A DNA stretch of 64,000 bases from Aldrovandia affinis (lineage: Eukaryota > Chordata > Actinopteri > Notacanthiformes > Halosauridae). Shown piece after piece: positions 1-64,000 of the stretch; positions within the stretch are counted from its first letter, which is position 1, and each line of letters starts with the position of its first letter. The stretch is taken from contig JAINUG010000007.1 of NCBI GenBank assembly GCA_029706075.1, positions 7,379,501 through 7,443,500 on the forward strand. Direction: 5' to 3'. Made by a program: the position numbers and the translations under genes. The notes below the pieces were generated by a model. The model had not been told where the DNA came from. It saw only the letters and a program-made list of their open reading frames with translations, and did not search any database.

Positions 1-1339
1 TAAATTTTGTTTAATGACTTAGTCATACTGCTCATTTAAAAGGAAAATACAATTTGAGGTTAGGGCTAAATATATTTGGGTTAAATGTATGCTAGAATTC
101 ATTGTCTGTACCTGGCCTGAAGATTTAGACTTACTTCTCTTTTCTGCTTGTGACTTTTGAAGAATGTTCTTATGCCAGCATTTCTTTTCATGTTAGCTGG
201 CCCAACAGAAAAAATTGTATTAGTTCAGGTAGCTAGCTACTGACTACTAGCTAACTATACCCATTACCTTACTGAACATGCACTGGATGAAGTAGCAAAG
301 TTAGCTAACTAGCACACGTGTAACTCACTTAATACACAACAACAGGTGGTTTGAAATATGGGGGATATTCACAATATTTAATCATCTAAACAGTATGAGA
401 CAGATACACACTGTAAAAACAATGGAATCAATCAATATGTTTTATGAATGACATGCCTAGCTTGCTAATTAGCTTGAGCTCCATATCTTTCTACAATGGC
501 TAACGGTGGCCCTTAAATAACCCTTGACTCTTGAGATATTTCACCGTCTGGACTGAATGAAATGAATACACATGGATATTGTTCCACTGCTAACATGGCT
601 GTATCTACCCTTGAGAAGATGATGCAGTGATGCTTGGGACAACTTTGCTTGGCACAGTCGCCAAGCAAATCATGTAGGTGTAGAGATCAAAAAAGTTGAC
701 TGCTTGTATTATAACCAGATTAATGCTATTCATCTCCAGAGATCATCTATCGATAGTTACTTTGTGTGTAGTTTTGAGTAGTCACTAGCCAAACGTAGCT
801 GACTGTTACACAAACCACTTTTTAGTGAGACTACAGTGGTGATAGGCTAATTTAGGCTAACGTAGCATACATTGACAGTGGGCCAGCTTCATTTTAGTGT
901 AGATTTTCAGTGGCCATTCATAAAATCATGACAGTCTACTACTCTTGTAGTGAATTAGCTACAAGTGTAGACTGATTACATAAAATATTTCTTAATGACA
1001 TTTCTGGTGACGAACAACCCTAGAGGGGCTAGGTCTCATGACCTCGGTAATTCTCGACTCCTAGATACGGCCCTGACTGCTAATATAGCTGCCACATATC
1101 ACAGTCCATAGCTTATCACAGTAATTTTACTTTGAAATCGTCACTTGCTTTATTAGTATGGGGAAAATTTGAAAGTTCCAGTATATACCAGCTACCGTTT
1201 CCATGTGTACAGCCTAGCACAGGGTACCTACATTTTTTTAAAAATTGTGATTTATTGAGGGCGACCGATGTGGCGTTTTCAGATGTCCCCCCGTGCCCCC
1301 TATGATGGCACCTATGATGCAGTTATACAAAGATGAATG
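1..1339. other. Left flank, no gene seen
   Basis: AT-rich single-copy-looking DNA with many TAGC/GCTAGC words. No reading frame or RNA gene is recognisable. A short block around 448-476 (TGACATGCCTAGCTTGCTA) reappears near 47080-47100, so part of this flank is itself an old dispersed repeat. The last six bases (1334-1339) are the target duplication of the element that follows. Confidence 0.6.
1334..1339. repeat. Target site duplication TGAATG, left copy
   Basis: TGAATG directly precedes the first base of the long inverted repeat at 1340 and is repeated directly after its last base at 11483-11488. Homology between the two arms stops exactly at this border, as expected for a duplicated target rather than element sequence. 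Confidence 0.8.
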
Positions 1340-1462
1340 AGTAGTATATATGGGGCACTTTAGGGCGCTTTTAATTACTTATTTAATTACTTTTTAAATT
1401 TCCAGTTGATAAGGGGAGGACGTATTAAGAGGAAGTATTTATGGCAGGAGGGTTTGTGTGAT

Positions 1463-1603
1463 GCAAGCCCCGTGGGGGTGTCGTGACCGCGTTTTTGGGT
1501 GGGGGAAGTTAGTGCAATGTCTCTTCATGTCCAACTGCAACCTCTAACACGCAACCCTGTGGGGGAGGTGTCGTGACAGCGTTTTTTGGGGGGAAGTTAT
1601 GTG
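1463..1603 (+). repeat. Subterminal direct repeat pair, left arm
   Basis: Two similar units of about 52 bp, 1463-1514 and 1551-1603, each run GCAA(G)CCC, GTGGGGG, TGTCGTGAC, a T-run with GGGGG, then GGGGAAGTTA. They lie 120-265 bp inside the terminus and are mirrored in the right arm at 11219-11359. Paired subterminal repeats often serve as recognition sites for an element's own protein; that role is inference here. Confidence 0.6.
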
Positions 1604-2209
1604 TTATCCATACTGACAGGCGTGCCTGGCTTGAATTGGCCAATGTTAGTTAACAGCTAAGATAGACAGCTGTTTTTTTGTTTAGCTTGCTATCTTTGTG
1701 GGTAAATTCATGTTTAAAATGAGACTTAATAGCATGTCAGATGGGATATCACGGCTAATGATAAAAATTCTTAAATACTTTTATTAAACCATTTTGTTGT
1801 GTATTTTCTGTGACGCTGTGGTACCACACAATATTCGAGGTTTAGTGCATAAGGGGCGTAAGTGCCATTTTCATAATTTTACAGGAGAGCAAAAACAAAA
1901 TATTTATTTCATTTATAACACCATATACAAACCACGCATGTTCTTAAAAAAGATTGCCTTTTATTATTTCAATGTTTAAAAAAAGAATAAAAAAATACAT
2001 TATAACATTACATTTTAATGTAAAAAAGCACTTATGTCTTTTTCGCGCTGACATTTCACACTCTTTTCTATAGTGCTATAAAGTGCTATAAAGGAGAACA
2101 GTGTAACTTGAACACAGGCATGTTTTCTTGTAAACACCCCAAAATAATTTTAGCAACTAAATTCAAGAACTTTATCATTTTTGTTTAATCTAATCTTTCA
2201 ATAGTCCTA

Positions 2210-3776
2210 CAGCCGTGGCCAAAAGTTTTGAGAATGACACAAGTATTGGTTTTCACAAAGTTTGCTGCTTCAGTGTTTTTAGATCTTTTTGTCAGATATT
2301 ACTATGGTATACTGAAGTATAATTACAAGCATTTCACAAGTGTCAAAGGCTTTTATTGACAATTACATTAAGTTTATGCAAAGAGTCAATATTTGCAGTG
2401 TTGACCCTTCTTTTTCAAGACCTCTGCAATTCGCCCTGGCATGCTGTCAATTAACTTCTGGGCCACATCCAGACTGATGGCAGCCCATTCTTGCATAATC
2501 AATGCTTGGAGTTTGTCAGAATTTGTGGGTTTTTGTTTGTCCATCCGCCACTTGAAGATTGACCACAAGTTCTCAATGGGATTAAGGTCTGGGGAGTTTC
2601 CTGGCCATGGACCCAAAATTTCGATGTTTTGTTCCCTGAGCCACTTAGTTATCACTTTTGCCTTAGGGCAAGGTGCTCCATCATGCTGGAAAAGGCATTG
2701 TTCGTCACCAAACTGTTCTTGGATGGTTGGGAGAAGTTGCTCTCGGAGGATGTTTTGGTACCATTCTTTATTCATGGCTGTGTTCTTAGGCAAAATTGTG
2801 AGTGAGCCCACTCCCTTGGCTGAGAAGCAACCCCACACATGAATGGTCTCAGGATGCTTTCCTGTTGGCATGACACAGGACTGATGGTAGCGCTCACCTT
2901 TTCTTCTCCGGACAAGCTTTTTTCCGGATGCCCCAAATAATCGGAAAGGGGATTCATCAGAGAAAACGACTTTACCCCAGTCCTCAGCAGTCCAATCCCT
3001 GTACCTTTTGCAGAATATCAGTCTGTCCCTGATGTTTTTCCTGGAGAGAAGTGGCTTCTTTGCTGTCCTTCTTGACACCAGGCCATCCTCCAAAAGTCTT
3101 CGCCTCACTGTGCGTGCAGATGCACTCACACCTGCCTGCTGCCATTCCTGAGCAAGCTCTGCACTGGTGGTGCCCCGATCCCGCAGCTGAATCAACTTTA
3201 GGAGACGGTCCTGGCGCTTGCTGGACTTTCTTGGGTGCCCTGAAGCCTTCTTCACAACAATTGAACCTCTCTCCTTGAAGTTCTTGATGATCCGATAAAT
3301 GGTTGATTTAGGTGCAATCTTACTAGCAGCAATATCTTTGCCTGTGAAGCCCTTTTTGTGCAAAGCAATGATGACTGCACGTGTTTCCTTGCAGGTAACC
3401 ATGGTTAACAGAGGAAGAACAATGATTTCAGGCACCACCCTCCTTTTAAAGCTTCCAGTCCGTTATTCTAACTCAATCAGCATGACAGAGTGATCTCCAG
3501 CCTTGTCCTCATCAACACTCTCACCTGTGTTAATGAGAGAATCACTGACATGATGTCAGCTATTCCTTTTGTGGCAGGGCTGAAATGCAGTGTAAATGTT
3601 TTTTGGGGATTAAGTTCATTTTCATGGCAAAGAGGGACTTTGCAATTAATTGCAATTCATCTGATCACTCTTCATAACATTCTGGAGTATATGCAAATTG
3701 CCATCATAAAAACTGAGGCAGCAAACTTTGTGAAAATTAATATTTGTGTCATTCTCAAAACTTTTGGCCATGGGTG
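2210..3776 (-). mobile_element. Complete Tc1-like transposon, DD35E type
   Basis: Bounded by TA at 2208-2209 and 3777-3778. The ends are CAGCCGTGGCCAAAAGTTTT and, on the other strand, CACCCATGGCCAAAAGTTTT. The right arm of the host element keeps the unoccupied site (CCTAGTATGCAG near 10563-10574), proving both borders. Inner direct repeats similar to the end motif lie about 200 bp inside, as in IR/DR-type Tc1 elements. The single transposase gene on the minus strand is open. The element entered after the two arms existed, since only the left arm has it. Confidence 0.95.
2386..3402 (-). CDS. Tc1/mariner transposase, DD35E, intact
   Basis: A 338-residue transposase that would cut out and reinsert the element by binding its terminal repeats. 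The frame opens at 3438, but I chose the Met at 3402 (MVTCKETRAV) because family members start there and the 12 preceding residues are not typical. Order: paired-like helix-turn-helix (about residues 1-50), a GHPRKS linker, second HTH (about 60-110), then the catalytic domain. Catalytic residues are D149 (FSDESPF), D241 (FQHDGAPC) and E277 (DLNPIENLW), with 35 residues between the last two. That spacing is DD35E, as in the group named Traveler, rather than the DD34E of Sleeping Beauty. The length is normal and there is no stop or frameshift. One oddity: the linker reads GHPR where most relatives have the AT-hook-like GRPR. Likely a recent copy; activity is unproven. Confidence 0.93.
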   Translation of the reverse strand: MVTCKETRAVIIALHKKGFTGKDIAASKIAPKSTIYRIIKNFKERGSIVVKKASGHPRKSSKRQDRLLKLIQLRDRGTTSAELAQEWQQAGVSASARTVRRRLLEDGLVSRRTAKKPLLSRKNIRDRLIFCKRYRDWTAEDWGKVVFSDESPFRLFGASGKKLVRRRKGERYHQSCVMPTGKHPETIHVWGCFSAKGVGSLTILPKNTAMNKEWYQNILREQLLPTIQEQFGDEQCLFQHDGAPCPKAKVITKWLREQNIEILGPWPGNSPDLNPIENLWSIFKWRMDKQKPTNSDKLQALIMQEWAAISLDVAQKLIDSMPGRIAEVLKKKGQHCKY

Positions 3777-5452
3777 TAGTATGCAGTGTGCACAGTTTGA
3801 CACGTAGAGTGAAGTAATTTCATTCTAACCATCAGAAATATTTATATAACAAAAAGAACATTAAAATTGATATTTATTTCATATATTCAGCATTATAGGT
3901 ATTCAAAGGTAATGTTTTGAAGTTAGTGTCGGTATACAGTGCTTTAAGTACAGTATCATGAAACAGTAAAAACATTCATTTTTTCATGGCAATCTGTAAC
4001 TTTGTTATCCAGCTTATTGCAATTGCAAAATGCTTTTTTCCTTTGAGTTCATCTTAGTTTGCTCAACTACTTGTTGTAACTGTCTTAAGTGAACTGTGTG
4101 ACACAATCTTCCAGCCACAAAACCATCACGGGGCCAAAACCAAACAATGACATTACCCAAAATCAATAACAAAACCACTTATCACCCAAACTACAATTTT
4201 ACCAGATCAACATAGGCACGTCAGGTTGATTCATACCAGAACAGCATAAGAGGAAATATGTAAACCAATTGTTTTACCTTTTAAAGCCTTCTTCATAGAT
4301 TTCCAGATGGGGGATCCATTATAATGACGTTAACATTCCACAACAATGCGGATTCGATAGTCATTAATGACAGGGTAAAAAGACAGTTTTGGCACATTGG
4401 AGAAAAACTTAAAGTACATTCTTCACCTTTAACCTTTCTACCATTAGTGAAAAAGAGTGTTCTCCCTCACAATTAACAATCAGGAAGGTAGTAGTAGCCA
4501 GGATTATGTCAACATTTTAGTAAAGTTAACTAAATGTCTGTGTTTTTAAGTGGATAACATTTCATATACTTTCCAATCATTTAATGCACGTCTGAGAATG
4601 TTAATGAACTAGTTAATTGCTTTAGCTCACTTCACTTGTTAGGTACGTTAGCTAACTTACATTATTTCTCGAGCAGTTCATTTTAGTTTGAAGTCAGATG
4701 GCTAGCTAACTAGTGATGTACATGTAGGCTAACGAGCTGTTACATTGACACAATAGCTATGCATTCACTTGTACAACCTAGCACTAGCTGTCTAATATCT
4801 GAAAAACTGAAAATGTAGCTAACGTTAGCAAGCCAACAGACTAAATGTTGATTGCTAAATAAAGTAGCCAGCTGATAAGTAATACACTAACCGTTTAGCA
4901 AACATTAGCAAGCCAGATATTGCACAACAATTGTGCAGTAGCTACAGTGTCAATTGCATTGTATTTTGATGTTAGAAAATGCTCTATTAGTTACCTAGCT
5001 CAATATCAAGTGATGCTTTTTGTAGCTAGAACACTCTCATTTCCTTTGAGGGCACAATCCATTCGTTGAATTTTGCAATAGTTTTGGTTTCTCCGCTTTT
5101 CAAATTTCCTGATATGTTAGTAAACATGACTGCCATGAGCCAATGCAACTATTGTGACAATATTGCATGTGGCGGTTAAACGGCATCTACTCCTAAACTG
5201 CTTGACCTACCGACATGTAATAAACTAATGGAATATTTCCATCATTTTCATCAACCAATTGGAAAAATGGTTATAAAATACAGATGGATTCTCAATAACT
5301 CACAAAACTTTATATGTGTGTAGAGTCCACTCTCCCATCATGGCATTGATTTGACCACATGGTGGCGCTATAACAGTTGCTATATTTTCAAACTTTGGTA
5401 TAGATATGTATCTCCTATGGTGTACATTGTTGCAAGTGACATTTTATCAGGT

Positions 5453-5926
5453 TCACCAATTTTGCCATGTAGCGGCAACTACCTCGGCTATACCTCTAAT
5501 TTCCTCTGTAGAACATTTCTCTCCAATCAATAGCAGCGGCACGTCCAGAGTGTAGCACAAACAAGGGTGAAACAGCCTTTTATATATTTTTTCATAATTC
5601 AAATATAAATAACTTTGGTCAGGCTCGTAAAGGCAACTGTGTTGAATCTGACTAGGGTGGCTAACTATACACCCATAGCAGTCCTCTTTCAAGTCCTGCT
5701 CAATAATATAGTCCAAGATGCAGGCTATTGACGCTTTTATCATCCTGACTATCCTGAATGTGGAAACACTGTCAGGAATAGGGTCATTAGGAGGTGTTGG
5801 CGGTAGAAAGGTCAGGTTGCTTTCGCCCATTTCTTGCCCCAAACGCTGCAGCCATACCGAGGTGTTGTCAAAGTCAATGGTCCCATCACAGGTGCTGACA
5901 TCTTGGTTGTTAGAGATGTGAGCCAT
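5453..5926 (-). CDS. Uncharacterised 157-aa protein of the long-TIR element
   Basis: I do not recognise this protein. It starts MAHISNNQ, is acidic in its N-terminal half, and holds a possible zinc-binding cluster near residues 83-97 (DCYGC...HPSQ..HSC), followed by a Tyr-rich stretch, a YKRLFHPCLCY segment and a hydrophobic LDVPLLLIGEKC strand. No signal peptide or clear membrane helix is seen. The start is supported by a 5' leader with a TATTTAAAGG box about 55-65 bp upstream and three GC boxes further up. The stop codon lies in the last bases of the left inverted repeat (5453-5464), so the final three codons are shared with the other arm. As the only convincing frame in the element core it could be a residual element gene. 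The Cys/His pattern resembles hypothetical proteins of large DNA transposons, but that is an impression, not a match. Confidence 0.5.
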   Translation of the reverse strand: MAHISNNQDVSTCDGTIDFDNTSVWLQRLGQEMGESNLTFLPPTPPNDPIPDSVSTFRIVRMIKASIACILDYIIEQDLKEDCYGCIVSHPSQIQHSCLYEPDQSYLYLNYEKIYKRLFHPCLCYTLDVPLLLIGEKCSTEEIRGIAEVVAATWQNW

Positions 5927-5980
5927 GTTTTTTTTTTTTTTGCAGTTTGGCAGAGATGTTTAAAACAGATAACCACGAAT

Positions 5981-6055
5981 CCTTTAAATACAGATAAGAC
6001 AAAGGTGGGGGCGGGTTAAAAACGAATGGTTGGGCGGGAGCCAGGCGTGGGGGCG
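5981..6055 (-). promoter_or_regulatory. GC-box/TATA-like promoter of the 157-aa frame
   Basis: On the minus strand, reading toward the ATG at 5926: CGCCCCCACG (6045-6055), CCCGCCCA (6031-6038), CCCGCCCCCACC (6004-6015), then TATTTAAAGG (5981-5990). The leader ends in a run of about 14 A just before the ATG. Clustered GC boxes plus a TATA-like box in an otherwise AT-rich region support real transcription of the downstream frame. Confidence 0.45.
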
Positions 6056-6059
6056 TTTG

Positions 6060-7955
6060 AGACCTTAGGTTGTTTGGATTACGGATGTTATAATTTTCTA
6101 GAAAGAAAATGTAACGCCTTCTGTTCCTTCCACCACAAAAACAGTTGGTCTATCTTTTTAAAGTAAGTGGTCAGTTCATGTAGATCTTTCCAAAGAACGA
6201 AAATCCTGCATAAATTAATCTGCCATTCTCGTTTCTCGTACTTTTAAAATTGCATCGCATTAAATACTTATTACAAAACACATCCTGGGCTCTTCTCTCT
6301 TGTATCAAAACAATTCATGTAGCTGTATTTACAAAGGATGTTCAGATGTGCAGTGCATATACAGGAGCTTTTTTGACAATTTACATGATTTTAAACATAC
6401 CAAATCCCATTATTAATGAAAAAAATGAAAAAATACTAAAATGTGTTTTACAGTGGCACAATTTAATTCAGAGAAATATATACATTCAACCCAACAAAGA
6501 GGGCTTAAATCAGCTCCCTTATGAATGAAGTATTGTGAGATGTGCTATGACCCACAGTAATGCCGGTCAAAGAAGATGTAAACTTAGATGTAAGCACATA
6601 AAATTGTATTATTTTATACAAACAATGCTTTTAGATGTGTTTTAGAAGACACAATGGCACCTTTTTTGTCGTATATTACCATTTTAGAAGTTCAGTAGTA
6701 AAGCTACCACCAGCTTCAGTTTTATCAAACTACCAACGTATTGTTTCAGCTGAGCATTTTAAAAGCCACGTACAAAGTTGAACTTAGTACATGTTATTCC
6801 ATCTGAAACCCCCATTGAGGCTTCCAAATATCTTACCGTTTTATCATTCCCAGACTGCATCAGTGAGAGGACAAACCAACAGCGAGTGTCTGTGTGTTAT
6901 TCTCTCCATTCTAACGCATTTTTTAATGTTTTTAAATCACACTTCCAATGAAGCAGACTGCTCTTTGGCACAACAGTTTTTTAACTCATCAGAATATGTG
7001 ATGCCATTACTGTTTATTCTCTAAGACAGAGCATAATTGTGCACCTTCTATAAATGGCTTCCACAGCTGAACTTTCACTGAAGCAGTTGAGATAGAACAC
7101 CTTGCTACAGATAACAGTAGCAGTGCCCAACCATTTAGAGATAAAACATTTATACATTTATAATGGCTAAACAACTAGATGTAATTATTATTATTTGCAG
7201 GTAGTGCTTGGAAGAATGATTACACATGACACATTTTGAACCAATTAATGGTTCATGAGGAGAATATGTTTAAATAATGGCAGAAAATGTAGAACAGTAG
7301 ACCTCAAGAGCCCTTGAGGCAAAAGAGCATCAGAACCGCTGTTGTATGTGTGAGGCATTGCTAACATGCAATATTTTAAATCATTTTAATATGTTCAACT
7401 GATATATTCAATATATTCAATAATTCAACTGACTGTTATAGTAACGCTGTTTCTGATCAATAGCCTATTGCTGAGATGGAATATACGATTTTATACTTTT
7501 CGATTTTGGATAAACCATGTGTTTTTTATAAGCACGCCATCCCAAGTGGTGGAAAGGAGAAAACACATTTTGATAGGTTGCCAGATAGTGCTGAGAAGAA
7601 AATAGGTGTCAAGAAAAGATATTGTGTAAATGTTTCTGTTATTACATGAAAAGCTTAATGGTTTTACACCACCAATAGCTATGCACTGAGGCTTTGTGTA
7701 TGAGCTGTTGCAGGACTAAAGGTCGCTCGCATTACATCCTTTTCCACTGAGAAGTGCGTTCAGTGCCAGCAACCAGAGGTAAAGAGTGTTGGGAAAATTG
7801 TGTCAAAGCAATCATTTACAACAGAATTTTGTGAATTATTCCATTTTTTAAGGTGTCGTCATGAACCTTGGAGACATGTTTTACTTTGACTTTACTATAT
7901 TCTTGCACACAGTTACAAACTGAATAAAAAGCAGAATTGACAGTGTCTATTATAG
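6060..7955. other. Core of the long-TIR element, no gene recognised
   Basis: AT-rich. Two short plus-strand frames (6250-6528, 92 codons; 6791-7024, 77 codons) have no recognisable motif and ordinary AT-rich composition, so they are not called. The stretch 8558-8865 after the solo LTR is likewise empty. Confidence 0.5.
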
Positions 7956-7959
7956 CTAT

Positions 7960-8553
7960 TGTGGCAGCCCAAGGGGCTGGGCACAAGGAAATGGCTGCCT
8001 GGCCTACAACACATGGAAGCCTGAAAACACTACATTTCCCAGCAGGCCACAGGAACACCTGAACGAAGTCAAGGCAACGGGACTAGCGACCAGCTGAAGG
8101 CCATTTCAAGGCCTATTTAAAGGGCTGATTCCCACTACACTGGGAGAGGAGTAGGAAAGTGTTGGTGAGGAGTTGGTGAGTGTTTGTTAAAAGAGAGAGA
8201 GAGAGTACTGTGAAGTTGTTGACCAGCCAGTATTTGGAGAAAGAGTGATTGTTGGAGTGTTTTTGGTATATGAATTTGGATTGTTGGAGGACCCCCCTTT
8301 GGATTTGACTACGGACTGGATTGCGGACTACGAACTGGATTTTGGATTTGGCTTTGGTCCTTGACAACGAGAATAGGATTTGTGGACTTTGTGTTTGTAT
8401 TCCCCTGAAGACCCCTCCCTTTGTTTTGTGTTGTCAAGTAATAGGATAATAAATTATCATTTTGTTTTTGAATACTGCCTCCTCCTTGTTCTTGAACTTG
8501 CCTACGCCCTCTGCAAGGTCCGTGTGTGTCGCCCAACCCCTGGGGACACCACA
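7960..8553 (+). mobile_element. Solo LTR (family A), 594 bp
   Basis: Starts TGTGGCAGCC and ends GGGGACACCACA, flanked by a 4-bp duplication CTAT (7956-7959 and 8554-8557). A TATTTAAAGG box lies at 8113-8122 and an AATAAA-type signal near 8449, giving a normal U3-R-U5 order on the plus strand. A second copy in reverse orientation lies at 44690-45230. No internal retrotransposon sequence is attached, so this is a recombination product. Confidence 0.8.
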
Positions 8554-8865
8554 CTATATAAACATATTTAAAAATAAACATATTTACATATAGACAAACA
8601 TAGAGTACACCTAGCACACTATACATGTTTGAATGTGTACAAAGGTTTGTGTTTATATCCCCAAACAGTTATACTTTTGAACTATTCTGCATATTACATG
8701 CAAAAACTGAAAATTTATTGGTTTACAGCAGCTAAGTTTTTTAGGCACCATGTTTCTTTTAATAACTTTTAAAGAAACGAGCCCAAGGAACTATGTAGTG
8801 AAAGTTGCATGCCGATACATTAAGTAGTTTTGTCGGAGATGTCATTTGAGTGTTTTACAAAAAAT

Positions 8866-11482
8866 CAAAATTGGTGAACCTGATAAAATGTCACTTGCAA
8901 CATAGGAGATACATATCTATACCAAAGTTTGAAAATATAGCAACTGTTATAGCGCCACCATGTGGTCAAATCAATGCCATGATGGGAGAGTGGACTCTAC
9001 ACACATATAAAGTTTTGTGAGTTATTGAGAATCCATCAGAATTTTATAACCATTTTTCCAATTGGTTGACGAAAATGATGGAAATATTCCATTAGCTTAT
9101 TACATGTCGGTAGGTCAAGCAGTTTAGGAGTAGATGCCGTTTAACCGCCACATGCAATATTGTCACAATAGTTGCATTGGCTCATGGCAGTCATGTTTAC
9201 TAACATATCAGGAAATTTGAAAAGCGGAGAAACCAAAACTATTGCAAAATTCAACGAATGGATTGTTCCCTCAAAGGAACTGAGAGTGTTTTAGCTACAA
9301 AGAGCATCACTTGATATTGAGCTAGGTAACTAATAGAGCATTTTCTAACATCAAAATACAATGCAATTGACACTGTAGCTACTGCACAATTGTTGTGCCA
9401 TATCTGGCTTGCTAATGTTTGCTAAATGGTTAGTGTATTACTTATCAGCTGGCTACTTTATTTAGCAATCAACGTTTAGTCTGTTGGCTTGCTAACGTTA
9501 GCTACATTTTCAGTTTTTCAGATATTAGATAGCTAGTGCTAGGTTGTACAAGTGAATGCATAGCTATTGTGTCAATGTAACAGCTCGTTAGCCTACATGT
9601 ACATCACTAGTTAGCTAGCCATCTGACTTCAAACTAAAATGAACTGCTCGAGAAATAATGTAAGTTAGCTAACGTACCTAACAAGTGAAGTGAGCTAAAG
9701 CAATTAATTAGTTCATTAACATTCTCAGACGTGCATTAAATGATTGGAAAGTATATGAAATGTTATCCACTTAAAAACACAGACATTTAGTTAACTTTAC
9801 TAAAATGTTGACATAATCCTGGCTACTACTACCTTTTCCTGATTGCTAATTGTGAGGGAGAACGCTCTTTTTCACTAATGGTAGAAAGGTTAAAGGTGAA
9901 AAATGTACTTTAAGTTTTTCTACAATGTGCCAAAACTGTCTTTTTACCCTGTCATTAATGACTATCGAATCCGCATTGTTGTGGAATGTTAACGTCATTA
10001 TAATAGATCCCCCAAGTGGAAATCTATGAAGAAGGCTTTAAAAGGTAAAACAATTGGTTTACATATTTTCTCTTATGCTGTTCTGGTAGGCAACGAAAAC
10101 AATATCTGATGTTTGAATCAACCTGACGTGCCTATGTTGATCTGGTAAAATTGTAGTTTGGGTGATAAGTGGTTTTGTTATTGATTTTGGGTAATGTCAT
10201 TGTTTGGTTTTGGCCCCGTGATGGTTTTGTGGCTGGAAGATTGTGTCACACAGTTCACTTAAGACAGTTACAACAAGTAGTTGAGCAAACTAAGATGAAC
10301 TCAAAGGAAAAAAGCATTTTGCAATTGCAATAAGCTGGATAACAAAGTTACAGATTGCCATGAAAAAATGAATGTTTTTACTGTTTCATGATACTGTACT
10401 TAAAGCACTGTATACTCGACACTAACTTCAAAACATTACCTTTGAATACCTATAATGCTGAATATATTAAATAAATATAAATTTGAATGTTCTTTTTGTT
10501 ATATAAATATTTCTGATGGTTAGAATGAAATTACTTCACTCTATGTGTCAAACTGTACACTGCATACTAGGACTATTGAAAGATTTTTTAAATTAAATAG
10601 TATGTTGATTAACTAAGAATAAACAAAAATGATAAAGTTCTTGAATTTAGTTGCTAAAATTATTTTGGGGTGTTTACAAGAAAACATGCCTGTGTTCAAG
10701 TTACACTGTTCTCCTTTTTAGCACTATAGAAAAGAGTGTGAAATGTCAGCGTGAAAAAGACATAAGTGCTTTTTTACATTAAAATGTAATGTTATAATGT
10801 ATTTTTTAATTCTTTTTTTAAACATTGAAATAATAAAAGGCAATCTTTTTTAAAAACATGCGTGGTTTGTATATGGTGTTATAAATGAAATAAATACAAT
10901 CATGCAAATTTTGTTTTTGCTCTCCTGTAAAATTATGAAAATGGCACTTACGCCCCTTACGCACTAAACCTCGAATATTGTGTGGTACCACAGCGTCACA
11001 GAAAATACACAACAAAATGGTTTAATAAAAGTATTTAAGTAATGTTTTGGTTCAATTTTTATCATTAGCCGTTATATCCCATCTGACATGCTATTAAGTC
11101 TCATTTTAACATGAATTTACCCACAAAGATAGCAAGCTAAACAAAAAAACAGCTGTCTATCTTAGCTGTTAACTAACATTGGCCAATTCAAGCCAGGCAC
11201 GCCTGTCAGTATGGATAACACATAACTTCCCCCCAAAAAACGCTGTCACGACACCTCCCCCACGGGGTTGCGTGTTAGAGGTTGCAGTTGGACATGACGA
11301 GACATTGCACTAACTTCCCCCACCCAAAAACGCGGTCACGACACCCCCACGGGGCTTGCGTCACACAAACCCTCCTGCCATAAATACTTCCTCTTAATAC
11401 GTCCTCCCCTTATCAACCGGAAATTAAAAAAGTTATTAAATAAGTAATTAAAAGCGCCCTAAAGTGCCCCATATATACTACT
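8866..11482 (-). repeat. Right terminal inverted repeat (uninterrupted)
   Basis: Complement of the left arm, ending in ATATATACTACT at 11482 just before TGAATG. It keeps the empty Tc1 site near 10563-10574. The frame 10818-11015 on the minus strand corresponds to 1794-1979 of the left arm with a small insertion; neither has an ATG. Confidence 0.85.
11219..11359 (-). repeat. Subterminal direct repeat pair, right arm
   Basis: Mirror image of 1463-1603: units at about 11219-11271 and 11308-11359 with the same CGGTCACGACA / CTGTCACGACA cores. Both units are kept in both arms. Confidence 0.6.
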
Positions 11483-11488
11483 TGAATG
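11483..11488. repeat. Target site duplication TGAATG, right copy
   Basis: Identical to 1334-1339 and directly adjoining the end of the right inverted repeat. Confidence 0.8.
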
Positions 11489-11882
11489 TCTCAAAACCTG
11501 TCATTACAAGAATGTTTATGCAAACAGGTGGGTGGCAAATGCCCTCAATTGCCCTCAATGCCATCCAATTGTTTAATTTACTGATGTACAGGTATGAATG
11601 AAAGAAAATGGTTCTGCTTTCTCTTTTGTTAACATTTTCAAGTCAAACCTTTGGATCTTGGGAAAAAAAACATATTCTGTAGATTGCAAAACATCAAAAT
11701 CGGATACTTTGAATGTGAATGGCATACGGAATAATAAAATATTATATATGTCGATTGACATACTCGGCGCAATCCAAATTAAATTTGAATTGGACTTGAA
11801 TTGCAAATTATAGTATAACATTTTATTAAGGACTTTGATGTGAATATAAACAGTGACATAGTCAAATGTATCTGTCTGATTA

Positions 11883-12022
11883 GTTACCTCGTTTTGCGCA
11901 TATTGTGCTCAAAATAATACTCTCGCAGGCTTTCTTGTGCATAATATAATAAAAACGAGAGTATTATTTAGAGCGCACAAAATATTTAAATCGTGCGGAC
12001 AATATACGCAAAATGAGGTAAC
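11883..12022. repeat. 140-bp palindromic foldback (MITE-like)
   Basis: GTTACCTCGTTTTGCGCATA (from 11883) pairs with the complement of TATACGCAAAATGAGGTAAC (ending 12022), with two mismatches. Inside, AAATAATACTCTCG pairs with CGAGAGTATTATTT. Two paired blocks around a short loop suggest a small foldback transposon. The flanks (GATTA / GAATT) show no convincing target duplication. The surrounding flank 11489-12480 shows no gene. Confidence 0.5.
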
Positions 12023-12496
12023 GAATTCTATCTTGTGTTGTGTGCAACAAATAACATTTTGTGCTCGATTTAGTAAAACGTTCTCTTGAAAAAGGAAAAA
12101 ATATATAATTTGACCATTCCAGGGCTCCGTAGGAAACCATTGTAGGCCACTGTGTAGTTCCATAACCTTCCAATGAACTTCAAATAAGTTTTATATTTAT
12201 GAAGATTTATTTTTGTTGGATTACATTTAAAATAATAGTTAAGGGTATGAATAACTGTGATCCAGATGTTTTCTGGAAAAAAATATTATTAATAAAATAA
12301 AATATGTTTTAATGAACACTTGTATTAGTAATGTAGGTTTAATTATTATTAAAGAATATAATTTTCAGATTTTTTTGAGCATAAGATATACCCCATTACT
12401 TATATAGTTTATTTTACACAATCTATTTTGTTCAAGAAACAACTTATAGTATATCACATTTCATTACATACAGTATTTCCTGCTTGGCCCCCCATA

Positions 12497-12498
<2 letters not shown>

Positions 12499-12532
<34 letters not shown>
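12499..12532. repeat. (AT)n microsatellite
   Basis: About 17 uninterrupted AT units, followed 130 bp later by a (TAG)n tract at 12665-12683. The stretch 12540-12900 is otherwise AT-rich and empty. Confidence 0.9.
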
Positions 12533-12533
<1 letters not shown>

Positions 12534-12904
12534 GGAGGACTTAATTTGCCAATATAAATGTATTAATTTAAAAATTTATTGAAATTTCAACATAAGTAAT
12601 TAAATGTTAAATATTTAATTCAACAATTTATTTATTTTCACATTTCAGTATTAATATTTTTATTTAGTAGTAGTAGTAGTAGTAAACAGTTTATTTGTTT
12701 ATAAAAATTAAGAAAAGATACCATAATGTACATGTGGCAGCAACCAAGCTGAATTGAAAATACATTTTACATCAGTTTAATCTATAAAATATCTAAAAGA
12801 AATAAAAAAAGAAATAATCTAAAACATAAACAGCAACATGAAAAGCATAAAATAGACTGACATAAGATAGACTAACAAACACAAACCGACATACCAGCAC
12901 ACAA

Positions 12905-13610
12905 CAATCATTACAGTGTTCACCTATTTAAAAGTCTGGCCATGTGTGGGATAGCAGTCCGCCAGTAGTGCTCAGTTCTACACTGGAGCAGGTCCAGTTT
13001 TGCTGAGGACCGTGTCTGGCGGTGGCTTATGGTGGATCGCTCAGGCGGGAGCCACTTGCGGAACAGGGGGTTTTGAGGAGTGAATGTAAGACTAGCTGTA
13101 AGAAGTGAACTCCCAACCCAGAATATTTGTACAGCTCTTCTCTGCACCTTTTCTATGGCCTTTGATTGTACTTTGGTGAGGCCAGGATGCCACACTGGCA
13201 CAGCATGCTCCAGAGTGGGTCTGATGTAGGTGGTATAGATAGATCATCAGGAGGAATGCCAGCATTCTTAAGGCGTTGGAGAAGAAATAAGCACTGGCTG
13301 GCTTTTTTGCAGAGGTGGTCCACTTTTTCAGACCACTGCAGGTTGGCCTGAATATGGATGCCCAGGATCTTTAAGGTGGCAACTCTCTGGAGTTCAGTGT
13401 TGTTTATTATTGTTATTATTTATTATTATTATTATTTATTTATTTATTATTATTATTGTATTGTTGTTATATTGCCAACCTAGGGGGGTTTGGTGGTGCC
13501 TTTGTGAAGTGAAAGTGCAGTACCTTGCACTTCTTGGGGTGCAGCACCATGGAGCTCTCCGAGGACCACCTTTCCAGGTCAGCTAGGTCCTGCTGAATAG
13601 TGGATATATT
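12905..13610 (-). pseudogene. LINE reverse transcriptase C-terminal remnant
   Basis: Minus-strand translation gives typical C-terminal non-LTR retrotransposon sequence: QQDLADLERWSSES, LHPKKCKVLHF (near 13500-13600), then VPVWHPGLTKVQSKAIEKVQ (13140-13200) and a tail ending about 12920. The frame is broken by stops and by a TTA-rich microsatellite at about 13396-13462. It resembles L2/CR1-type LINEs; the exact clade cannot be set. Confidence 0.7.
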
Positions 13611-13904
13611 TAATTAATTAATTAATTCATGTTGTCACATTTCATCTGTGGTGTGAAAAAGGAAATAATTAAATCTGTCAACATCATCCATCAAAGCCAG
13701 TGGGTGGGATCTACATTCAATTAGTGGTTGATTATGGCACCCCCCTCCCCAGCATGAATGTCTATGAGATTTTTCGGGCCATAGTGGGAGAAATTTTGGT
13801 CCTAGTGGACCTAATCAGAGCAAATGTTGTGATCCCTGAGTCTAGTAGAACAAGAGTGAGGCACGGGTGGAAATAAGTTAAAAGGAAAATCAATCATGAG
13901 TATC

Positions 13905-14115
13905 AAGTTGTTGTTTTTTTACATAGCGTTGTAAACAGTTGTCAATGCATGGGACAGCTTGCCAGGTCGGGTAGTTGAAGGAGAAACACTTGGGGTATTC
14001 AAGTCCAGGGTAGATGCAGTACTGGATACTCATTAGACTAGGAAATGACAAGCATAGATGGGCTAAACAGTGTGTTCTCATCATTATGTATTCATATGTT
14101 CTTATGCTCTTCAGG
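13905..14115 (+). pseudogene. LINE 3'-end fragment
   Basis: The stretch encodes remnants of the LINE C-terminus (NAWDSLPG-like, GVFKSRVD-like) followed by the family's 3' tail ending TATTCATATGTTCTTATG. The same family occurs in reverse at 53645-54800, with which it shares the VVNAW.SLPG and FKSRLDAVLD region and the tail. Only the last 200 bp remain, as in 5'-truncated LINE copies. Confidence 0.6.
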
Positions 14116-14119
14116 TAAA

Positions 14120-14235
14120 TGTCAATAAATACAAAGACATTCTGAGTGATCACCTTCATTCTATGGTGAAGCATTTCTATCCTTATGGGAGTGGTGTCTT
14201 CCAGGATGATAATGTCCCCATCCACAGGGCATGAG
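14120..14235 (+). pseudogene. Tc1-like transposase fragment
   Basis: Encodes a scrap of the catalytic domain (MVKHFYP.GSGVFQDDN.PIHRA), including the second catalytic Asp region. The same family is seen at 27388-27868 and 56890-57316. Both ends are missing. Confidence 0.6.
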
Positions 14236-14938
14236 TAATCACTGAGGTCTGATTTAATATGTTTCAATGTCATTGTCACATGCAACGTGACAAACCCTGG
14301 ATAAGAAACAGAGCAGCCAGGAGACGGAGTGGAGTTTGTCGGTCTACAGACCAGATTTTTATTTATTTTGTCCTGTCTCTCCCCCCAGACATGGGGAAGA
14401 GACAGTGGGAGTAGCAGGTTAACATATAACAAACACAAACACCAAAACACAGACACAAAATCTTCACCCTACTCGCCGCAAAGCTTTTGGGTAATGACAA
14501 CGAACTAAAATAACAAGCTAAAATAACCAAACTTACGAGACACCGCGCCTCTTCCTCCGGAGTTCCCCTGGAACCTCCCCAGGCACACACATATCCAGTG
14601 ACCTTTCAAATGCTTCCCCCCCATGCATACTGAGACACTCGAACTATGCAGTTCGAGTTCTCTTTCCCATTCATACAGAGACACTCCCCACAGTGAGAGT
14701 TCTGAAACACTCTCCACTGCCGAGTGCGAGCTCTCTTTCAATAAAACCGAGGGTGAGAGGCGGACCCTCCATCCAGGGCACCCTCTCGTTCTCCTCCACA
14801 ATCTCACCGAGGGAGAGAGGCGGACACTCTTAGTGCACCCCCTCTCCCTCTTCCCCACACACACAGGAAGCACTCTACTCAGTCACTTTTGACAAACGCA
14901 CACAAAACTCCACAAACATCAAACATCTAACATCACTC

Positions 14939-15028
14939 CACAATACAACAATCCACAACAATCCACAACCATCCATAACAATCCACAACCATCCATAACA
15001 TCCATAACATCCATAACATCCATAACAT
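14939..15028. repeat. Short minisatellite inside LTR family B
   Basis: Tandem degenerate units of CAACAATCC / CAACCATCC passing into four CATAACATC units (about 9-10 bp). Confidence 0.8.
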
Positions 15029-15274
15029 ACGTGCACGCACACTAACCAATCACCCATCAAGACAAAGACAAGAGACTAACTGATTCCCCACTTGCCCCAC
15101 CTGCTCTTAAATAGGCTTAGTTTCTGCCTGGCTCAGGTGGGACTCGTGAGGCAATCACCCAATCACAATCATTCACTCATATACTCACACAGATACCCAA
15201 TCAGCCAATTGACTTCCATATAAATTGACTGATTGACACCAATTAAATAATTTAATAATAATTAAACCAATTAT

Positions 15275-15367
15275 GGCCTTTGGAGAAACCTTCCGGGCCA
15301 CGGTTTACTCTCACACCCTGTGAGAGTGCCAAACCTGCCCCCGGAAAATCTACCTGCTCCAAAGGCC
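15275..15367. promoter_or_regulatory. Nested four-stem hairpin in the LTR U3
   Basis: Paired blocks from outside in: GGCCTTTGGAG/CTCCAAAGGCC (15275-15285 with 15357-15367), TTCCGGG/CCCGGAA (15291-15297 with 15340-15346), GGTTT/AAACC (15302-15306 with 15331-15335), ACTCTCAC/GTGAGAGT (15307-15314 with 15320-15327), and loop ACCCT. All 31 pairs are perfect Watson-Crick. The role is unknown: a structured RNA, a cruciform or a protein site are possible. Confidence 0.6.
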
Positions 15368-15491
15368 TCCACAACATGTAAAACACAGGCAACCCTGCCA
15401 CTCCCACGTGGCCGAGACCGACGTCCTCCACAGTCATGCTGTAAGGCAACAAGTATTTCTTATGCGGTGTAGACTTTAAAGGTGCACTATA

Positions 15492-16680
15492 CACTCAGTG
15501 GCCACTTTATTAGGTACACCTTTCTAGTACTGGGTAGGACCCCCCTTTGCCCCCAGAACAGCTTCTTCGTGGCATGGATTCAAAGGTGCTGGAAACATTC
15601 CTCAGAGATTCTGGTCCATGTTGACCTGATAGCATCACGCAGTTGCTGCAGATTTGTCGGCTGCACATTCATGTTGCGAATCTACCGTTCCGCCACATAC
15701 CACAGGTGCTCTATTGGACTGAGATCTGGTGACTGTGGAGGCCATTGGAGTACACTGAACTCATTGTCATGTTCGTGGAACCAGCTTGAGATGACGTGTG
15801 CTTTGTAACATGACGCATTATGCTGCTGGAAGTAGCCATTAGAAGATGGGTAGACTGTGTCTATAAAGGGATGCACATGGTCAGCAACAAGACTCAGGTA
15901 GGCTGTAGAATTTAAACAATGCTCAATTAGTATTAAGTGGCCTAATGTGTGCCAAGAAAACATTCCCCACACCATTACCCCACCATACCAGCCTGAACTG
16001 TTGACACAAGGCAGGATGAATGCATGGATTCATGTTGTTTCTGCCAAATTCTGACCCTACCATCTGCATGTCGCAGCAGAAATGAAGATTTGTCAGACCA
16101 GGCAACGTTTTTACAATGTTCAACTGTTCAGTTTTGGTGAGCCTGTGACCACTGTAGCCTCACTTTCCTGTTCTTAGCTGACAGGAGTGAAACCTGGTGT
16201 GGTCTTCTGCTGCTGTAGCCCATCCACTTCAAGGTTCGAAGTGTTGTGCATTCAGAGATGCTCTTCTACATACCACTGTTGTAACGCATGGTTATTTGAG
16301 TTACTATCGCCTTCCTGTCAGCGTGAACCAGTCTGGCCATTCTCCTCTAACCTCCCTCATTAACAAGGTATTTTCGCCCACAGAAATGTCACTCACTGGA
16401 TGTTTTTGTTTTTCACACCATTCTCTCTAAACTCTAGAGACTCTATGAGATCAACAGTTTCTGAGATACTCACACCACCCTGTCTGGCACCAACAGTCAT
16501 TCCATGGTCAAAGTCACTTAGATCACATTTCTTCCCCATTTTTGGTCTGACAAACAACTGAACCTCTTGACCATGTCTGCATGCTTTTATACATTAAGTT
16601 GCTGTCACATGATTGACTGATTAGATAATTGCATTAACAAGCAGGCGTACAGGGGTACCTAATAAAGTGGCCACTGAATG
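15492..16680 (-). mobile_element. Tc1-like transposon, full-length but decayed
   Basis: TA-flanked (15490-15491, 16681-16682) with inverted ends CACTCAGTGGCCACTTTATT / AATAAAGTGGCCACTGAATG. Minus-strand transposase pieces are recognisable: DKSSFLLRHADG-like, MVWGMFSWHTLG, FQQHNASCYKAHVIS (second Asp region mutated) and SPDLSPIEHLW, with at least one frameshift near 15950-15975. It is the same family as 39037-40017. Confidence 0.9.
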
Positions 16681-16682
16681 TA

Positions 16683-16763
16683 TACAGTATATATATATAT
16701 ATATATATACTGTATATATACTGTATATATATATATATATATACTGTATATATACTGTATATA
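16683..16763. repeat. AT-rich microsatellite next to the Tc1 end
   Basis: Runs of TATA broken by ACTG at regular spacing. It abuts the TA target of the preceding element. Confidence 0.85.
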
Positions 16764-16764
16764 A

Positions 16765-17850
16765 TTATTTTTTCTCATTGCAACATGATAATGAACACAT
16801 ATTTTTTGTGTATTAGAGGGTTTTACTTGTGGACTATTGTTGATATTGTAGCTTTAGGACCAGACTAAAACTTTGGGGACCAGACTCCTAAAAAACTGAG
16901 AAAACTTTTCTGAGATTTTCCCAGGAAAGGGAGAAAGGGACACTGTTTAATCTGTTTTCCAGAGTTTTGAACCTTCTAATACATTAAAGCCTTTTAGTCA
17001 ATATGTATGTTTGATTTTGTCTCAGAAATCTATTTGCTGTTTTAAATCATCTCATTGTTGCATTTCTGGAACAGCCTAATGGCTTCTTTGAGCCTCCAAT
17101 GTTGTCCATAAAATCACTTTGAACCACATCACACAAATCTGTCAAAAGCTAACCTTTTAATCTTTTGCTCACATTCACTACACTTGTAAGTGACACATAT
17201 TGCCTACACAGTCTCTATATAGGTAGTTCCCTACAAAAAATCATTATAGTTACACCTTTGGAACAAAGAATCAGATGTATTGATAAAATATCATTCTCTA
17301 AATGATCTGAACTGGTCTCTAAACCACATTGGCTTTGCTTGGGTTTGCAATGCATGCTTTAAAAGTGTATGTGCTCATCCACAAAACAATAAGACAGACC
17401 CTAATTTACACATATGATTATCTGGCAATGAGAGAAAAAATCTGTCCTTTTCAAATTCATTTGTGAAATATTCACAGCAAATGAGGACAGCTGAAAAGTG
17501 CCAAAAAATCAAGGTAATAGCTTTTTAAAAATGAACAGAGAACAAAGTGGCGACGACAAAAACTGCGAACAATAATCACACCGCAGACGGATATCAGCAG
17601 GTCTGGGGGAGGGCCTTGTTTTGGCATAGTGCCTGACAGTGGCCCAACGGCGTCTCTGAGCAGGTTTATCAGAATGGGTCCAGTGCAGCCCTGAGCTGGG
17701 ACCACTCAAATGCAGTCATGCCAGACCCACCACAGAACAAACTGGCCTCCCTACTGGGGTGCAAACAGAGCTACAAATGGCAGTGGTGAGAAGACAATTG
17801 CGGCATGAATGATCCCAATTTATCCAGCGCCTAATGCCAGCTTACTAACA
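16765..17850. other. No gene seen
   Basis: Single-copy-looking non-coding DNA. Short minus-strand frames at 17472-17709 overlap each other in two frames and show no family motif. Confidence 0.5.
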
Positions 17851-18750
17851 CCTGTATTAGTGCGCTATCACGGTGGGGAGGACTGCTGTCCGACAAGTAG
17901 TAATCCCATAAGCTCCCCTGCATTTGCATATTCCTCATTAGCTTATTAAAACCTGAAGGAGGCAGGTTTTCTCGGCTGGCGGGCTCCATTCCTCCACTCC
18001 CACTGCCTGGGTGGCTGTGTAATGAAGTAATGTTAGTGAATGTGAGGTTTATATGTATGTAAGGGATTAAGGAATTAGCATCGGTGTGAACCAACGCTGC
18101 CATATTCTCTCTACTGGATCCGGGTAATTGGAGGGGTGGAGAAGATTGCCGATCCATTAGCTTGGTTTGTTTGCTCAGGAGTCGGACAGCCTAGTTTTCC
18201 AATTTTGGCCCTTCTTTGGGCTCAGTAACTTTTTGTAAAAGAGGAGGAGGGGGGTTGTGGCTTTGTCCCTGGGCTCTGGCCCTTAGCACCTCTGGTTACT
18301 TACCAATCTAAGCAGATTCCACTACAAAGCAAATGCCTTGAAGATTTAGGAAGGCGGACAGTGTTGCAAAAAAAAAAAAAAGAAATACCATGGAAGTTTC
18401 AAGTGCTACTTGAGGGGCGGCCCAAACAGACCACACTCAATCCGCAGCCCGAAAGCGAGAGATAATTGAAATCTATAAACACCTCCGAAGCCTCTTTCTC
18501 ATTTTATTAGTTCTTTGCTGTTGGATCTGAGCATCAAATGTGCCGAAAGCTACTCAAAAGAAAATGTAAATGTTTTGAATTTGGCATTAAGAGAATCGAA
18601 TTATTAGAGGGATTTTATTCAAGCTGCATAATTCTAAAAGCAATGTATCTGGCTATTTGTATAGCTGGAGTATATTTATAGCTACTTGGAGCCAAACGTG
18701 ATATTAATAGTAAGTACCTTGAAACACATCATAAGGCCTTGAATAGCCTT
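17850..18750. promoter_or_regulatory. Conserved-noncoding-like block
   Basis: Unique, mixed-composition sequence without frames, unlike the AT-rich surroundings. It holds an octamer ATTTGCAT (17922-17929), repeated ATTA/TAAT cores (for example near 17938 and 18452-18510) and a run of short motif-dense stretches. This is the look of vertebrate developmental enhancers; no alignment was possible, so it is a guess from texture. Confidence 0.3.
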
Positions 18751-21300
18751 GATGTGCAATATTGCTATTTTAGCAGGTCTTACTGAAATATCATTCTGGA
18801 ATATACTGTATCTATTGTGACAATCTAAATGGACAATTTATCGGACTCTCTATACAGCTATCTAGAAAAAAACCCATAAAAATGTAAACCTTTGCACTTT
18901 CTGAGAGTGTGTGATGCATTTGATATGGTCGGGTGCTTTCTTCTGGCACTAACAAGTCAAACTTACTCCCACATTTCATTGACTTTACTTGGATTACTTA
19001 TGGATCTACTTACTTAAAAGAAAAAATTATGGTCAAAGAGCATAGTTGAGTTTACAATTATTAATACTGGATCTTTTTATCTTTGCTTTTTATGAATTTC
19101 CTAATCCGTACAGAAATCAGGCATTTTTATTTTTGTATGCAGTAGGGTGTCTGTGCTGACTTATGATCACACAGTCACACAATCACATTATCTGTAGTCC
19201 TAATGTACCAATGTTTTCAACTGCGCATGTGAAAAACCATTCCTCGTTATTCTGGACAATGGTGGATGACGTCATTAAGCCTGTCAATATTTCCAACCAT
19301 GCTCAACGCAACGTGCTTCTTCAGTGCCCCTCCCTCAGGACAGACACACCACAGTGGAGCTTTGATGTGAAGACACAGTACATATTAGCGGCAGATGATT
19401 TTAAGTGGAGATCAGATCAGATGTCATCATCATTTCCCCTGTGCTGCAACCCTGCCAAATAGTCTTCGGAGCCAATTAGGGGAGTGGGAAAGACCTGTGT
19501 GTGTGTGTGTGTGTGTGATGCTCCCCATCAGACCTGATCTGTACTGTTCCACTGGGAATCGCTGTGTGCAGAGCAGGGAGTATCAGAGATGCGGGAGTGC
19601 CAGTGACTGTGAGGAAAAAAGTGACATGGGTGACAAGGGACAGAGGCTTATTCTGTAGTATAATTAACCTCAGAGAGTATGTTTGGCAGGACGTGCCAAT
19701 AATGCAGGATGTGGCCTGCTTGCTGTAATCGCTTTGTGCATGCTACATCCAACTCAATACTCACTTTTCCTTGGGTTCATTTTTATTATACTGCTCCATC
19801 TAGATACAGACATCACATGGTCATATTTTATGGTGACCTGCTTCTTTTGTCCAGAGAACAGCCCCAGCTGCCCTCGTCCAAATGTTTTCTTATTAGAAAT
19901 GTGTGTGGGGCTGATAGGATGTCCTCTCAGAAGTGCACGTGCCTGCTTCCAAAGCTGACTAATTACCCCAGTCTCCTCTCCACGGCCGATTTTCCACACA
20001 AGACCAAGAGCAGGAGCACTAATGAGCAGATAAAGACCTGCGATGACACAAAGCCCCCGGGCCGGTAACGGCCACATCTTCCGCCCTGTCGAACAACACC
20101 CCAAGATGGGCCTTGTGATCTGAAATTTTATTGATCACTCAATTTGTGTGGCTCCCTTCTCCCCAACTCCCCTCGGCCCGTCTGCTGCCGTCTCGCAGGG
20201 GCATTGAGACCGGGCCTCCGTCTGTTCCCCCTGTCAGGGGCAGTTATGTGTGTGAAGAATGGGGGAGGCAGGTGGTGTGACTAAGTGAGGCCTTGTTAGA
20301 AAGGGGCGGGGAGGCAGGGAGGGTTTAGGGGGGCATCGGTAGCCTCGTCCCAAACAGGCCAACGCTCCACACCCGCCCAACTGTTCCGCATTCAACTCCA
20401 GCCTGCTTTTTAAACTTTTTTTTTACAATGCATTGTTAACAAAACAGTTTACAAACCACGGCTGATACATTACCCTCCCTGCTTCCACTGAGATTTATTT
20501 AGGCAAATGGATTTGGGAGGGGGGACCCCAACCGTTGAGCTTTACGAAGTAACAAATGGGCCACTCTGAATGTTTTCAATCTCTTCCATTCATTATGGAA
20601 GTATATATTATTCTCCTTATGTATGTGAATCCTTTTCAAAGGTAAATAGCCAATCACATTGTACAGTATGATCCCTTGCAGCCACAAATAAACAGCACTG
20701 TGTGAATAAACAGTGTGAACACATGTGATTCTTATATACTGAAATAATAATGCAAATATTACTTAAGATTAAAAACTTAAGATTCAATAAAGGCACAAGT
20801 GGACAGAGAGTTTTGTTGGAGGGTCCAACTCCACAATATGGACAAGGGCTTGATAAGGACAGCAGTAATCAAAGAGAGAGAAGTCTGCAGGGCAACAGTG
20901 TGAGGGAAACAAGAAGATTCAAAACATTTGGGCATGGAGTCAGTGAGCAGACGTCGTGTGCCCAACGGCATGAAGCAGAAACTCAGAAGCCCAGATGCAG
21001 ATGAGGACCCCTTATAAAATAAAACTGATGTTTTCAAAAAAGTGGTCGAAGATTCGCAGCAGTGGCACTCCTAAGTTTTTTGTGATTTAAAATGTTTTGA
21101 ATTTGACTTATTACTTTTTAACTATACTATCTTTTTCTCTTTCACACAGTCAGAGCCTCCTGGCCCACAATAGAGTCTTTCAGGGGGAAGGAGGCTAGTG
21201 CTGGCCAAAGGTTAAACAGGGCTTCCCATCATGATAAATCACTGCTTAATGAGACCACTATTGTCCCACATTGTTGTTGCTCACTTTCAGACCGTTACCT
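18750..21300. other. No gene seen; (GT)n at 19496-19517
   Basis: Non-coding with a GC-richer stretch at about 20030-20400. Overlapping frames on both strands around 19395-20104 contradict each other and show no domain, so they are not genes. One clean GT microsatellite. Confidence 0.5.
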
Positions 21301-23780
21301 TCTGGTTGTAAAGCTGACACAGCTAATGAACTGTCTGCTTTGAACTTTTCCACAATATTGACTGGTTGCACAGAGCAGATGTCCCTGGCCAAGCATCAAG
21401 TAAATGTACATTAGATTAACAAAGAGCTCTGGGGTGGGAGCTGGGGGTGTGTGGGTGTGTGTTGGTGGTGGTTGCAGTATGTGGATGTATAGATCAGCCT
21501 TATTATTTGATAACTTTGTGTGCAAATGGTGTCCAAATATGCGCTTTTCCAAAATACATTCCAATACACCACACCCACCCCAATTATTGACTCGTGTCAT
21601 TTTTCAATACATTTTAGAAGTTACTTCTTTGAAGAAACAAGATCATTAGTAAGTTTAATGGAAATTAATAAATAAATTTGTCATTTGTGCCTTTTTTGAA
21701 AAGTAGCATATTGTCAGTGTCTCCAAAAAAACAAGTTTCAGGTAATGAGAAAACTTTTATTATTAGATTACATTAGACTTACAAGTTTTAGTCACATGGG
21801 GTTTTGAATAATCTTTAATAGTCACGGAGCTATGAAACATTGACCGTTACCCAATCAATGATGCAAGCTTTTTATTCATGTATCAAACTCAAAAATTTGA
21901 GTGTTTAAACCGACATTATTACATTTAATTAGGGAAAAACAGTGTTTTGTCAGTGGGGCAGTTATGCCACTATAAACATATTTCAACCTCACACCATCTC
22001 ACTGGGCTCCACTGGTCACAATTTCCTCTGGAGATATGATTCATAAACTGAGATATTTATTCATAAATATTGATAAATATGATTAATAGATCCCTTATTA
22101 AAGTCCCCCATGGCTCACCCATGATGCAAAAGCATACTGTAACACCAACAAGGTCAAATTACAAAGCAGGATTATGTAATAAATTAACTGATTATGGAGT
22201 TCTCAATTGAAATCAATGATATTTATTTTCTTGGTTATGGTGTGTTATTAGCATGTACTGACCCTATTAACATTCACTTCAGTAAAATATCACTGGTGTG
22301 ATTTATGTCCATTAGTTTTTTTTATACACATTGAAAGTTATCATCTGGCTACTTTAAATGTCTCATAACTCAACAACTTCCTGAGAACTCAACTAAAGAT
22401 GATCCAAACCCCCACATGATTTAACTGTGATGCTATTTTGGCAAATTGAAAAAATAAACTGTTGACTGAGGCTCTTGAGTATTCCATTTTTTGGCGATAC
22501 AAGGTTTTTGCATTACCAATGATATATAAGCCTGGAATCCATCAAAACAGAATCGCAAGTAACAAACCAATAGCCATGTAACAATCTTGACAGAGGATCA
22601 TCGATACAACTAAACCATCCAGTAGCTTTTTTTGGTTTATATCTGGTGATAAGAGTATGGAGTGAGTCCTTTATCTCATGTGCAGGGTATAGTCCTGGTG
22701 AAAAGCGAAAGTCAGTGCCTGCGCTGAGCCTCAGGCTAACTGAAATAGTGTGCGACCAGTTTCTTCAGTGTGACCCTAGGGAGAAGTAATGGCTTAATAA
22801 GGAGGCATGACTAAACATTAACTGGTGCACCAGCTTGCACTGACAGAGGAAATGTGGAAGAGAAAGGTATTGGTAAGTTACACTGATTAGCATATAATTG
22901 CTGCCATTGTATTAGACACAGGGAATTAGGAGGGTGCTAGGTGACTGGCCATTCATTGTGGGGCTGCACACCAGGCTTCATGCTCACGCATAGAGTGCAC
23001 AAGTCATCTATTCTACAGTCAAATTGTTCCAGTAATATTTTAAAAATAAAAATATTGTTCTACAAAAAGGGACATTGTTCTACAAAAGTGGATTGTAATA
23101 CTTATTCAGCATTACTTCCAAATGCCTGGAAAAACAAAGAAATAAAAATATATTATTTGATTATATTAGGGAAGATTCAGCACAATGGCATTAAACACAA
23201 ATATGGATGGTAGTATAAAAAATCCTGGAGACCTATGCAAATCCTATGCAATAACATGTGTAAAAAGAGCCCAAAACTACAGTGTGTTGGTGGTCCCCTG
23301 TTGGCAGCTAAATTCACTCAGATTATTAGCCCAGGACAGGCAATAGAGGCAGATTATGTGTGAATGCAGTGCCACTTCAGATTGAGAAAGGGAGTGTATA
23401 GACATCAGATTTTACACATTGTGACAGAACAGGTCACACAATGTCACTAATTAAATTGAGACCTTTTGTAAACAACATTCTGTGCTATTGTTGGCATGCA
23501 TTTCATGGTAACTATGGTGCCAGTTAAGTGACAAAATGTAATCCCTATACATAAATCGAGGTTTGAACTACTATAGGATTACAATTCAGTTGTCTTTAAT
23601 CAGATTTTTCTACTAGGCTTCAGGAGGCAGTTTAATGCTCCTGGTTATAATACAAATCGTAACATTGTATAAATAATACCAACATGGTGAGAAAGTTCTG
23701 GAAAGGTTAAAAACAGCTAAACTTATTAACAACAAACATTCAAATTGACAAAACTGTTCAATAGGCTAATACGTAATATC
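21300..23780. other. No gene seen
   Basis: AT-rich non-coding DNA with a GT-rich purine/pyrimidine stretch at about 21430-21475 and no recognisable repeat ends. Confidence 0.5.
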
Positions 23781-23899
23781 ACAGAATAACTGATTGTTTT
23801 ACCTCGTAAGTAGTGCTCGCAGTCACTATGTTTATGTCCAAGTCTCTGCTTCTGGGGTTAATGTTCTGTTCATTTGTGCTCCGCTGCACACAAAAGTGT

Positions 23900-24420
23900 A
23901 AAAAATGTACACTGCACAGAGTTCCCTCCGCCATGGTCCACCATTTGTCATTATATTGACACAGCCATTTACATGGTGCGCCTGTTGTAAATTTGTTGTT
24001 ACATGGTGCGTCTGCCACGGTCCACACGGCATGTTTGTGTGCGGCGGTTGCTGGCATGGGAGGGGGCACAGCAGGGCCTGAATGGAGCGTGCGAAGGGGG
24101 CTCCCTTGCGGCCCCCCAGCCCTGATAAATTGTCTGCGGTTGGCCGGGGGAGAAGCAGGACGGGCCCCGGGGCCAGCGGCCCAGCGGGATGGAGAGACAA
24201 GGTTGACCCACGCCAATTACAGCCCATTGTGCCAGCCGGCTCCATGATTGACATCAATGTTTCCCTCTCCCCACGGCTCCATTATAAACACTAGCCAGCT
24301 GACCCGTGGAGTGGAGAAAAGGCGTTCCATAAACTTGCACATCACTTCAGCTGGGGTTAAAAGTATCTTTAGTCACAGGCCGAGGTGAGATATTTACACA
24401 CGGTAGAAATATATGATATC
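23900..24420. promoter_or_regulatory. Conserved-noncoding-like block, GC-rich
   Basis: A sharply bounded GC-rich island in AT-rich DNA. It contains CCAATTACAG and CATGATTGACATCAATG (24240-24260), close to composite PBX/MEIS and homeodomain sites, then CCATTATAAACACTAG. Frames run on both strands (23779-24257) only because GC-rich DNA has few stops. Looks like an enhancer; unverified. Confidence 0.35.
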
Positions 24421-24779
24421 AGGTGACTTTAAAGAGGCTTGGGCTTGGCCTTCTTTCATGGAACGTGTAAGCGTGCATACACAAGTACATTTGACAAATC
24501 TTTATTTTGGGTGGCTAAAAATAATCTTTCCACCAAATCCCTCACAGTGGTGGTCAATAAAGTTCCTGCTCCCCTACAAAAGAAGCAACCCCCATAATCC
24601 AATCAAATCCTTCTGTCTCCTTTGGGGTAAATGGATCATTCTATCACTTCGTTTGCTTGTTTTTCTAAAAAAAAATTTTTATTTATTTTTTTTAATTTTT
24701 TTGCCCGACTCAAAGAGAATCATTTCTTACCCCTTCATTTTCCTCAAGTGACGGCTGAATAACTACGCAAAAAAATGAA

Positions 24780-25630
24780 GGCATAGTGATCCGGCAATGG
24801 TGACAAAACCTAATTGGTCACGGAGGCCAGTGGCTAATGAGCCGAAAGAAATGGCCCTTGAGTGTGTAATAACTGTATTTTCTCCGTTTCTTCCCCTTTC
24901 GTCACAGTCTTGTGTGGCATTTTTAACAAACTAAAATGGCACCAGATGCAACAGGGTTCAGACATTTTAACTTGAATTGCGAAACCATATGTTCAGATAA
25001 GTCATGGTGTCCTCTTTCCCACAGGCAGGGGCTTTGCATCTGTGAGGTAGCGCACTGGTGGCCAGGAAGCGCCCTTTTACAACTCTTCACCGTGGATGAG
25101 AAAAGGTTGCACATTTTAACAACCTCCACATTGAACTTTGTGGAACATTAAACATTTTTATCCAAGGCTAATTTGTTTACAATTTAATCAGCAGCACTGT
25201 CAACAATTTTTATATTTTCTGTGACTGAGATTTTTGCTATTAACAACTTTAATATATAAAGTTCATTTCATTTTTGTGTGATTTTTACTTTTTTAAAGAA
25301 AAAATTAAAATGCAAACAATTCAATACGCAACTTTGAATGATAGACGGTACGCATATAAAATTTCATTAAAAAAACACATGCAATGCGTTACTCCATGGT
25401 GGGTTTTAAATCAGGTGAGTTTATAAACTGTTTTTTTGGTGTTTTTGGATCTTCTCTTGTGTGAATAAAAGGGTGAAAAAACGCCGGGAGACCTTGGCTG
25501 CTCAGTTCACTGCGCCATTGGCCGCAGTCAAGTGAAGTTATTATCCTTTTTTTATATACTGCACTTCTTGCCCTCATGAACCTGCTGAAAGGTTCTGAAA
25601 GAGGCCTGAAAAGTACCACTGGCTCCTGAA
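24780..25630. promoter_or_regulatory. Two conserved-noncoding-like stretches
   Basis: 24780-25120 (with CCTAATTGGTCACGG and GGCTAATGAGCC) and 25430-25630 (with GAAAAAACGCCGGGAGACC and CCATTGGCCGCAGTCAAGTG) stand out as motif-dense unique DNA separated by about 300 bp of AT-rich sequence. No frames. Confidence 0.3.
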
Positions 25631-25639
25631 AATAGTGCT

Positions 25640-27385
25640 GACTCTGAGGCAGAAAGGGGGAACTCCAGTTTTATTCAGTGCCTAAGATAACACCATACAG
25701 AATGATAGACTCCTCTGAATTGTTTGTCCCCCTCGGTCATTGTTCTTCCCTTCGCTGAATGAGACTCTTAGCTGCACTTGAGAGGCCATCACAGGTAGGA
25801 AACCCACAGAGATAATGCCCAGCCCACGGTTGATTGCCCCCTTATAGACACTCACTCACGGCCCTGAAAGGACTCAGACCATGGTGAATACACTCCTACT
25901 CGCTTCCATAAACTTTTTCTCCTAGTGAATTTTCCGGGGACGTGAGCAGCTCCCAGCCAGGCTCAGAGGATGCTTCTGAATGAATCCCTGTTCTGAATCA
26001 AAGCCTGCCAACTCCACCCCTCTCTGCACACACACAATGAGAAGCTGTTACTGATCCAGGCCTTGCCTTCACTGAGGCCTTCTTTTCTCTCTCGCACTAC
26101 TGCAGGTACAAAAAAAAAAAGCCTTAACTTTTAAAAAACCATACCTACTAAAACAATACATTCAGTATGTACTGTATAGTGTATTTTTTTAAATGTGCTC
26201 CTTGTTTAAGATGTATATATATATATATATATATATATCAGCTTTTAAAACTATTATATATATATATATATATATTTAATATTGTTAAAAGCTGAAAGTC
26301 CTGATTTTAAAAAAACCCTGATATTATCAGGTGGTATTGATATCTGTATTATTCTTACAATATTTCCATATCAGATTTATCTGGTGATTGGTGAGTTAAC
26401 ATAAAGCAAGTGCAGCAATTACATATCTAATCCACGTACAGTACAATAGTGTGGTATGCTGTATGCATTTAGTGCTGAATTTCTCATTTACATTCATTTT
26501 GGGTCAAGCCAGAGAAGTTCAAATGAATATAAAAACCATACAAAATGCATAATGACTGAAAATACAATATATACTAGCACAAAACTGGCTCAATTCTTCC
26601 ATTGCACATTTTTGAAAGGGCAGACAAACCAAATAAAGAGATACACAGACAAATTGATCAAAGTGTGGATGTTGCACTTTCCTTCCTTTCTATTGTTGTG
26701 TTCTTGTATAAAACAGTTGGAAGTGTTGGACCATTGAAAAACTCTAACAGACACTGTTTGAGCAGCAGTTAAACATTAGCTTTGCTTTGAGGGGGCCTGG
26801 TGTTTTTTGAATCCATTCTCTCAGCTAGCAGAGCTTAAATCCATTCAGACATAGTGCATGCAGGATTCCATTTTCACCATGCTGAAAACAGTGCTGAAAT
26901 ACTGTATAACAGTCCCACTTATCCCTGCTCTACCAGTACTACAGACCTGGGTACAAAGGCACATTAGATGACAAGGCAATTAGATCCGACACCGTTAGTC
27001 ATGAGACGTGGTAGTATCTCTTTTCAGTTGTTTCTTGGTCTCTTTTTAATTACTTTGCAGAAAGGATGGAAGTAACTATAAGCAACGAAGGCATTTGTCA
27101 GAATGCTGGCTTACTCACTTTTAAAACCATTACCTCACTCTGCTGCTATTTTACATACAGTATATGTAGCATGCAATTGGGGTGTAATATTGGGTCTTGA
27201 ACCAATTTTATTAGTTGTTGAGTTAATGTGATATTTACAGTCCATAGAGCTGGATGACAACTTTTAATGTGGGTAAAATACAATTTAACAAAAACAAGGT
27301 TTTAAGGTCATATGTTAATAATATATTTTCCATATTTTCTACATTCATTATTTTTTTTATACATGCACAAACATACATAATATAT
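25640..27385. other. No gene seen; AT microsatellites with flanking inverted repeat
   Basis: Two (AT)n tracts at about 26213-26238 and 26256-26275. The second lies between CAGCTTTTAA (26239-26248) and TTAAAAGCTG (26285-26294), a 10-bp inverted repeat with an AT-rich loop. The rest is non-coding. Confidence 0.6.
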
Positions 27386-27387
27386 AT

Positions 27388-27868
27388 AATGGTAACTGCC
27401 AAAATAAAGGAAAAAGCAAGAATGTTGGGCCACCACGAGCCGCCAGAACAGATTCAATGGCCTTGGCATAGATTCTACAAGTGTCTGGAATTCTATTGGA
27501 GGGATGCAACATCATTATTCCATGAGAAATTATATTATTTGGTCTTTTGTTAATGGTGGTTGGAATTGCTGTCTCAGGCACCACTCTAGAATCTCCCAGA
27601 AGTGTTCAATTAGGTTGAGATCTGGTGACTGAGATGACTATGGCATATAGTTTACATTGTTTTCATGCTCATCAAGCCATTCAGTGACTACTAGTGTCCT
27701 GTGGATGGAGCATTGTCATCCTGGAAGAGACCACTTCCATCAGGATAGAAATGCTTCACCAGAGGATGAAGGTGATCACTCCTTAAATTTGTATTTATTA
27801 GGGTTTACCTTGCTAGGAAGATCCACACCATACCACCAAAACCCTTCATTTAGTGTTTCCTTTATTTA
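27388..27868 (-). mobile_element. Truncated Tc1-like element
   Basis: Begins with the family end GGTAACTGCCAAAATAAAGG (27391) and stops in the partner end near 27868 (GTGTTTCCTTTATTT). Minus-strand remnants include AIESVLAARGGP, IPDTCRIYAKAIES and, near 27600-27770, the ...NLIEHF and DLHPLVKHFYPDGSGLFQDD-like catalytic region. Only about 480 bp of an original 1.2-1.6 kb remains. Confidence 0.75.
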
Positions 27869-30800
27869 TATAAATATGACATGAAATATTACAGTTATGC
27901 AGTTGTCTGGGATCATTTTAATAAGTATTAGCAAATGAAAGCTAGAGAAAGTGTTTGGTTGGTCAAGCATCAGGAATCGCTATTACATGGCTGCTTTGTA
28001 AATGTTTCATAGGTCCAACCAAGCAATTTCACAGAATGCTATTTTTTTAGGTGCCCTCTTAGTTGACCTGGACACCAACTCATGAAGGTGTCCTCCAGAG
28101 GAAGTGCAGCCTGTAATCGGCAGTCTTCTGGTACAGACTGGGGGGGAAACACGATCCGAATCAACCTGGAAGCAAGTTATTTTCACGGGCCCCTTTCAAT
28201 TCTGGGTGCAGAGCTGAAAGTCTTATCCTTGACACCAGGAATGACTCTTCACAACAGAGACGCCTGTACATAGTCTGTTTTCTGTCTACACCTTCTACTG
28301 ATATTGGCATATGGTCATGTTCTCGCTCGATACATTCAGATGCTGCTTGACAGTAATGTGTGAGTTCCACTTATTCAGGATGCAGGCTCAGCATGAATTT
28401 GTGCATACATCACACATCCATTCTAGCAGCACAAAAGAAGATCAACTGCACCTCGCTCCACCCCTATAATGGCAGTTATTATTACAGCAAATTACTAGTA
28501 AATTACTCATTAATAGTGCTTGAGTTTAAAAAAATATATTTAGAGTTCATGGTTGTCCAATGTAGAAGCTAGATGGTAGACTAGCTACACACTCCCAATC
28601 ATACTGTGGTTTGAAAATAATTTGGTATGAATTGTGCTTGTTTGAGAAAATAGAGGTTATTATGTTGGTAAATTAGCTACTTTAATACTTTATTGAAAGT
28701 ATGAATGTAGATAATCACATCAGAATGTACATCACCCCAACACATCATTCAACTAGTTCATGTCTTCCTGATCTGCCGTTAAGGAGTGTTCAACATTTTT
28801 ACACACTTGGGAAAATGTAATTCATTACAATTCTCTGAAATAATTAAAATAACTGTTATGCATATTCTAAATCTCTCTAAAATGTTTTGAGATGTTTCTC
28901 ACAATAAATAACTACAAAGAAGGCAAAGAAGTGTCTGGGTTATGCTGTTTATTAATATACTATTTACGCCAGTACAAATTAACTCTTTGATTTGTTATTC
29001 CACCACATCAGATTAAACATGACTGTTTCTGTTCAGCCCTCTGTATCATATTAAATCATATTGAAAAGTTGATCTTAAAGAGAGATTGGTTCCAGTTTAA
29101 GATGCACGATCGGGGTGGTGTAACTGGGAAAATCTCCAGCATGTGGGGTATAGCTGAATCTAGACTAGAATTAATGTCCCATTTACGGACTCTAGCCTGC
29201 CCAGTACAGCCATCTGCTTCAAGATGGTTGCTTAACAAGCTGAACCTATTTTCTCAGTGTGGGTCTCATCACAATGTGGTACACCCTGTTCTATCTTGTA
29301 GAGATTCTCTTTTGAGTGTGAAAAAGGCCAACCTCTTCTGTTTAAAATAAAAAAAGAGCTTTCATTTACTTTGATACCCTCTGGAAAACATAAATTACTT
29401 ACGTTTTCACAGTGCAGTGGGATACTCTACTCTAAATGAGTATCACTGACATGTTTGTAGTCTTTACTAAGCACCAGGGACAACATCATCTGATATAATG
29501 ACTCCAGGTTTGATATGAGAAGCTCATGCCACATTATTGCATTAGACAGTATTTTAGAAAAAAAACTCTGATCATTAAGTGGACTTGCAGGTAAAAAGTG
29601 AAGTGACAAAAAGCCATCAAATAAAGGTTGTGTGATGTTCTGCAACATTCACATGTGTTATGTTCAACTTATGTAAACTCAAAGAAAATAAAGACATGGA
29701 TGCCACACTAAAGTGCATCCATACAGGAAACAGCAGCCATGCATTAACATGGTTGAGTAGATTTCACAGTTCTGATGACATCACAAGAGGAGAGCGTAAG
29801 TGAGCATAAGTATGATCCCTGCCTGGGTCGACAGGAACAAAAGAGCGAGTATATTAAATTCAGTGTGTCTGATCCCCTTTGGCTTTGCCTTAACTAGACA
29901 GACCAAACACTGCATGAGCGCAACCTGAATATCACAATCTGTTCCTTTGATGAGTTAAGTTGCAATGAATGTGGTGATGAGGACCAGGAAGGGGCACATC
30001 GACAATGCTCTTTTCTTTCTCCCCATTGGGTTGTTAAAATGGATCTGCGAGTGTTTGGGTGAGGAGCTAGGGAGTTTGATTGACAGTATCTGTCAGAGGC
30101 AATGAACTCCACCTAAACAGTATTTATGTGTCTGTGTAGAGTTGTTGGAGTGTGACCCCTCCATCTGTTCCAGCTAATCTAACCATAATTTGGGGCCTGC
30201 TTCCTTCAAACGAACTCCCCATTCCGCTCTTGAAATGCGTATGTGTCGATATCATGAGTGGTGACATTTGCTGAACATCTAGCCTTTTTTCATGATCTCA
30301 AATAGTTAGGCTGTTTAGATGAGTGAGTGGGATGCAGGACTGGTACACTGGGATCATGTGACCACAGTCAGGTGGTGTTTGAACATCGATGCAGTCAGTG
30401 GAAGTTTCAGCTTTAGCTTTCATTTCAAATCCATTGTGTCAGGACAGGTTTATGGTGTCTGCTGAAGAAATGTGCTTGCACAGATGGTAAATGCTTGAGA
30501 AATTATCACAATTAAATCTATATTGTAAAATATTTGGAGGTTTTCCTTGAAGGATATGCAGATCTATCCATCACATAAATACATACATCTATTACATTCA
30601 TCCATCCATGTATGTACAGATATGTGAACATTTCAACTCTTATTTCCACAGGCATGTGCAAATGCTACTTTTTGGAATTACTTTTCTGTGCTCAAACAAT
30701 TCTATTGTGCAAATGTGTTAACGTAGAAAAAAATTAAACATTACCCATTCAAAGCAAAACATCAATGTTTATCCTGACTGATAACTGTTAAGTTAATAGA

Positions 30801-31640
30801 GAACTGTTAAAATAATCAATTATTTTTGTGCTTCCCAGAAGAACTTTACACCACAGTTGACTTACTGTGTTTCTGTTGCTCAGGTGACAGCCATTTTGGC
30901 CAGTAGCGAGCTGGGTCAGATCCAATGAAAGATAAAATGAGCAGCAGTGGACAATGAGTGACAGGGTGATAAGGGGTGTGACTCCCGGTCCTGTCATGAA
31001 CTTGAACACCACGAGCCGGGGCTAAGCCCCCAAGGATCTGAAGGGTTCTGTCCTCCACAGCCACTGTTCCTAATCTGTATTATTACTGCTGCATTCAGCG
31101 GCCATGTGGGGGCTTATGGTATATTCCAAAGAAATATGAGAAAGGGCAGATTTTCATACCTTTTGTTATTGGTCTTGACCCCGAAAGTCCCTCGACCTCA
31201 GGGAGCCTAAGCAAGCTTAGATCAAGGCGGGATTTAAAAAATTGAATTTATTCAGATCAACACAACCCTTCTGTGAGGGGGGATTTGCTCTTCACAAGCT
31301 GTTACCACTGCTCCGAGCTGGACTGTTGCTGCCAACATTTTTGTGGCTTGATATAAGTATTGAAGTCAATCCAGAATCATTCGTTCATGTATCCAGAAGA
31401 AAATGACCTCTAAGACCTGTACTACTGAGAGCAAACAGAATCTTAAATATGGCAATCACGTTGCTCTTAAGTAATGACTGTCCATTTGAATTAATCTTAG
31501 GTGTTTTCTCTTCAAACATCCTTTTCAATTCTGTGCCAATTGTTTCAGTGCACTTGTTCTGAACTAGGGGAATGAAAGCTCCATAGATGAATTGAAGTGT
31601 CTTAATTAAACTCCAGAATTACAACCACCCTTCACTCCTC
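27869..31640. other. No gene seen
   Basis: Long non-coding stretch. No frame above 93 codons shows a motif and no repeat termini were identified with confidence. Confidence 0.45.
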
Positions 31641-31910
31641 CAAATTCCTCTCATTGTTGATTTGCACTTTAAGGCGTCCTTGTTTGCTGATGGCAATGGA
31701 AAGTCCCATTAGATACAATGAATCTGCCTTATAAAGAGAGGGGTTCAAATTAAAACTGGTGAGACTCCTCCTCGGCCCATGTCATCCCCTCTCATTATTT
31801 TCAATATTAGAAATTGAATAGGAGATGAATGTGGCTTCTTCAAAGTCCTCCTAAAGGCATCACTTCTTGTTAATTAACTGGAGCTCCTTGTTGCAACTCA
31901 ATGTATATAT
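31640..31910. promoter_or_regulatory. Conserved-noncoding-like block
   Basis: Dense, unique, frame-less sequence with TTGTTAATTAACTGGAG (homeodomain palindrome TTAATTAA near 31870), CTTATAAAGAGAGG and several CTCATT/ATTATTTTCAAT words. Enhancer-like in texture only. Confidence 0.3.
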
Positions 31911-34640
31911 AGGGTTTTAGGGCTTACAGGATACCCTGAAAATGAGGGTATACCACTTGTTGGCCAACTTATCTTCTTCCCTCCCAGTCTGTATGCTAAT
32001 GCCATATTCTTTAATCTGCAAAAATTAGCTGTCTGCTTTGGCTTAATAATGTCTCCTTTCTCTTTCACCCATCAAAGCCAGCTGATGTTATTGAGGTAAC
32101 TGTGCAGGGTCGAATGAAACAATGTGAGCTGCTCCATTCTACAGGGACAGAAGACACTGTGACCTGTTAAATAGTGAAGTATCAACAGGTTATTAACCTC
32201 AAATTATTCAGCAAAAATGAACCACAGAACCATCACAATAAATTGTATTATTTGTGGCCATCTTTCCAACAGTTAATTAAACCCCTCTAAAATTCCCCTT
32301 GGCTTTCGAAGAAGGAGAAAAGCTATCCTGGCTGGCTAGAAAATTGACAGACAGCAGCTATGAGAAGCTATAGACCCACAAGGGTCTATATATGTGATTT
32401 TCACTGTATGGGAAAAGGAAGTAACACAGATCACATTTAAATGATTTGAGATCCATGGTGCCACATATATGCAATTTATCGTCATTATTTCTTGAACAAA
32501 AACTCTTCATACTTTTAAATGGTTATAAATGACAATGCATTTATTTGATTTAAATTCCCAGTTTCCGCTCTTACAGAGGCAAAATTTTAAAAAAGTACTT
32601 TCTGCTAATATACCATTTAACCAAAGCATGCATATTGTTTTGTCAAAAAATTTGAAAAAAAACCCTACAAAGCAATTTAGACCCGCTCATAAAGTTTGTC
32701 TTTTCAATTATAGATCCATAATCGTACAAAGAGAATTATCTACATGCAGTACCACAGTATCCAAGACCGCAAATTCTGATTACTTATACGTGACTTAGCC
32801 CAAGCCCATTATGCCTGGTGTGAGGACTCATTTTTACTGTGAGAAGTAAAATCCCATCTGAACTTGTCTTTTCATTTTCATGACAGCAATGTGCCCCATC
32901 AAACAAATCAAGCACTTTTTCTGCTATAAAGATGGGAGAATCAGAAAATATGTAAATTGTTGGTTTATGTGGCTTGCTCACACACAGAATCGTTTGTTGT
33001 TGTCAATCTCTCTCTCTTTTTCAAGAATTGGTAAAAAAAAAGAAACAATTATTTGGATTACAAAGGGGAGAAAGGGGGGTGGCAATCCACTAAGCAAACG
33101 GTAGAAGTCACATTTTGACGAGCATTACAGAATAATTACACATATGCTTAGATCGGCTTTCATGGAGGCTGACAATATTTTATGGATTAAAGATGTTAGT
33201 GGTGCAGCCGTCTCTAAGGAACTGGGATCATTCAGACATTCAAATGCAAAAGTGTACCATTTGGAGAGTGTAATGCGGTCTGCCTTGCCTGCCTGGTACA
33301 AATTTTGGAAAAGGCTTTCCCGGAACCAGACATTGGCCACTTAATACCTAAATCTGTTCCCTAATGCAGGGTAGCTAACAAAGGCAGGCTGCTGTCCCAT
33401 CATAGATGCTGCTACAGTGGAATAAAAATAATTAATGTGCAACTGGTAAAACCCACTCCGGTTTTTAAAATTCTGGTTACTGCAACAGATATCAAACATT
33501 AAAGTTTTTTGTAGTAAACAGGAAGGCCTTATCTGCTATTTTTACCTCAATTCTAAAATAAATAAATAAAGTAGAGCAGAATAATGAAAGAAGACATTTT
33601 CTCTTTCACATTCAGTGTCACTTATTCAGTGCTCAGAAATGAGACCCGAAAAGCAAGAAGACGCCACTTTTATCAAACACCTTTCAGAACAGAACACAAC
33701 TGAAACTGTTATTCAGAGCAATGTTCAATTTGCAATGATAGGAAGTTGCTCATTGTTTTTAATAACATTTGTTTCAACATATATAAACCCATGGAAATAA
33801 AAAATAAATACATATAGACAGACATTTGGTAAGATGAAATAAATACATAATAAATACATAATTTCAATTGTAGGAATATATGAATAGCATTATACAGACT
33901 TTATTTTAAAATTCTCTATTTACTAATCACAACTAATCACTGCACAACATATTTCAGTGACTATTCAAATATAACTCATTAGCTATCGTTAGCACCTCTT
34001 TAAATGTTGCTCTATGGGGCCAGATGGGGACTAACAAAACAACAAGATGCCCAAACTTATTCTCACAATCCGTTATCAGGCCAATCAAGGATGTGCTTGC
34101 AAGAGAGGGGAGGTATCTCCGTAAACTAAAATATATGATAAAAGAGAAAACATTTTCTAACTGCAACAAATGAAATCCTTCCAGTCCACTCATTACAGAA
34201 ACCTTTTCAGAAGACTTTCTCTCTGAATATGTGCATTTCCATTCGTTTGGGCTCAGCCATGCAGTAAGTCTGTGATGACCATGGACTGAACACTGGACTA
34301 CTGTTGCATTTTGATTCCATTTGGGTACTGTCATGAAAAATAATATCACACAGTCAATAATGCTCATCTGCATTTGAAACTTCATTACTAGTATCACTGC
34401 TGTGGCAACCTCAACGTAAAAAAGCTGAGAGAGATAATTGTCACATTATTTTAAGAGATGAAAAACTTCAAAACATACAAAGGCTTTAACTATAAAGATG
34501 GATATATAAGCACTTCTATAAGTCAAATCTATGAGATATTATAAAATATGCATCACATATTCACAAAATAAGAAATATCTGCAGAAATCCAACTAAAAGT
34601 GTGAAACTAAGTAGGGGGCAGGGGTTCGACTCCTCCATGC
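31911..34640. other. No gene seen; isolated B-box-like site
   Basis: Non-coding. A 147-codon minus-strand frame (33954-34397) lacks any recognisable motif. GGTTCGACTCC at 34623-34633 is a perfect pol III B box but no A box lies at tRNA distance upstream. Confidence 0.45.
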
Positions 34641-34954
34641 CTGTCCACAGCATGGGAAATATTTTTTCTGACTGCATGTTCTCTTCTCTGCCTCAGGGGC
34701 ACCCGCCCCAAGCCCTAGATCCTGCGAGAAGTGTGAGCTGCCCCCATCAACCGTCACCACCACGCCTACCCCAGTCCCTGGATCTGGACCCCCTTCACGT
34801 GGTTTAACTCCCGCCCCCCCCACTGACTACCTAACTCGGAGGCACAAAGTCATCCAGCCCTGAGTCACCTTGGACTGACCATGATACGGTCTTTTTTGGA
34901 CACACCCTGTGCCAGAAGAGGACGGACTCCCCCTCCCTTTTAGTCTGGTTCCTC

Positions 34955-35901
34955 CAGGGCCGGCTCTACACATTTTGGTGCCCTAGGTGAGATTGGCATT
35001 TGGGTGCCCCCCAAATATTATCAATATTATCACTGATATAATGTTGTAGCCTACTACTAATTTTGGTAGCCTAATAATAAAGCTTGAGACTCAAGGCAAG
35101 CATGAGAGTTTTGCAACTCTGCAATTCAGGTGTAGTAGCTTAGTTTTGGTAATAACTACAGGTGGGTACTAATAAGCTTCAAGCCAAAACGTGAGGGTAA
35201 CTCAGCATCAGCATGCATTCATCCTTCAATCTGTATGAGTCTAGCAGTAGCTCTTAGCATCGCATTATCTAGCTAGCATTAGCTTGTTTATTACTTAGCT
35301 AGTTAGCTCCCTAGCCTCCTACAATAACACAGAAACACAACAAAACGGCATTTTGATGACGTAGCCTACCTCTTAATTGGGCTCTCTTTTCCTCCTCCTA
35401 ATTCCTCCATTTTCTCCCCTGTGCACCTGAAGGCTTGTGCCTTTTCAAAGTCATTGTGCAAATATAAAATCTGTCATCGATCTGATATCTATCTTGTGTC
35501 GCGCTGATGTTGGCTCTCTGCCTGACTGCATCAGTAGTGCGTGCCTCTCTGACCCCGTCACCTGCGCTTGACCCGACAGGCGACAGCACGTCTCTTGGGT
35601 TGCCTGTGATACACGCACATAACCCCCACTTTCAGCAAGCAGCCAGGCATCGTATCCCCCACCTCAGTAACAACATCTCTGTCAAAGTGCAGGCCAGATG
35701 AAACATTATGTGAGGAACAGAACAGGGGTGCAAAGTGTATTTCTTTTTCTTTATTTGTTCATTGGGAGGAAAGGAAAGGGCGCCCACCAGCCACCAGCGA
35801 TTTTTTTTTTTTTTTTTTTTTTGTGAGGGCGACCTGGCGCCCCTAGCCGACATGGCGCCCTAGGCAGCTGCCTGTATGGCCTGTGCTTTGAGCCGGCCCT
35901 G
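34955..35901. mobile_element. Non-autonomous hAT element, 947 bp
   Basis: Inverted ends CAGGGCCGGCTC / GAGCCGGCCCTG with an 8-bp duplication, GGTTCCTC (34947-34954) and GTTTCCTC (35902-35909), one mismatch. Flanking L2 sequence rejoins cleanly. The interior keeps a scrap of transposase N-terminus on the minus strand and a 22-bp T run at 35801-35822. Confidence 0.85.
35398..35454 (-). pseudogene. hAT transposase N-terminal scrap
   Basis: Encodes MTLKRHKPSGAQGRKWRN then stops. The KRxKPSGAxxRKxR pattern is the characteristic start of ZMYM/hAT-type transposases. This supports the hAT call for the surrounding element. Everything downstream of this first segment is lost. Confidence 0.6.
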
Positions 35902-36059
35902 GTTTCCTCCCAAGGTTTCTCCCTATCAAGGGAGTTTTTCCTTGCCACTGTTGCCTTAGGCTTGCTTTTGGGGGGGTCTAGGCCTGGGTTAAGCGTTTTG
36001 TGACGATGCATTTGTGAAAAGCGCTATACAAATAAATTTGATTTGATTTGATTTGATAA

Positions 36060-37140
36060 TCGTATTCATCTCTAGACTGTAACAGCAGCACTGCTTTTTC
36101 AGGGAGCAATTTTCTGTTTGCTTTCTTCCACCAGCCAATGTCTCTGCTCTGGTGGAGCCGGGGCCATGAAATGTCTTTTTTGTTGATGTTTAGACATGGG
36201 AATGTAAAGTATTCACGGTAATTATAGGCATGAAAAATGTATGAAATTACAGTATGTTCAGTGAAATAAAAGTGGGGCCTGGAACAAAAGGCTTTTGCCT
36301 CTGTCAGCAATCTGGTGGTGGCTTTCAGCAGGTGAAGGAGCCCATGTGCGGGATGGGCACGTGAATGCAGCCAGAGGACAGCTCCCCTGCTGGGCTCAGA
36401 TAAAGAGGGGGCGCACAGCACAACTACGCAGATATCGACTGAAACAAGCACTGGCTCCTCTTGGAGAACTTTTTGGGCCAGTTGAAGTGTTACAGATATG
36501 GCACATTTCACCGAACGAGGTGTTTTGAATGGGAGGTGAATGCCAGTGAAGACTTTCATTCACTGGGCCTTTCAAAGGGGTCGGTTGCAGGGGGAGGAGA
36601 ATGAGACAAGCTCAGTGTATCTCCTTCAGATCCCTTTTCTTGTTTTTTGTATGTCTTGTGAGATTCAACAAAAATGATTTATGTATCTGAATGGAATTGA
36701 ATTCTTGGCTATAATTTTTAGCAAAGTGGTGAACGTAATCAAGTTTTCTCAAATTGACAAGGCCACATGTGACCACATTAAATTATTCATTCCATTGTGA
36801 TTAATATCAACTGATTACTAACACTGTTTGGGCTATATTTGTGAAACACGCACAATCATTCTGCATAATTTCTGTTCACAATAGCATTCTCTAAGTTCTA
36901 ATATTGAATTCTAAACTTAGGTAACAAACAAGCCTTTAAATCATTAACCCATACCCATGTGCTCATGAATGCAAAATAAATTCCCTAAATTGACAACCCC
37001 AATTTTTGGTTGATATGGTTGTTGTGTTCAGAAGGAACATAATTTGCATATCATTTTCAAACCCAGAAGGGATTAATAAAGGATAGAATAATGCATGCCC
37101 GTGAGCTGACTGACAGGCATTTTTCCAACCTTTAGATTTA
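36060..37140. other. No gene seen
   Basis: A 193-codon minus-strand frame (35978-36559) begins inside this stretch and runs into the L2 tail. It has no domain and is judged chance. The rest is AT-rich. Confidence 0.5.
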
Positions 37141-37149
37141 ACCATTATT

Positions 37150-37690
37150 TTTCCTTTGAGTGTTTTCAGGTGATGGCGAGTGCAAACGAGCTCTTAATCT
37201 GGATAGCAACGACAATGGGGTGGGAAAAGGGAATGAAAGGAGTTTCCAACTTCTTGGCCTCTCCGTGGCGAAGCCCTTGAAGTCAGGCCACCTGATGAGC
37301 GCACAGTGTTAATTAGAAAGTCCCCCCAAGAGTGCGCGGCCAGGCCGCCGTGCTATCAGCTGTCCGAGTCCCACATCTCACCCGCTCACCTCTTTCAAGT
37401 GCAAAGCGACCTGTGTCTATAAATGTGGCAGAGAATGAAAGTTCACGCCACCTCTGTGGGCTTTGCCCAGGCCCCATTGAGGGCTGTGCCTCTATGAATA
37501 CCACCAAATCTCAAATGAAGGTTTTAATCTCAACATCACATTCAGCCCCTGGAGAATGGGCCTTCCTTTTTAACAACTTCCCCCACCAACCTTTTGTGTC
37601 TGCCCTGCTCCTAAAAGATTTTGCTCTGAACCAGCAAGGGTTATATACCACTGAAAGCCCCCCTTTGTCCTGGTCCCAGTGAATGTTAAG
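37150..37690. promoter_or_regulatory. Conserved-noncoding-like block
   Basis: Unique GC-moderate DNA in AT-rich surroundings, with GTTAATTAGAAAG (37308-37320), CAGGCCACCTGATGAG and CTATAAATGTGGCAGAGAATG. Frames occur on both strands but none carries a motif. Enhancer-like texture, unverified. Confidence 0.3.
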
Positions 37691-39036
37691 GGGAAGGTGA
37701 AAAAAAAGTTTCTCTAGCCAAAAGTAACTCATGCAAGAAACAAGTTCCTTGATAGACACAAACTGTGGCGAGAGAGGTGCACGGGGGAAAGAGAAAGTGA
37801 AAGAATGAGTAGAAATATAACCTCAGAGCTGTTTCCTCACCTCTCCCAAGTGTACACAATTCTCCCCCTCTCTCTTCCAACTCTCCATTGTCATTAGCCC
37901 CTTCAAGGTCTTATTTGTTTTTTGGTTAAAAAAAATAAAAAATACACAGGAGGGTTCATGTTTTATTCAGAATCAAATTTAGTATCAAGTTTATAAAAGG
38001 TCCCATAAAAATGTCTGGAGAGTTATTGGGTCCTCCCGCTCTACCCCCCCACACACACACCTCCTTTGTGAGGGGGCCCTTCCTCATCAGATGGTGGCAC
38101 AATTTCATGACTGAGTGAGAATGAAAACCCACTTAAGATCAGGCCCTTGCTCTGAAGTGACTATTTTTGTTATTTTCTCGCTGAGCAGTAACACCTGCAT
38201 TGTATGCAGAGAGACAGAGAGCATTGAATGGCCTCAGAAAGAAAACCCCTTTCACTCGCAGGCAGCTGGGCTGGCCCAGCGCGCGGGCAGGCCTCTTCAC
38301 TCTTGGATGGGTTTTGTGCAAAGCCCGAATTCGGCAGCCTCTGCTTCACTCCCGCTGGCAGAAAATGACTATAAATTCACTTTGGGAGGACTTTTACAGT
38401 CCAAACACTGTTTGTTTCTCCAGGTCCTGTGCACTGTTTAAACTCATCATAACCTCCAGTTCACATTATAGTACAGCCACTGATTTGATGCTAAATAAAA
38501 AATCTACAATGTATCCCGCATATACTGTATTTAAACATGTGAGCAGTGGTGGTGATGCTGAATGAACATGATCTTAATGTCGCCCCTGTCAGCAGTGCAT
38601 TATTTATGGCAGCGACAGCCAGTGCTGAACACTTGCCTTTTCAATGTAACAGCCCATGTCTGGGCACTTCTCTGAGTGTTGAATAAAAAGCAGCTTTGAA
38701 AGGCCTTTTTCACACAGTGGTATGTGGTTCAAAAGGTTCCCCCAGATTGTTTAGGACCTTTCTGTCCCCCAGTCTTGACCATCGGTGGATGGAAGTAAAT
38801 AGGACAGGCCCACTTCATGAAGTCCTACAGAACAGATGAACTGAGGCCTTCACTGCCCTCTCTTCCCTCTCTCTATACTTGCCCCATTAACCTCTTCCTG
38901 GCCACTGTGTATTCAGCTCTACAGTATTGAGTAGACAATAATATACATTTTATTTCATTATTTCAATCATAGAGACAGACCATCATGCAACTTGATGTTT
39001 AAGACCCCCGCCTCCAAATTTTTATATATATATATA
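37691..39036. other. No gene seen
   Basis: Non-coding, with an (AC)n tract near 38049-38060 and some further CNE-like unique sequence at about 38130-38700. Confidence 0.4.
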
Positions 39037-40017
39037 CACTCAGTGGCCACTTTATTAGGTACACCTTTACACCTGCTCGTTAATGCAATTATCTAATCAG
39101 CCAATCATGTGGCAGCAACTCAATGCATAGAAGCATGCAGACATGGTCAAGAAGTTCAGTTGTTGTTCAGACCAAAAATCGAATGGGGAAAAATGTGATC
39201 TAAGTGACTTGGATGATTGGAATGATTGTTGGTGCCAGACGGGGTGGTGTGAGTATCTCAGAAACTGCTGATCTCATGGGATTTTCACACACAACAGTCT
39301 CTAGAGAATGGTGCGAAAAACAAAAAACATCCAGTGAGTGGCAGTTCTGTGGGTGAAAACGCCTTGTTAATGAGAGAGGTTAGAGGAGAATGGCCAGACT
39401 GGTTCAAGCTGGAAGGTGAAATTATGTTATGCAGTGGTTACCACAGTGGTATGCAGAAGAGCATCTCTGAATGCACACCACATCAAATCTTGAAGTGGAT
39501 GGGCTACAGCAGCAGAAGACCACACTGGGTTCCACTCCTGTCAGCTAAGAACAGGAAAGTGAGGCTACAGTGGGCACAGGCTCACCAAAACTGGACAGTT
39601 GAAGACCGGAGAAACGTCTTCTGGTCTGACGAATCTCGATTTCTGCTGCGACATGCAGATGGTAGGGTCAGAATTTGGCACAAACAACATGAATCCATGC
39701 ATCCATCCTGCCTTGTGTCAACAGTTCAAACTGGTGGTGGTGATGTAATGGTGTGGGGAATGTTTTCTTGGCACACATTAGGCTCATTAACACTAATTGA
39801 GCATCGTTTAAATGCCACAGCCTACCTGAGTCTTGTTGCTCTTGTTGAATGGGAGATTCGTGACATGAATGTGCAGCCAACAAATCTGAGGAACTGCGTG
39901 ATGCTATTATGTCAACATGGACCAGAATCTCTGAGGAATGTTTCCAGCACCTTGTTGAATCCATGCCACGAAGAATTCAGGCTGTTCTGTCCTACCCAGT
40001 ACTAGAAAGGTGTACCT
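39037..40017 (+). mobile_element. Tc1-like transposon, internally deleted and 3' truncated
   Basis: Left end CACTCAGTGGCCACTTTATT after TA at 39035-39036; the right end stops within the inverted repeat (AGAAAGGTGTACCTA). Same family as 15492-16680 but opposite orientation. Confidence 0.85.
39334..40005 (+). pseudogene. Defective Tc1-like transposase
   Basis: A 223-codon frame with the second HTH region, RKVRLQWAQAHQNWTVED, the first catalytic Asp (VFWSDESRFLL) and VMVWGMFSWHTLG. An in-frame deletion of over 100 bp joins YLSLVA directly to the C-terminal EWEIRDMNVQPTNLR, removing the second Asp and the Glu. The protein cannot be catalytic. The N-terminal third is out of frame upstream of 39334. 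Confidence 0.85.
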
Positions 40018-40019
40018 AT

Positions 40020-41370
40020 ATATATACTATTAAAAATTATACACAACAACAAAACATTGGGTAGCCTGCTGGTCTGTCTCCATGTTTGAAATGATGAATT
40101 ATTAAACTATATATTATTTTCTCAACACCTTTAACATTTGTATTGCATGTGTAATTTACTTAGACTTAACTTAGAATTAGACTTAATTTATTTTACTTAG
40201 ATGACCCTTAACGCTGGTTTCTGAATCAATATCTTAACAGGCCAGAAACATGAATTAAATTCCATAGGGTACTATTAAATAAACAACTGACAATGTTTGA
40301 TATTTGTGACATAAAACTGTGTTGAATTTGACAAGAATGGTCGGAGGTGTACAAAACATGTCTTTATTATATTTACATAGCTGAAATTGGCACACATTTA
40401 GGGGGGTAGTAACTAATACTGGGCAGAAAAGTCTTCAACTAGCACTGCTATGCAATATACAATTTATCTGGTTAATCATGTCACAACTTAAACTGGTTTG
40501 TTTTCCCATATATTACTGTACATATATAGTGTGGTTCTCCTCCCTAAAGCACTCTGCTATATCGCTGGAAAATGAGCAGGGCACAGTAACATGGAAACAT
40601 TTGAGTTTTTGGGGTGGTAATATCACCCACCTTTTCAGGAAGTGAGCGGTGAAAGACCCTTCCTTCCCTCCCGTGGGGAGGAGTTTCCCTGTGGCTGGGT
40701 GGATTCCAAAGAACCAGCAGGTACCGGAGCTGGCATTATCCCCATGGATGGGGAGACACAAGCCGGCCTACCCCCACACCGCTGCTCCCCGATGCCTTTC
40801 AACCCCACGCCCTGCTACACAGAAAAGGAGATTAAGATTAATCTCACGTCCGACATGCTGATATTAACACCAATTTTCCCAGCTCCCTTTCACTTGCTGT
40901 ATATTTGGGTTGGAAGTGGTGAAGGGGAAAAATAAAAGACTGGTTCATGAATTAGCCATGGTGACAGGGGCCAGTTTCAAAGGGCAAGGGGGAGTGTGTG
41001 TGTGGTGAAGTTCTGCTGGGGTGAGAATCCCTCTTGCCACACAGATCGCATAGAGCTTTGCTTTGATGAAAACTAGACTCTATTGAAGCTTCATATCACA
41101 GGTAATGGCCATCTGCTCTTTCAGGTTAGTAACATATTTTCCTGCTCATGCTAATGAAACCCTTGTGCCAGATACTTTATTGTGATTATTCATTTTTTCT
41201 AAAAATATTGATATTCAATAAATGTATAAACTGATGATTTATTATGAACTATTTGAATCAATCAGTGGTACATGAATACTGCAAGCATAGCCAGGAAAAT
41301 CTGCTCTCATTCTCCATTAAATTCATAGCCAGACAAACTCTCACAGTAATCCCTGATAATCCAAAGTAAT
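40020..41370. other. No gene seen
   Basis: Non-coding. 40510-41150 is unique and motif-dense, possibly another regulatory block. Frames at 40513-40935 overlap on both strands without motifs. Confidence 0.4.
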
Positions 41371-41371
41371 T

Positions 41372-41623
41372 GGTGGTGAACAAAGTAAAAGTACTTTTAC
41401 TTTACTTTGACTAATTATTGTGCTTAAGTACATTTTAAGTACAGTATCTGTGCTTACTTAAGTATTTCCATTTTTACTTTTACTTTAACTTTCAACAACA
41501 TATATTCCCACCCAACATGAGAAGCAATGTAGGACTTTTTACTTTTACTTGAGTAATATTTTATCAGGGTATCTGCACTTTTACTTTTACTTTGAAAGGG
41601 TTTGTGTACTTTGTCCACCACTG
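41372..41623. repeat. Palindromic hAT-type MITE
   Basis: Ends GGTGGTGAACAAAGTA and TACTTTGTCCACCACTG are imperfect inverted repeats; the interior is full of TTTACTTTTACTT words, the typical 250-bp fish MITE of this kind. No matching 8-bp duplication was found. Confidence 0.6.
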
Positions 41624-42131
41624 TCTATTACTCAAATTCAGTCAAAGGCTTGAGGACTGAAATTTATTCTCTGCTAATAAGTCTCTACAACATTTTTGAA
41701 GGACAATGAGGGCTGCCTTACTCTGATCAAAATGCTTACTATTAGGATACTACTTTACAAATAAAGCTGTGGGTGAGTTTTGGAGGCATTTCATGCCAAC
41801 TTCTGTTTTTAATTATTTAATTAATAATATTAATTAGCATTTTATTAATTTACTTTTTAACAACATTTCTTTTTAAGAACATGTCTTGAATAGTTTATGA
41901 GCGATCGCTGAAGACTGTCCTATGTAAAATGTTTTATTATGGTCTGTTCTATACAGATAATCAGCCAATTGAGCCGGGGTAAACCTGCATGCACACCGGC
42001 CCTCCAGGAACTGAATTTCCCACCGCTGCATCACAGCATTTACCACTGAGTCTAACTTCAAGTTATGCTGTAAGTGACAAACAAGTAGTTTGATATAGTA
42101 GTTATATTCTTAACAGCTCTGTGTTAGATTA

Positions 42132-42190
42132 GTGGTTCCCAAACTTGGTCCTGGAGACCCACTGTTCATGCTGGTTTTTGATCAGATCAA
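42132..42190. repeat. Fragment of a hAT-type MITE end
   Basis: GGTTCCCAAACTTGGTCCTGG... resembles the end of the element at 50059-50325 (AACCCTGGTCCTGGAG). The partner end is not visible. Confidence 0.4.
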
Positions 42191-42399
42191 CTACTGTTTT
42201 CATGGTCTGTAATGTGCTATATGGCTAGGGCCACCACTTTGATACTGTAATGTGACCTGCAGGGTATTCTCAAGGTATCCCTGTAGCCACTCAATCAGCA
42301 CCGTAACGTGACTAATTATACGATTCCACATTATTATTTGTGACCATTATAAAAGCAATGAGTTTACATTATTATAGTGAGGGTGAAGGAAAGAAAAGA

Positions 42400-43720
42400 T
42401 AAACATGGATGGAACGTAAAATCCAGCATGTCACAAATGATTGCAACAATATCTGCCTGGTACATTGCATACTGACGGGTTTAATTTATTTAGCACAACT
42501 TGCAATTTAACAATAAACCCGCAAAAAAGACTCAATTATTCCATTATAAAAAGTGGATAATGCCAAATTACGTGCATTTTTAAACAAGCACGACAGTTCA
42601 CCTCAGTTGCGGGAGGCATCAAAAGCTGCCTAGAGGACTTTGAGGTGGATTTCAACAACGTGAATACATGTGTGTCCAACAATGCAAGTTATATGTTAAA
42701 AGCATACCAAAATAACCTTAAAAGCTTGCTCCCAAATTCAGTTAATTTAAATTGCAATGCCCACATAGTGGCACTAGCAAGTAATATTTGGGCAAGTTAT
42801 TTACAGAAAGTTGACAAGCTTGTGGCCATTGTCAAAAAAGTTACAACATTGCTGAGAAAATGTGTTACATGGAGAATCTGATGAACAGGATTATAGAGCA
42901 AGGTTCCACCGTATCAATAAAACTCCCTCCTGAGCCATGCAAAACAAGATGTGGCAGTTGGTATTCTGCTGTATCATACCACCTAAAGTACTTCAGTTTC
43001 TGAATGAGATTTGTTGACCTGGAGATGGACATCACACTGAACACTGTTCTGGTAGAGTTTGAGGCTTTGTTGAGGGATAAAGTTTGGAGATGCAGCTTCA
43101 TCACTCAAAATGGCAATAGTCTGATTAACATGGTCTGGTGGATTGAAAGTCCTGACATCTGAATCCACGAAAACTACAATAAAATTGAACATCTTATAAA
43201 TGAATACAGAACACTGGCTCAGCAGACACACAGCACAGATTGAACAATATGCCACCAATGCGTCAAAACATTCAACAAAGTTACAGAGAAACTAAACTAC
43301 AACCCTCATCCTCTAAAAAATAAACTATGTTTCTTTCATCCAGCTGACACATTTCTAAAGGCTGTTAGGATTTTTGACACCGAGCAAGTTTGCAGCCTCG
43401 ATGTGACAACCCTCCCACTAGACTCGATTCCAGGTTTTGATCAGTATTGTAAATCCAAGCTGGGCAATTCCAATGCACAAGACTGCAATGAAATAGGGGG
43501 AATTCTGGGATGGAGCTGAAAAACATTTCCAAATTGTACACAGAAGGCAAAACAGTACTTCAGAAACGAAACAGTAGTCAATTGTAACCAATTCTGTCAA
43601 ATCAAAAACAAATTTTCACCAATCTTCGTCAATTAATGACAGAAGACACTGTCAAACAACTAACCATGGCCAAATTTAATCAAAGATTTTACAGCTTTAC
43701 ATTTTCATATGATGTGTAGC
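42400..43720 (+). pseudogene. hAT-family transposase pseudogene
   Basis: Plus-strand translation gives a run of hAT core sequence: LEDFEVDFNNVNTCVSNNAS, then NLNCNAHIVALASNIW, then PPEPCKTRCGSWYSAVSYH and LEMDITLNTVLVEFEALL (42640-43090). The order matches the RNase H-like domain of vertebrate hAT transposases (VSDNA, C.AH, TRW.SW). Stops and frameshifts break it after about 42880 and again near 43000. No termini identified. Confidence 0.6.
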
Positions 43721-44200
43721 CTTTATGACATTCACCGCTTTCGTGGTGGGGGGTGAGATCCAAAACAAGAGTGGTCTGGGGGTTCTCCCCTATAAAACCT
43801 TTACATAAAACTTAAATATACCACATCCTAGTGATTTAGTCCCAGAGAAAATAAAACGTCATCTTAACAAAAGTTAGCTTATCATTTTATGTCAGTGCAT
43901 GATTTAAATCTTGAGAACTTAGTTTGTTGTGCCAATTGCAGTCACACACTACTCTGCTGTAAGAGTTCTAACTGTTCAAAATGATCAGCGGTTATTTTCA
44001 ACACAATTCAAAATGAGACAAATAGGGTAACAGAGTCTGCCACATCATCAGATGGAATACATTAAAGGCATATAAGGTGTAATTATTTTTCTTTAGTACA
44101 CATTATATCATTTCACCTATTTATTTGGCATTGCAGCCTCAATAAGTGTTTGCAACTCACTCATAACTGCATTGTTATTAACCCGTAGAGCAGCTTAAGA
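43721..44200. other. No gene seen
   Basis: AT-rich DNA of unknown origin between the hAT pseudogene and the L2 fragment. Confidence 0.5.
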
Positions 44201-44306
44201 CCAACAAGAAAGAGCCAGTGGAAACTGTCTTGTGTCCTGCCTAAATATCGGGCTGATTATGAAGTACTACTGCTAACTTGTAAAGCAGTGCATGGACTTG
44301 CACCTA

Positions 44307-46139
44307 CAGTGGTGATAAAAAGTTTGTGAACCCTTTAGATTTTTCTGCGTATTTGCATAAATTTGACGTAAAATGTGATCAGATCTTCATATACAAATAG
44401 ATTAAGAGTACGCAGTTAAACAAATAACACACAAAACATGATACTTTTTCATTTATTTATTGAACAAAATGATCCAACATTAAATGTCTTTGTCAGAAAA
44501 AACTTTCAGTAACTGGTCTGACCCCCTTGAGCAGCAATGACTTCAACCAGACGTCTCCGGTAACTGTTGATCAGTCACGCACATCGGCTTGGAGGAATTT
44601 TGGCCCATTCCTCCTTAGAGAACTGCTTCAACTACTCGCTTCTTCTGCTTCAACCATTCTTTGGTAGACTGACTTGTGTGTTTAGGGCCTGTGGGGTTGG
44701 GTGACACACACAGACCTTTGCAGAGGGCTTAGGCAGTTAAATAACCCAGAGGAGGCAGTAATATAAACAAAACTATAATTTATTAAACTAATTTTGACAA
44801 GACAAAACAAAGGGCGGGGTATTCAGGGAACTCACAACACATAAAGTCCACAATCCTTATCTTTGTTGAGGTCCGTAATCCAAGTCCAAATCCAGGTCAG
44901 TTCCTCAAACAGTCCAAGTCGGTAGACAAGCGCGGTCCTCAAAACAATCCAATTCAAAACACACTCCAAATAATTATCTTCCAAACAATTCTCTCCAATT
45001 CTCTCCAACACTCTCCACAACCACTAACCTACTCCTTTCCAGTGTAACACAAACAAGTCCCTTAAATAAGCCTCCGAATGGCCTTCAGCTGTTCGTAGTC
45101 CCAATCGCTTGACTTCGTTCAGGTGTGGGACTGTGGGCTGCAGGGAAATTAAGTTTTTTCCTCTCCAGTGGCTCCCAAGAATTAAAGGACCAGGCAGCCA
45201 TTTTCTCGTCCTGCCCCTTGGGATGCCACAGGTCAATTTGTTGCCGCATGACCCACCTTCTGTTGAGCTTCAGTTCACGGACGGATACCATGGCATTCTC
45301 CTGTAGAATTTGCTGGTACAATCCAGAATTCATTGTTTTGTCAATGATGGCCAGCTGTCCTGGTCCAGCAGCCCCAAACCATGATACTGCCACCACCGTG
45401 TTTCATGGTTGGGATGAGGAATGTTGGAATGCAGTGTTTGGTTTTTGCTAAACATATAGTTTCTCATTTAAGCCAAAAATTATATTTTCGATTAATCCAT
45501 CCACAGAACATTCTTTCAATTGTCTTCTGGCGCATCCAGGTGATCTTTAGCAAACTTCGGACAGGCAGCAATGTTCTTTCTGGAGAGTAATTACTTCCTC
45601 CTTGCTATCCTCCTATGCACACCATTCTTGTTCAGTGTTTTCCTGATGGTGGACTCATGAACACTGACATTACCCAATGCAAGTTTTGCATGAAATGGTT
45701 GTGTAACGTTTTCCAGCCTAATGAGCATCGACAACTCTTTTTCTGAGGTCCTCAGAAATCTCCTTTGATCGAGGCACGGCACGCTTCCACAAACCTGTGG
45801 TGAAGACCAGACTTTGATAGTGAAAACCCAGGTTTATGTTTTTTACGTAGGGCAGGGCCACCCAAACTCACTCCTGATGGTCATCCCATTGATTGAAACA
45901 CCTGACTTTAATTACCCCCTTAATTGAACTGAGGGTTCACATACTTTTTCCAACAAAGAATGTAGATGTTGTGTCATTTTGCTCAGTAAATACATTTTAA
46001 AAAGGCTATTGTTTGTGTTATTTGTTTAATCGGGTTCTCTTCATCCTTTAGAAGGATGAAGATCTGATCACATTTTAGATCAACTTTATGCAGAAATGCA
46101 GACAATTCTGACAGGTTCACAAACTTTTTCTTGCTACTG
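44307..46139 (-). mobile_element. Tc1-like transposon, decayed, split by a solo LTR
   Basis: Flanked by TA (44305-44306, 46140-46141) with ends CAGTGGTGATAAAAAGTTTG / CAAACTTTTTCTTGCTACTG. Minus-strand remnants: N-terminal HTH (45591-45782; STIRKTLNKNGVHRR) and GPGQLAIIDKTMNSGLYQ plus SVRELKLNRRWVM (45240-45396). The frame is lost exactly where the LTR enters, just before the second catalytic Asp. Confidence 0.9.
44690..45230 (-). mobile_element. Solo LTR (family A), 541 bp
   Basis: Same family as 7960-8553, reversed: begins TGTGGGGTTGGGTGACAC and ends CCCCTTGGGATGCCACA. The flanks GGCC (44686-44689) and GGTC (45231-45234) are the 4-bp duplication with one mismatch. The TATA-like box (CTTAAATA, near 45061) and shared internal blocks confirm the family. 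Confidence 0.8.
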
Positions 46140-46970
46140 TATATATCTGACTGAAATGATTGGTCCTTATAAGCCGGCACGACTACAAGAAGCCGGCCAT
46201 CTATTACTCCCTAGAATTTTGAAAAGCACAGCTGGTGATATAGCCTTCTCTTATAGAAACCCGTTGTAAAACGGTTTACCAAAACATGTTAGGGATTTGG
46301 ACACAGTTTACATTTTTAAGTGTAGATTAAAAACATATCTTTTCAGCCTGGCCTACTGCCAAACATAATCTGGGTGTAGAAATGGAGAAGACTGTGCCCT
46401 AGTGTCTTATGAAGTGAGAAACTTACCATATTGTCACCTCCTCAATGTGTCACCACCACTGTTAGGCTGGTTATCCTTGATCAGGTGTGGATGGTTTGGA
46501 ACTCCCTCATTGCTGCGTGTGTTCTCTTGTCCCTTTCCTAATAGATATGCTGCCATAGTTTACACCTGTTGGGGCTATCTGTATATTTCCTATGCTTGTG
46601 CTCCCCTGCTCTCACATAATGCTACAAATGCTATTGGATATAACACAGTTTTTTTTCTGACTCCATGTTCTCTTCTCTGACTCTGCCTCTGACTTGCGGG
46701 CACCCGCCCCTGAGCCCTAGATCCTGAATGAAGTGTGAGCTGCCCCCACAACCCTCACCCTTAACTGATTCCAGCCCGGTCATCCCACGCCTATCCCAGT
46801 GCCTGCATCTGGACCCCCTTCACATGATATAGTCTCCCCCACCACAGTTTTTCCTTGCCACTGTCGCCTTAGGATTGCTTTTGGCGGGTCTAGCCCTGGG
46901 TTCCCTTTTGTAAAGTGTTTTGTGACAATGTATTTGTGAAAAACGCTATACAAATAAATTAAATTTGATG

Positions 46971-47560
46971 TTGCAAAATCTACTAGAAGCAGTAGATTTA
47001 GTTACATGCTAAGCATGTTTGTGTGAAGAAAATACCAAGAATATTTTCTTATTTTATTTTGAATCAACACATTTTATGAATGACATGCCTAGCTTGCTAG
47101 CTCCATGTGTCTCTAACACTGTTTTTTTGTTAGCTATTGTATCATTATACAATTTAGAGGGGGCACCAAAAATAAAGGGGTATCAATAACTAGCTAGCTA
47201 GCTAAGGTTAGAGATTGAATTTATTTCAATGAATTTCAGGGACACACCTCTATCTGATTTGAATTATGTGAAAGAAAAGGTAAGAATGTAATATTAGCTG
47301 ATATAATTAGAACATATTCTAACTGCCAGCTTGATACTTGGGTTATGCATTAACATGCTATCTGTCAGGTATCTGGGACACAAGGAATTAGCTAGCTAGC
47401 GACGTATAATTATTTATCAATATTAACTACCAAGAACCATCACCATGCGCTCTTAGCGCTTAGCACTGTTCTCATGGCAACTGCAATATCAATAATGGCA
47501 CAGACCATGAATACAAAATAAATAATTTATCTTAAAAAAGAATATGAAAAGGGAATATAT
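46971..47560. other. No gene seen
   Basis: Non-coding; 47060-47125 resembles part of the left flank of the window (TGACATGCCTAGCTTGCTAG). Rich in GCTAGCTAGC. Confidence 0.5.
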
Positions 47561-48720
47561 GAAATTAGCCTATAGATCTTCAGATTACCAGGATCAAGAT
47601 TTGGTTTATTTAGAAGGGGCTTGATTACTGCCACTTTTAAAGACTTAGGTATGCCACCCAATGATAGAGATGTATAATATTTAACATGGACTGGTATACC
47701 ACAGGTAAATGCTCTTTTACTCCTGGCCCCCTATTGGTTTGTATCGGTCAAAGAATTATGACTCCTCACAAATCTATAATGTATAAAATCATATCGGACA
47801 AACCCGATTTTTATGTAAATGATGTCTATAATGCCTACACATGTTAACTTATGATGAGCCCGCTGTAGTAAGAGCTGTATTAATAAGGCTATTTACCTGG
47901 ATTTTAAAAGTAATCAAAGTGATCCGATAGTACAGTATTAATGGGAGACACAATAAGATTCTTAACATCAATACCATAGGATAACACTAAATCTAAGGTG
48001 TGGTTGTGGCAGTGGGTTGGATCAGACACATTTTGAATAAAACCATCAGAGCTGCAAAAGCCAATCCTAGAGAGTCACTATCATTATCCACATGTATGTT
48101 GAAATCTCCAACAATCACAACTTTATCTGTAATGGTTGTGAAGCTTGATAGAAACTGCAAACTCAGAAAGGAAACAGTAGTCCAGATAGTCTATAAATAG
48201 TAATGGAACGATAATAAAAATACAAGAAGAACTGCATAGGGCTAACTTTGTCTTTCAACCGTCCAGAAAGTATAACACGTGCTTCAAAAGAGAATAACTT
48301 ATCCCCACATTTGGGTGTGAAATGAAGTGTTCTCTCATAAATCACAGCACCACCGCCCCCTCTACCAGGCAGACGTGGTGCTTGACAACTAGGATACCCA
48401 TCAAGAAATGCCTCATTAAGTGCACTGTATTAGTCAGGTCTAAGCCAGGTTTCAGTCTAACTAACCAAGTCAAAACTATGACTTCGTTCACAAGAACCGC
48501 CTTGGGGGAAAGTGATCTAACATTTAACAATCTACATTTAAAACATATCTTATTACAGGCAACACTTACAGCAGGCTGAGAGGTTTTAATATAAATAAGA
48601 TTTTGTACACAAATGCCACGACAGGGAGTGGGCACAGATAGCTTTCTATTTCTAAAACCATTTCCAGAATGAGGATCCGACAATAGCTAAGCTAGTCACA
48701 GGTTTTTGTAAGCTAGCAGA
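47560..48720 (-). pseudogene. L2-like LINE, endonuclease-region pseudogene
   Basis: Minus-strand remnants of an APE-type endonuclease (LRPGL, EAFLDGYP-like, PGRGGG, LHFTPKCGDKLFSFEARVIL, around 48240-48500), followed at 47560-47720 by a block also present at 56110-56260 in the LINE at 55390-56390. Several stops; no complete frame. Confidence 0.65.
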
Positions 48721-48852
48721 CAGTAGTTTAAAACCAACCCTTACAGAAATTGAATATACTGCAATATATTGTAAATATGTTTAAAATATAATGATATGTA
48801 ATGATATGCAATCTATTTCAATACATTTCATTTTTATAAAGGAAGTATAGTG

Positions 48853-48985
48853 GTTCTGTGTGGCTCAGTAGGTAGAGCATGGCATTGGCAATGCTTAGGT
48901 TGTGGGTTCATTTCCCACTGGGACCACATATACTGAAAAGTCACTTTGGATAAAAGCGCTGGCTAAATGGCATATATAAACCTAT
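48853..48985 (+). mobile_element. tRNA-derived SINE
   Basis: Pol III promoter boxes in the head: A box TGGCTCAGTAGG (48861-48872) and B box GGTTCATTTCC (48904-48914). The body ends CACTTTGGATAAAAGCGCTG GCTAAATG, the common tail of fish tRNA-Ala-like SINEs. B box is mutated (GGTTCGA expected), so probably inactive. 48986-50058 downstream shows no gene. Confidence 0.75.
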
Positions 48986-50058
48986 AATCCCTTAACCTGT
49001 TTTTCACATTCACGCCTATTTGGACATACCCAAATATAACACTTCATAGCTCAAGAACTGTGATGGCCACCCACATGCCTAAGGAAACACATTGGTGTGC
49101 TCAAATAGCATGTGGACACAACCTAGCCTAAAGGATTTAAAATCAAACATACAACAAAATATGGCTAAAAATGTCTCCTAATGTTTCTAAGTGACACAAT
49201 TCAATTATGTGACACTGATACACAACATGTTGTTGCCTATGAGACACACAGACCAAAGTCAAACCAAATAACTGGATAGCAAGAACAGAAGTCCCCCCAA
49301 AAAAATAAAAATAAAGCAACCAACAGGCATTTACTATTATGAACTTTTTTTTTAAAAGACAGCAAGACCTGTCAAAATCAGCAAAATAAATACAACTTAT
49401 GGAAATTGTCTGCCCTCATTGCACAAAACTATTTACAGTGTTTGTTAGTGTTTTAGTGAGGAAACTATAAGGAAATCCTATAGGTTATTTTGGTTGTGCC
49501 AGTCATTGAAGCAGTCTCCGTCATAGGACATGTCTTTTGGTGGCAGAGCTGGCACTTCCGCCTATTAGCTGACCAGTAGCTATGGGATCCTGGCTGTCGA
49601 ACCAATGCAAACCAAAGGAACCCTTACATCGTTGTAGAGGATATCCCATTGGTTAGAGCCCTAGACCAATTTCTGTATATGGAGGGAAGTAGTATTGATT
49701 ATGCCACTGGATCATGCCACATGATCATATTACTGGTGGCGCTGGTTGGACATTCAGGGGGGTCTGTTTGGCCAATACTTATCTGAGAATTACGGGAATA
49801 GGCATATTTTTTAGCAAAGACTTTACCATCACAAGGACACAAAACATTCCTATGTGATAAATACTGACATGTCTTGTAGACCCAGGAGAATGACATATTT
49901 GCTGTTGTTAGCAATACGTAGCGCATAGTAAAAATTGTAACTCTCTCGATTTGGCTTGCTTTTGTGACAAAACAATTTCACTACTTTTGTTCGATAGACC
50001 CCTATGGTGATCAGGATGACCACATTATCAACAATCTGTGAGTACCTGGGCTTTAGAC

Positions 50059-50325
50059 CAGGGGAAGGCAACCCTGGTCCTGGAGTGCCAGAGATGTTTC
50101 TGGTTTTTGTTCAATCTATACCCCTAACTATGTAATTGGATGTATTATTACGGTAAAATGAACACAGGTAACCCTGTGCTGGAGGAACTCAGCATTTCAT
50201 CATTCAGACTGAGGCTGAATATTCAGGCTCAGAATCTCAATAAATGATCAAACTGTGAAATCAAGCTCAGATGGAACAAAAAACTAGAATATTTCTGGCA
50301 CTCCAGTACAAGGGTTGCGATTGCG
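50059..50325. repeat. hAT-type MITE with inverted ends
   Basis: CAGGGGAAGGCAACCCTGG... at the left mirrors ...CCAGTACAAGGGTTGCGA at the right; GGAGTGCCAGA/TCTGGCACTCC are perfect. The interior is non-coding. Target duplication not resolved. Confidence 0.65.
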
Positions 50326-50329
50326 TTTT

Positions 50330-51150
50330 GATTTGACTGCTGACTGACATGTGGACATTATTGCAGAGAGACATTATTGTAGATGCACATTTTATAATAA
50401 AAATAATATTTTATAATAACGCACATTTATTTCTTTAGGATTTATTTTGTTTATAGTTTTTTATTCCAATACCCCCCCCTTGCCCCTCCCCCACACACAC
50501 ACATACATACATGCATGCAATAAAAAATCCAAAAGGGTATTCAGTCATGTACTCCAGTCATTGTAGTCTGGAAATTCAGTCTGGGTTTTATCGTCGTCAA
50601 ATTGTATAAAGTTTTTGACATTTGGCAAACAAATGATTAAATGTTATGTGCAGTAACTACCTATTCAATCAATGTTTAACACTTTTAAAAATATATGTTT
50701 CTTAATATATCTGAAAATAGTTCATGCAAAAGTGTTAAAATAGATTTAGAAATAAATAATTTCTACTTACATGTTTTTGTATTTTATCGAGTTAGCTGGT
50801 AATAAAAAGTGCATAAAACAAAATGAACATGTTTTACTTCTGCCATTAGGTACGAGAAAAAACCTTTGGTTAAATGATGAACTCTTGCCTGTGGAATGGT
50901 ATTGTTTGAGGGTTCACATCACTCTGTGCGCATTACACTGTGATAAAGCATTCTGCCTCTGTCCCAGGCTTTTGTTTTAGCCCAACATATGGCTCAGCAA
51001 GTGAAAAAGTTAAATGTCATCGTCTGGGTCTTTCTTCCCCTTTCCCTCACCTTCCTCCCCTCTCTGAGAGAGAAGTCTCTGTCCTGCATGAAGTGCACTT
51101 ACACTTATAGGACCAGACCAAGGAAGCCATAAAAAAGACACGCACACAGA
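50330..51150. other. No gene seen
   Basis: AT-rich, with a C-run/(AC)n/(ATGC)n composite microsatellite at about 50470-50520. Confidence 0.5.
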
Positions 51151-52470
51151 GCCCCTGAAAAGACCAAGGTTTTCTGCTGTTATGCAAATGCTTCAATCAG
51201 TAAACGCTTCAGTGAGAATTATATTTGAATTAAATGAGGCTTTGGATTTCTTTAACACTGAACCCAGGCCAAAGTCTCAATACCGGGTTCGCACCCCGCG
51301 GCCATGCATATTATTCGTTTGACGAGATGCAAACTGACATAAATTCCATGGCTCGCTTTAAATCCGATTACTCGGCTAAACCACATCAATACCGGCCAGC
51401 CAACAGGCACTGGCGTCCCTCATTCACACAGCCAGCGAACAAGCCCGGCTCCTCCTCGGTAAACAAGCACCCACGCTGCCACCCTATAGCCCCCACGCTC
51501 AACCCATCACCCGCTCTCAATGGGCCTCTTTCCATAAGGTGCCTTCTTCTACACCCCAAGCCTGGCCCTAAAACAAAGGCAAAGATTCTGCCGATGGGCC
51601 AAAACTCCCAACACCACTTTATACGGATTGTCCCATACAAGTGCTCAGGTTTACAAAGTCCTGCCTCCAAGGGGAAAGCATTTCAGAGCTTTTCTGTATG
51701 TCGTCCTGAATGTTATTGAGCATAGAGTGCGTCCCCGCATTCTAACGATCATGGAGGATAATACTGCAGGTTAGCATGACCAACGGGGTCATTTTCCACA
51801 GGGGCGATCATTTGTTACCCAGAGGCCCATAATTTAAAGTGGTGTTGACAACCACAAAAATTGCCCCCTTTTCGTGCTGCTAGTGACGCTTAGGTTTGTG
51901 TGGAGCACATTTTTAACTTGAGGCGTTTACAAGACTTTTCTAAACAACCTGCCAGGTGCAGTAGATTCTTTCTAAGGACGCTCTGTGTCCACGAAGCCCT
52001 ATGAGGCCTAATGAGATTAAAATTAGAATGAAATAAATTTGCTACATTGATTTCCAGTGAGCTGCCATGACCTAGAACTAGAACTAATGAGAGTATTCTG
52101 TGTGTGTGTTTTTTTTAAAACACCCAAGCTTGTTTTTGAAACTGGGTGCATATGAAACAATTAGCAATCGAACTTAAATGTGAGAAGAGAGCTGAGTTTT
52201 GAATTCAAGGGGGCTCTTTGAGACACAGGGAGATCACTATAATGCTTTGCTTTGCCATAGTTGTGAACAGTTTGACATTTTATTAAGGGCCCATCTACAA
52301 ACAAAGAATGGATTATTTGTTGGGTGTGAGTGCTGTAAACTACTTTTTAATATAATATGGTATTAATTAGCTATTAACTTTGTATACAAGGCTGCGAACA
52401 ATAGCTTTGGATGTCAGATTATGCAAATAAGTAGACGTATCATCGTGAGTTATAAAAGGGTACGGTTTGG
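51150..52470. promoter_or_regulatory. Conserved-noncoding-like block
   Basis: Unique, motif-dense DNA with octamers ATGCAAAT at 51182-51189 and 52421-52428 and several AATTAA words. The 161-codon plus-strand frame (51234-51719) overlaps a 94-codon minus-strand frame and has no domain; it is better explained by low stop density. Downstream 52470-52928 is empty. Confidence 0.35.
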
Positions 52471-52928
52471 ACTTCAGAATCTTGAATAGATGGCGTCATG
52501 CCTGTTTCTAAGCTGCAAACATAATATGCAAACTGTACAAGGACCCAGTCCTAAGAGGATTATTACAAGGTTCAGAACACATGTGAAAAACTACTTTACA
52601 TTTTTGACACAGGTCAGAGTATTCTCACAAAGCCTTCAAGGTTGCCAGTGAATAACAGTATAATTGAAACATCTCGTTAAGTCTTGGTGTCTTTGTCTGT
52701 TTTTAAGAATATCTTCAGTTAAAGTGGGAATCATTGTCAATGATTTTTGTGGATTAAACGTTTATCTTTATAAAAACAAATATATGTACTCAGAACAACA
52801 CAACGTGTATAAGTCTACATCACCAACTTGGAAAGGACCTAAGCAAAATATGAAGTTACTGGCCATAAATATGCAATGATCAATTTCAGATTTTTTTTCC
52901 CAAAACTTTATTATACATCTAAAATATA

Positions 52929-53640
52929 CAGGGGCAGATACAATAATTGAAACACAAACCAATATATGAATATTTATTAACTAATTGGGCCACTCTTTGC
53001 CATCAGAACAATTTCAATCCTTCTTGGAATGCAGTTTCTAGTGGGATAGTGACCGATTCTTCAATAAGGAAAGCCGTCGTAGTTCTTTGAGAGATGAAGG
53101 CAGTGGAAATCTACTAAACACTTAATGTTCCAGAACTTCTCATGAAGATTTAATGATGTTTAGGTCTGGTCATTGGGGAGGCCATGGAAGGTGTTTGACT
53201 TCATCCTGGTGTTCACGAAACCACTCTTGAATCCAATTAAGGTGCACCTGGTCACCTAAAATGGTTTCATATTCTTGGCCATGCAGAGTAATAATGGGAC
53301 CCAATGACTCCTACGAGATGGCTGCCCATATCATAATGGATTCACCACCATGTTTAGCAGTTGGAAACAATGTAATGTGGGTTGAAGGCTTTCTCCAAAC
53401 AAAATCTATCCAAATGTGGGAAAAAGACTACTCATCAATCCATATTACTTTCTTCCTCTGTTAGAAATCAGAGTTGTATGCTCATTACACCAGGTTATGC
53501 GTTGATAGCTTTGGTTACAAGTGGCATCCGAATGGCAGCCCTATTATAACTATCAGATTTGTGAAGCTCAGGACGAACAATTGTTGAGACTGGGTCACGG
53601 ATGTGTAGATTCAGTTCTCTGGCAATTTTTGAGGCCATTA
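52929..53640 (-). mobile_element. Degraded Tc1/IS630-like element
   Basis: Left end CAGGGGCAGATACAATAATT after TA (52927-52928). Minus-strand remnants run from the C-terminus (near 53000) through the catalytic region to an HTH-like segment near 53620. No long frame. The right end is lost at the junction with the next LINE. Confidence 0.55.
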
Positions 53641-53644
53641 TTTT

Positions 53645-54800
53645 GAATACATTATGAGGAGAACAGACCATTCAGCCCATCTAGGCTCTGCATGTCCTAA
53701 TGTAAAGAGTATCTAGAACATAAGAACATAAGAATACATAATGACGAGAACGGGCTGTTCAGCCCATCTAGGCTCATCATGTCCTAATCTAAAGAGAATC
53801 TAGTACTGCATCTAGTCTAGACCTGAATAGCCCAAGTATTTCTACCCAACCTGGCAAGCTGTTCCAGGCATTGACAACTCTCTGTGTAAAGAAGAACTTC
53901 CTAATACCTAATTTCCACCTGTGGCCTCTTGTTCTGCTGACCCCACTTATCTTAAAAAATCTTTGGTAGTTCACTTTGTTAATCCATTTTTGGAATGAAA
54001 AAACCTCAATCAAATCCCTCCAAAGTCTCCGTTTGCTAAGCTTAAGTAGATTGAGTGTCTTAAATGTATCCTCATAACTTTTAATTTTCATACCAGGTAT
54101 CAATTTAGTTGCCCTTCTTTGAACTTTTTCAAGAGCTTCTATATCTTTCTTATAGTTCAGTGCCCAGAACTGCACACAGTACTCTAAGTGAGGTCTGACG
54201 AAGGCATTATATAACATTAATATAACCTCTTTTGATTTATATTCAATACTTTTTGTTATGTACCGCAGCATCCCGTTGGCCTCCACTTCTGTAGCACACT
54301 ACTTTGATGCATATAGACTTTGATCAACCACAATTCCTAAGTCTTTTTCAAATTGAATACCTACTAATTTGTCTCCTCCCATAAAATACTCCTGTTGTTT
54401 TTATTTTACACATGCATAACTTTACATTTAGCAATATTGAAAGTCATTTGCCTCGTTTCTGCCCATTCTTGGATTTTGTTTAAATCATCTTTAATTACTT
54501 GAGTCGATTCCAAAATGTTTGCCAAACCCCAGGTTTTGTATCATCTGCAAATTTAACTAATTTGCTACTAACGTCCCTATCAAGATCATTTATGTAAATA
54601 AGGAAGAGCAGAGGTCCCAGCACCGATCCATGTGGGACACCACTGCCCACAGCACCTAGGTCAGATACGGCCCCACCTACTGTTACTCTTTGTATTCGCC
54701 CTTGCAGCCAATTATGAACCCACTCTAAAACAACTCCTGAAATTCCTACTGAATTCATTTTAACAATGAGCCTCTCATGTCATTGTAAAATACTTTTTGA
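53645..54800 (-). pseudogene. CR1/L2-like LINE reverse transcriptase, 5' truncated
   Basis: 54495-54758 holds reverse transcriptase motifs: [20 protein letters not shown] and the catalytic KFADDTKPG. 53789-54286 is a 165-codon C-terminal frame (LYNAFVRPHLEYCVQFW, ALEKVQRRATKLIPG, FFTQRVVNAWNSLPG, FKSRLDAVLDSL). The two are separated by frame breaks at 54290-54490. The 3' tail contains a tandem duplication (53650-53725 and 53731-53807). Inactive. Confidence 0.85.
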
Positions 54801-54809
54801 AAGTTTAAA

Positions 54810-55400
54810 TATATAATATCATAAGCCTGGTTCAAGTTAAGACACTTTGTAGCCTCATGAAAATAACTTTATTTCACTAAATCTTTATTCGAAAATTTCA
54901 CAAAATACATTTTTAGATTCAGTACGCCTTAGGCGATTTAACTAGGGTGGTTTTATGCCTGAATTAATTAAATAAAAAATTAAAAGATCGCTAATTTTTC
55001 AATTGTATTTAATTCGGTCGCGTTTCTAAAAACCTGCCTCCCAGAAAGGCATTTAGTATGAAAAACAAAGCAAACCAAAACATACATGGTTGTCTATCTC
55101 TTCACTGTAACTCTGCATCGAGATTTAGGGAATTGTTACTATAAAAACAGCGGCAGAAAAACTATTTCTCTATGATGACCCATCCCCTATATCAGCCAAT
55201 CACTGTGGGCATTCTGAGTAAGCTCGTTCATGAGAAACAACGTCATCCCTAGCAACGACGTCAACCCCGCCCTCACTCTTAGATAGGAATTCCTTAGTAT
55301 GAGTTTGTCTTTGGAGCTTTGTGAATAGGTTTTAAGGTGGGACTCCTAACTAAAAGGTTTTAGTGCGATTTAGAAGTACTCCTAGTGGTAAGATAAAATG
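54810..55400. other. Non-coding, probable MITE remnant
   Basis: Ends with GCTTTGTGAATACGGGCCCT at about 55400-55419, a typical fish DNA-transposon terminus. The partner end was not located. Confidence 0.35.
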
Positions 55401-56390
55401 CTTTGTGAATACGGGCCCTGATCAATAGTAAAACCAAGGTTCTTGACCGTTAGACTTGATGCAACTATGCAATCACCTGCATTTAACTGCAGATCCAACT
55501 TGTTCCTTAATTTTTTGGGGCCCAAAACCATCATCTCTGTTTTATCTGAATTCAAAAGCAGGAAATGTACTGTCATCCAATTCTTTATATATCAGAGATC
55601 AGAGATACAAGCAGGTGTTTCACCTGGTTTCATTGATATGTACAGCTGTGTATCATCTGCATAGCAATGGAAATTCACACCATGTTTACGAATAACATTA
55701 CCGAGTGGTAGCAAGTATAATGAGAACAGTAATGGTCCCAACACTGAGCCTTGTGGAATATCATATTTAACCTGAGAGTAGTCAGAGAACTCTTGATCTA
55801 ATTGCACAAATTGAAACCTGTCTGATAAGTATGATTTAAACCATGAGAGTGCCCGTCCACGCAAACCAACCAGGTTTTCTAGCCTGTAAAGGAGAATCTG
55901 GTGGTCAATAGTGTCAAAAGCAGCACTTATGTCAAGGAGCACTAGAATAGAAACACAACCAGTATCCGATGCTAACAGTAAGTCATTTATAACTTTAATA
56001 AGTGCTGTCTCAGTGCTATGGTTTGTTCTAAAACCTGATTGTAGTTTTTCATACAGATTATTTGTTTTTAGGAAAGCAGTTAATTGTTGAGCTACAGATT
56101 TCTCTAAGATTTGAAATGGGCCTATAGTTCTTCAGATTAACAGGATCAAGATTTGGTTTCTTTACAAGAGGCTTGATTACTGCCACTTTTAAAGGCTTAG
56201 GTACGCAACCCAATAATAGGGATGTATTTATGATATCTAACATGGGCTGGCCTCGCACAGACAAAAGCTCTTTAATAAGCTTTGTTGGTATGGGGTCTAA
56301 CAGACATGTAGATGATTTGGAGGACATAACATTGTTGCTGTTGTTGTTGTTTTCAGTCATTGCATGCACTGATTTTAAACTGTAACAATG
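55390..56390 (-). pseudogene. L2-like LINE reverse transcriptase pseudogene
   Basis: Minus strand, in order: LLDPIPTKLIKELL...VIKPLVKKPNLDP and NYRPISNL (56058-56369), [32 protein letters not shown] and the catalytic [11 protein letters not shown] (55592-55942), then LNSDKTEMMVLGP (55382-55576). All RT palm motifs are present but spread over three frames with breaks near 55580 and 55950-56060. Confidence 0.85.
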
Positions 56391-56889
56391 TAATATTATT
56401 GATTTATTGAATCCATCAAGGGACTGGTGTTGGAAAATTAGCTTCGGCTATATACACATGTACAGTGCATCGGTCACTGCTTCTGCGGCTGTCAATGTTT
56501 TCTGTGCTTGTCCCTTACAAATAAACGAATAAATAAATATTCAACTTTTTTAGCAATTTTCCTGTTAGCTCCATGTTAACTAGCATAGCGATGATGACTA
56601 AACTGCTGCTAGTGCTTGGTCATCATAGGTTGTGAGCTGGCAGTTTCACAGTCCATTGAAAAGAACAATCCATTGAAAACTTCACAGAGAGTGGTTGGGT
56701 TGGGTTGGGTTGCAGTGCATAAAGCCTTTATTACACCTAAAAATACATGTTTGTGAGTAAAGTGGTGCAAAGAACACAAGCAATATTCTACTGAGCAGTG
56801 GGGAAAAGTAATAGAGTCATCCTTCACTCTGTTCTCCACAAGCAGATATTTGGGTGAGAACAAAGGACCAAGTTTAGGTCCACTAAACC
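56390..56889. other. No gene seen
   Basis: Non-coding, with GGGTT repeats near 56695-56712. The upstream part of the next Tc1-like fragment may begin here. Confidence 0.4.
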
Positions 56890-57316
56890 CCTTAAAGGGC
56901 AAGATAAATTCAAATAAACAGAAAGCCATTCTGAGCGATCACGTTCATCCTATGGTGAAGCATTTCTATCCTGACGGTAGTGGTCTCTTCCAGGATGGCA
57001 ATGCCCCCATCCACAGGGCACAAGTGGAATGAGCATGAAAATGGTGTAAATCCATATGCCATGGCTGTCAGTCACCAGATCTCAATCCAATTGAACACTA
57101 ATGGGAGATTTTGGATCAGTGCCTGAGACAATGTTTTCCACCACGATCAACAATGATGAATGTTGTTGCATCCCTCCAGTAGAGTTCCAGACACTTGTAG
57201 AATCTATGCCAAGCTGCATTGAATCGTTTCTGGTGGCTTGTGGTGGCCCAACACCCCGTAGTAAGATGTATAAAGACATCTTATGTTGGTGTTTCCATTA
57301 TTTTGGCAGTTACCTG
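56890..57316 (+). mobile_element. Tc1-like element, 3' part
   Basis: Encodes ILSDHVHPMVKHFYPDGSG LFQDGNAPIHRA, then SPDLNPIEH and a C-terminal segment in other frames. The right end TTATTTTGGCAGTTACCTG is followed by TA at 57317-57318. Same family as 27388-27868 and 14120-14235. The catalytic Asp region reads QDGN rather than QDDN. Confidence 0.75.
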
Positions 57317-57790
57317 TAGCTCCCTGACTACATTAGCTAACTGTAATCATAGTAAGCTCACAATAGTTAACCTTTTAAGACAGCAATGTCCAAACAAGTT
57401 AATCTTACAACTTTCCTTACTAGTTAGCTAGCCCCTTCAAAACTAGCTAGCAGTTCTGAGTTTCAGGAAAGACATTTAGTATTTAAAGCCTTAAATACTG
57501 GATATCTAATTTTAGCTATCTGACTATATTATCTAGCTAGCTAGCAAGCTGCAATTACCTTAATGTTACCTTATAAATATTAATGATGAGCACACTTGAA
57601 GCAAACCCAAGCTAACTAGCAAATCTGACCTGCTGTGTAAATATCTCCAGTACTGGCTAGATAGCTCCCTGACTGCATCACTATCTAACCTCAAACATAG
57701 TAAGCTCACAATAGTTTACCTTTTAAAACAGCAATCTTCCTTATTGTCAGCTCCAGTTCCCAGTTTCAGAACATATGTTCAGTAAAAATA
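57317..57790. repeat. Degenerate tandem repeat, about 340-bp unit
   Basis: TAGCTCCCTGACTACATTAG...AGTAAGCTCACAATAGTT... at 57317-57388 recurs at 57660-57738 and, beyond the SINE and Gypsy insertions, at 62929-62983. Other shared words are ATCTCCAGTA.TGGCTAG and CCCAGTTTCAG. Confidence 0.6.
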
Positions 57791-57797
57791 AAATGAC

Positions 57798-58075
57798 CAA
57801 TTTACAGGGCCTCCTGGGTGGTCTAGCGGTTACAACATCTGATGCTGGTCACTGCGACCGGGGTTCGATACCACCGGCTGCGCCAGTTTCGGCTCTGGCC
57901 GGGAGTGCCACGATGGGGTGGCAATTAGCTGTCTGCCCCAGTTATGGTGACGGCTTGTTGGGTTCCATCTTGAAGTAGGCAGGGCCCAGCTGCATGTCAC
58001 TGCCAGTATGAGGACTGCAGCAGTGAACTCATAAGATATATGAGGGAGTGGGATAATTGGTGAGAAAGAAAAAAA
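57798..58075 (+). mobile_element. tRNA-derived SINE (family S), copy 1
   Basis: A box TGGTCTAGCGGTTA (57820-57833) and B box GGTTCGATACC (57862-57872), a near-perfect pol III promoter. The body contains GGGAGTGCCACGATGGGGTG and the end ATAATTGGTGAGAAAG followed by an A-rich tail. Its body matches the complement of the window end (63725-64000). Confidence 0.75.
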
Positions 58076-58097
58076 AATAGCACACTTAAAGCTACTT

Positions 58098-58366
58098 TAG
58101 GCAGTGGATAGCGTAGTGGTCGAACGCACCGTATCTTGGTCCGATATGAGTGTGGCTGCCTATCAGGGAAGCAGGAAGGGCATCCGTGGTCGGGTTCCGT
58201 CTCGGAGGAGGCGGATCTACCGGCCCGGAAAATATTGGCTCATTACCCAGAGGACGGGCGGCGGACTCGTGGGGGAGGGTGAATTGAGATAAATAGAGGG
58301 TATAATTGGCAACTAAATTTGAAGAAATATGGGGAAAATTTGAAACTATACTTTAGTATAGCTTCT
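58098..58366 (+). mobile_element. tRNA-derived SINE, copy 2
   Basis: Flanked by a perfect 12-bp duplication TTAAAGCTACTT (58086-58097 and 58367-58378). A-box-like TAGCGTAGTGGTC; the B box is degraded. The end TATAATTGGCAACTAAATTTG shares the ATAATTGG tail of copy 1. Confidence 0.75.
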
Positions 58367-58423
58367 TTAAAGCTACTTCACTCGCCCAAGCTAGCTAGCA
58401 AACCTTACCTACCATATAGATAT

Positions 58424-58543
58424 TGTACCGATGATAGCCTGTAAGGGGCTCCAAGTAGCCACACTCTATGTATAGGATGTGACGTGCAATAAAGGGAAGT
58501 TATTGTTGAATGGAGAACTCGAGTCGGTGTGTAAATCAATACA
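58424..58543 (+). repeat. 5' LTR (120 bp)
   Basis: TGTACCGATG...CAATACA. Very short for a Gypsy LTR. AATAAA at 58488-58493 is the polyadenylation signal. A TATGTATAGG stretch at 58468-58477 may be the TATA-like region. Confidence 0.95.
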
Positions 58544-58558
58544 TGGTACCAGGAGTGG
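58544..58558 (+). promoter_or_regulatory. Primer-binding site
   Basis: TGGTACCAGGAGTGG directly follows the LTR, the position and TGG start of a tRNA primer site. It resembles the initiator-Met type but with mismatches; the tRNA is left open. Confidence 0.7.
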
Positions 58559-58586
58559 TTGGTTTTAGCTCAAAAAAAGGAGTAAG

Positions 58587-59413
58587 ATGAACAACATTCG
58601 ACCACCAGACGAGTTAAAGTTAAGTGGAAATGTCCACGAGAACTGGAAAGCCTTTAAACAGAGTTTTGAACTCTATGTGTTGGCGATAGGATTGGACGAG
58701 AGAGAGGAGCGCCGAAGGATAGCGTTACTCCTCACAGTGGCGGGCCGGGCTGCAGTGGACGTTTTCAACACGTTTGAGTTCCCGGAGGGCGACAGCGGCA
58801 AGTATGCGAAAGTGATTGAAAAGTTTGAGGAATATTGCACGCCAAGAAAAACGAGATTTTTGAACGGTCACGTTTTTCGCAGCAGAGTACAAGCAGAGTC
58901 AGAATCCATTGAACAGTTTGTCACGGACTTGCGTTTGAAAAGCCAGTCGTGCAACTTCGCACACTGTGTGACTCGTTAATAAGAGACCAGATAGTCATTG
59001 GTGTTTTGGACAAGAAAGTGAGAATGCAACTGCTCAAAGAGCCGGACCTCAGTCTAGACAAAGCTATTCGGATTTGCCAGGCGTCAGAGAGCGAAGGTGC
59101 AGCTTAAATCCTTTGACACTGACAGCGGGTCCGCAGCAGTGGATGCGGTGCAGAGGCGTGCGAAAGGAGCTAGCAGAATGAATAGCAAAGGAAAGGCACA
59201 CACGCCCGACGAAAGTAACTGTGACAAATGCGGCGGCAAACATGCGCCGAGGAGCTGCCCAGCCTACGGTAGAGACTGTAACAAATGCGGGAGGAAAATC
59301 ATTACGCACGGTGTTGCTTCTCAAAGAAAACAGTGCAGGTGGTGCAAGGCGCGACACCACCGACAGCGAGGAGGACGGCGAAGCGTTCTTCGTGGGAGCT
59401 GTGGAAGGCAGTG
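58587..59413 (+). pseudogene. gag, frameshifted
   Basis: Begins MNNIRPPDELKLSGN with a Gypsy-type gag core (WKAFKQSFELYV...FEEYCTPRKTRF...LKSQSCNFAH) and reads open to 58976. Frame breaks near 58958-58970, 59085-59104, 59291-59298 (in an A run) and about 59338-59352 split the rest. A CCHC zinc knuckle CDKCGGKHAPRSC starts at 59220 and a second is cut by the third break. The product would package element RNA in the cytoplasm. Confidence 0.85.
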
Positions 59414-59691
59414 AGAGCAGCACCACGGATGAGTGGATAGCTGACTTGGGAGTCAACGGAGCGACAATTCCCCTGAAATTAGACACGGGGGCACAGGTGA
59501 ACATATTGACAATGAAAGACTACCATAGATTGTACAAAAAGCCAAAGGTGCATGTGAAAAGAGTCAACCTGAGAACGTACAATGATGAACCAATTCCCAC
59601 AAAAGGGGTATGTAGAGTCACACTGTCTAGAGAAGGATGTTCAGTTAATGCAATGTTTGTACTGGTTGAGGTGACAGACAGTCAATACTAG
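59413..59691 (+). pseudogene. Retropepsin-type protease region
   Basis: Aspartic protease with active site LDTGAQVNIL (Asp codon 59482-59484) preceded by VNGATIPLK. Open within this part (frame 59221-59691), then a frame break at about 59683-59692 before the reverse transcriptase. It would process the polyprotein. Confidence 0.8.
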
Positions 59692-59814
59692 GTCTGAAAT
59701 CCTGTGAGGAATTGGGGCTTATCAAAAGGGTTCATGTAATAGACAGATCTGTGGTGACATCTAGAGATGCAGCTGATAATCAGCACGAGACAACAGTAGC
59801 TGACAGGAGGAGAT

Positions 59815-61040
59815 AGAAAAAGAATACAGGGACGTATTCGAAGGCATTGGTCGCCTACCAGGTCAGCACAAAATCCAGTTAAAAGACAATGCAGAGCCAG
59901 TCATCCACCCAGCTAGGAAGGTGCCGGTGGCCCTTAAAGCTAGGCTGAAATCAGAACTACAGTCCCTCATAGAGAAAGGCATAGTGAGGAAAGTAGAGGA
60001 GCCAACAGAGTGGGTTAATTCTCTGGTGATAGTGGAGAAAAAAAATGGAGATCTGAGGCTCTGTATAGACCCCAAAGACCTGAACAAGTGGATCAAAAGG
60101 GAACACTACAAACTACCGACGAACTCTGACATCACTAATGCTATGGCGGTGCACGCTTCTTCTCTAAACTAGATGCATCGTCAGGGTTCTACCAAATCAT
60201 TCTGGACGAGGACAGCGCCAACCTGTGTACCTTCAACACACCTTTTGGCAGGCACTGTTTTCTTAAACACCATTCGGGATCTGCTCAGCCCCGGAGGTGT
60301 TCCACAAAACAGTGCAGCAGCTGTTTGACGGCATGGAGGGCGTGGGAGTGTTCCTCGATGACGTAGTGGTTTGGGGGAAAACAAAAACAGAGCACGACGA
60401 AAGACTGCGTCAGGTGTTGGCACAGGCACGCAAGTCAGGCCTGAAACTAAACAAGAAGAAATGTGAATTCGGAATGACAGAGGTCACATACCTTGGTGAC
60501 AAGTTGTCCGCTGAAGGAATACAGCCTGATCCGGAAAAGATAAGAGCAATAGTGGAAATGCCAGCGCCCAGAGACAAAACAGAACTGCAAAGAGCATTAG
60601 GACTAGTCAACTACATGGGGAAGTTCATCCCAAATCTTTCGGCAAACACAAAAGCACTCCGAAGACTGCTGGAGAAACAAAATGAGTGGCAGTGGGAGCA
60701 CGAACACGCAACTGAATGGGAGGTGTTAAAGACCAGTCTAATCAAAGAGCCGGTATTAAAATACTATGACACAGACAAACCGGTCAAAGTCTCAACCGAT
60801 GCATCCAAAGATGGTCTGGGAGCGGTGCTGCTCCAGCAACACGGCGGGGAATGGTATCCCGTTGCCTACGCATCCCGATCAATGTCATCTGCAGAGCAGA
60901 ATTATGCGCAAATTGAGAAAGAGACACTGGGTGCGGTTTTGGATGCGAAAAGTTCCATGAATATGTCTACGGCAGAGAAGTAATACTTGAGACCGATCAC
61001 AAGCCGCTGATTGCTATCTCAAGAAAGCCACTTGGAGATG
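59815..61040 (+). pseudogene. Reverse transcriptase and RNase H, frameshifted
   Basis: RT fingers/palm begin near 59820 (GRLPGQHK), with KKNGDLRLCIDPKDLNKW (60040-60090) and KLDASSGFYQ. The catalytic FLDD Asp pair is at 60357-60362. RNase H has VSTDASKDGLGAVL (Asp codon at 60798) and TDHKPL near 60996. Frame breaks: about 59800-59815, 60144-60152 (GG run), 60262-60270, about 60936-60940 (T run) and 61030-61036 (C run). The longest open piece is 60297-60983 (228 codons). Confidence 0.85.
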
Positions 61041-61062
61041 CCCGCCACGCATTCAGCGTCTC

Positions 61063-62514
61063 ATGCTACGGCTACAGAGGTATCACCTGACATTCGAGTT
61101 CACACCAGGCAAATACTTGATAGTTGCAGATGCTCTCAGCAGAGCGAGTTTGCGTGACACGTGTCATAGCAGCACGGAACATGATGTTCAGGTCCATGTA
61201 GACTGTGTTAAAGCCCGGCTGCCTGTGTCAGAGGCGAAGTGGACTCAGTTTGCAGAGGCAACAGCAAGCGACAGAGAGCTGCAGGAAGTCATAACGAGCA
61301 TTCACTCACCAGAAGAAGTTGCAGAGAAGTTGCCGAGTCCGTATCGGCATTTTAGGGACGAACTGTCTGTGGTTGATGGAGTACTCCTTAAAGGGAACAA
61401 GATAGTTGTTCCTAGCTCCATGAGACCACAGATGGCCAAGTTAGCACACGAAGGCCATTTGGGAATCGAGAAATGCAAGAGGCGTGCTAGAGAGGTATTG
61501 TTCTGGCCATACATGAACAGGGATATTGAGACTCTAGTGCAGCGCTGTGAAACATGCCAACAGCATAGATATAGGCAGCCCAAGGAGCCGCTTCTGCCCC
61601 ATAGCAAACCGGACGAGCCATGGAGGAAAGTTGGTGCAGACTTATTCCAGCTAAAAGGAAAAGATTATTTAATCATTGTTGACTACCATTCGAACTACCC
61701 AGAATACGCGTTGTTGTCTGATACTACAGCAAAGCAAGTGATCACTCGCACCAAGGCCATCTTCGCAAGGCACGGCATTCCCGTCACCTTAGTAAGCGAC
61801 AACGGACCGCAGTTTAGCTGTCGGGAATTTGCAGACTTTGCTGAACAATATGGTTTCGAGCATGTAACCTCAAGTCCGCTGTACCCACAGTCGAATGGAC
61901 TGGCGGAAAAAGGGGTGCAAATCATCAAACGGTTGCTAAGGAAAGCAGCGGAGGCAGGCGAGGATCCATATCTCGCAGTCCTGAACTACAGAGCATCGCC
62001 GTTGGAATGCGGCCGTTCACCAGCAGAGTTGCTGATGAACAGGAAGCTCAAGACGAAGCTACCGTCAGCAGAACACCTGCTTCTGAGTGCAGGCCAACGT
62101 GGCCCGCCGAGAGAAAACCGGTCCAAACGTGCATACGACAAAAGTGCACAGCCCTTATGCCCACTGGAACGAGACGACCTGGTGAGAGTCAGAGGTGAAG
62201 GAAGATGGGGACCGGTTGCACAGGTCCTCAAAGAGACCACCCCAAGATCCTACGAGGTGCTCACCGAGCATGGCAGCAGGATCCGCAGAAATCGAAGGCA
62301 CCTGCTGAAAATTCCACGCACGGAATCTCACGATCCAGAGAACGGTGATGCTGTAGAGGTGCAGAGTGAGCAGTTAGGTGAGCAAGGCGAACAAGGGAAT
62401 GATCTGGCAGATACAGAACGCTCTCCAGTGGACTCACCATCCTCTGGGGTAGAGCGAGTTGAAAGGCCTAGGAGATCCATTGTCAAACCTAAAAGACTTG
62501 TAGAGGAGTGTTAA
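61063..62514 (+). CDS. Integrase-containing 3' part of pol, open frame
   Basis: 483 codons. The start is simply the first Met after the last frame break; in the intact element it would be internal to pol. It opens with the RNase H end ([14 protein letters not shown]), then the zinc-binding H129, H132, C162, C165. The catalytic triad is D193 (GADLF), D246 (VSDNGPQF) and E282 (NGLAEKG), a DD35E spacing. The C-terminal module near residues 370-410 is GPY/F-like ([16 protein letters not shown]...). An acidic, Pro-rich tail ends PKRLVEEC. No chromodomain is evident. Inserts the DNA copy into the host genome. No stop or shift. Confidence 0.85.
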
Positions 62515-62770
62515 TATACAGGTCAGTGCTAGGATTTAAAATAAGTGTTTGACCGGAGAGAAGGAGCAGATGTAAACAGATGTGAAATAATCGTTCAGAG
62601 CATGGTTTAATATGAAAATGTTTATTTGTATGACTAGTTAATGTTAAGTCCATACAGTGGTAAAGTGATTATCTGTAAGACCTCTAAATAGTAGGCCTAC
62701 AGGCACCTACTTTATTTTATTGTATTTTTATGTTGTTAGAAGTTTATTCTACCAGAGCCACATTGTTCTT

Positions 62771-62787
62771 GTTTAGAAAAAGGGAGA
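62771..62787 (+). promoter_or_regulatory. Polypurine tract
   Basis: GTTTAGAAAAAGGGAGA ends directly at the 3' LTR, the expected plus-strand priming site. Confidence 0.75.
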
Positions 62788-62907
62788 TGTACCGATGATA
62801 GCCTGTAAGGGGCTCCAAGTAGCCACACTCTATGTATAGGATGTGACGTGCAATAAAGGGAAGTTATTGTTGAATGGAGAACTCGAGTCGGTGTGTAAAT
62901 CAATACA
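62788..62907 (+). repeat. 3' LTR (120 bp)
   Basis: I find no difference from the 5' LTR. Followed by GATAT. Confidence 0.95.
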
Positions 62908-63086
62908 GATATCTCCAGTATTGGCTAGCTAGCTCCCTGACTACATTAACTTACTGCAATCATAGTAAGATTCCCAGTTTCAGGAAAAAATTTCTCTCAT
63001 GATAAAATAACCAAATTATAAAGGTCGTTTTTGGCATAACTTTTATGCGTTATTGTCTTAAACAAAAAGAATAAACAAAATATGTA
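62908..63086. repeat. Tandem repeat unit 3
   Basis: Contains ATCTCCAGTATTGGCTAG and TAGCTCCCTGACTACATTAA, matching 57641-57690; continues the array interrupted by the Gypsy element. Confidence 0.5.
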
Positions 63087-63527
63087 CAGTATTGTGCAAA
63101 AGTCTTAGGCCACCCAAGAACATTATCTTTAAAACTATTTATCTGGGCAGTAAGTATTTATTTGCAGTAAGTAAGAATAATTAAAGTAAGAAGAATGTAT
63201 TCTTCATTTAAAACGTATTTATATCTTGTGAGATGGCTAGAAGAACACAGGTTTTGTTCCCAAACCTCTCCTTGAGGCACTCCAGCCATTCCATGTATTT
63301 TGTTTAGTTTGACAGACATAAAATCATAGTCTTTCATCAACAAGGCAATTCTCAGTGAGCACTAGCTCGCCTAACCGGATTTTCAAGATGTGGTGTTCAA
63401 GCTGTCATAAAGACATTTTTCATAAACTGAGCAAGTTGAAGGCAGAAAACGCAGTGGAAGACCCAAAAAGCTGTCTGCATCTGATGAACAGTACTTAAAG
63501 GTCACTTCCTTGAGGGACAGAAGGAAG
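63087..63527 (+). mobile_element. Tc1-like element, 5' part
   Basis: TA-flanked end CAGTATTGTGCAAAAGTCTT at 63087. The interior encodes HTH/linker remnants (GRKRSGRPKKLSASDEQYL, KVTSLRDRRKS at about 63440-63525). Broken off at the junction with LINE sequence near 63528. Confidence 0.65.
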
Positions 63528-63716
63528 TCCGTCCCACCACCTGCCCTCTTGATCCCATTCCTTCCCCCCTCTTCCAGTCCATTGCTATGGACATCCTCCC
63601 CTTTGTCTCCAATGTCATTAACTCCTCTCTTTCCTCTGGCTCTGTCCCCTCCTCCCTCAAATGTGCTCAGGTTGTCCCCCTCCTCAAAAAACCCTCTCTG
63701 AATCCTGCTGTCATCT
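63528..63716 (+). pseudogene. L2-like LINE reverse transcriptase fragment
   Basis: Encodes CPLDPIPSPLFQ...VSNVINSSLSSGSVP.SLK.A.VVPLLKKPSLNP, the segment also seen at 56200-56330 in the other LINE. About 60 codons, truncated at both ends. Confidence 0.7.
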
Positions 63717-63724
63717 CTTTTCTT

Positions 63725-64000
63725 TTCAAAATTTTGTTTCTGATTTTATCCCATTTTCTCCCATTTTGGTAGCCAATTAGACCCACTATTTTTACGTCAA
63801 TCCCCCCCTAGTAATGTGAGTTCGCTGCCGTAGTCCTGTGACCGGTAGTGACGAAGCGAAGTGACGCCTCTTACGAGACGGCACCCGCAGGCCGTCGACC
63901 GTAACCCGGTACTACAGGGCCACTATACGCAGCGAACGTCACGTCGGCTCCCCCCTCCTCCCTGGGGCGGACAGCCAATCGCGCGCCCTGGTGGCACTCC
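63725..64000 (-). mobile_element. SINE of family S, cut by the window end
   Basis: On the minus strand it reads GGAGTGCCACC...GGCTGTCCGCCCCAGG...CAGCGAACTCA...GGGTCTAATTGGC, matching the body and tail of 57895-58075. The tRNA-like head with the pol III promoter would lie beyond base 64000. GC-rich and apparently less decayed. Confidence 0.65.

Follow-up and report, generated by a model that had tools for sequence, protein, structure and literature searches.

The window, the whole stretch of 64,000 nucleotides of Aldrovandia affinis DNA analysed here, contains at positions 1340-11482 an inserted element that begins with AGTAGT, ends with ACTACT, carries inverted arms of 2.6 kb and is flanked by a 6-bp duplication, TGAATG. 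It measures 10,143 bp with later insertions included; its genome position, duplications included, is C2244:7380834-7390982. Its features are the following.

1334..1339, no strand: left target-site duplication TGAATG, read from the sequence
1340..2209, plus strand: left inverted arm, outer part, starting with AGTAGT, from the arm alignment
1480..1588, plus strand: end module near GTCGTGACCGCGTTTTTGG, in two copies (1480, 1570), with minus-strand mirror images at 11252 and 11342
2210..3776, minus strand: Tc1-type insertion, later than the element, with TA at 2208-2209 and 3777-3778
3779..5464, plus strand: left inverted arm, inner part, from the arm alignment
5453..5926, minus strand: gene X, Maverick accessory gene, truncated, 157 aa, from homology to relatives
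5465..8865, no strand: core, unique, lying between the arms, from the arm boundaries
7960..8553, plus strand: solo LTR, a later insertion of 594 bp, with CTAT on both sides and an empty site in relatives
8866..11482, minus strand: right inverted arm, ending with ACTACT, from the arm alignment
11483..11488, no strand: right target-site duplication TGAATG, read from the sequence

An earlier note on this DNA had described such an inverted-arm element with mirrored ends and a target-site duplication, an observation that we confirm: mirroring and duplication are exact. The arms, which it called near-identical, pair at 94.3% identity in their outer part (1340-2191 against the reverse complement of 10616-11482) and at 96.2% in their inner part (3777-5464 against the reverse complement of 8866-10569). 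Counted piecewise and by substitutions only, their divergence amounts to a K2P of 0.019-0.024 (outer, 0.0237 over 856 bp; inner, 0.0188 over 1672 bp). The end-module copies show 0 and 2 differences from a GTCGTGACCGCGTTTTTGG-like pattern, which at a loose threshold of at most 5 differences has 3 matches in the remaining 51.5 kb of this stretch.

The Tc1-type insertion, with a transposase ORF of 350 aa (2386-3438), interrupts the left arm; TA is duplicated around it and the right arm corresponds to the empty site. The solo LTR, bordered by CTAT on each side, is absent from relatives of the window element. Without it the core of 3401 bp shrinks to 2807 bp, in agreement with the earlier estimate of less than 3 kb.

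The same note saw no PolB, integrase, ATPase or capsid gene. This stands for what was covered: no PolB (PF03175) lies within the element among 121 listed matches, obtained by scoring 91 of 252 candidates, and no Pfam domain of an rve integrase, ATPase, capsid or protease occurs in the ORFs scanned, which are part of the element's ORFs of at least 55 aa. The 157-aa core ORF has no Pfam match, and ten further ORFs of 61-119 aa (nine in the core, one in the right arm) gave a single one below the cut-off, POPDC1-3, with an E-value of 0.018. The core is nevertheless not devoid of Maverick genes: judged by homology, its ORF is a truncated accessory gene, here called gene X, whose 3' part beyond about codon 151 has given way to the arm junction, while intact relatives reach about 208 aa.

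We searched the A. affinis assembly (1.22 Gb) for relatives. Other copies with 6-bp duplications of their own, whose search the earlier note had proposed, are present at many sites: among 24 two-ended copies the duplication is perfect in 18, matches at five of six positions in two and is missing in four. Three of these four (C1772, C1923b and C2133) have long arms or are palindromes, so recombination between copies may contribute as well. A 20-nt end pattern, allowing at most two mismatches, has 50 matches in the whole genome and none for its reversed control; 36 of them make up 18 convergent pairs. Alignments of the window element that reach its ends start at 1337-1340 and stop at 11482-11485, except in two distant relatives, where they extend to 1331 (L018) and 11493 (L012). 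Homology thus stops where the duplication lies or no more than about 10 bases away, which argues against an inverted segmental duplication, the case for which the note had expected homology beyond TGAATG. In one copy, C1799, the TIR is merely of the ordinary kind, about 320-360 bp long. An exact search of viral_contigs with the 25-nt end gave no match.

Longer relatives encoding PolB and integrase, also anticipated, were found. C1761, of 17.5 kb, has AGTAGT ends, a TATGTG duplication on both sides and rve (E 2.8e-13), chromo (E 6e-6) and PolB (E 3.4e-19) domains. Its ends are 66-73% identical to those of the window element, too distant for C1761 to be the helper itself. In C1939, which is without its outermost 42 bases, end sequence of the window type, 96.4% identical over 386 bp starting at position 43, adjoins rve and PolB sequence. 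The outer 822 bp of another copy, C472, match in whole or in part, with 92-97% identity, the ends of seven loci with PolB among the matches listed (C2500, C1900, C113, C1213, C283, C157 and C668). By alignment, the element's ends are homologous to those of gene-bearing Mavericks of the same genome, and the gene-bearing relatives found with shared ends carry PolB and rve. Since these relatives share both ends and 6-bp duplications with it, the window element is best read as a non-autonomous Maverick/Polinton derivative, as the earlier note had suggested. Its arms may come from either Maverick end: end repeat aside, their pieces match C1761 only inside the right end, whereas gene X of C1761 lies near the left.

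New in this analysis are a whole-element palindrome with a perfect duplication and three larger copies with a common palindromic centre. C472, of 5.27 kb, is self-complementary from end to end (1-5269), with GGTGTG on both sides, arms at a K2P of 0.005 and a loop of at most 35 bp. Another palindromic centre is common to the three larger copies, C1772, C1923b and C1624. The spacers of the first two differ by a K2P of 0.048 from each other, whereas the two halves of each are only 0.007 and 0.014 apart; the halves of the C1624 spacer differ by 0.057, which counts against a satellite model. The window's arm sequence in turn recurs at C1775 and C2262. Together with the common centre, this recurrence indicates that the derived forms were themselves copied. 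A macrodomain ORF is present at two palindrome centres.

The arms do not behave alike along their length. Between the window element and C1775 the outer arm has a K2P of 0.070-0.076, against 0.024 and 0.007 within the copies. For the inner arm the value is 0.016-0.018 with C1775 and 0.017 with C2262, no larger than between the window's own arms, so a general rule by which the two arms of one copy resemble each other much more than those of different copies does not hold there. In a tree of 232 bp of the inner arm the window's two arms do not pair; in one of 330 bp of the end they pair only loosely, with L021. The likeness of the inner arms suggests that nearly identical sources gave rise to a burst of insertions; these data do not demonstrate that arms are renewed in each round.

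We propose, with a probability of roughly 0.8, that the window element is a satellite of Maverick/Polinton elements, born by snap-back during protein-primed replication and mobilised in trans. During replication of the linear genome, a strand would fold back and copy itself, so that a Maverick end becomes duplicated head-to-head, in inverted orientation. The linear product would have two origins and two integrase sites, so that a full Maverick could replicate and integrate it in trans; copying and insertion were probably the work of enzymes of complete Mavericks, formation and mobilisation being what we infer. Forms with a single gene or with none would have followed by internal deletion. The left arm of the window element would repeat the outermost 2.6 kb of its right end, with the junction inside the 3' part of gene X.

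Alternatively, full Mavericks may simply have decayed, losing genes by internal deletion while their arms lengthened after insertion by recombination or gene conversion, with no self-amplifying satellite involved. Degradation affects 96% of vertebrate Maverick loci in the data drawn from PMC8097293, and the inner arms are as alike between copies as within one. Moreover, C2500, in which PolB is present, has gene X-type matches close to both ends, so copies without genes are not the only ones whose TIRs have grown. Such decay is nonetheless unlikely in view of the palindromic centre found in three copies, the window arm sequence at C1775 and C2262, and the duplication of C472, intact around the whole palindrome.

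Foldback and Galileo are transposase-type elements whose ends and duplication lengths differ from those of the window element. A cut-and-paste transposon of this kind, from another superfamily, would bring the very long TIRs typical of the group (PMC3573991 and PMC4168063) and, as here, a reduced or absent core. It is very improbable: the ends are homologous to those of elements that encode PolB and integrase, the published Maverick signature (PMC8097293) is matched by the AGT repeats as well as by the 6-bp duplications, and gene X is shared with Mavericks. An inverted segmental duplication or an assembly artefact deserves the least credence, next to none. Some libraries are known to yield fold-back chimeras, which would favour it, but the arms diverge from each other (K2P 0.005-0.057, besides indels), the left flank is unlike the right and 6-bp duplications are present in them, and Tc1 sits in one window arm only, the other having the empty site.

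An origin as Maverick satellites has parallels in viruses. Adeno-associated virus (AAV), a single-stranded DNA parvovirus, has hairpin ends and is not known to use protein priming. Adenovirus, whose linear genome is protein-primed, has variants with symmetrical left-end duplications, in which, as in the proposed satellites, the end is duplicated in inverted orientation; these are not known to be integrated. AAV snapback subgenomes, as described in the part of PMC8235507 used here, are likewise self-complementary derivatives of one genome end and subgenomic passengers; the elements reported here differ in being chromosomal insertions, and we offer AAV as a working parallel with no claim of kinship. 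With vertebrate Mavericks, as presented in the sections of PMC8097293 drawn on, the window element shares (AGT)2//(ACT)2 ends, the 6-bp duplication and inverted repeats, and also related ends and gene X homologues. It departs from them in having no PolB, integrase or other core gene among the matches listed or ORFs scanned, in its 10.1 kb, below the 12.7-24.6 kb of intact elements, and in its 2.6-kb arms, against 46-1447 bp, with relatives up to a whole-element palindrome. Maverick particles had not been observed according to those sections. It is conceivable, and we say so tentatively, that a standing population of self-complementary satellite genomes lives on helper Mavericks and keeps gene X for its own spread; some of these genomes, which at 15.5-16.4 kb come close to a Maverick genome in size, might for that reason be packaged.

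We found no such elements in the open-licence literature searched; so far as it shows, such a population would, if real, be the first system of satellites or defective-interfering genomes described for Mavericks, and would amount to fossil evidence of their replication as linear extrachromosomal DNA. An integrated palindrome with a correct 6-bp duplication is a possible product of strand-displacing, protein-primed replication of linear DNA that snapped back, and so a possible fossil record and test of the mechanism. Palindromic copies may thereby reveal a layer of cheats or satellites in an animal virus lineage.

The palindromic copies also point to an uncharacterised accessory gene worth study. 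Gene X occurs head-to-head at 14 places with no PolB within 16 kb among the matches listed, a distance computed with 86 of the 121 listed PolB rows (the others, by table reading, largely belong to the same loci as second pieces, and none is near a gene X pair) and with the contig reaching less than 16 kb beyond the pair on one or both sides in C945, C266 and C2399. Its dN/dS is 0.16-0.44 where dS is at least 0.2, in a set that kept rows with a frame stop, the stop codon masked. Synonymous and non-synonymous changes give p 0.0096 for C1772/C1923b and p 0.66 for C1772/C1624; w is 4.28 for the two arms of C1923 and 1.59 for C935/C1815. Gene X may or may not be under selection inside the putative satellites. 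As a single sequence it has no homologue among 5.8 billion proteins. It matches no Pfam family above the cut-off and no PHROG; in viral_contigs none of 15 pattern matches was confirmed, and only two PDB entries match, at E 0.07 and 0.36. Searched as an alignment, it finds 25 protein homologues at E up to 1, including one from the host itself (P0002). Gene X carries a zinc-site-like motif and, as a guess, may regulate the Maverick cycle.

The long inverted arms, mirrored ends and TGAATG duplication that the earlier note had described are all present, where it placed them, in the element at window 1340-11482, a probable non-autonomous Maverick/Polinton derivative. Once two later inserts, a Tc1-type element and a solo LTR, are subtracted, its length is about 8.0 kb, of which each arm takes up 2.6 kb and the core 2.8 kb; the substitution distance (K2P) between its arms is 0.0237 in the outer and 0.0188 in the inner part. 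Its internal features are:

2210-3776, Tc1-type element, splitting the left arm; the empty TA site is retained in the right arm
5453-5926, minus strand, core open reading frame of gene X, a Maverick accessory gene, truncated past about codon 151 at the arm junction
7960-8553, solo LTR within the core, with CTAT on both sides, absent from relatives

A 320-bp portion of the arm (window 3782-4101) is found without the remaining arm at about 20 or more other sites, mostly at 85-95% identity, and thus seems to be a separate dispersed repeat.

In the genome holding the window (1.22 Gb, 2576 contigs; copies are named by contig), the element's outer 301 bases have at least 64 matches, and a 20-nt end pattern (up to 2 mismatches) gives 50 hits, against 0 for the reversed control. 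Convergent pairs number 18 and take up 36 of the 50 hits; with the window element, C1911, C1772, C2389, C2133 and C569b they form a set of 24 two-ended copies. Other copies with 6-bp duplications of their own, anticipated in the earlier note, do exist: the duplication is perfect in 18 of the 24, matches at 5/6 in two (C1775, C2179) and at only 0-3/6 in four (C1795, C1923b, C1772, C2133).

So do the longer relatives encoding integrase and protein-primed polymerase (PolB, PF03175 matches), among them C1761:663046-680543 and C1939. The former has AGTAGT ends flanked by TATGTG, and its PolB lies on the strand opposite to the one that carries the integrase domain (rve) and a chromodomain. PolB is likewise combined with matched ends in C2179 and C1989, and, without a duplication, in C1795:601043-620987. 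C1939 has end sequence of the window type, 96.4% identical from position 43 onwards (386 bp), and its adjoining sequence, with rve and PolB, is 93-95% identical to C1761 (84% in one 155-bp piece); it is the nearest candidate found for a helper lineage. The vertebrate Maverick signature, according to PMC8097293, comprises (AGT)2//(ACT)2, a 6-bp duplication, TIRs of 46-1447 bp and a length of 12.7-24.6 kb. Gene X-type matches lie near both ends of C2500:644222-662490, which has PolB, and of C2389:2549989-2565459, which has a CATGAA duplication on both sides and no PolB among the matches listed; this suggests TIRs near 2 kb, exceeding the published maximum.

Matches to gene X itself number at least 150 across the genome, and intact relatives are about 208 aa long. 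In an 18-row alignment that includes homologues from other sources, C-x-G-C, Q and H-x-C are invariant, and H and S occur in nearly all rows, a zinc-site-like pattern. The gene faces PolB in 15 of the 18 rows with PolB within 16 kb, the exceptions being both C635 rows and C1691. At 14 places it stands head-to-head with another copy, with no PolB within 16 kb among the matches listed; two additional neighbouring pairs are divergently oriented, 8-9 kb apart. Among matches of at least 135 aa, 34 of 47 are stop-free (13/19 at 75% identity or more, 20/22 at 55-74%, 1/6 lower). Listed pairs with dS of at least 0.2 have dN/dS of 0.16-0.44, closer pairs 0.20 to 4.28. Selection may be confined to full Mavericks, because copies sharing a palindrome centre give a mixed signal in the comparison of S and N changes (p = 0.0096 for C1772/C1923b, 0.66 for C1772/C1624).

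In ten copies with both ends in hand and no PolB among the matches listed, some holding later insertions (e.g. LINE sequence in C1911 and C1912), inverted-repeat matches cover the following fractions of the element: 1.00 (C472), 0.88, 0.81, 0.67, 0.54, 0.52 (window), 0.46, 0.38, 0.33 and 0.09 (C1799). C472, flanked by GGTGTG, is a palindrome from end to end, whose central loop does not exceed 35 bp and whose arms differ by a K2P of 0.005. Sequence matching one half of it forms the outer arms, on both sides, of three larger copies, C1772 (16.4 kb), C1923b (15.8 kb) and C1624 (15.5 kb), where the spacers between facing gene X copies are palindromic around a centre common to all three; palindromy was read in these spacers, and not base by base in the arms. 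In whole or in part, C472's outermost 822 bp match more distant ends at 87-91% and the ends of the following loci more closely:

C2500, C1900, C113, C1213, C283, C157 and C668: seven PolB loci with C472-like ends, 92-97%

Between facing gene X copies at C2001 (L067:1307-1702) and C945 (L068:555-1004) lies an OARD1/C6orf130-like macrodomain ORF (E = 1.5e-39 and 3.9e-42, respectively, to PDB 4j5r), by its similarity a captured host-like gene.

Mavericks encode integrase and protein-primed PolB, and their end repeats are thought to permit jump-back initiation (PMC8097293). We propose that a displaced strand would fold back and copy itself into a linear palindrome, carrying two origins and two integrase sites, on which the enzymes of a helper Maverick would act in trans; internal deletions would then yield single-gene forms (the window element, C1755) or gene-less ones. 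The snapback genomes of AAV, as outlined in PMC8235507, serve as a working parallel, with no kinship. The unequal ends of C569b, three AGT units against two, could be a trace of the jump-back step. We recognised no account of palindromic or long-arm non-autonomous Mavericks in the titles and abstract openings listed from an open-licence library, and none is named in the passages covered of PMC6431247 and PMC12910113; such elements may still have been described in subscription papers, Repbase reports or on preprint servers.

Are the arms of one copy renewed jointly? Outer-arm K2P from the window element is 0.070-0.076 to C1775, 0.046 to C2262 and 0.033 to C1952, against 0.024 within the window element and 0.007 within C1775; for the spacers it is 0.048 between C1772 and C1923b, against 0.007 and 0.014 within each. 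Inner arms of the window element differ from those of C1775 by 0.016-0.018, of C2262 by 0.017 and of C1755 by 0.022, and from each other by 0.019. Judged by these distances within and between copies, the outer ends and palindrome centres therefore fit joint renewal, while the inner arms are indecisive on renewal and consistent with near-identical sources having inserted in a burst.

Elsewhere in the window, a probably young Gypsy-type retroelement (58424-62907) has identical 120-bp terminal direct repeats and ORFs for RT, RNase H and integrase. A Tc1-type transposase fragment (39334-40005, HTH_Tnp_Tc3_2) overlaps an inverted pair whose partner is 15883-16700.
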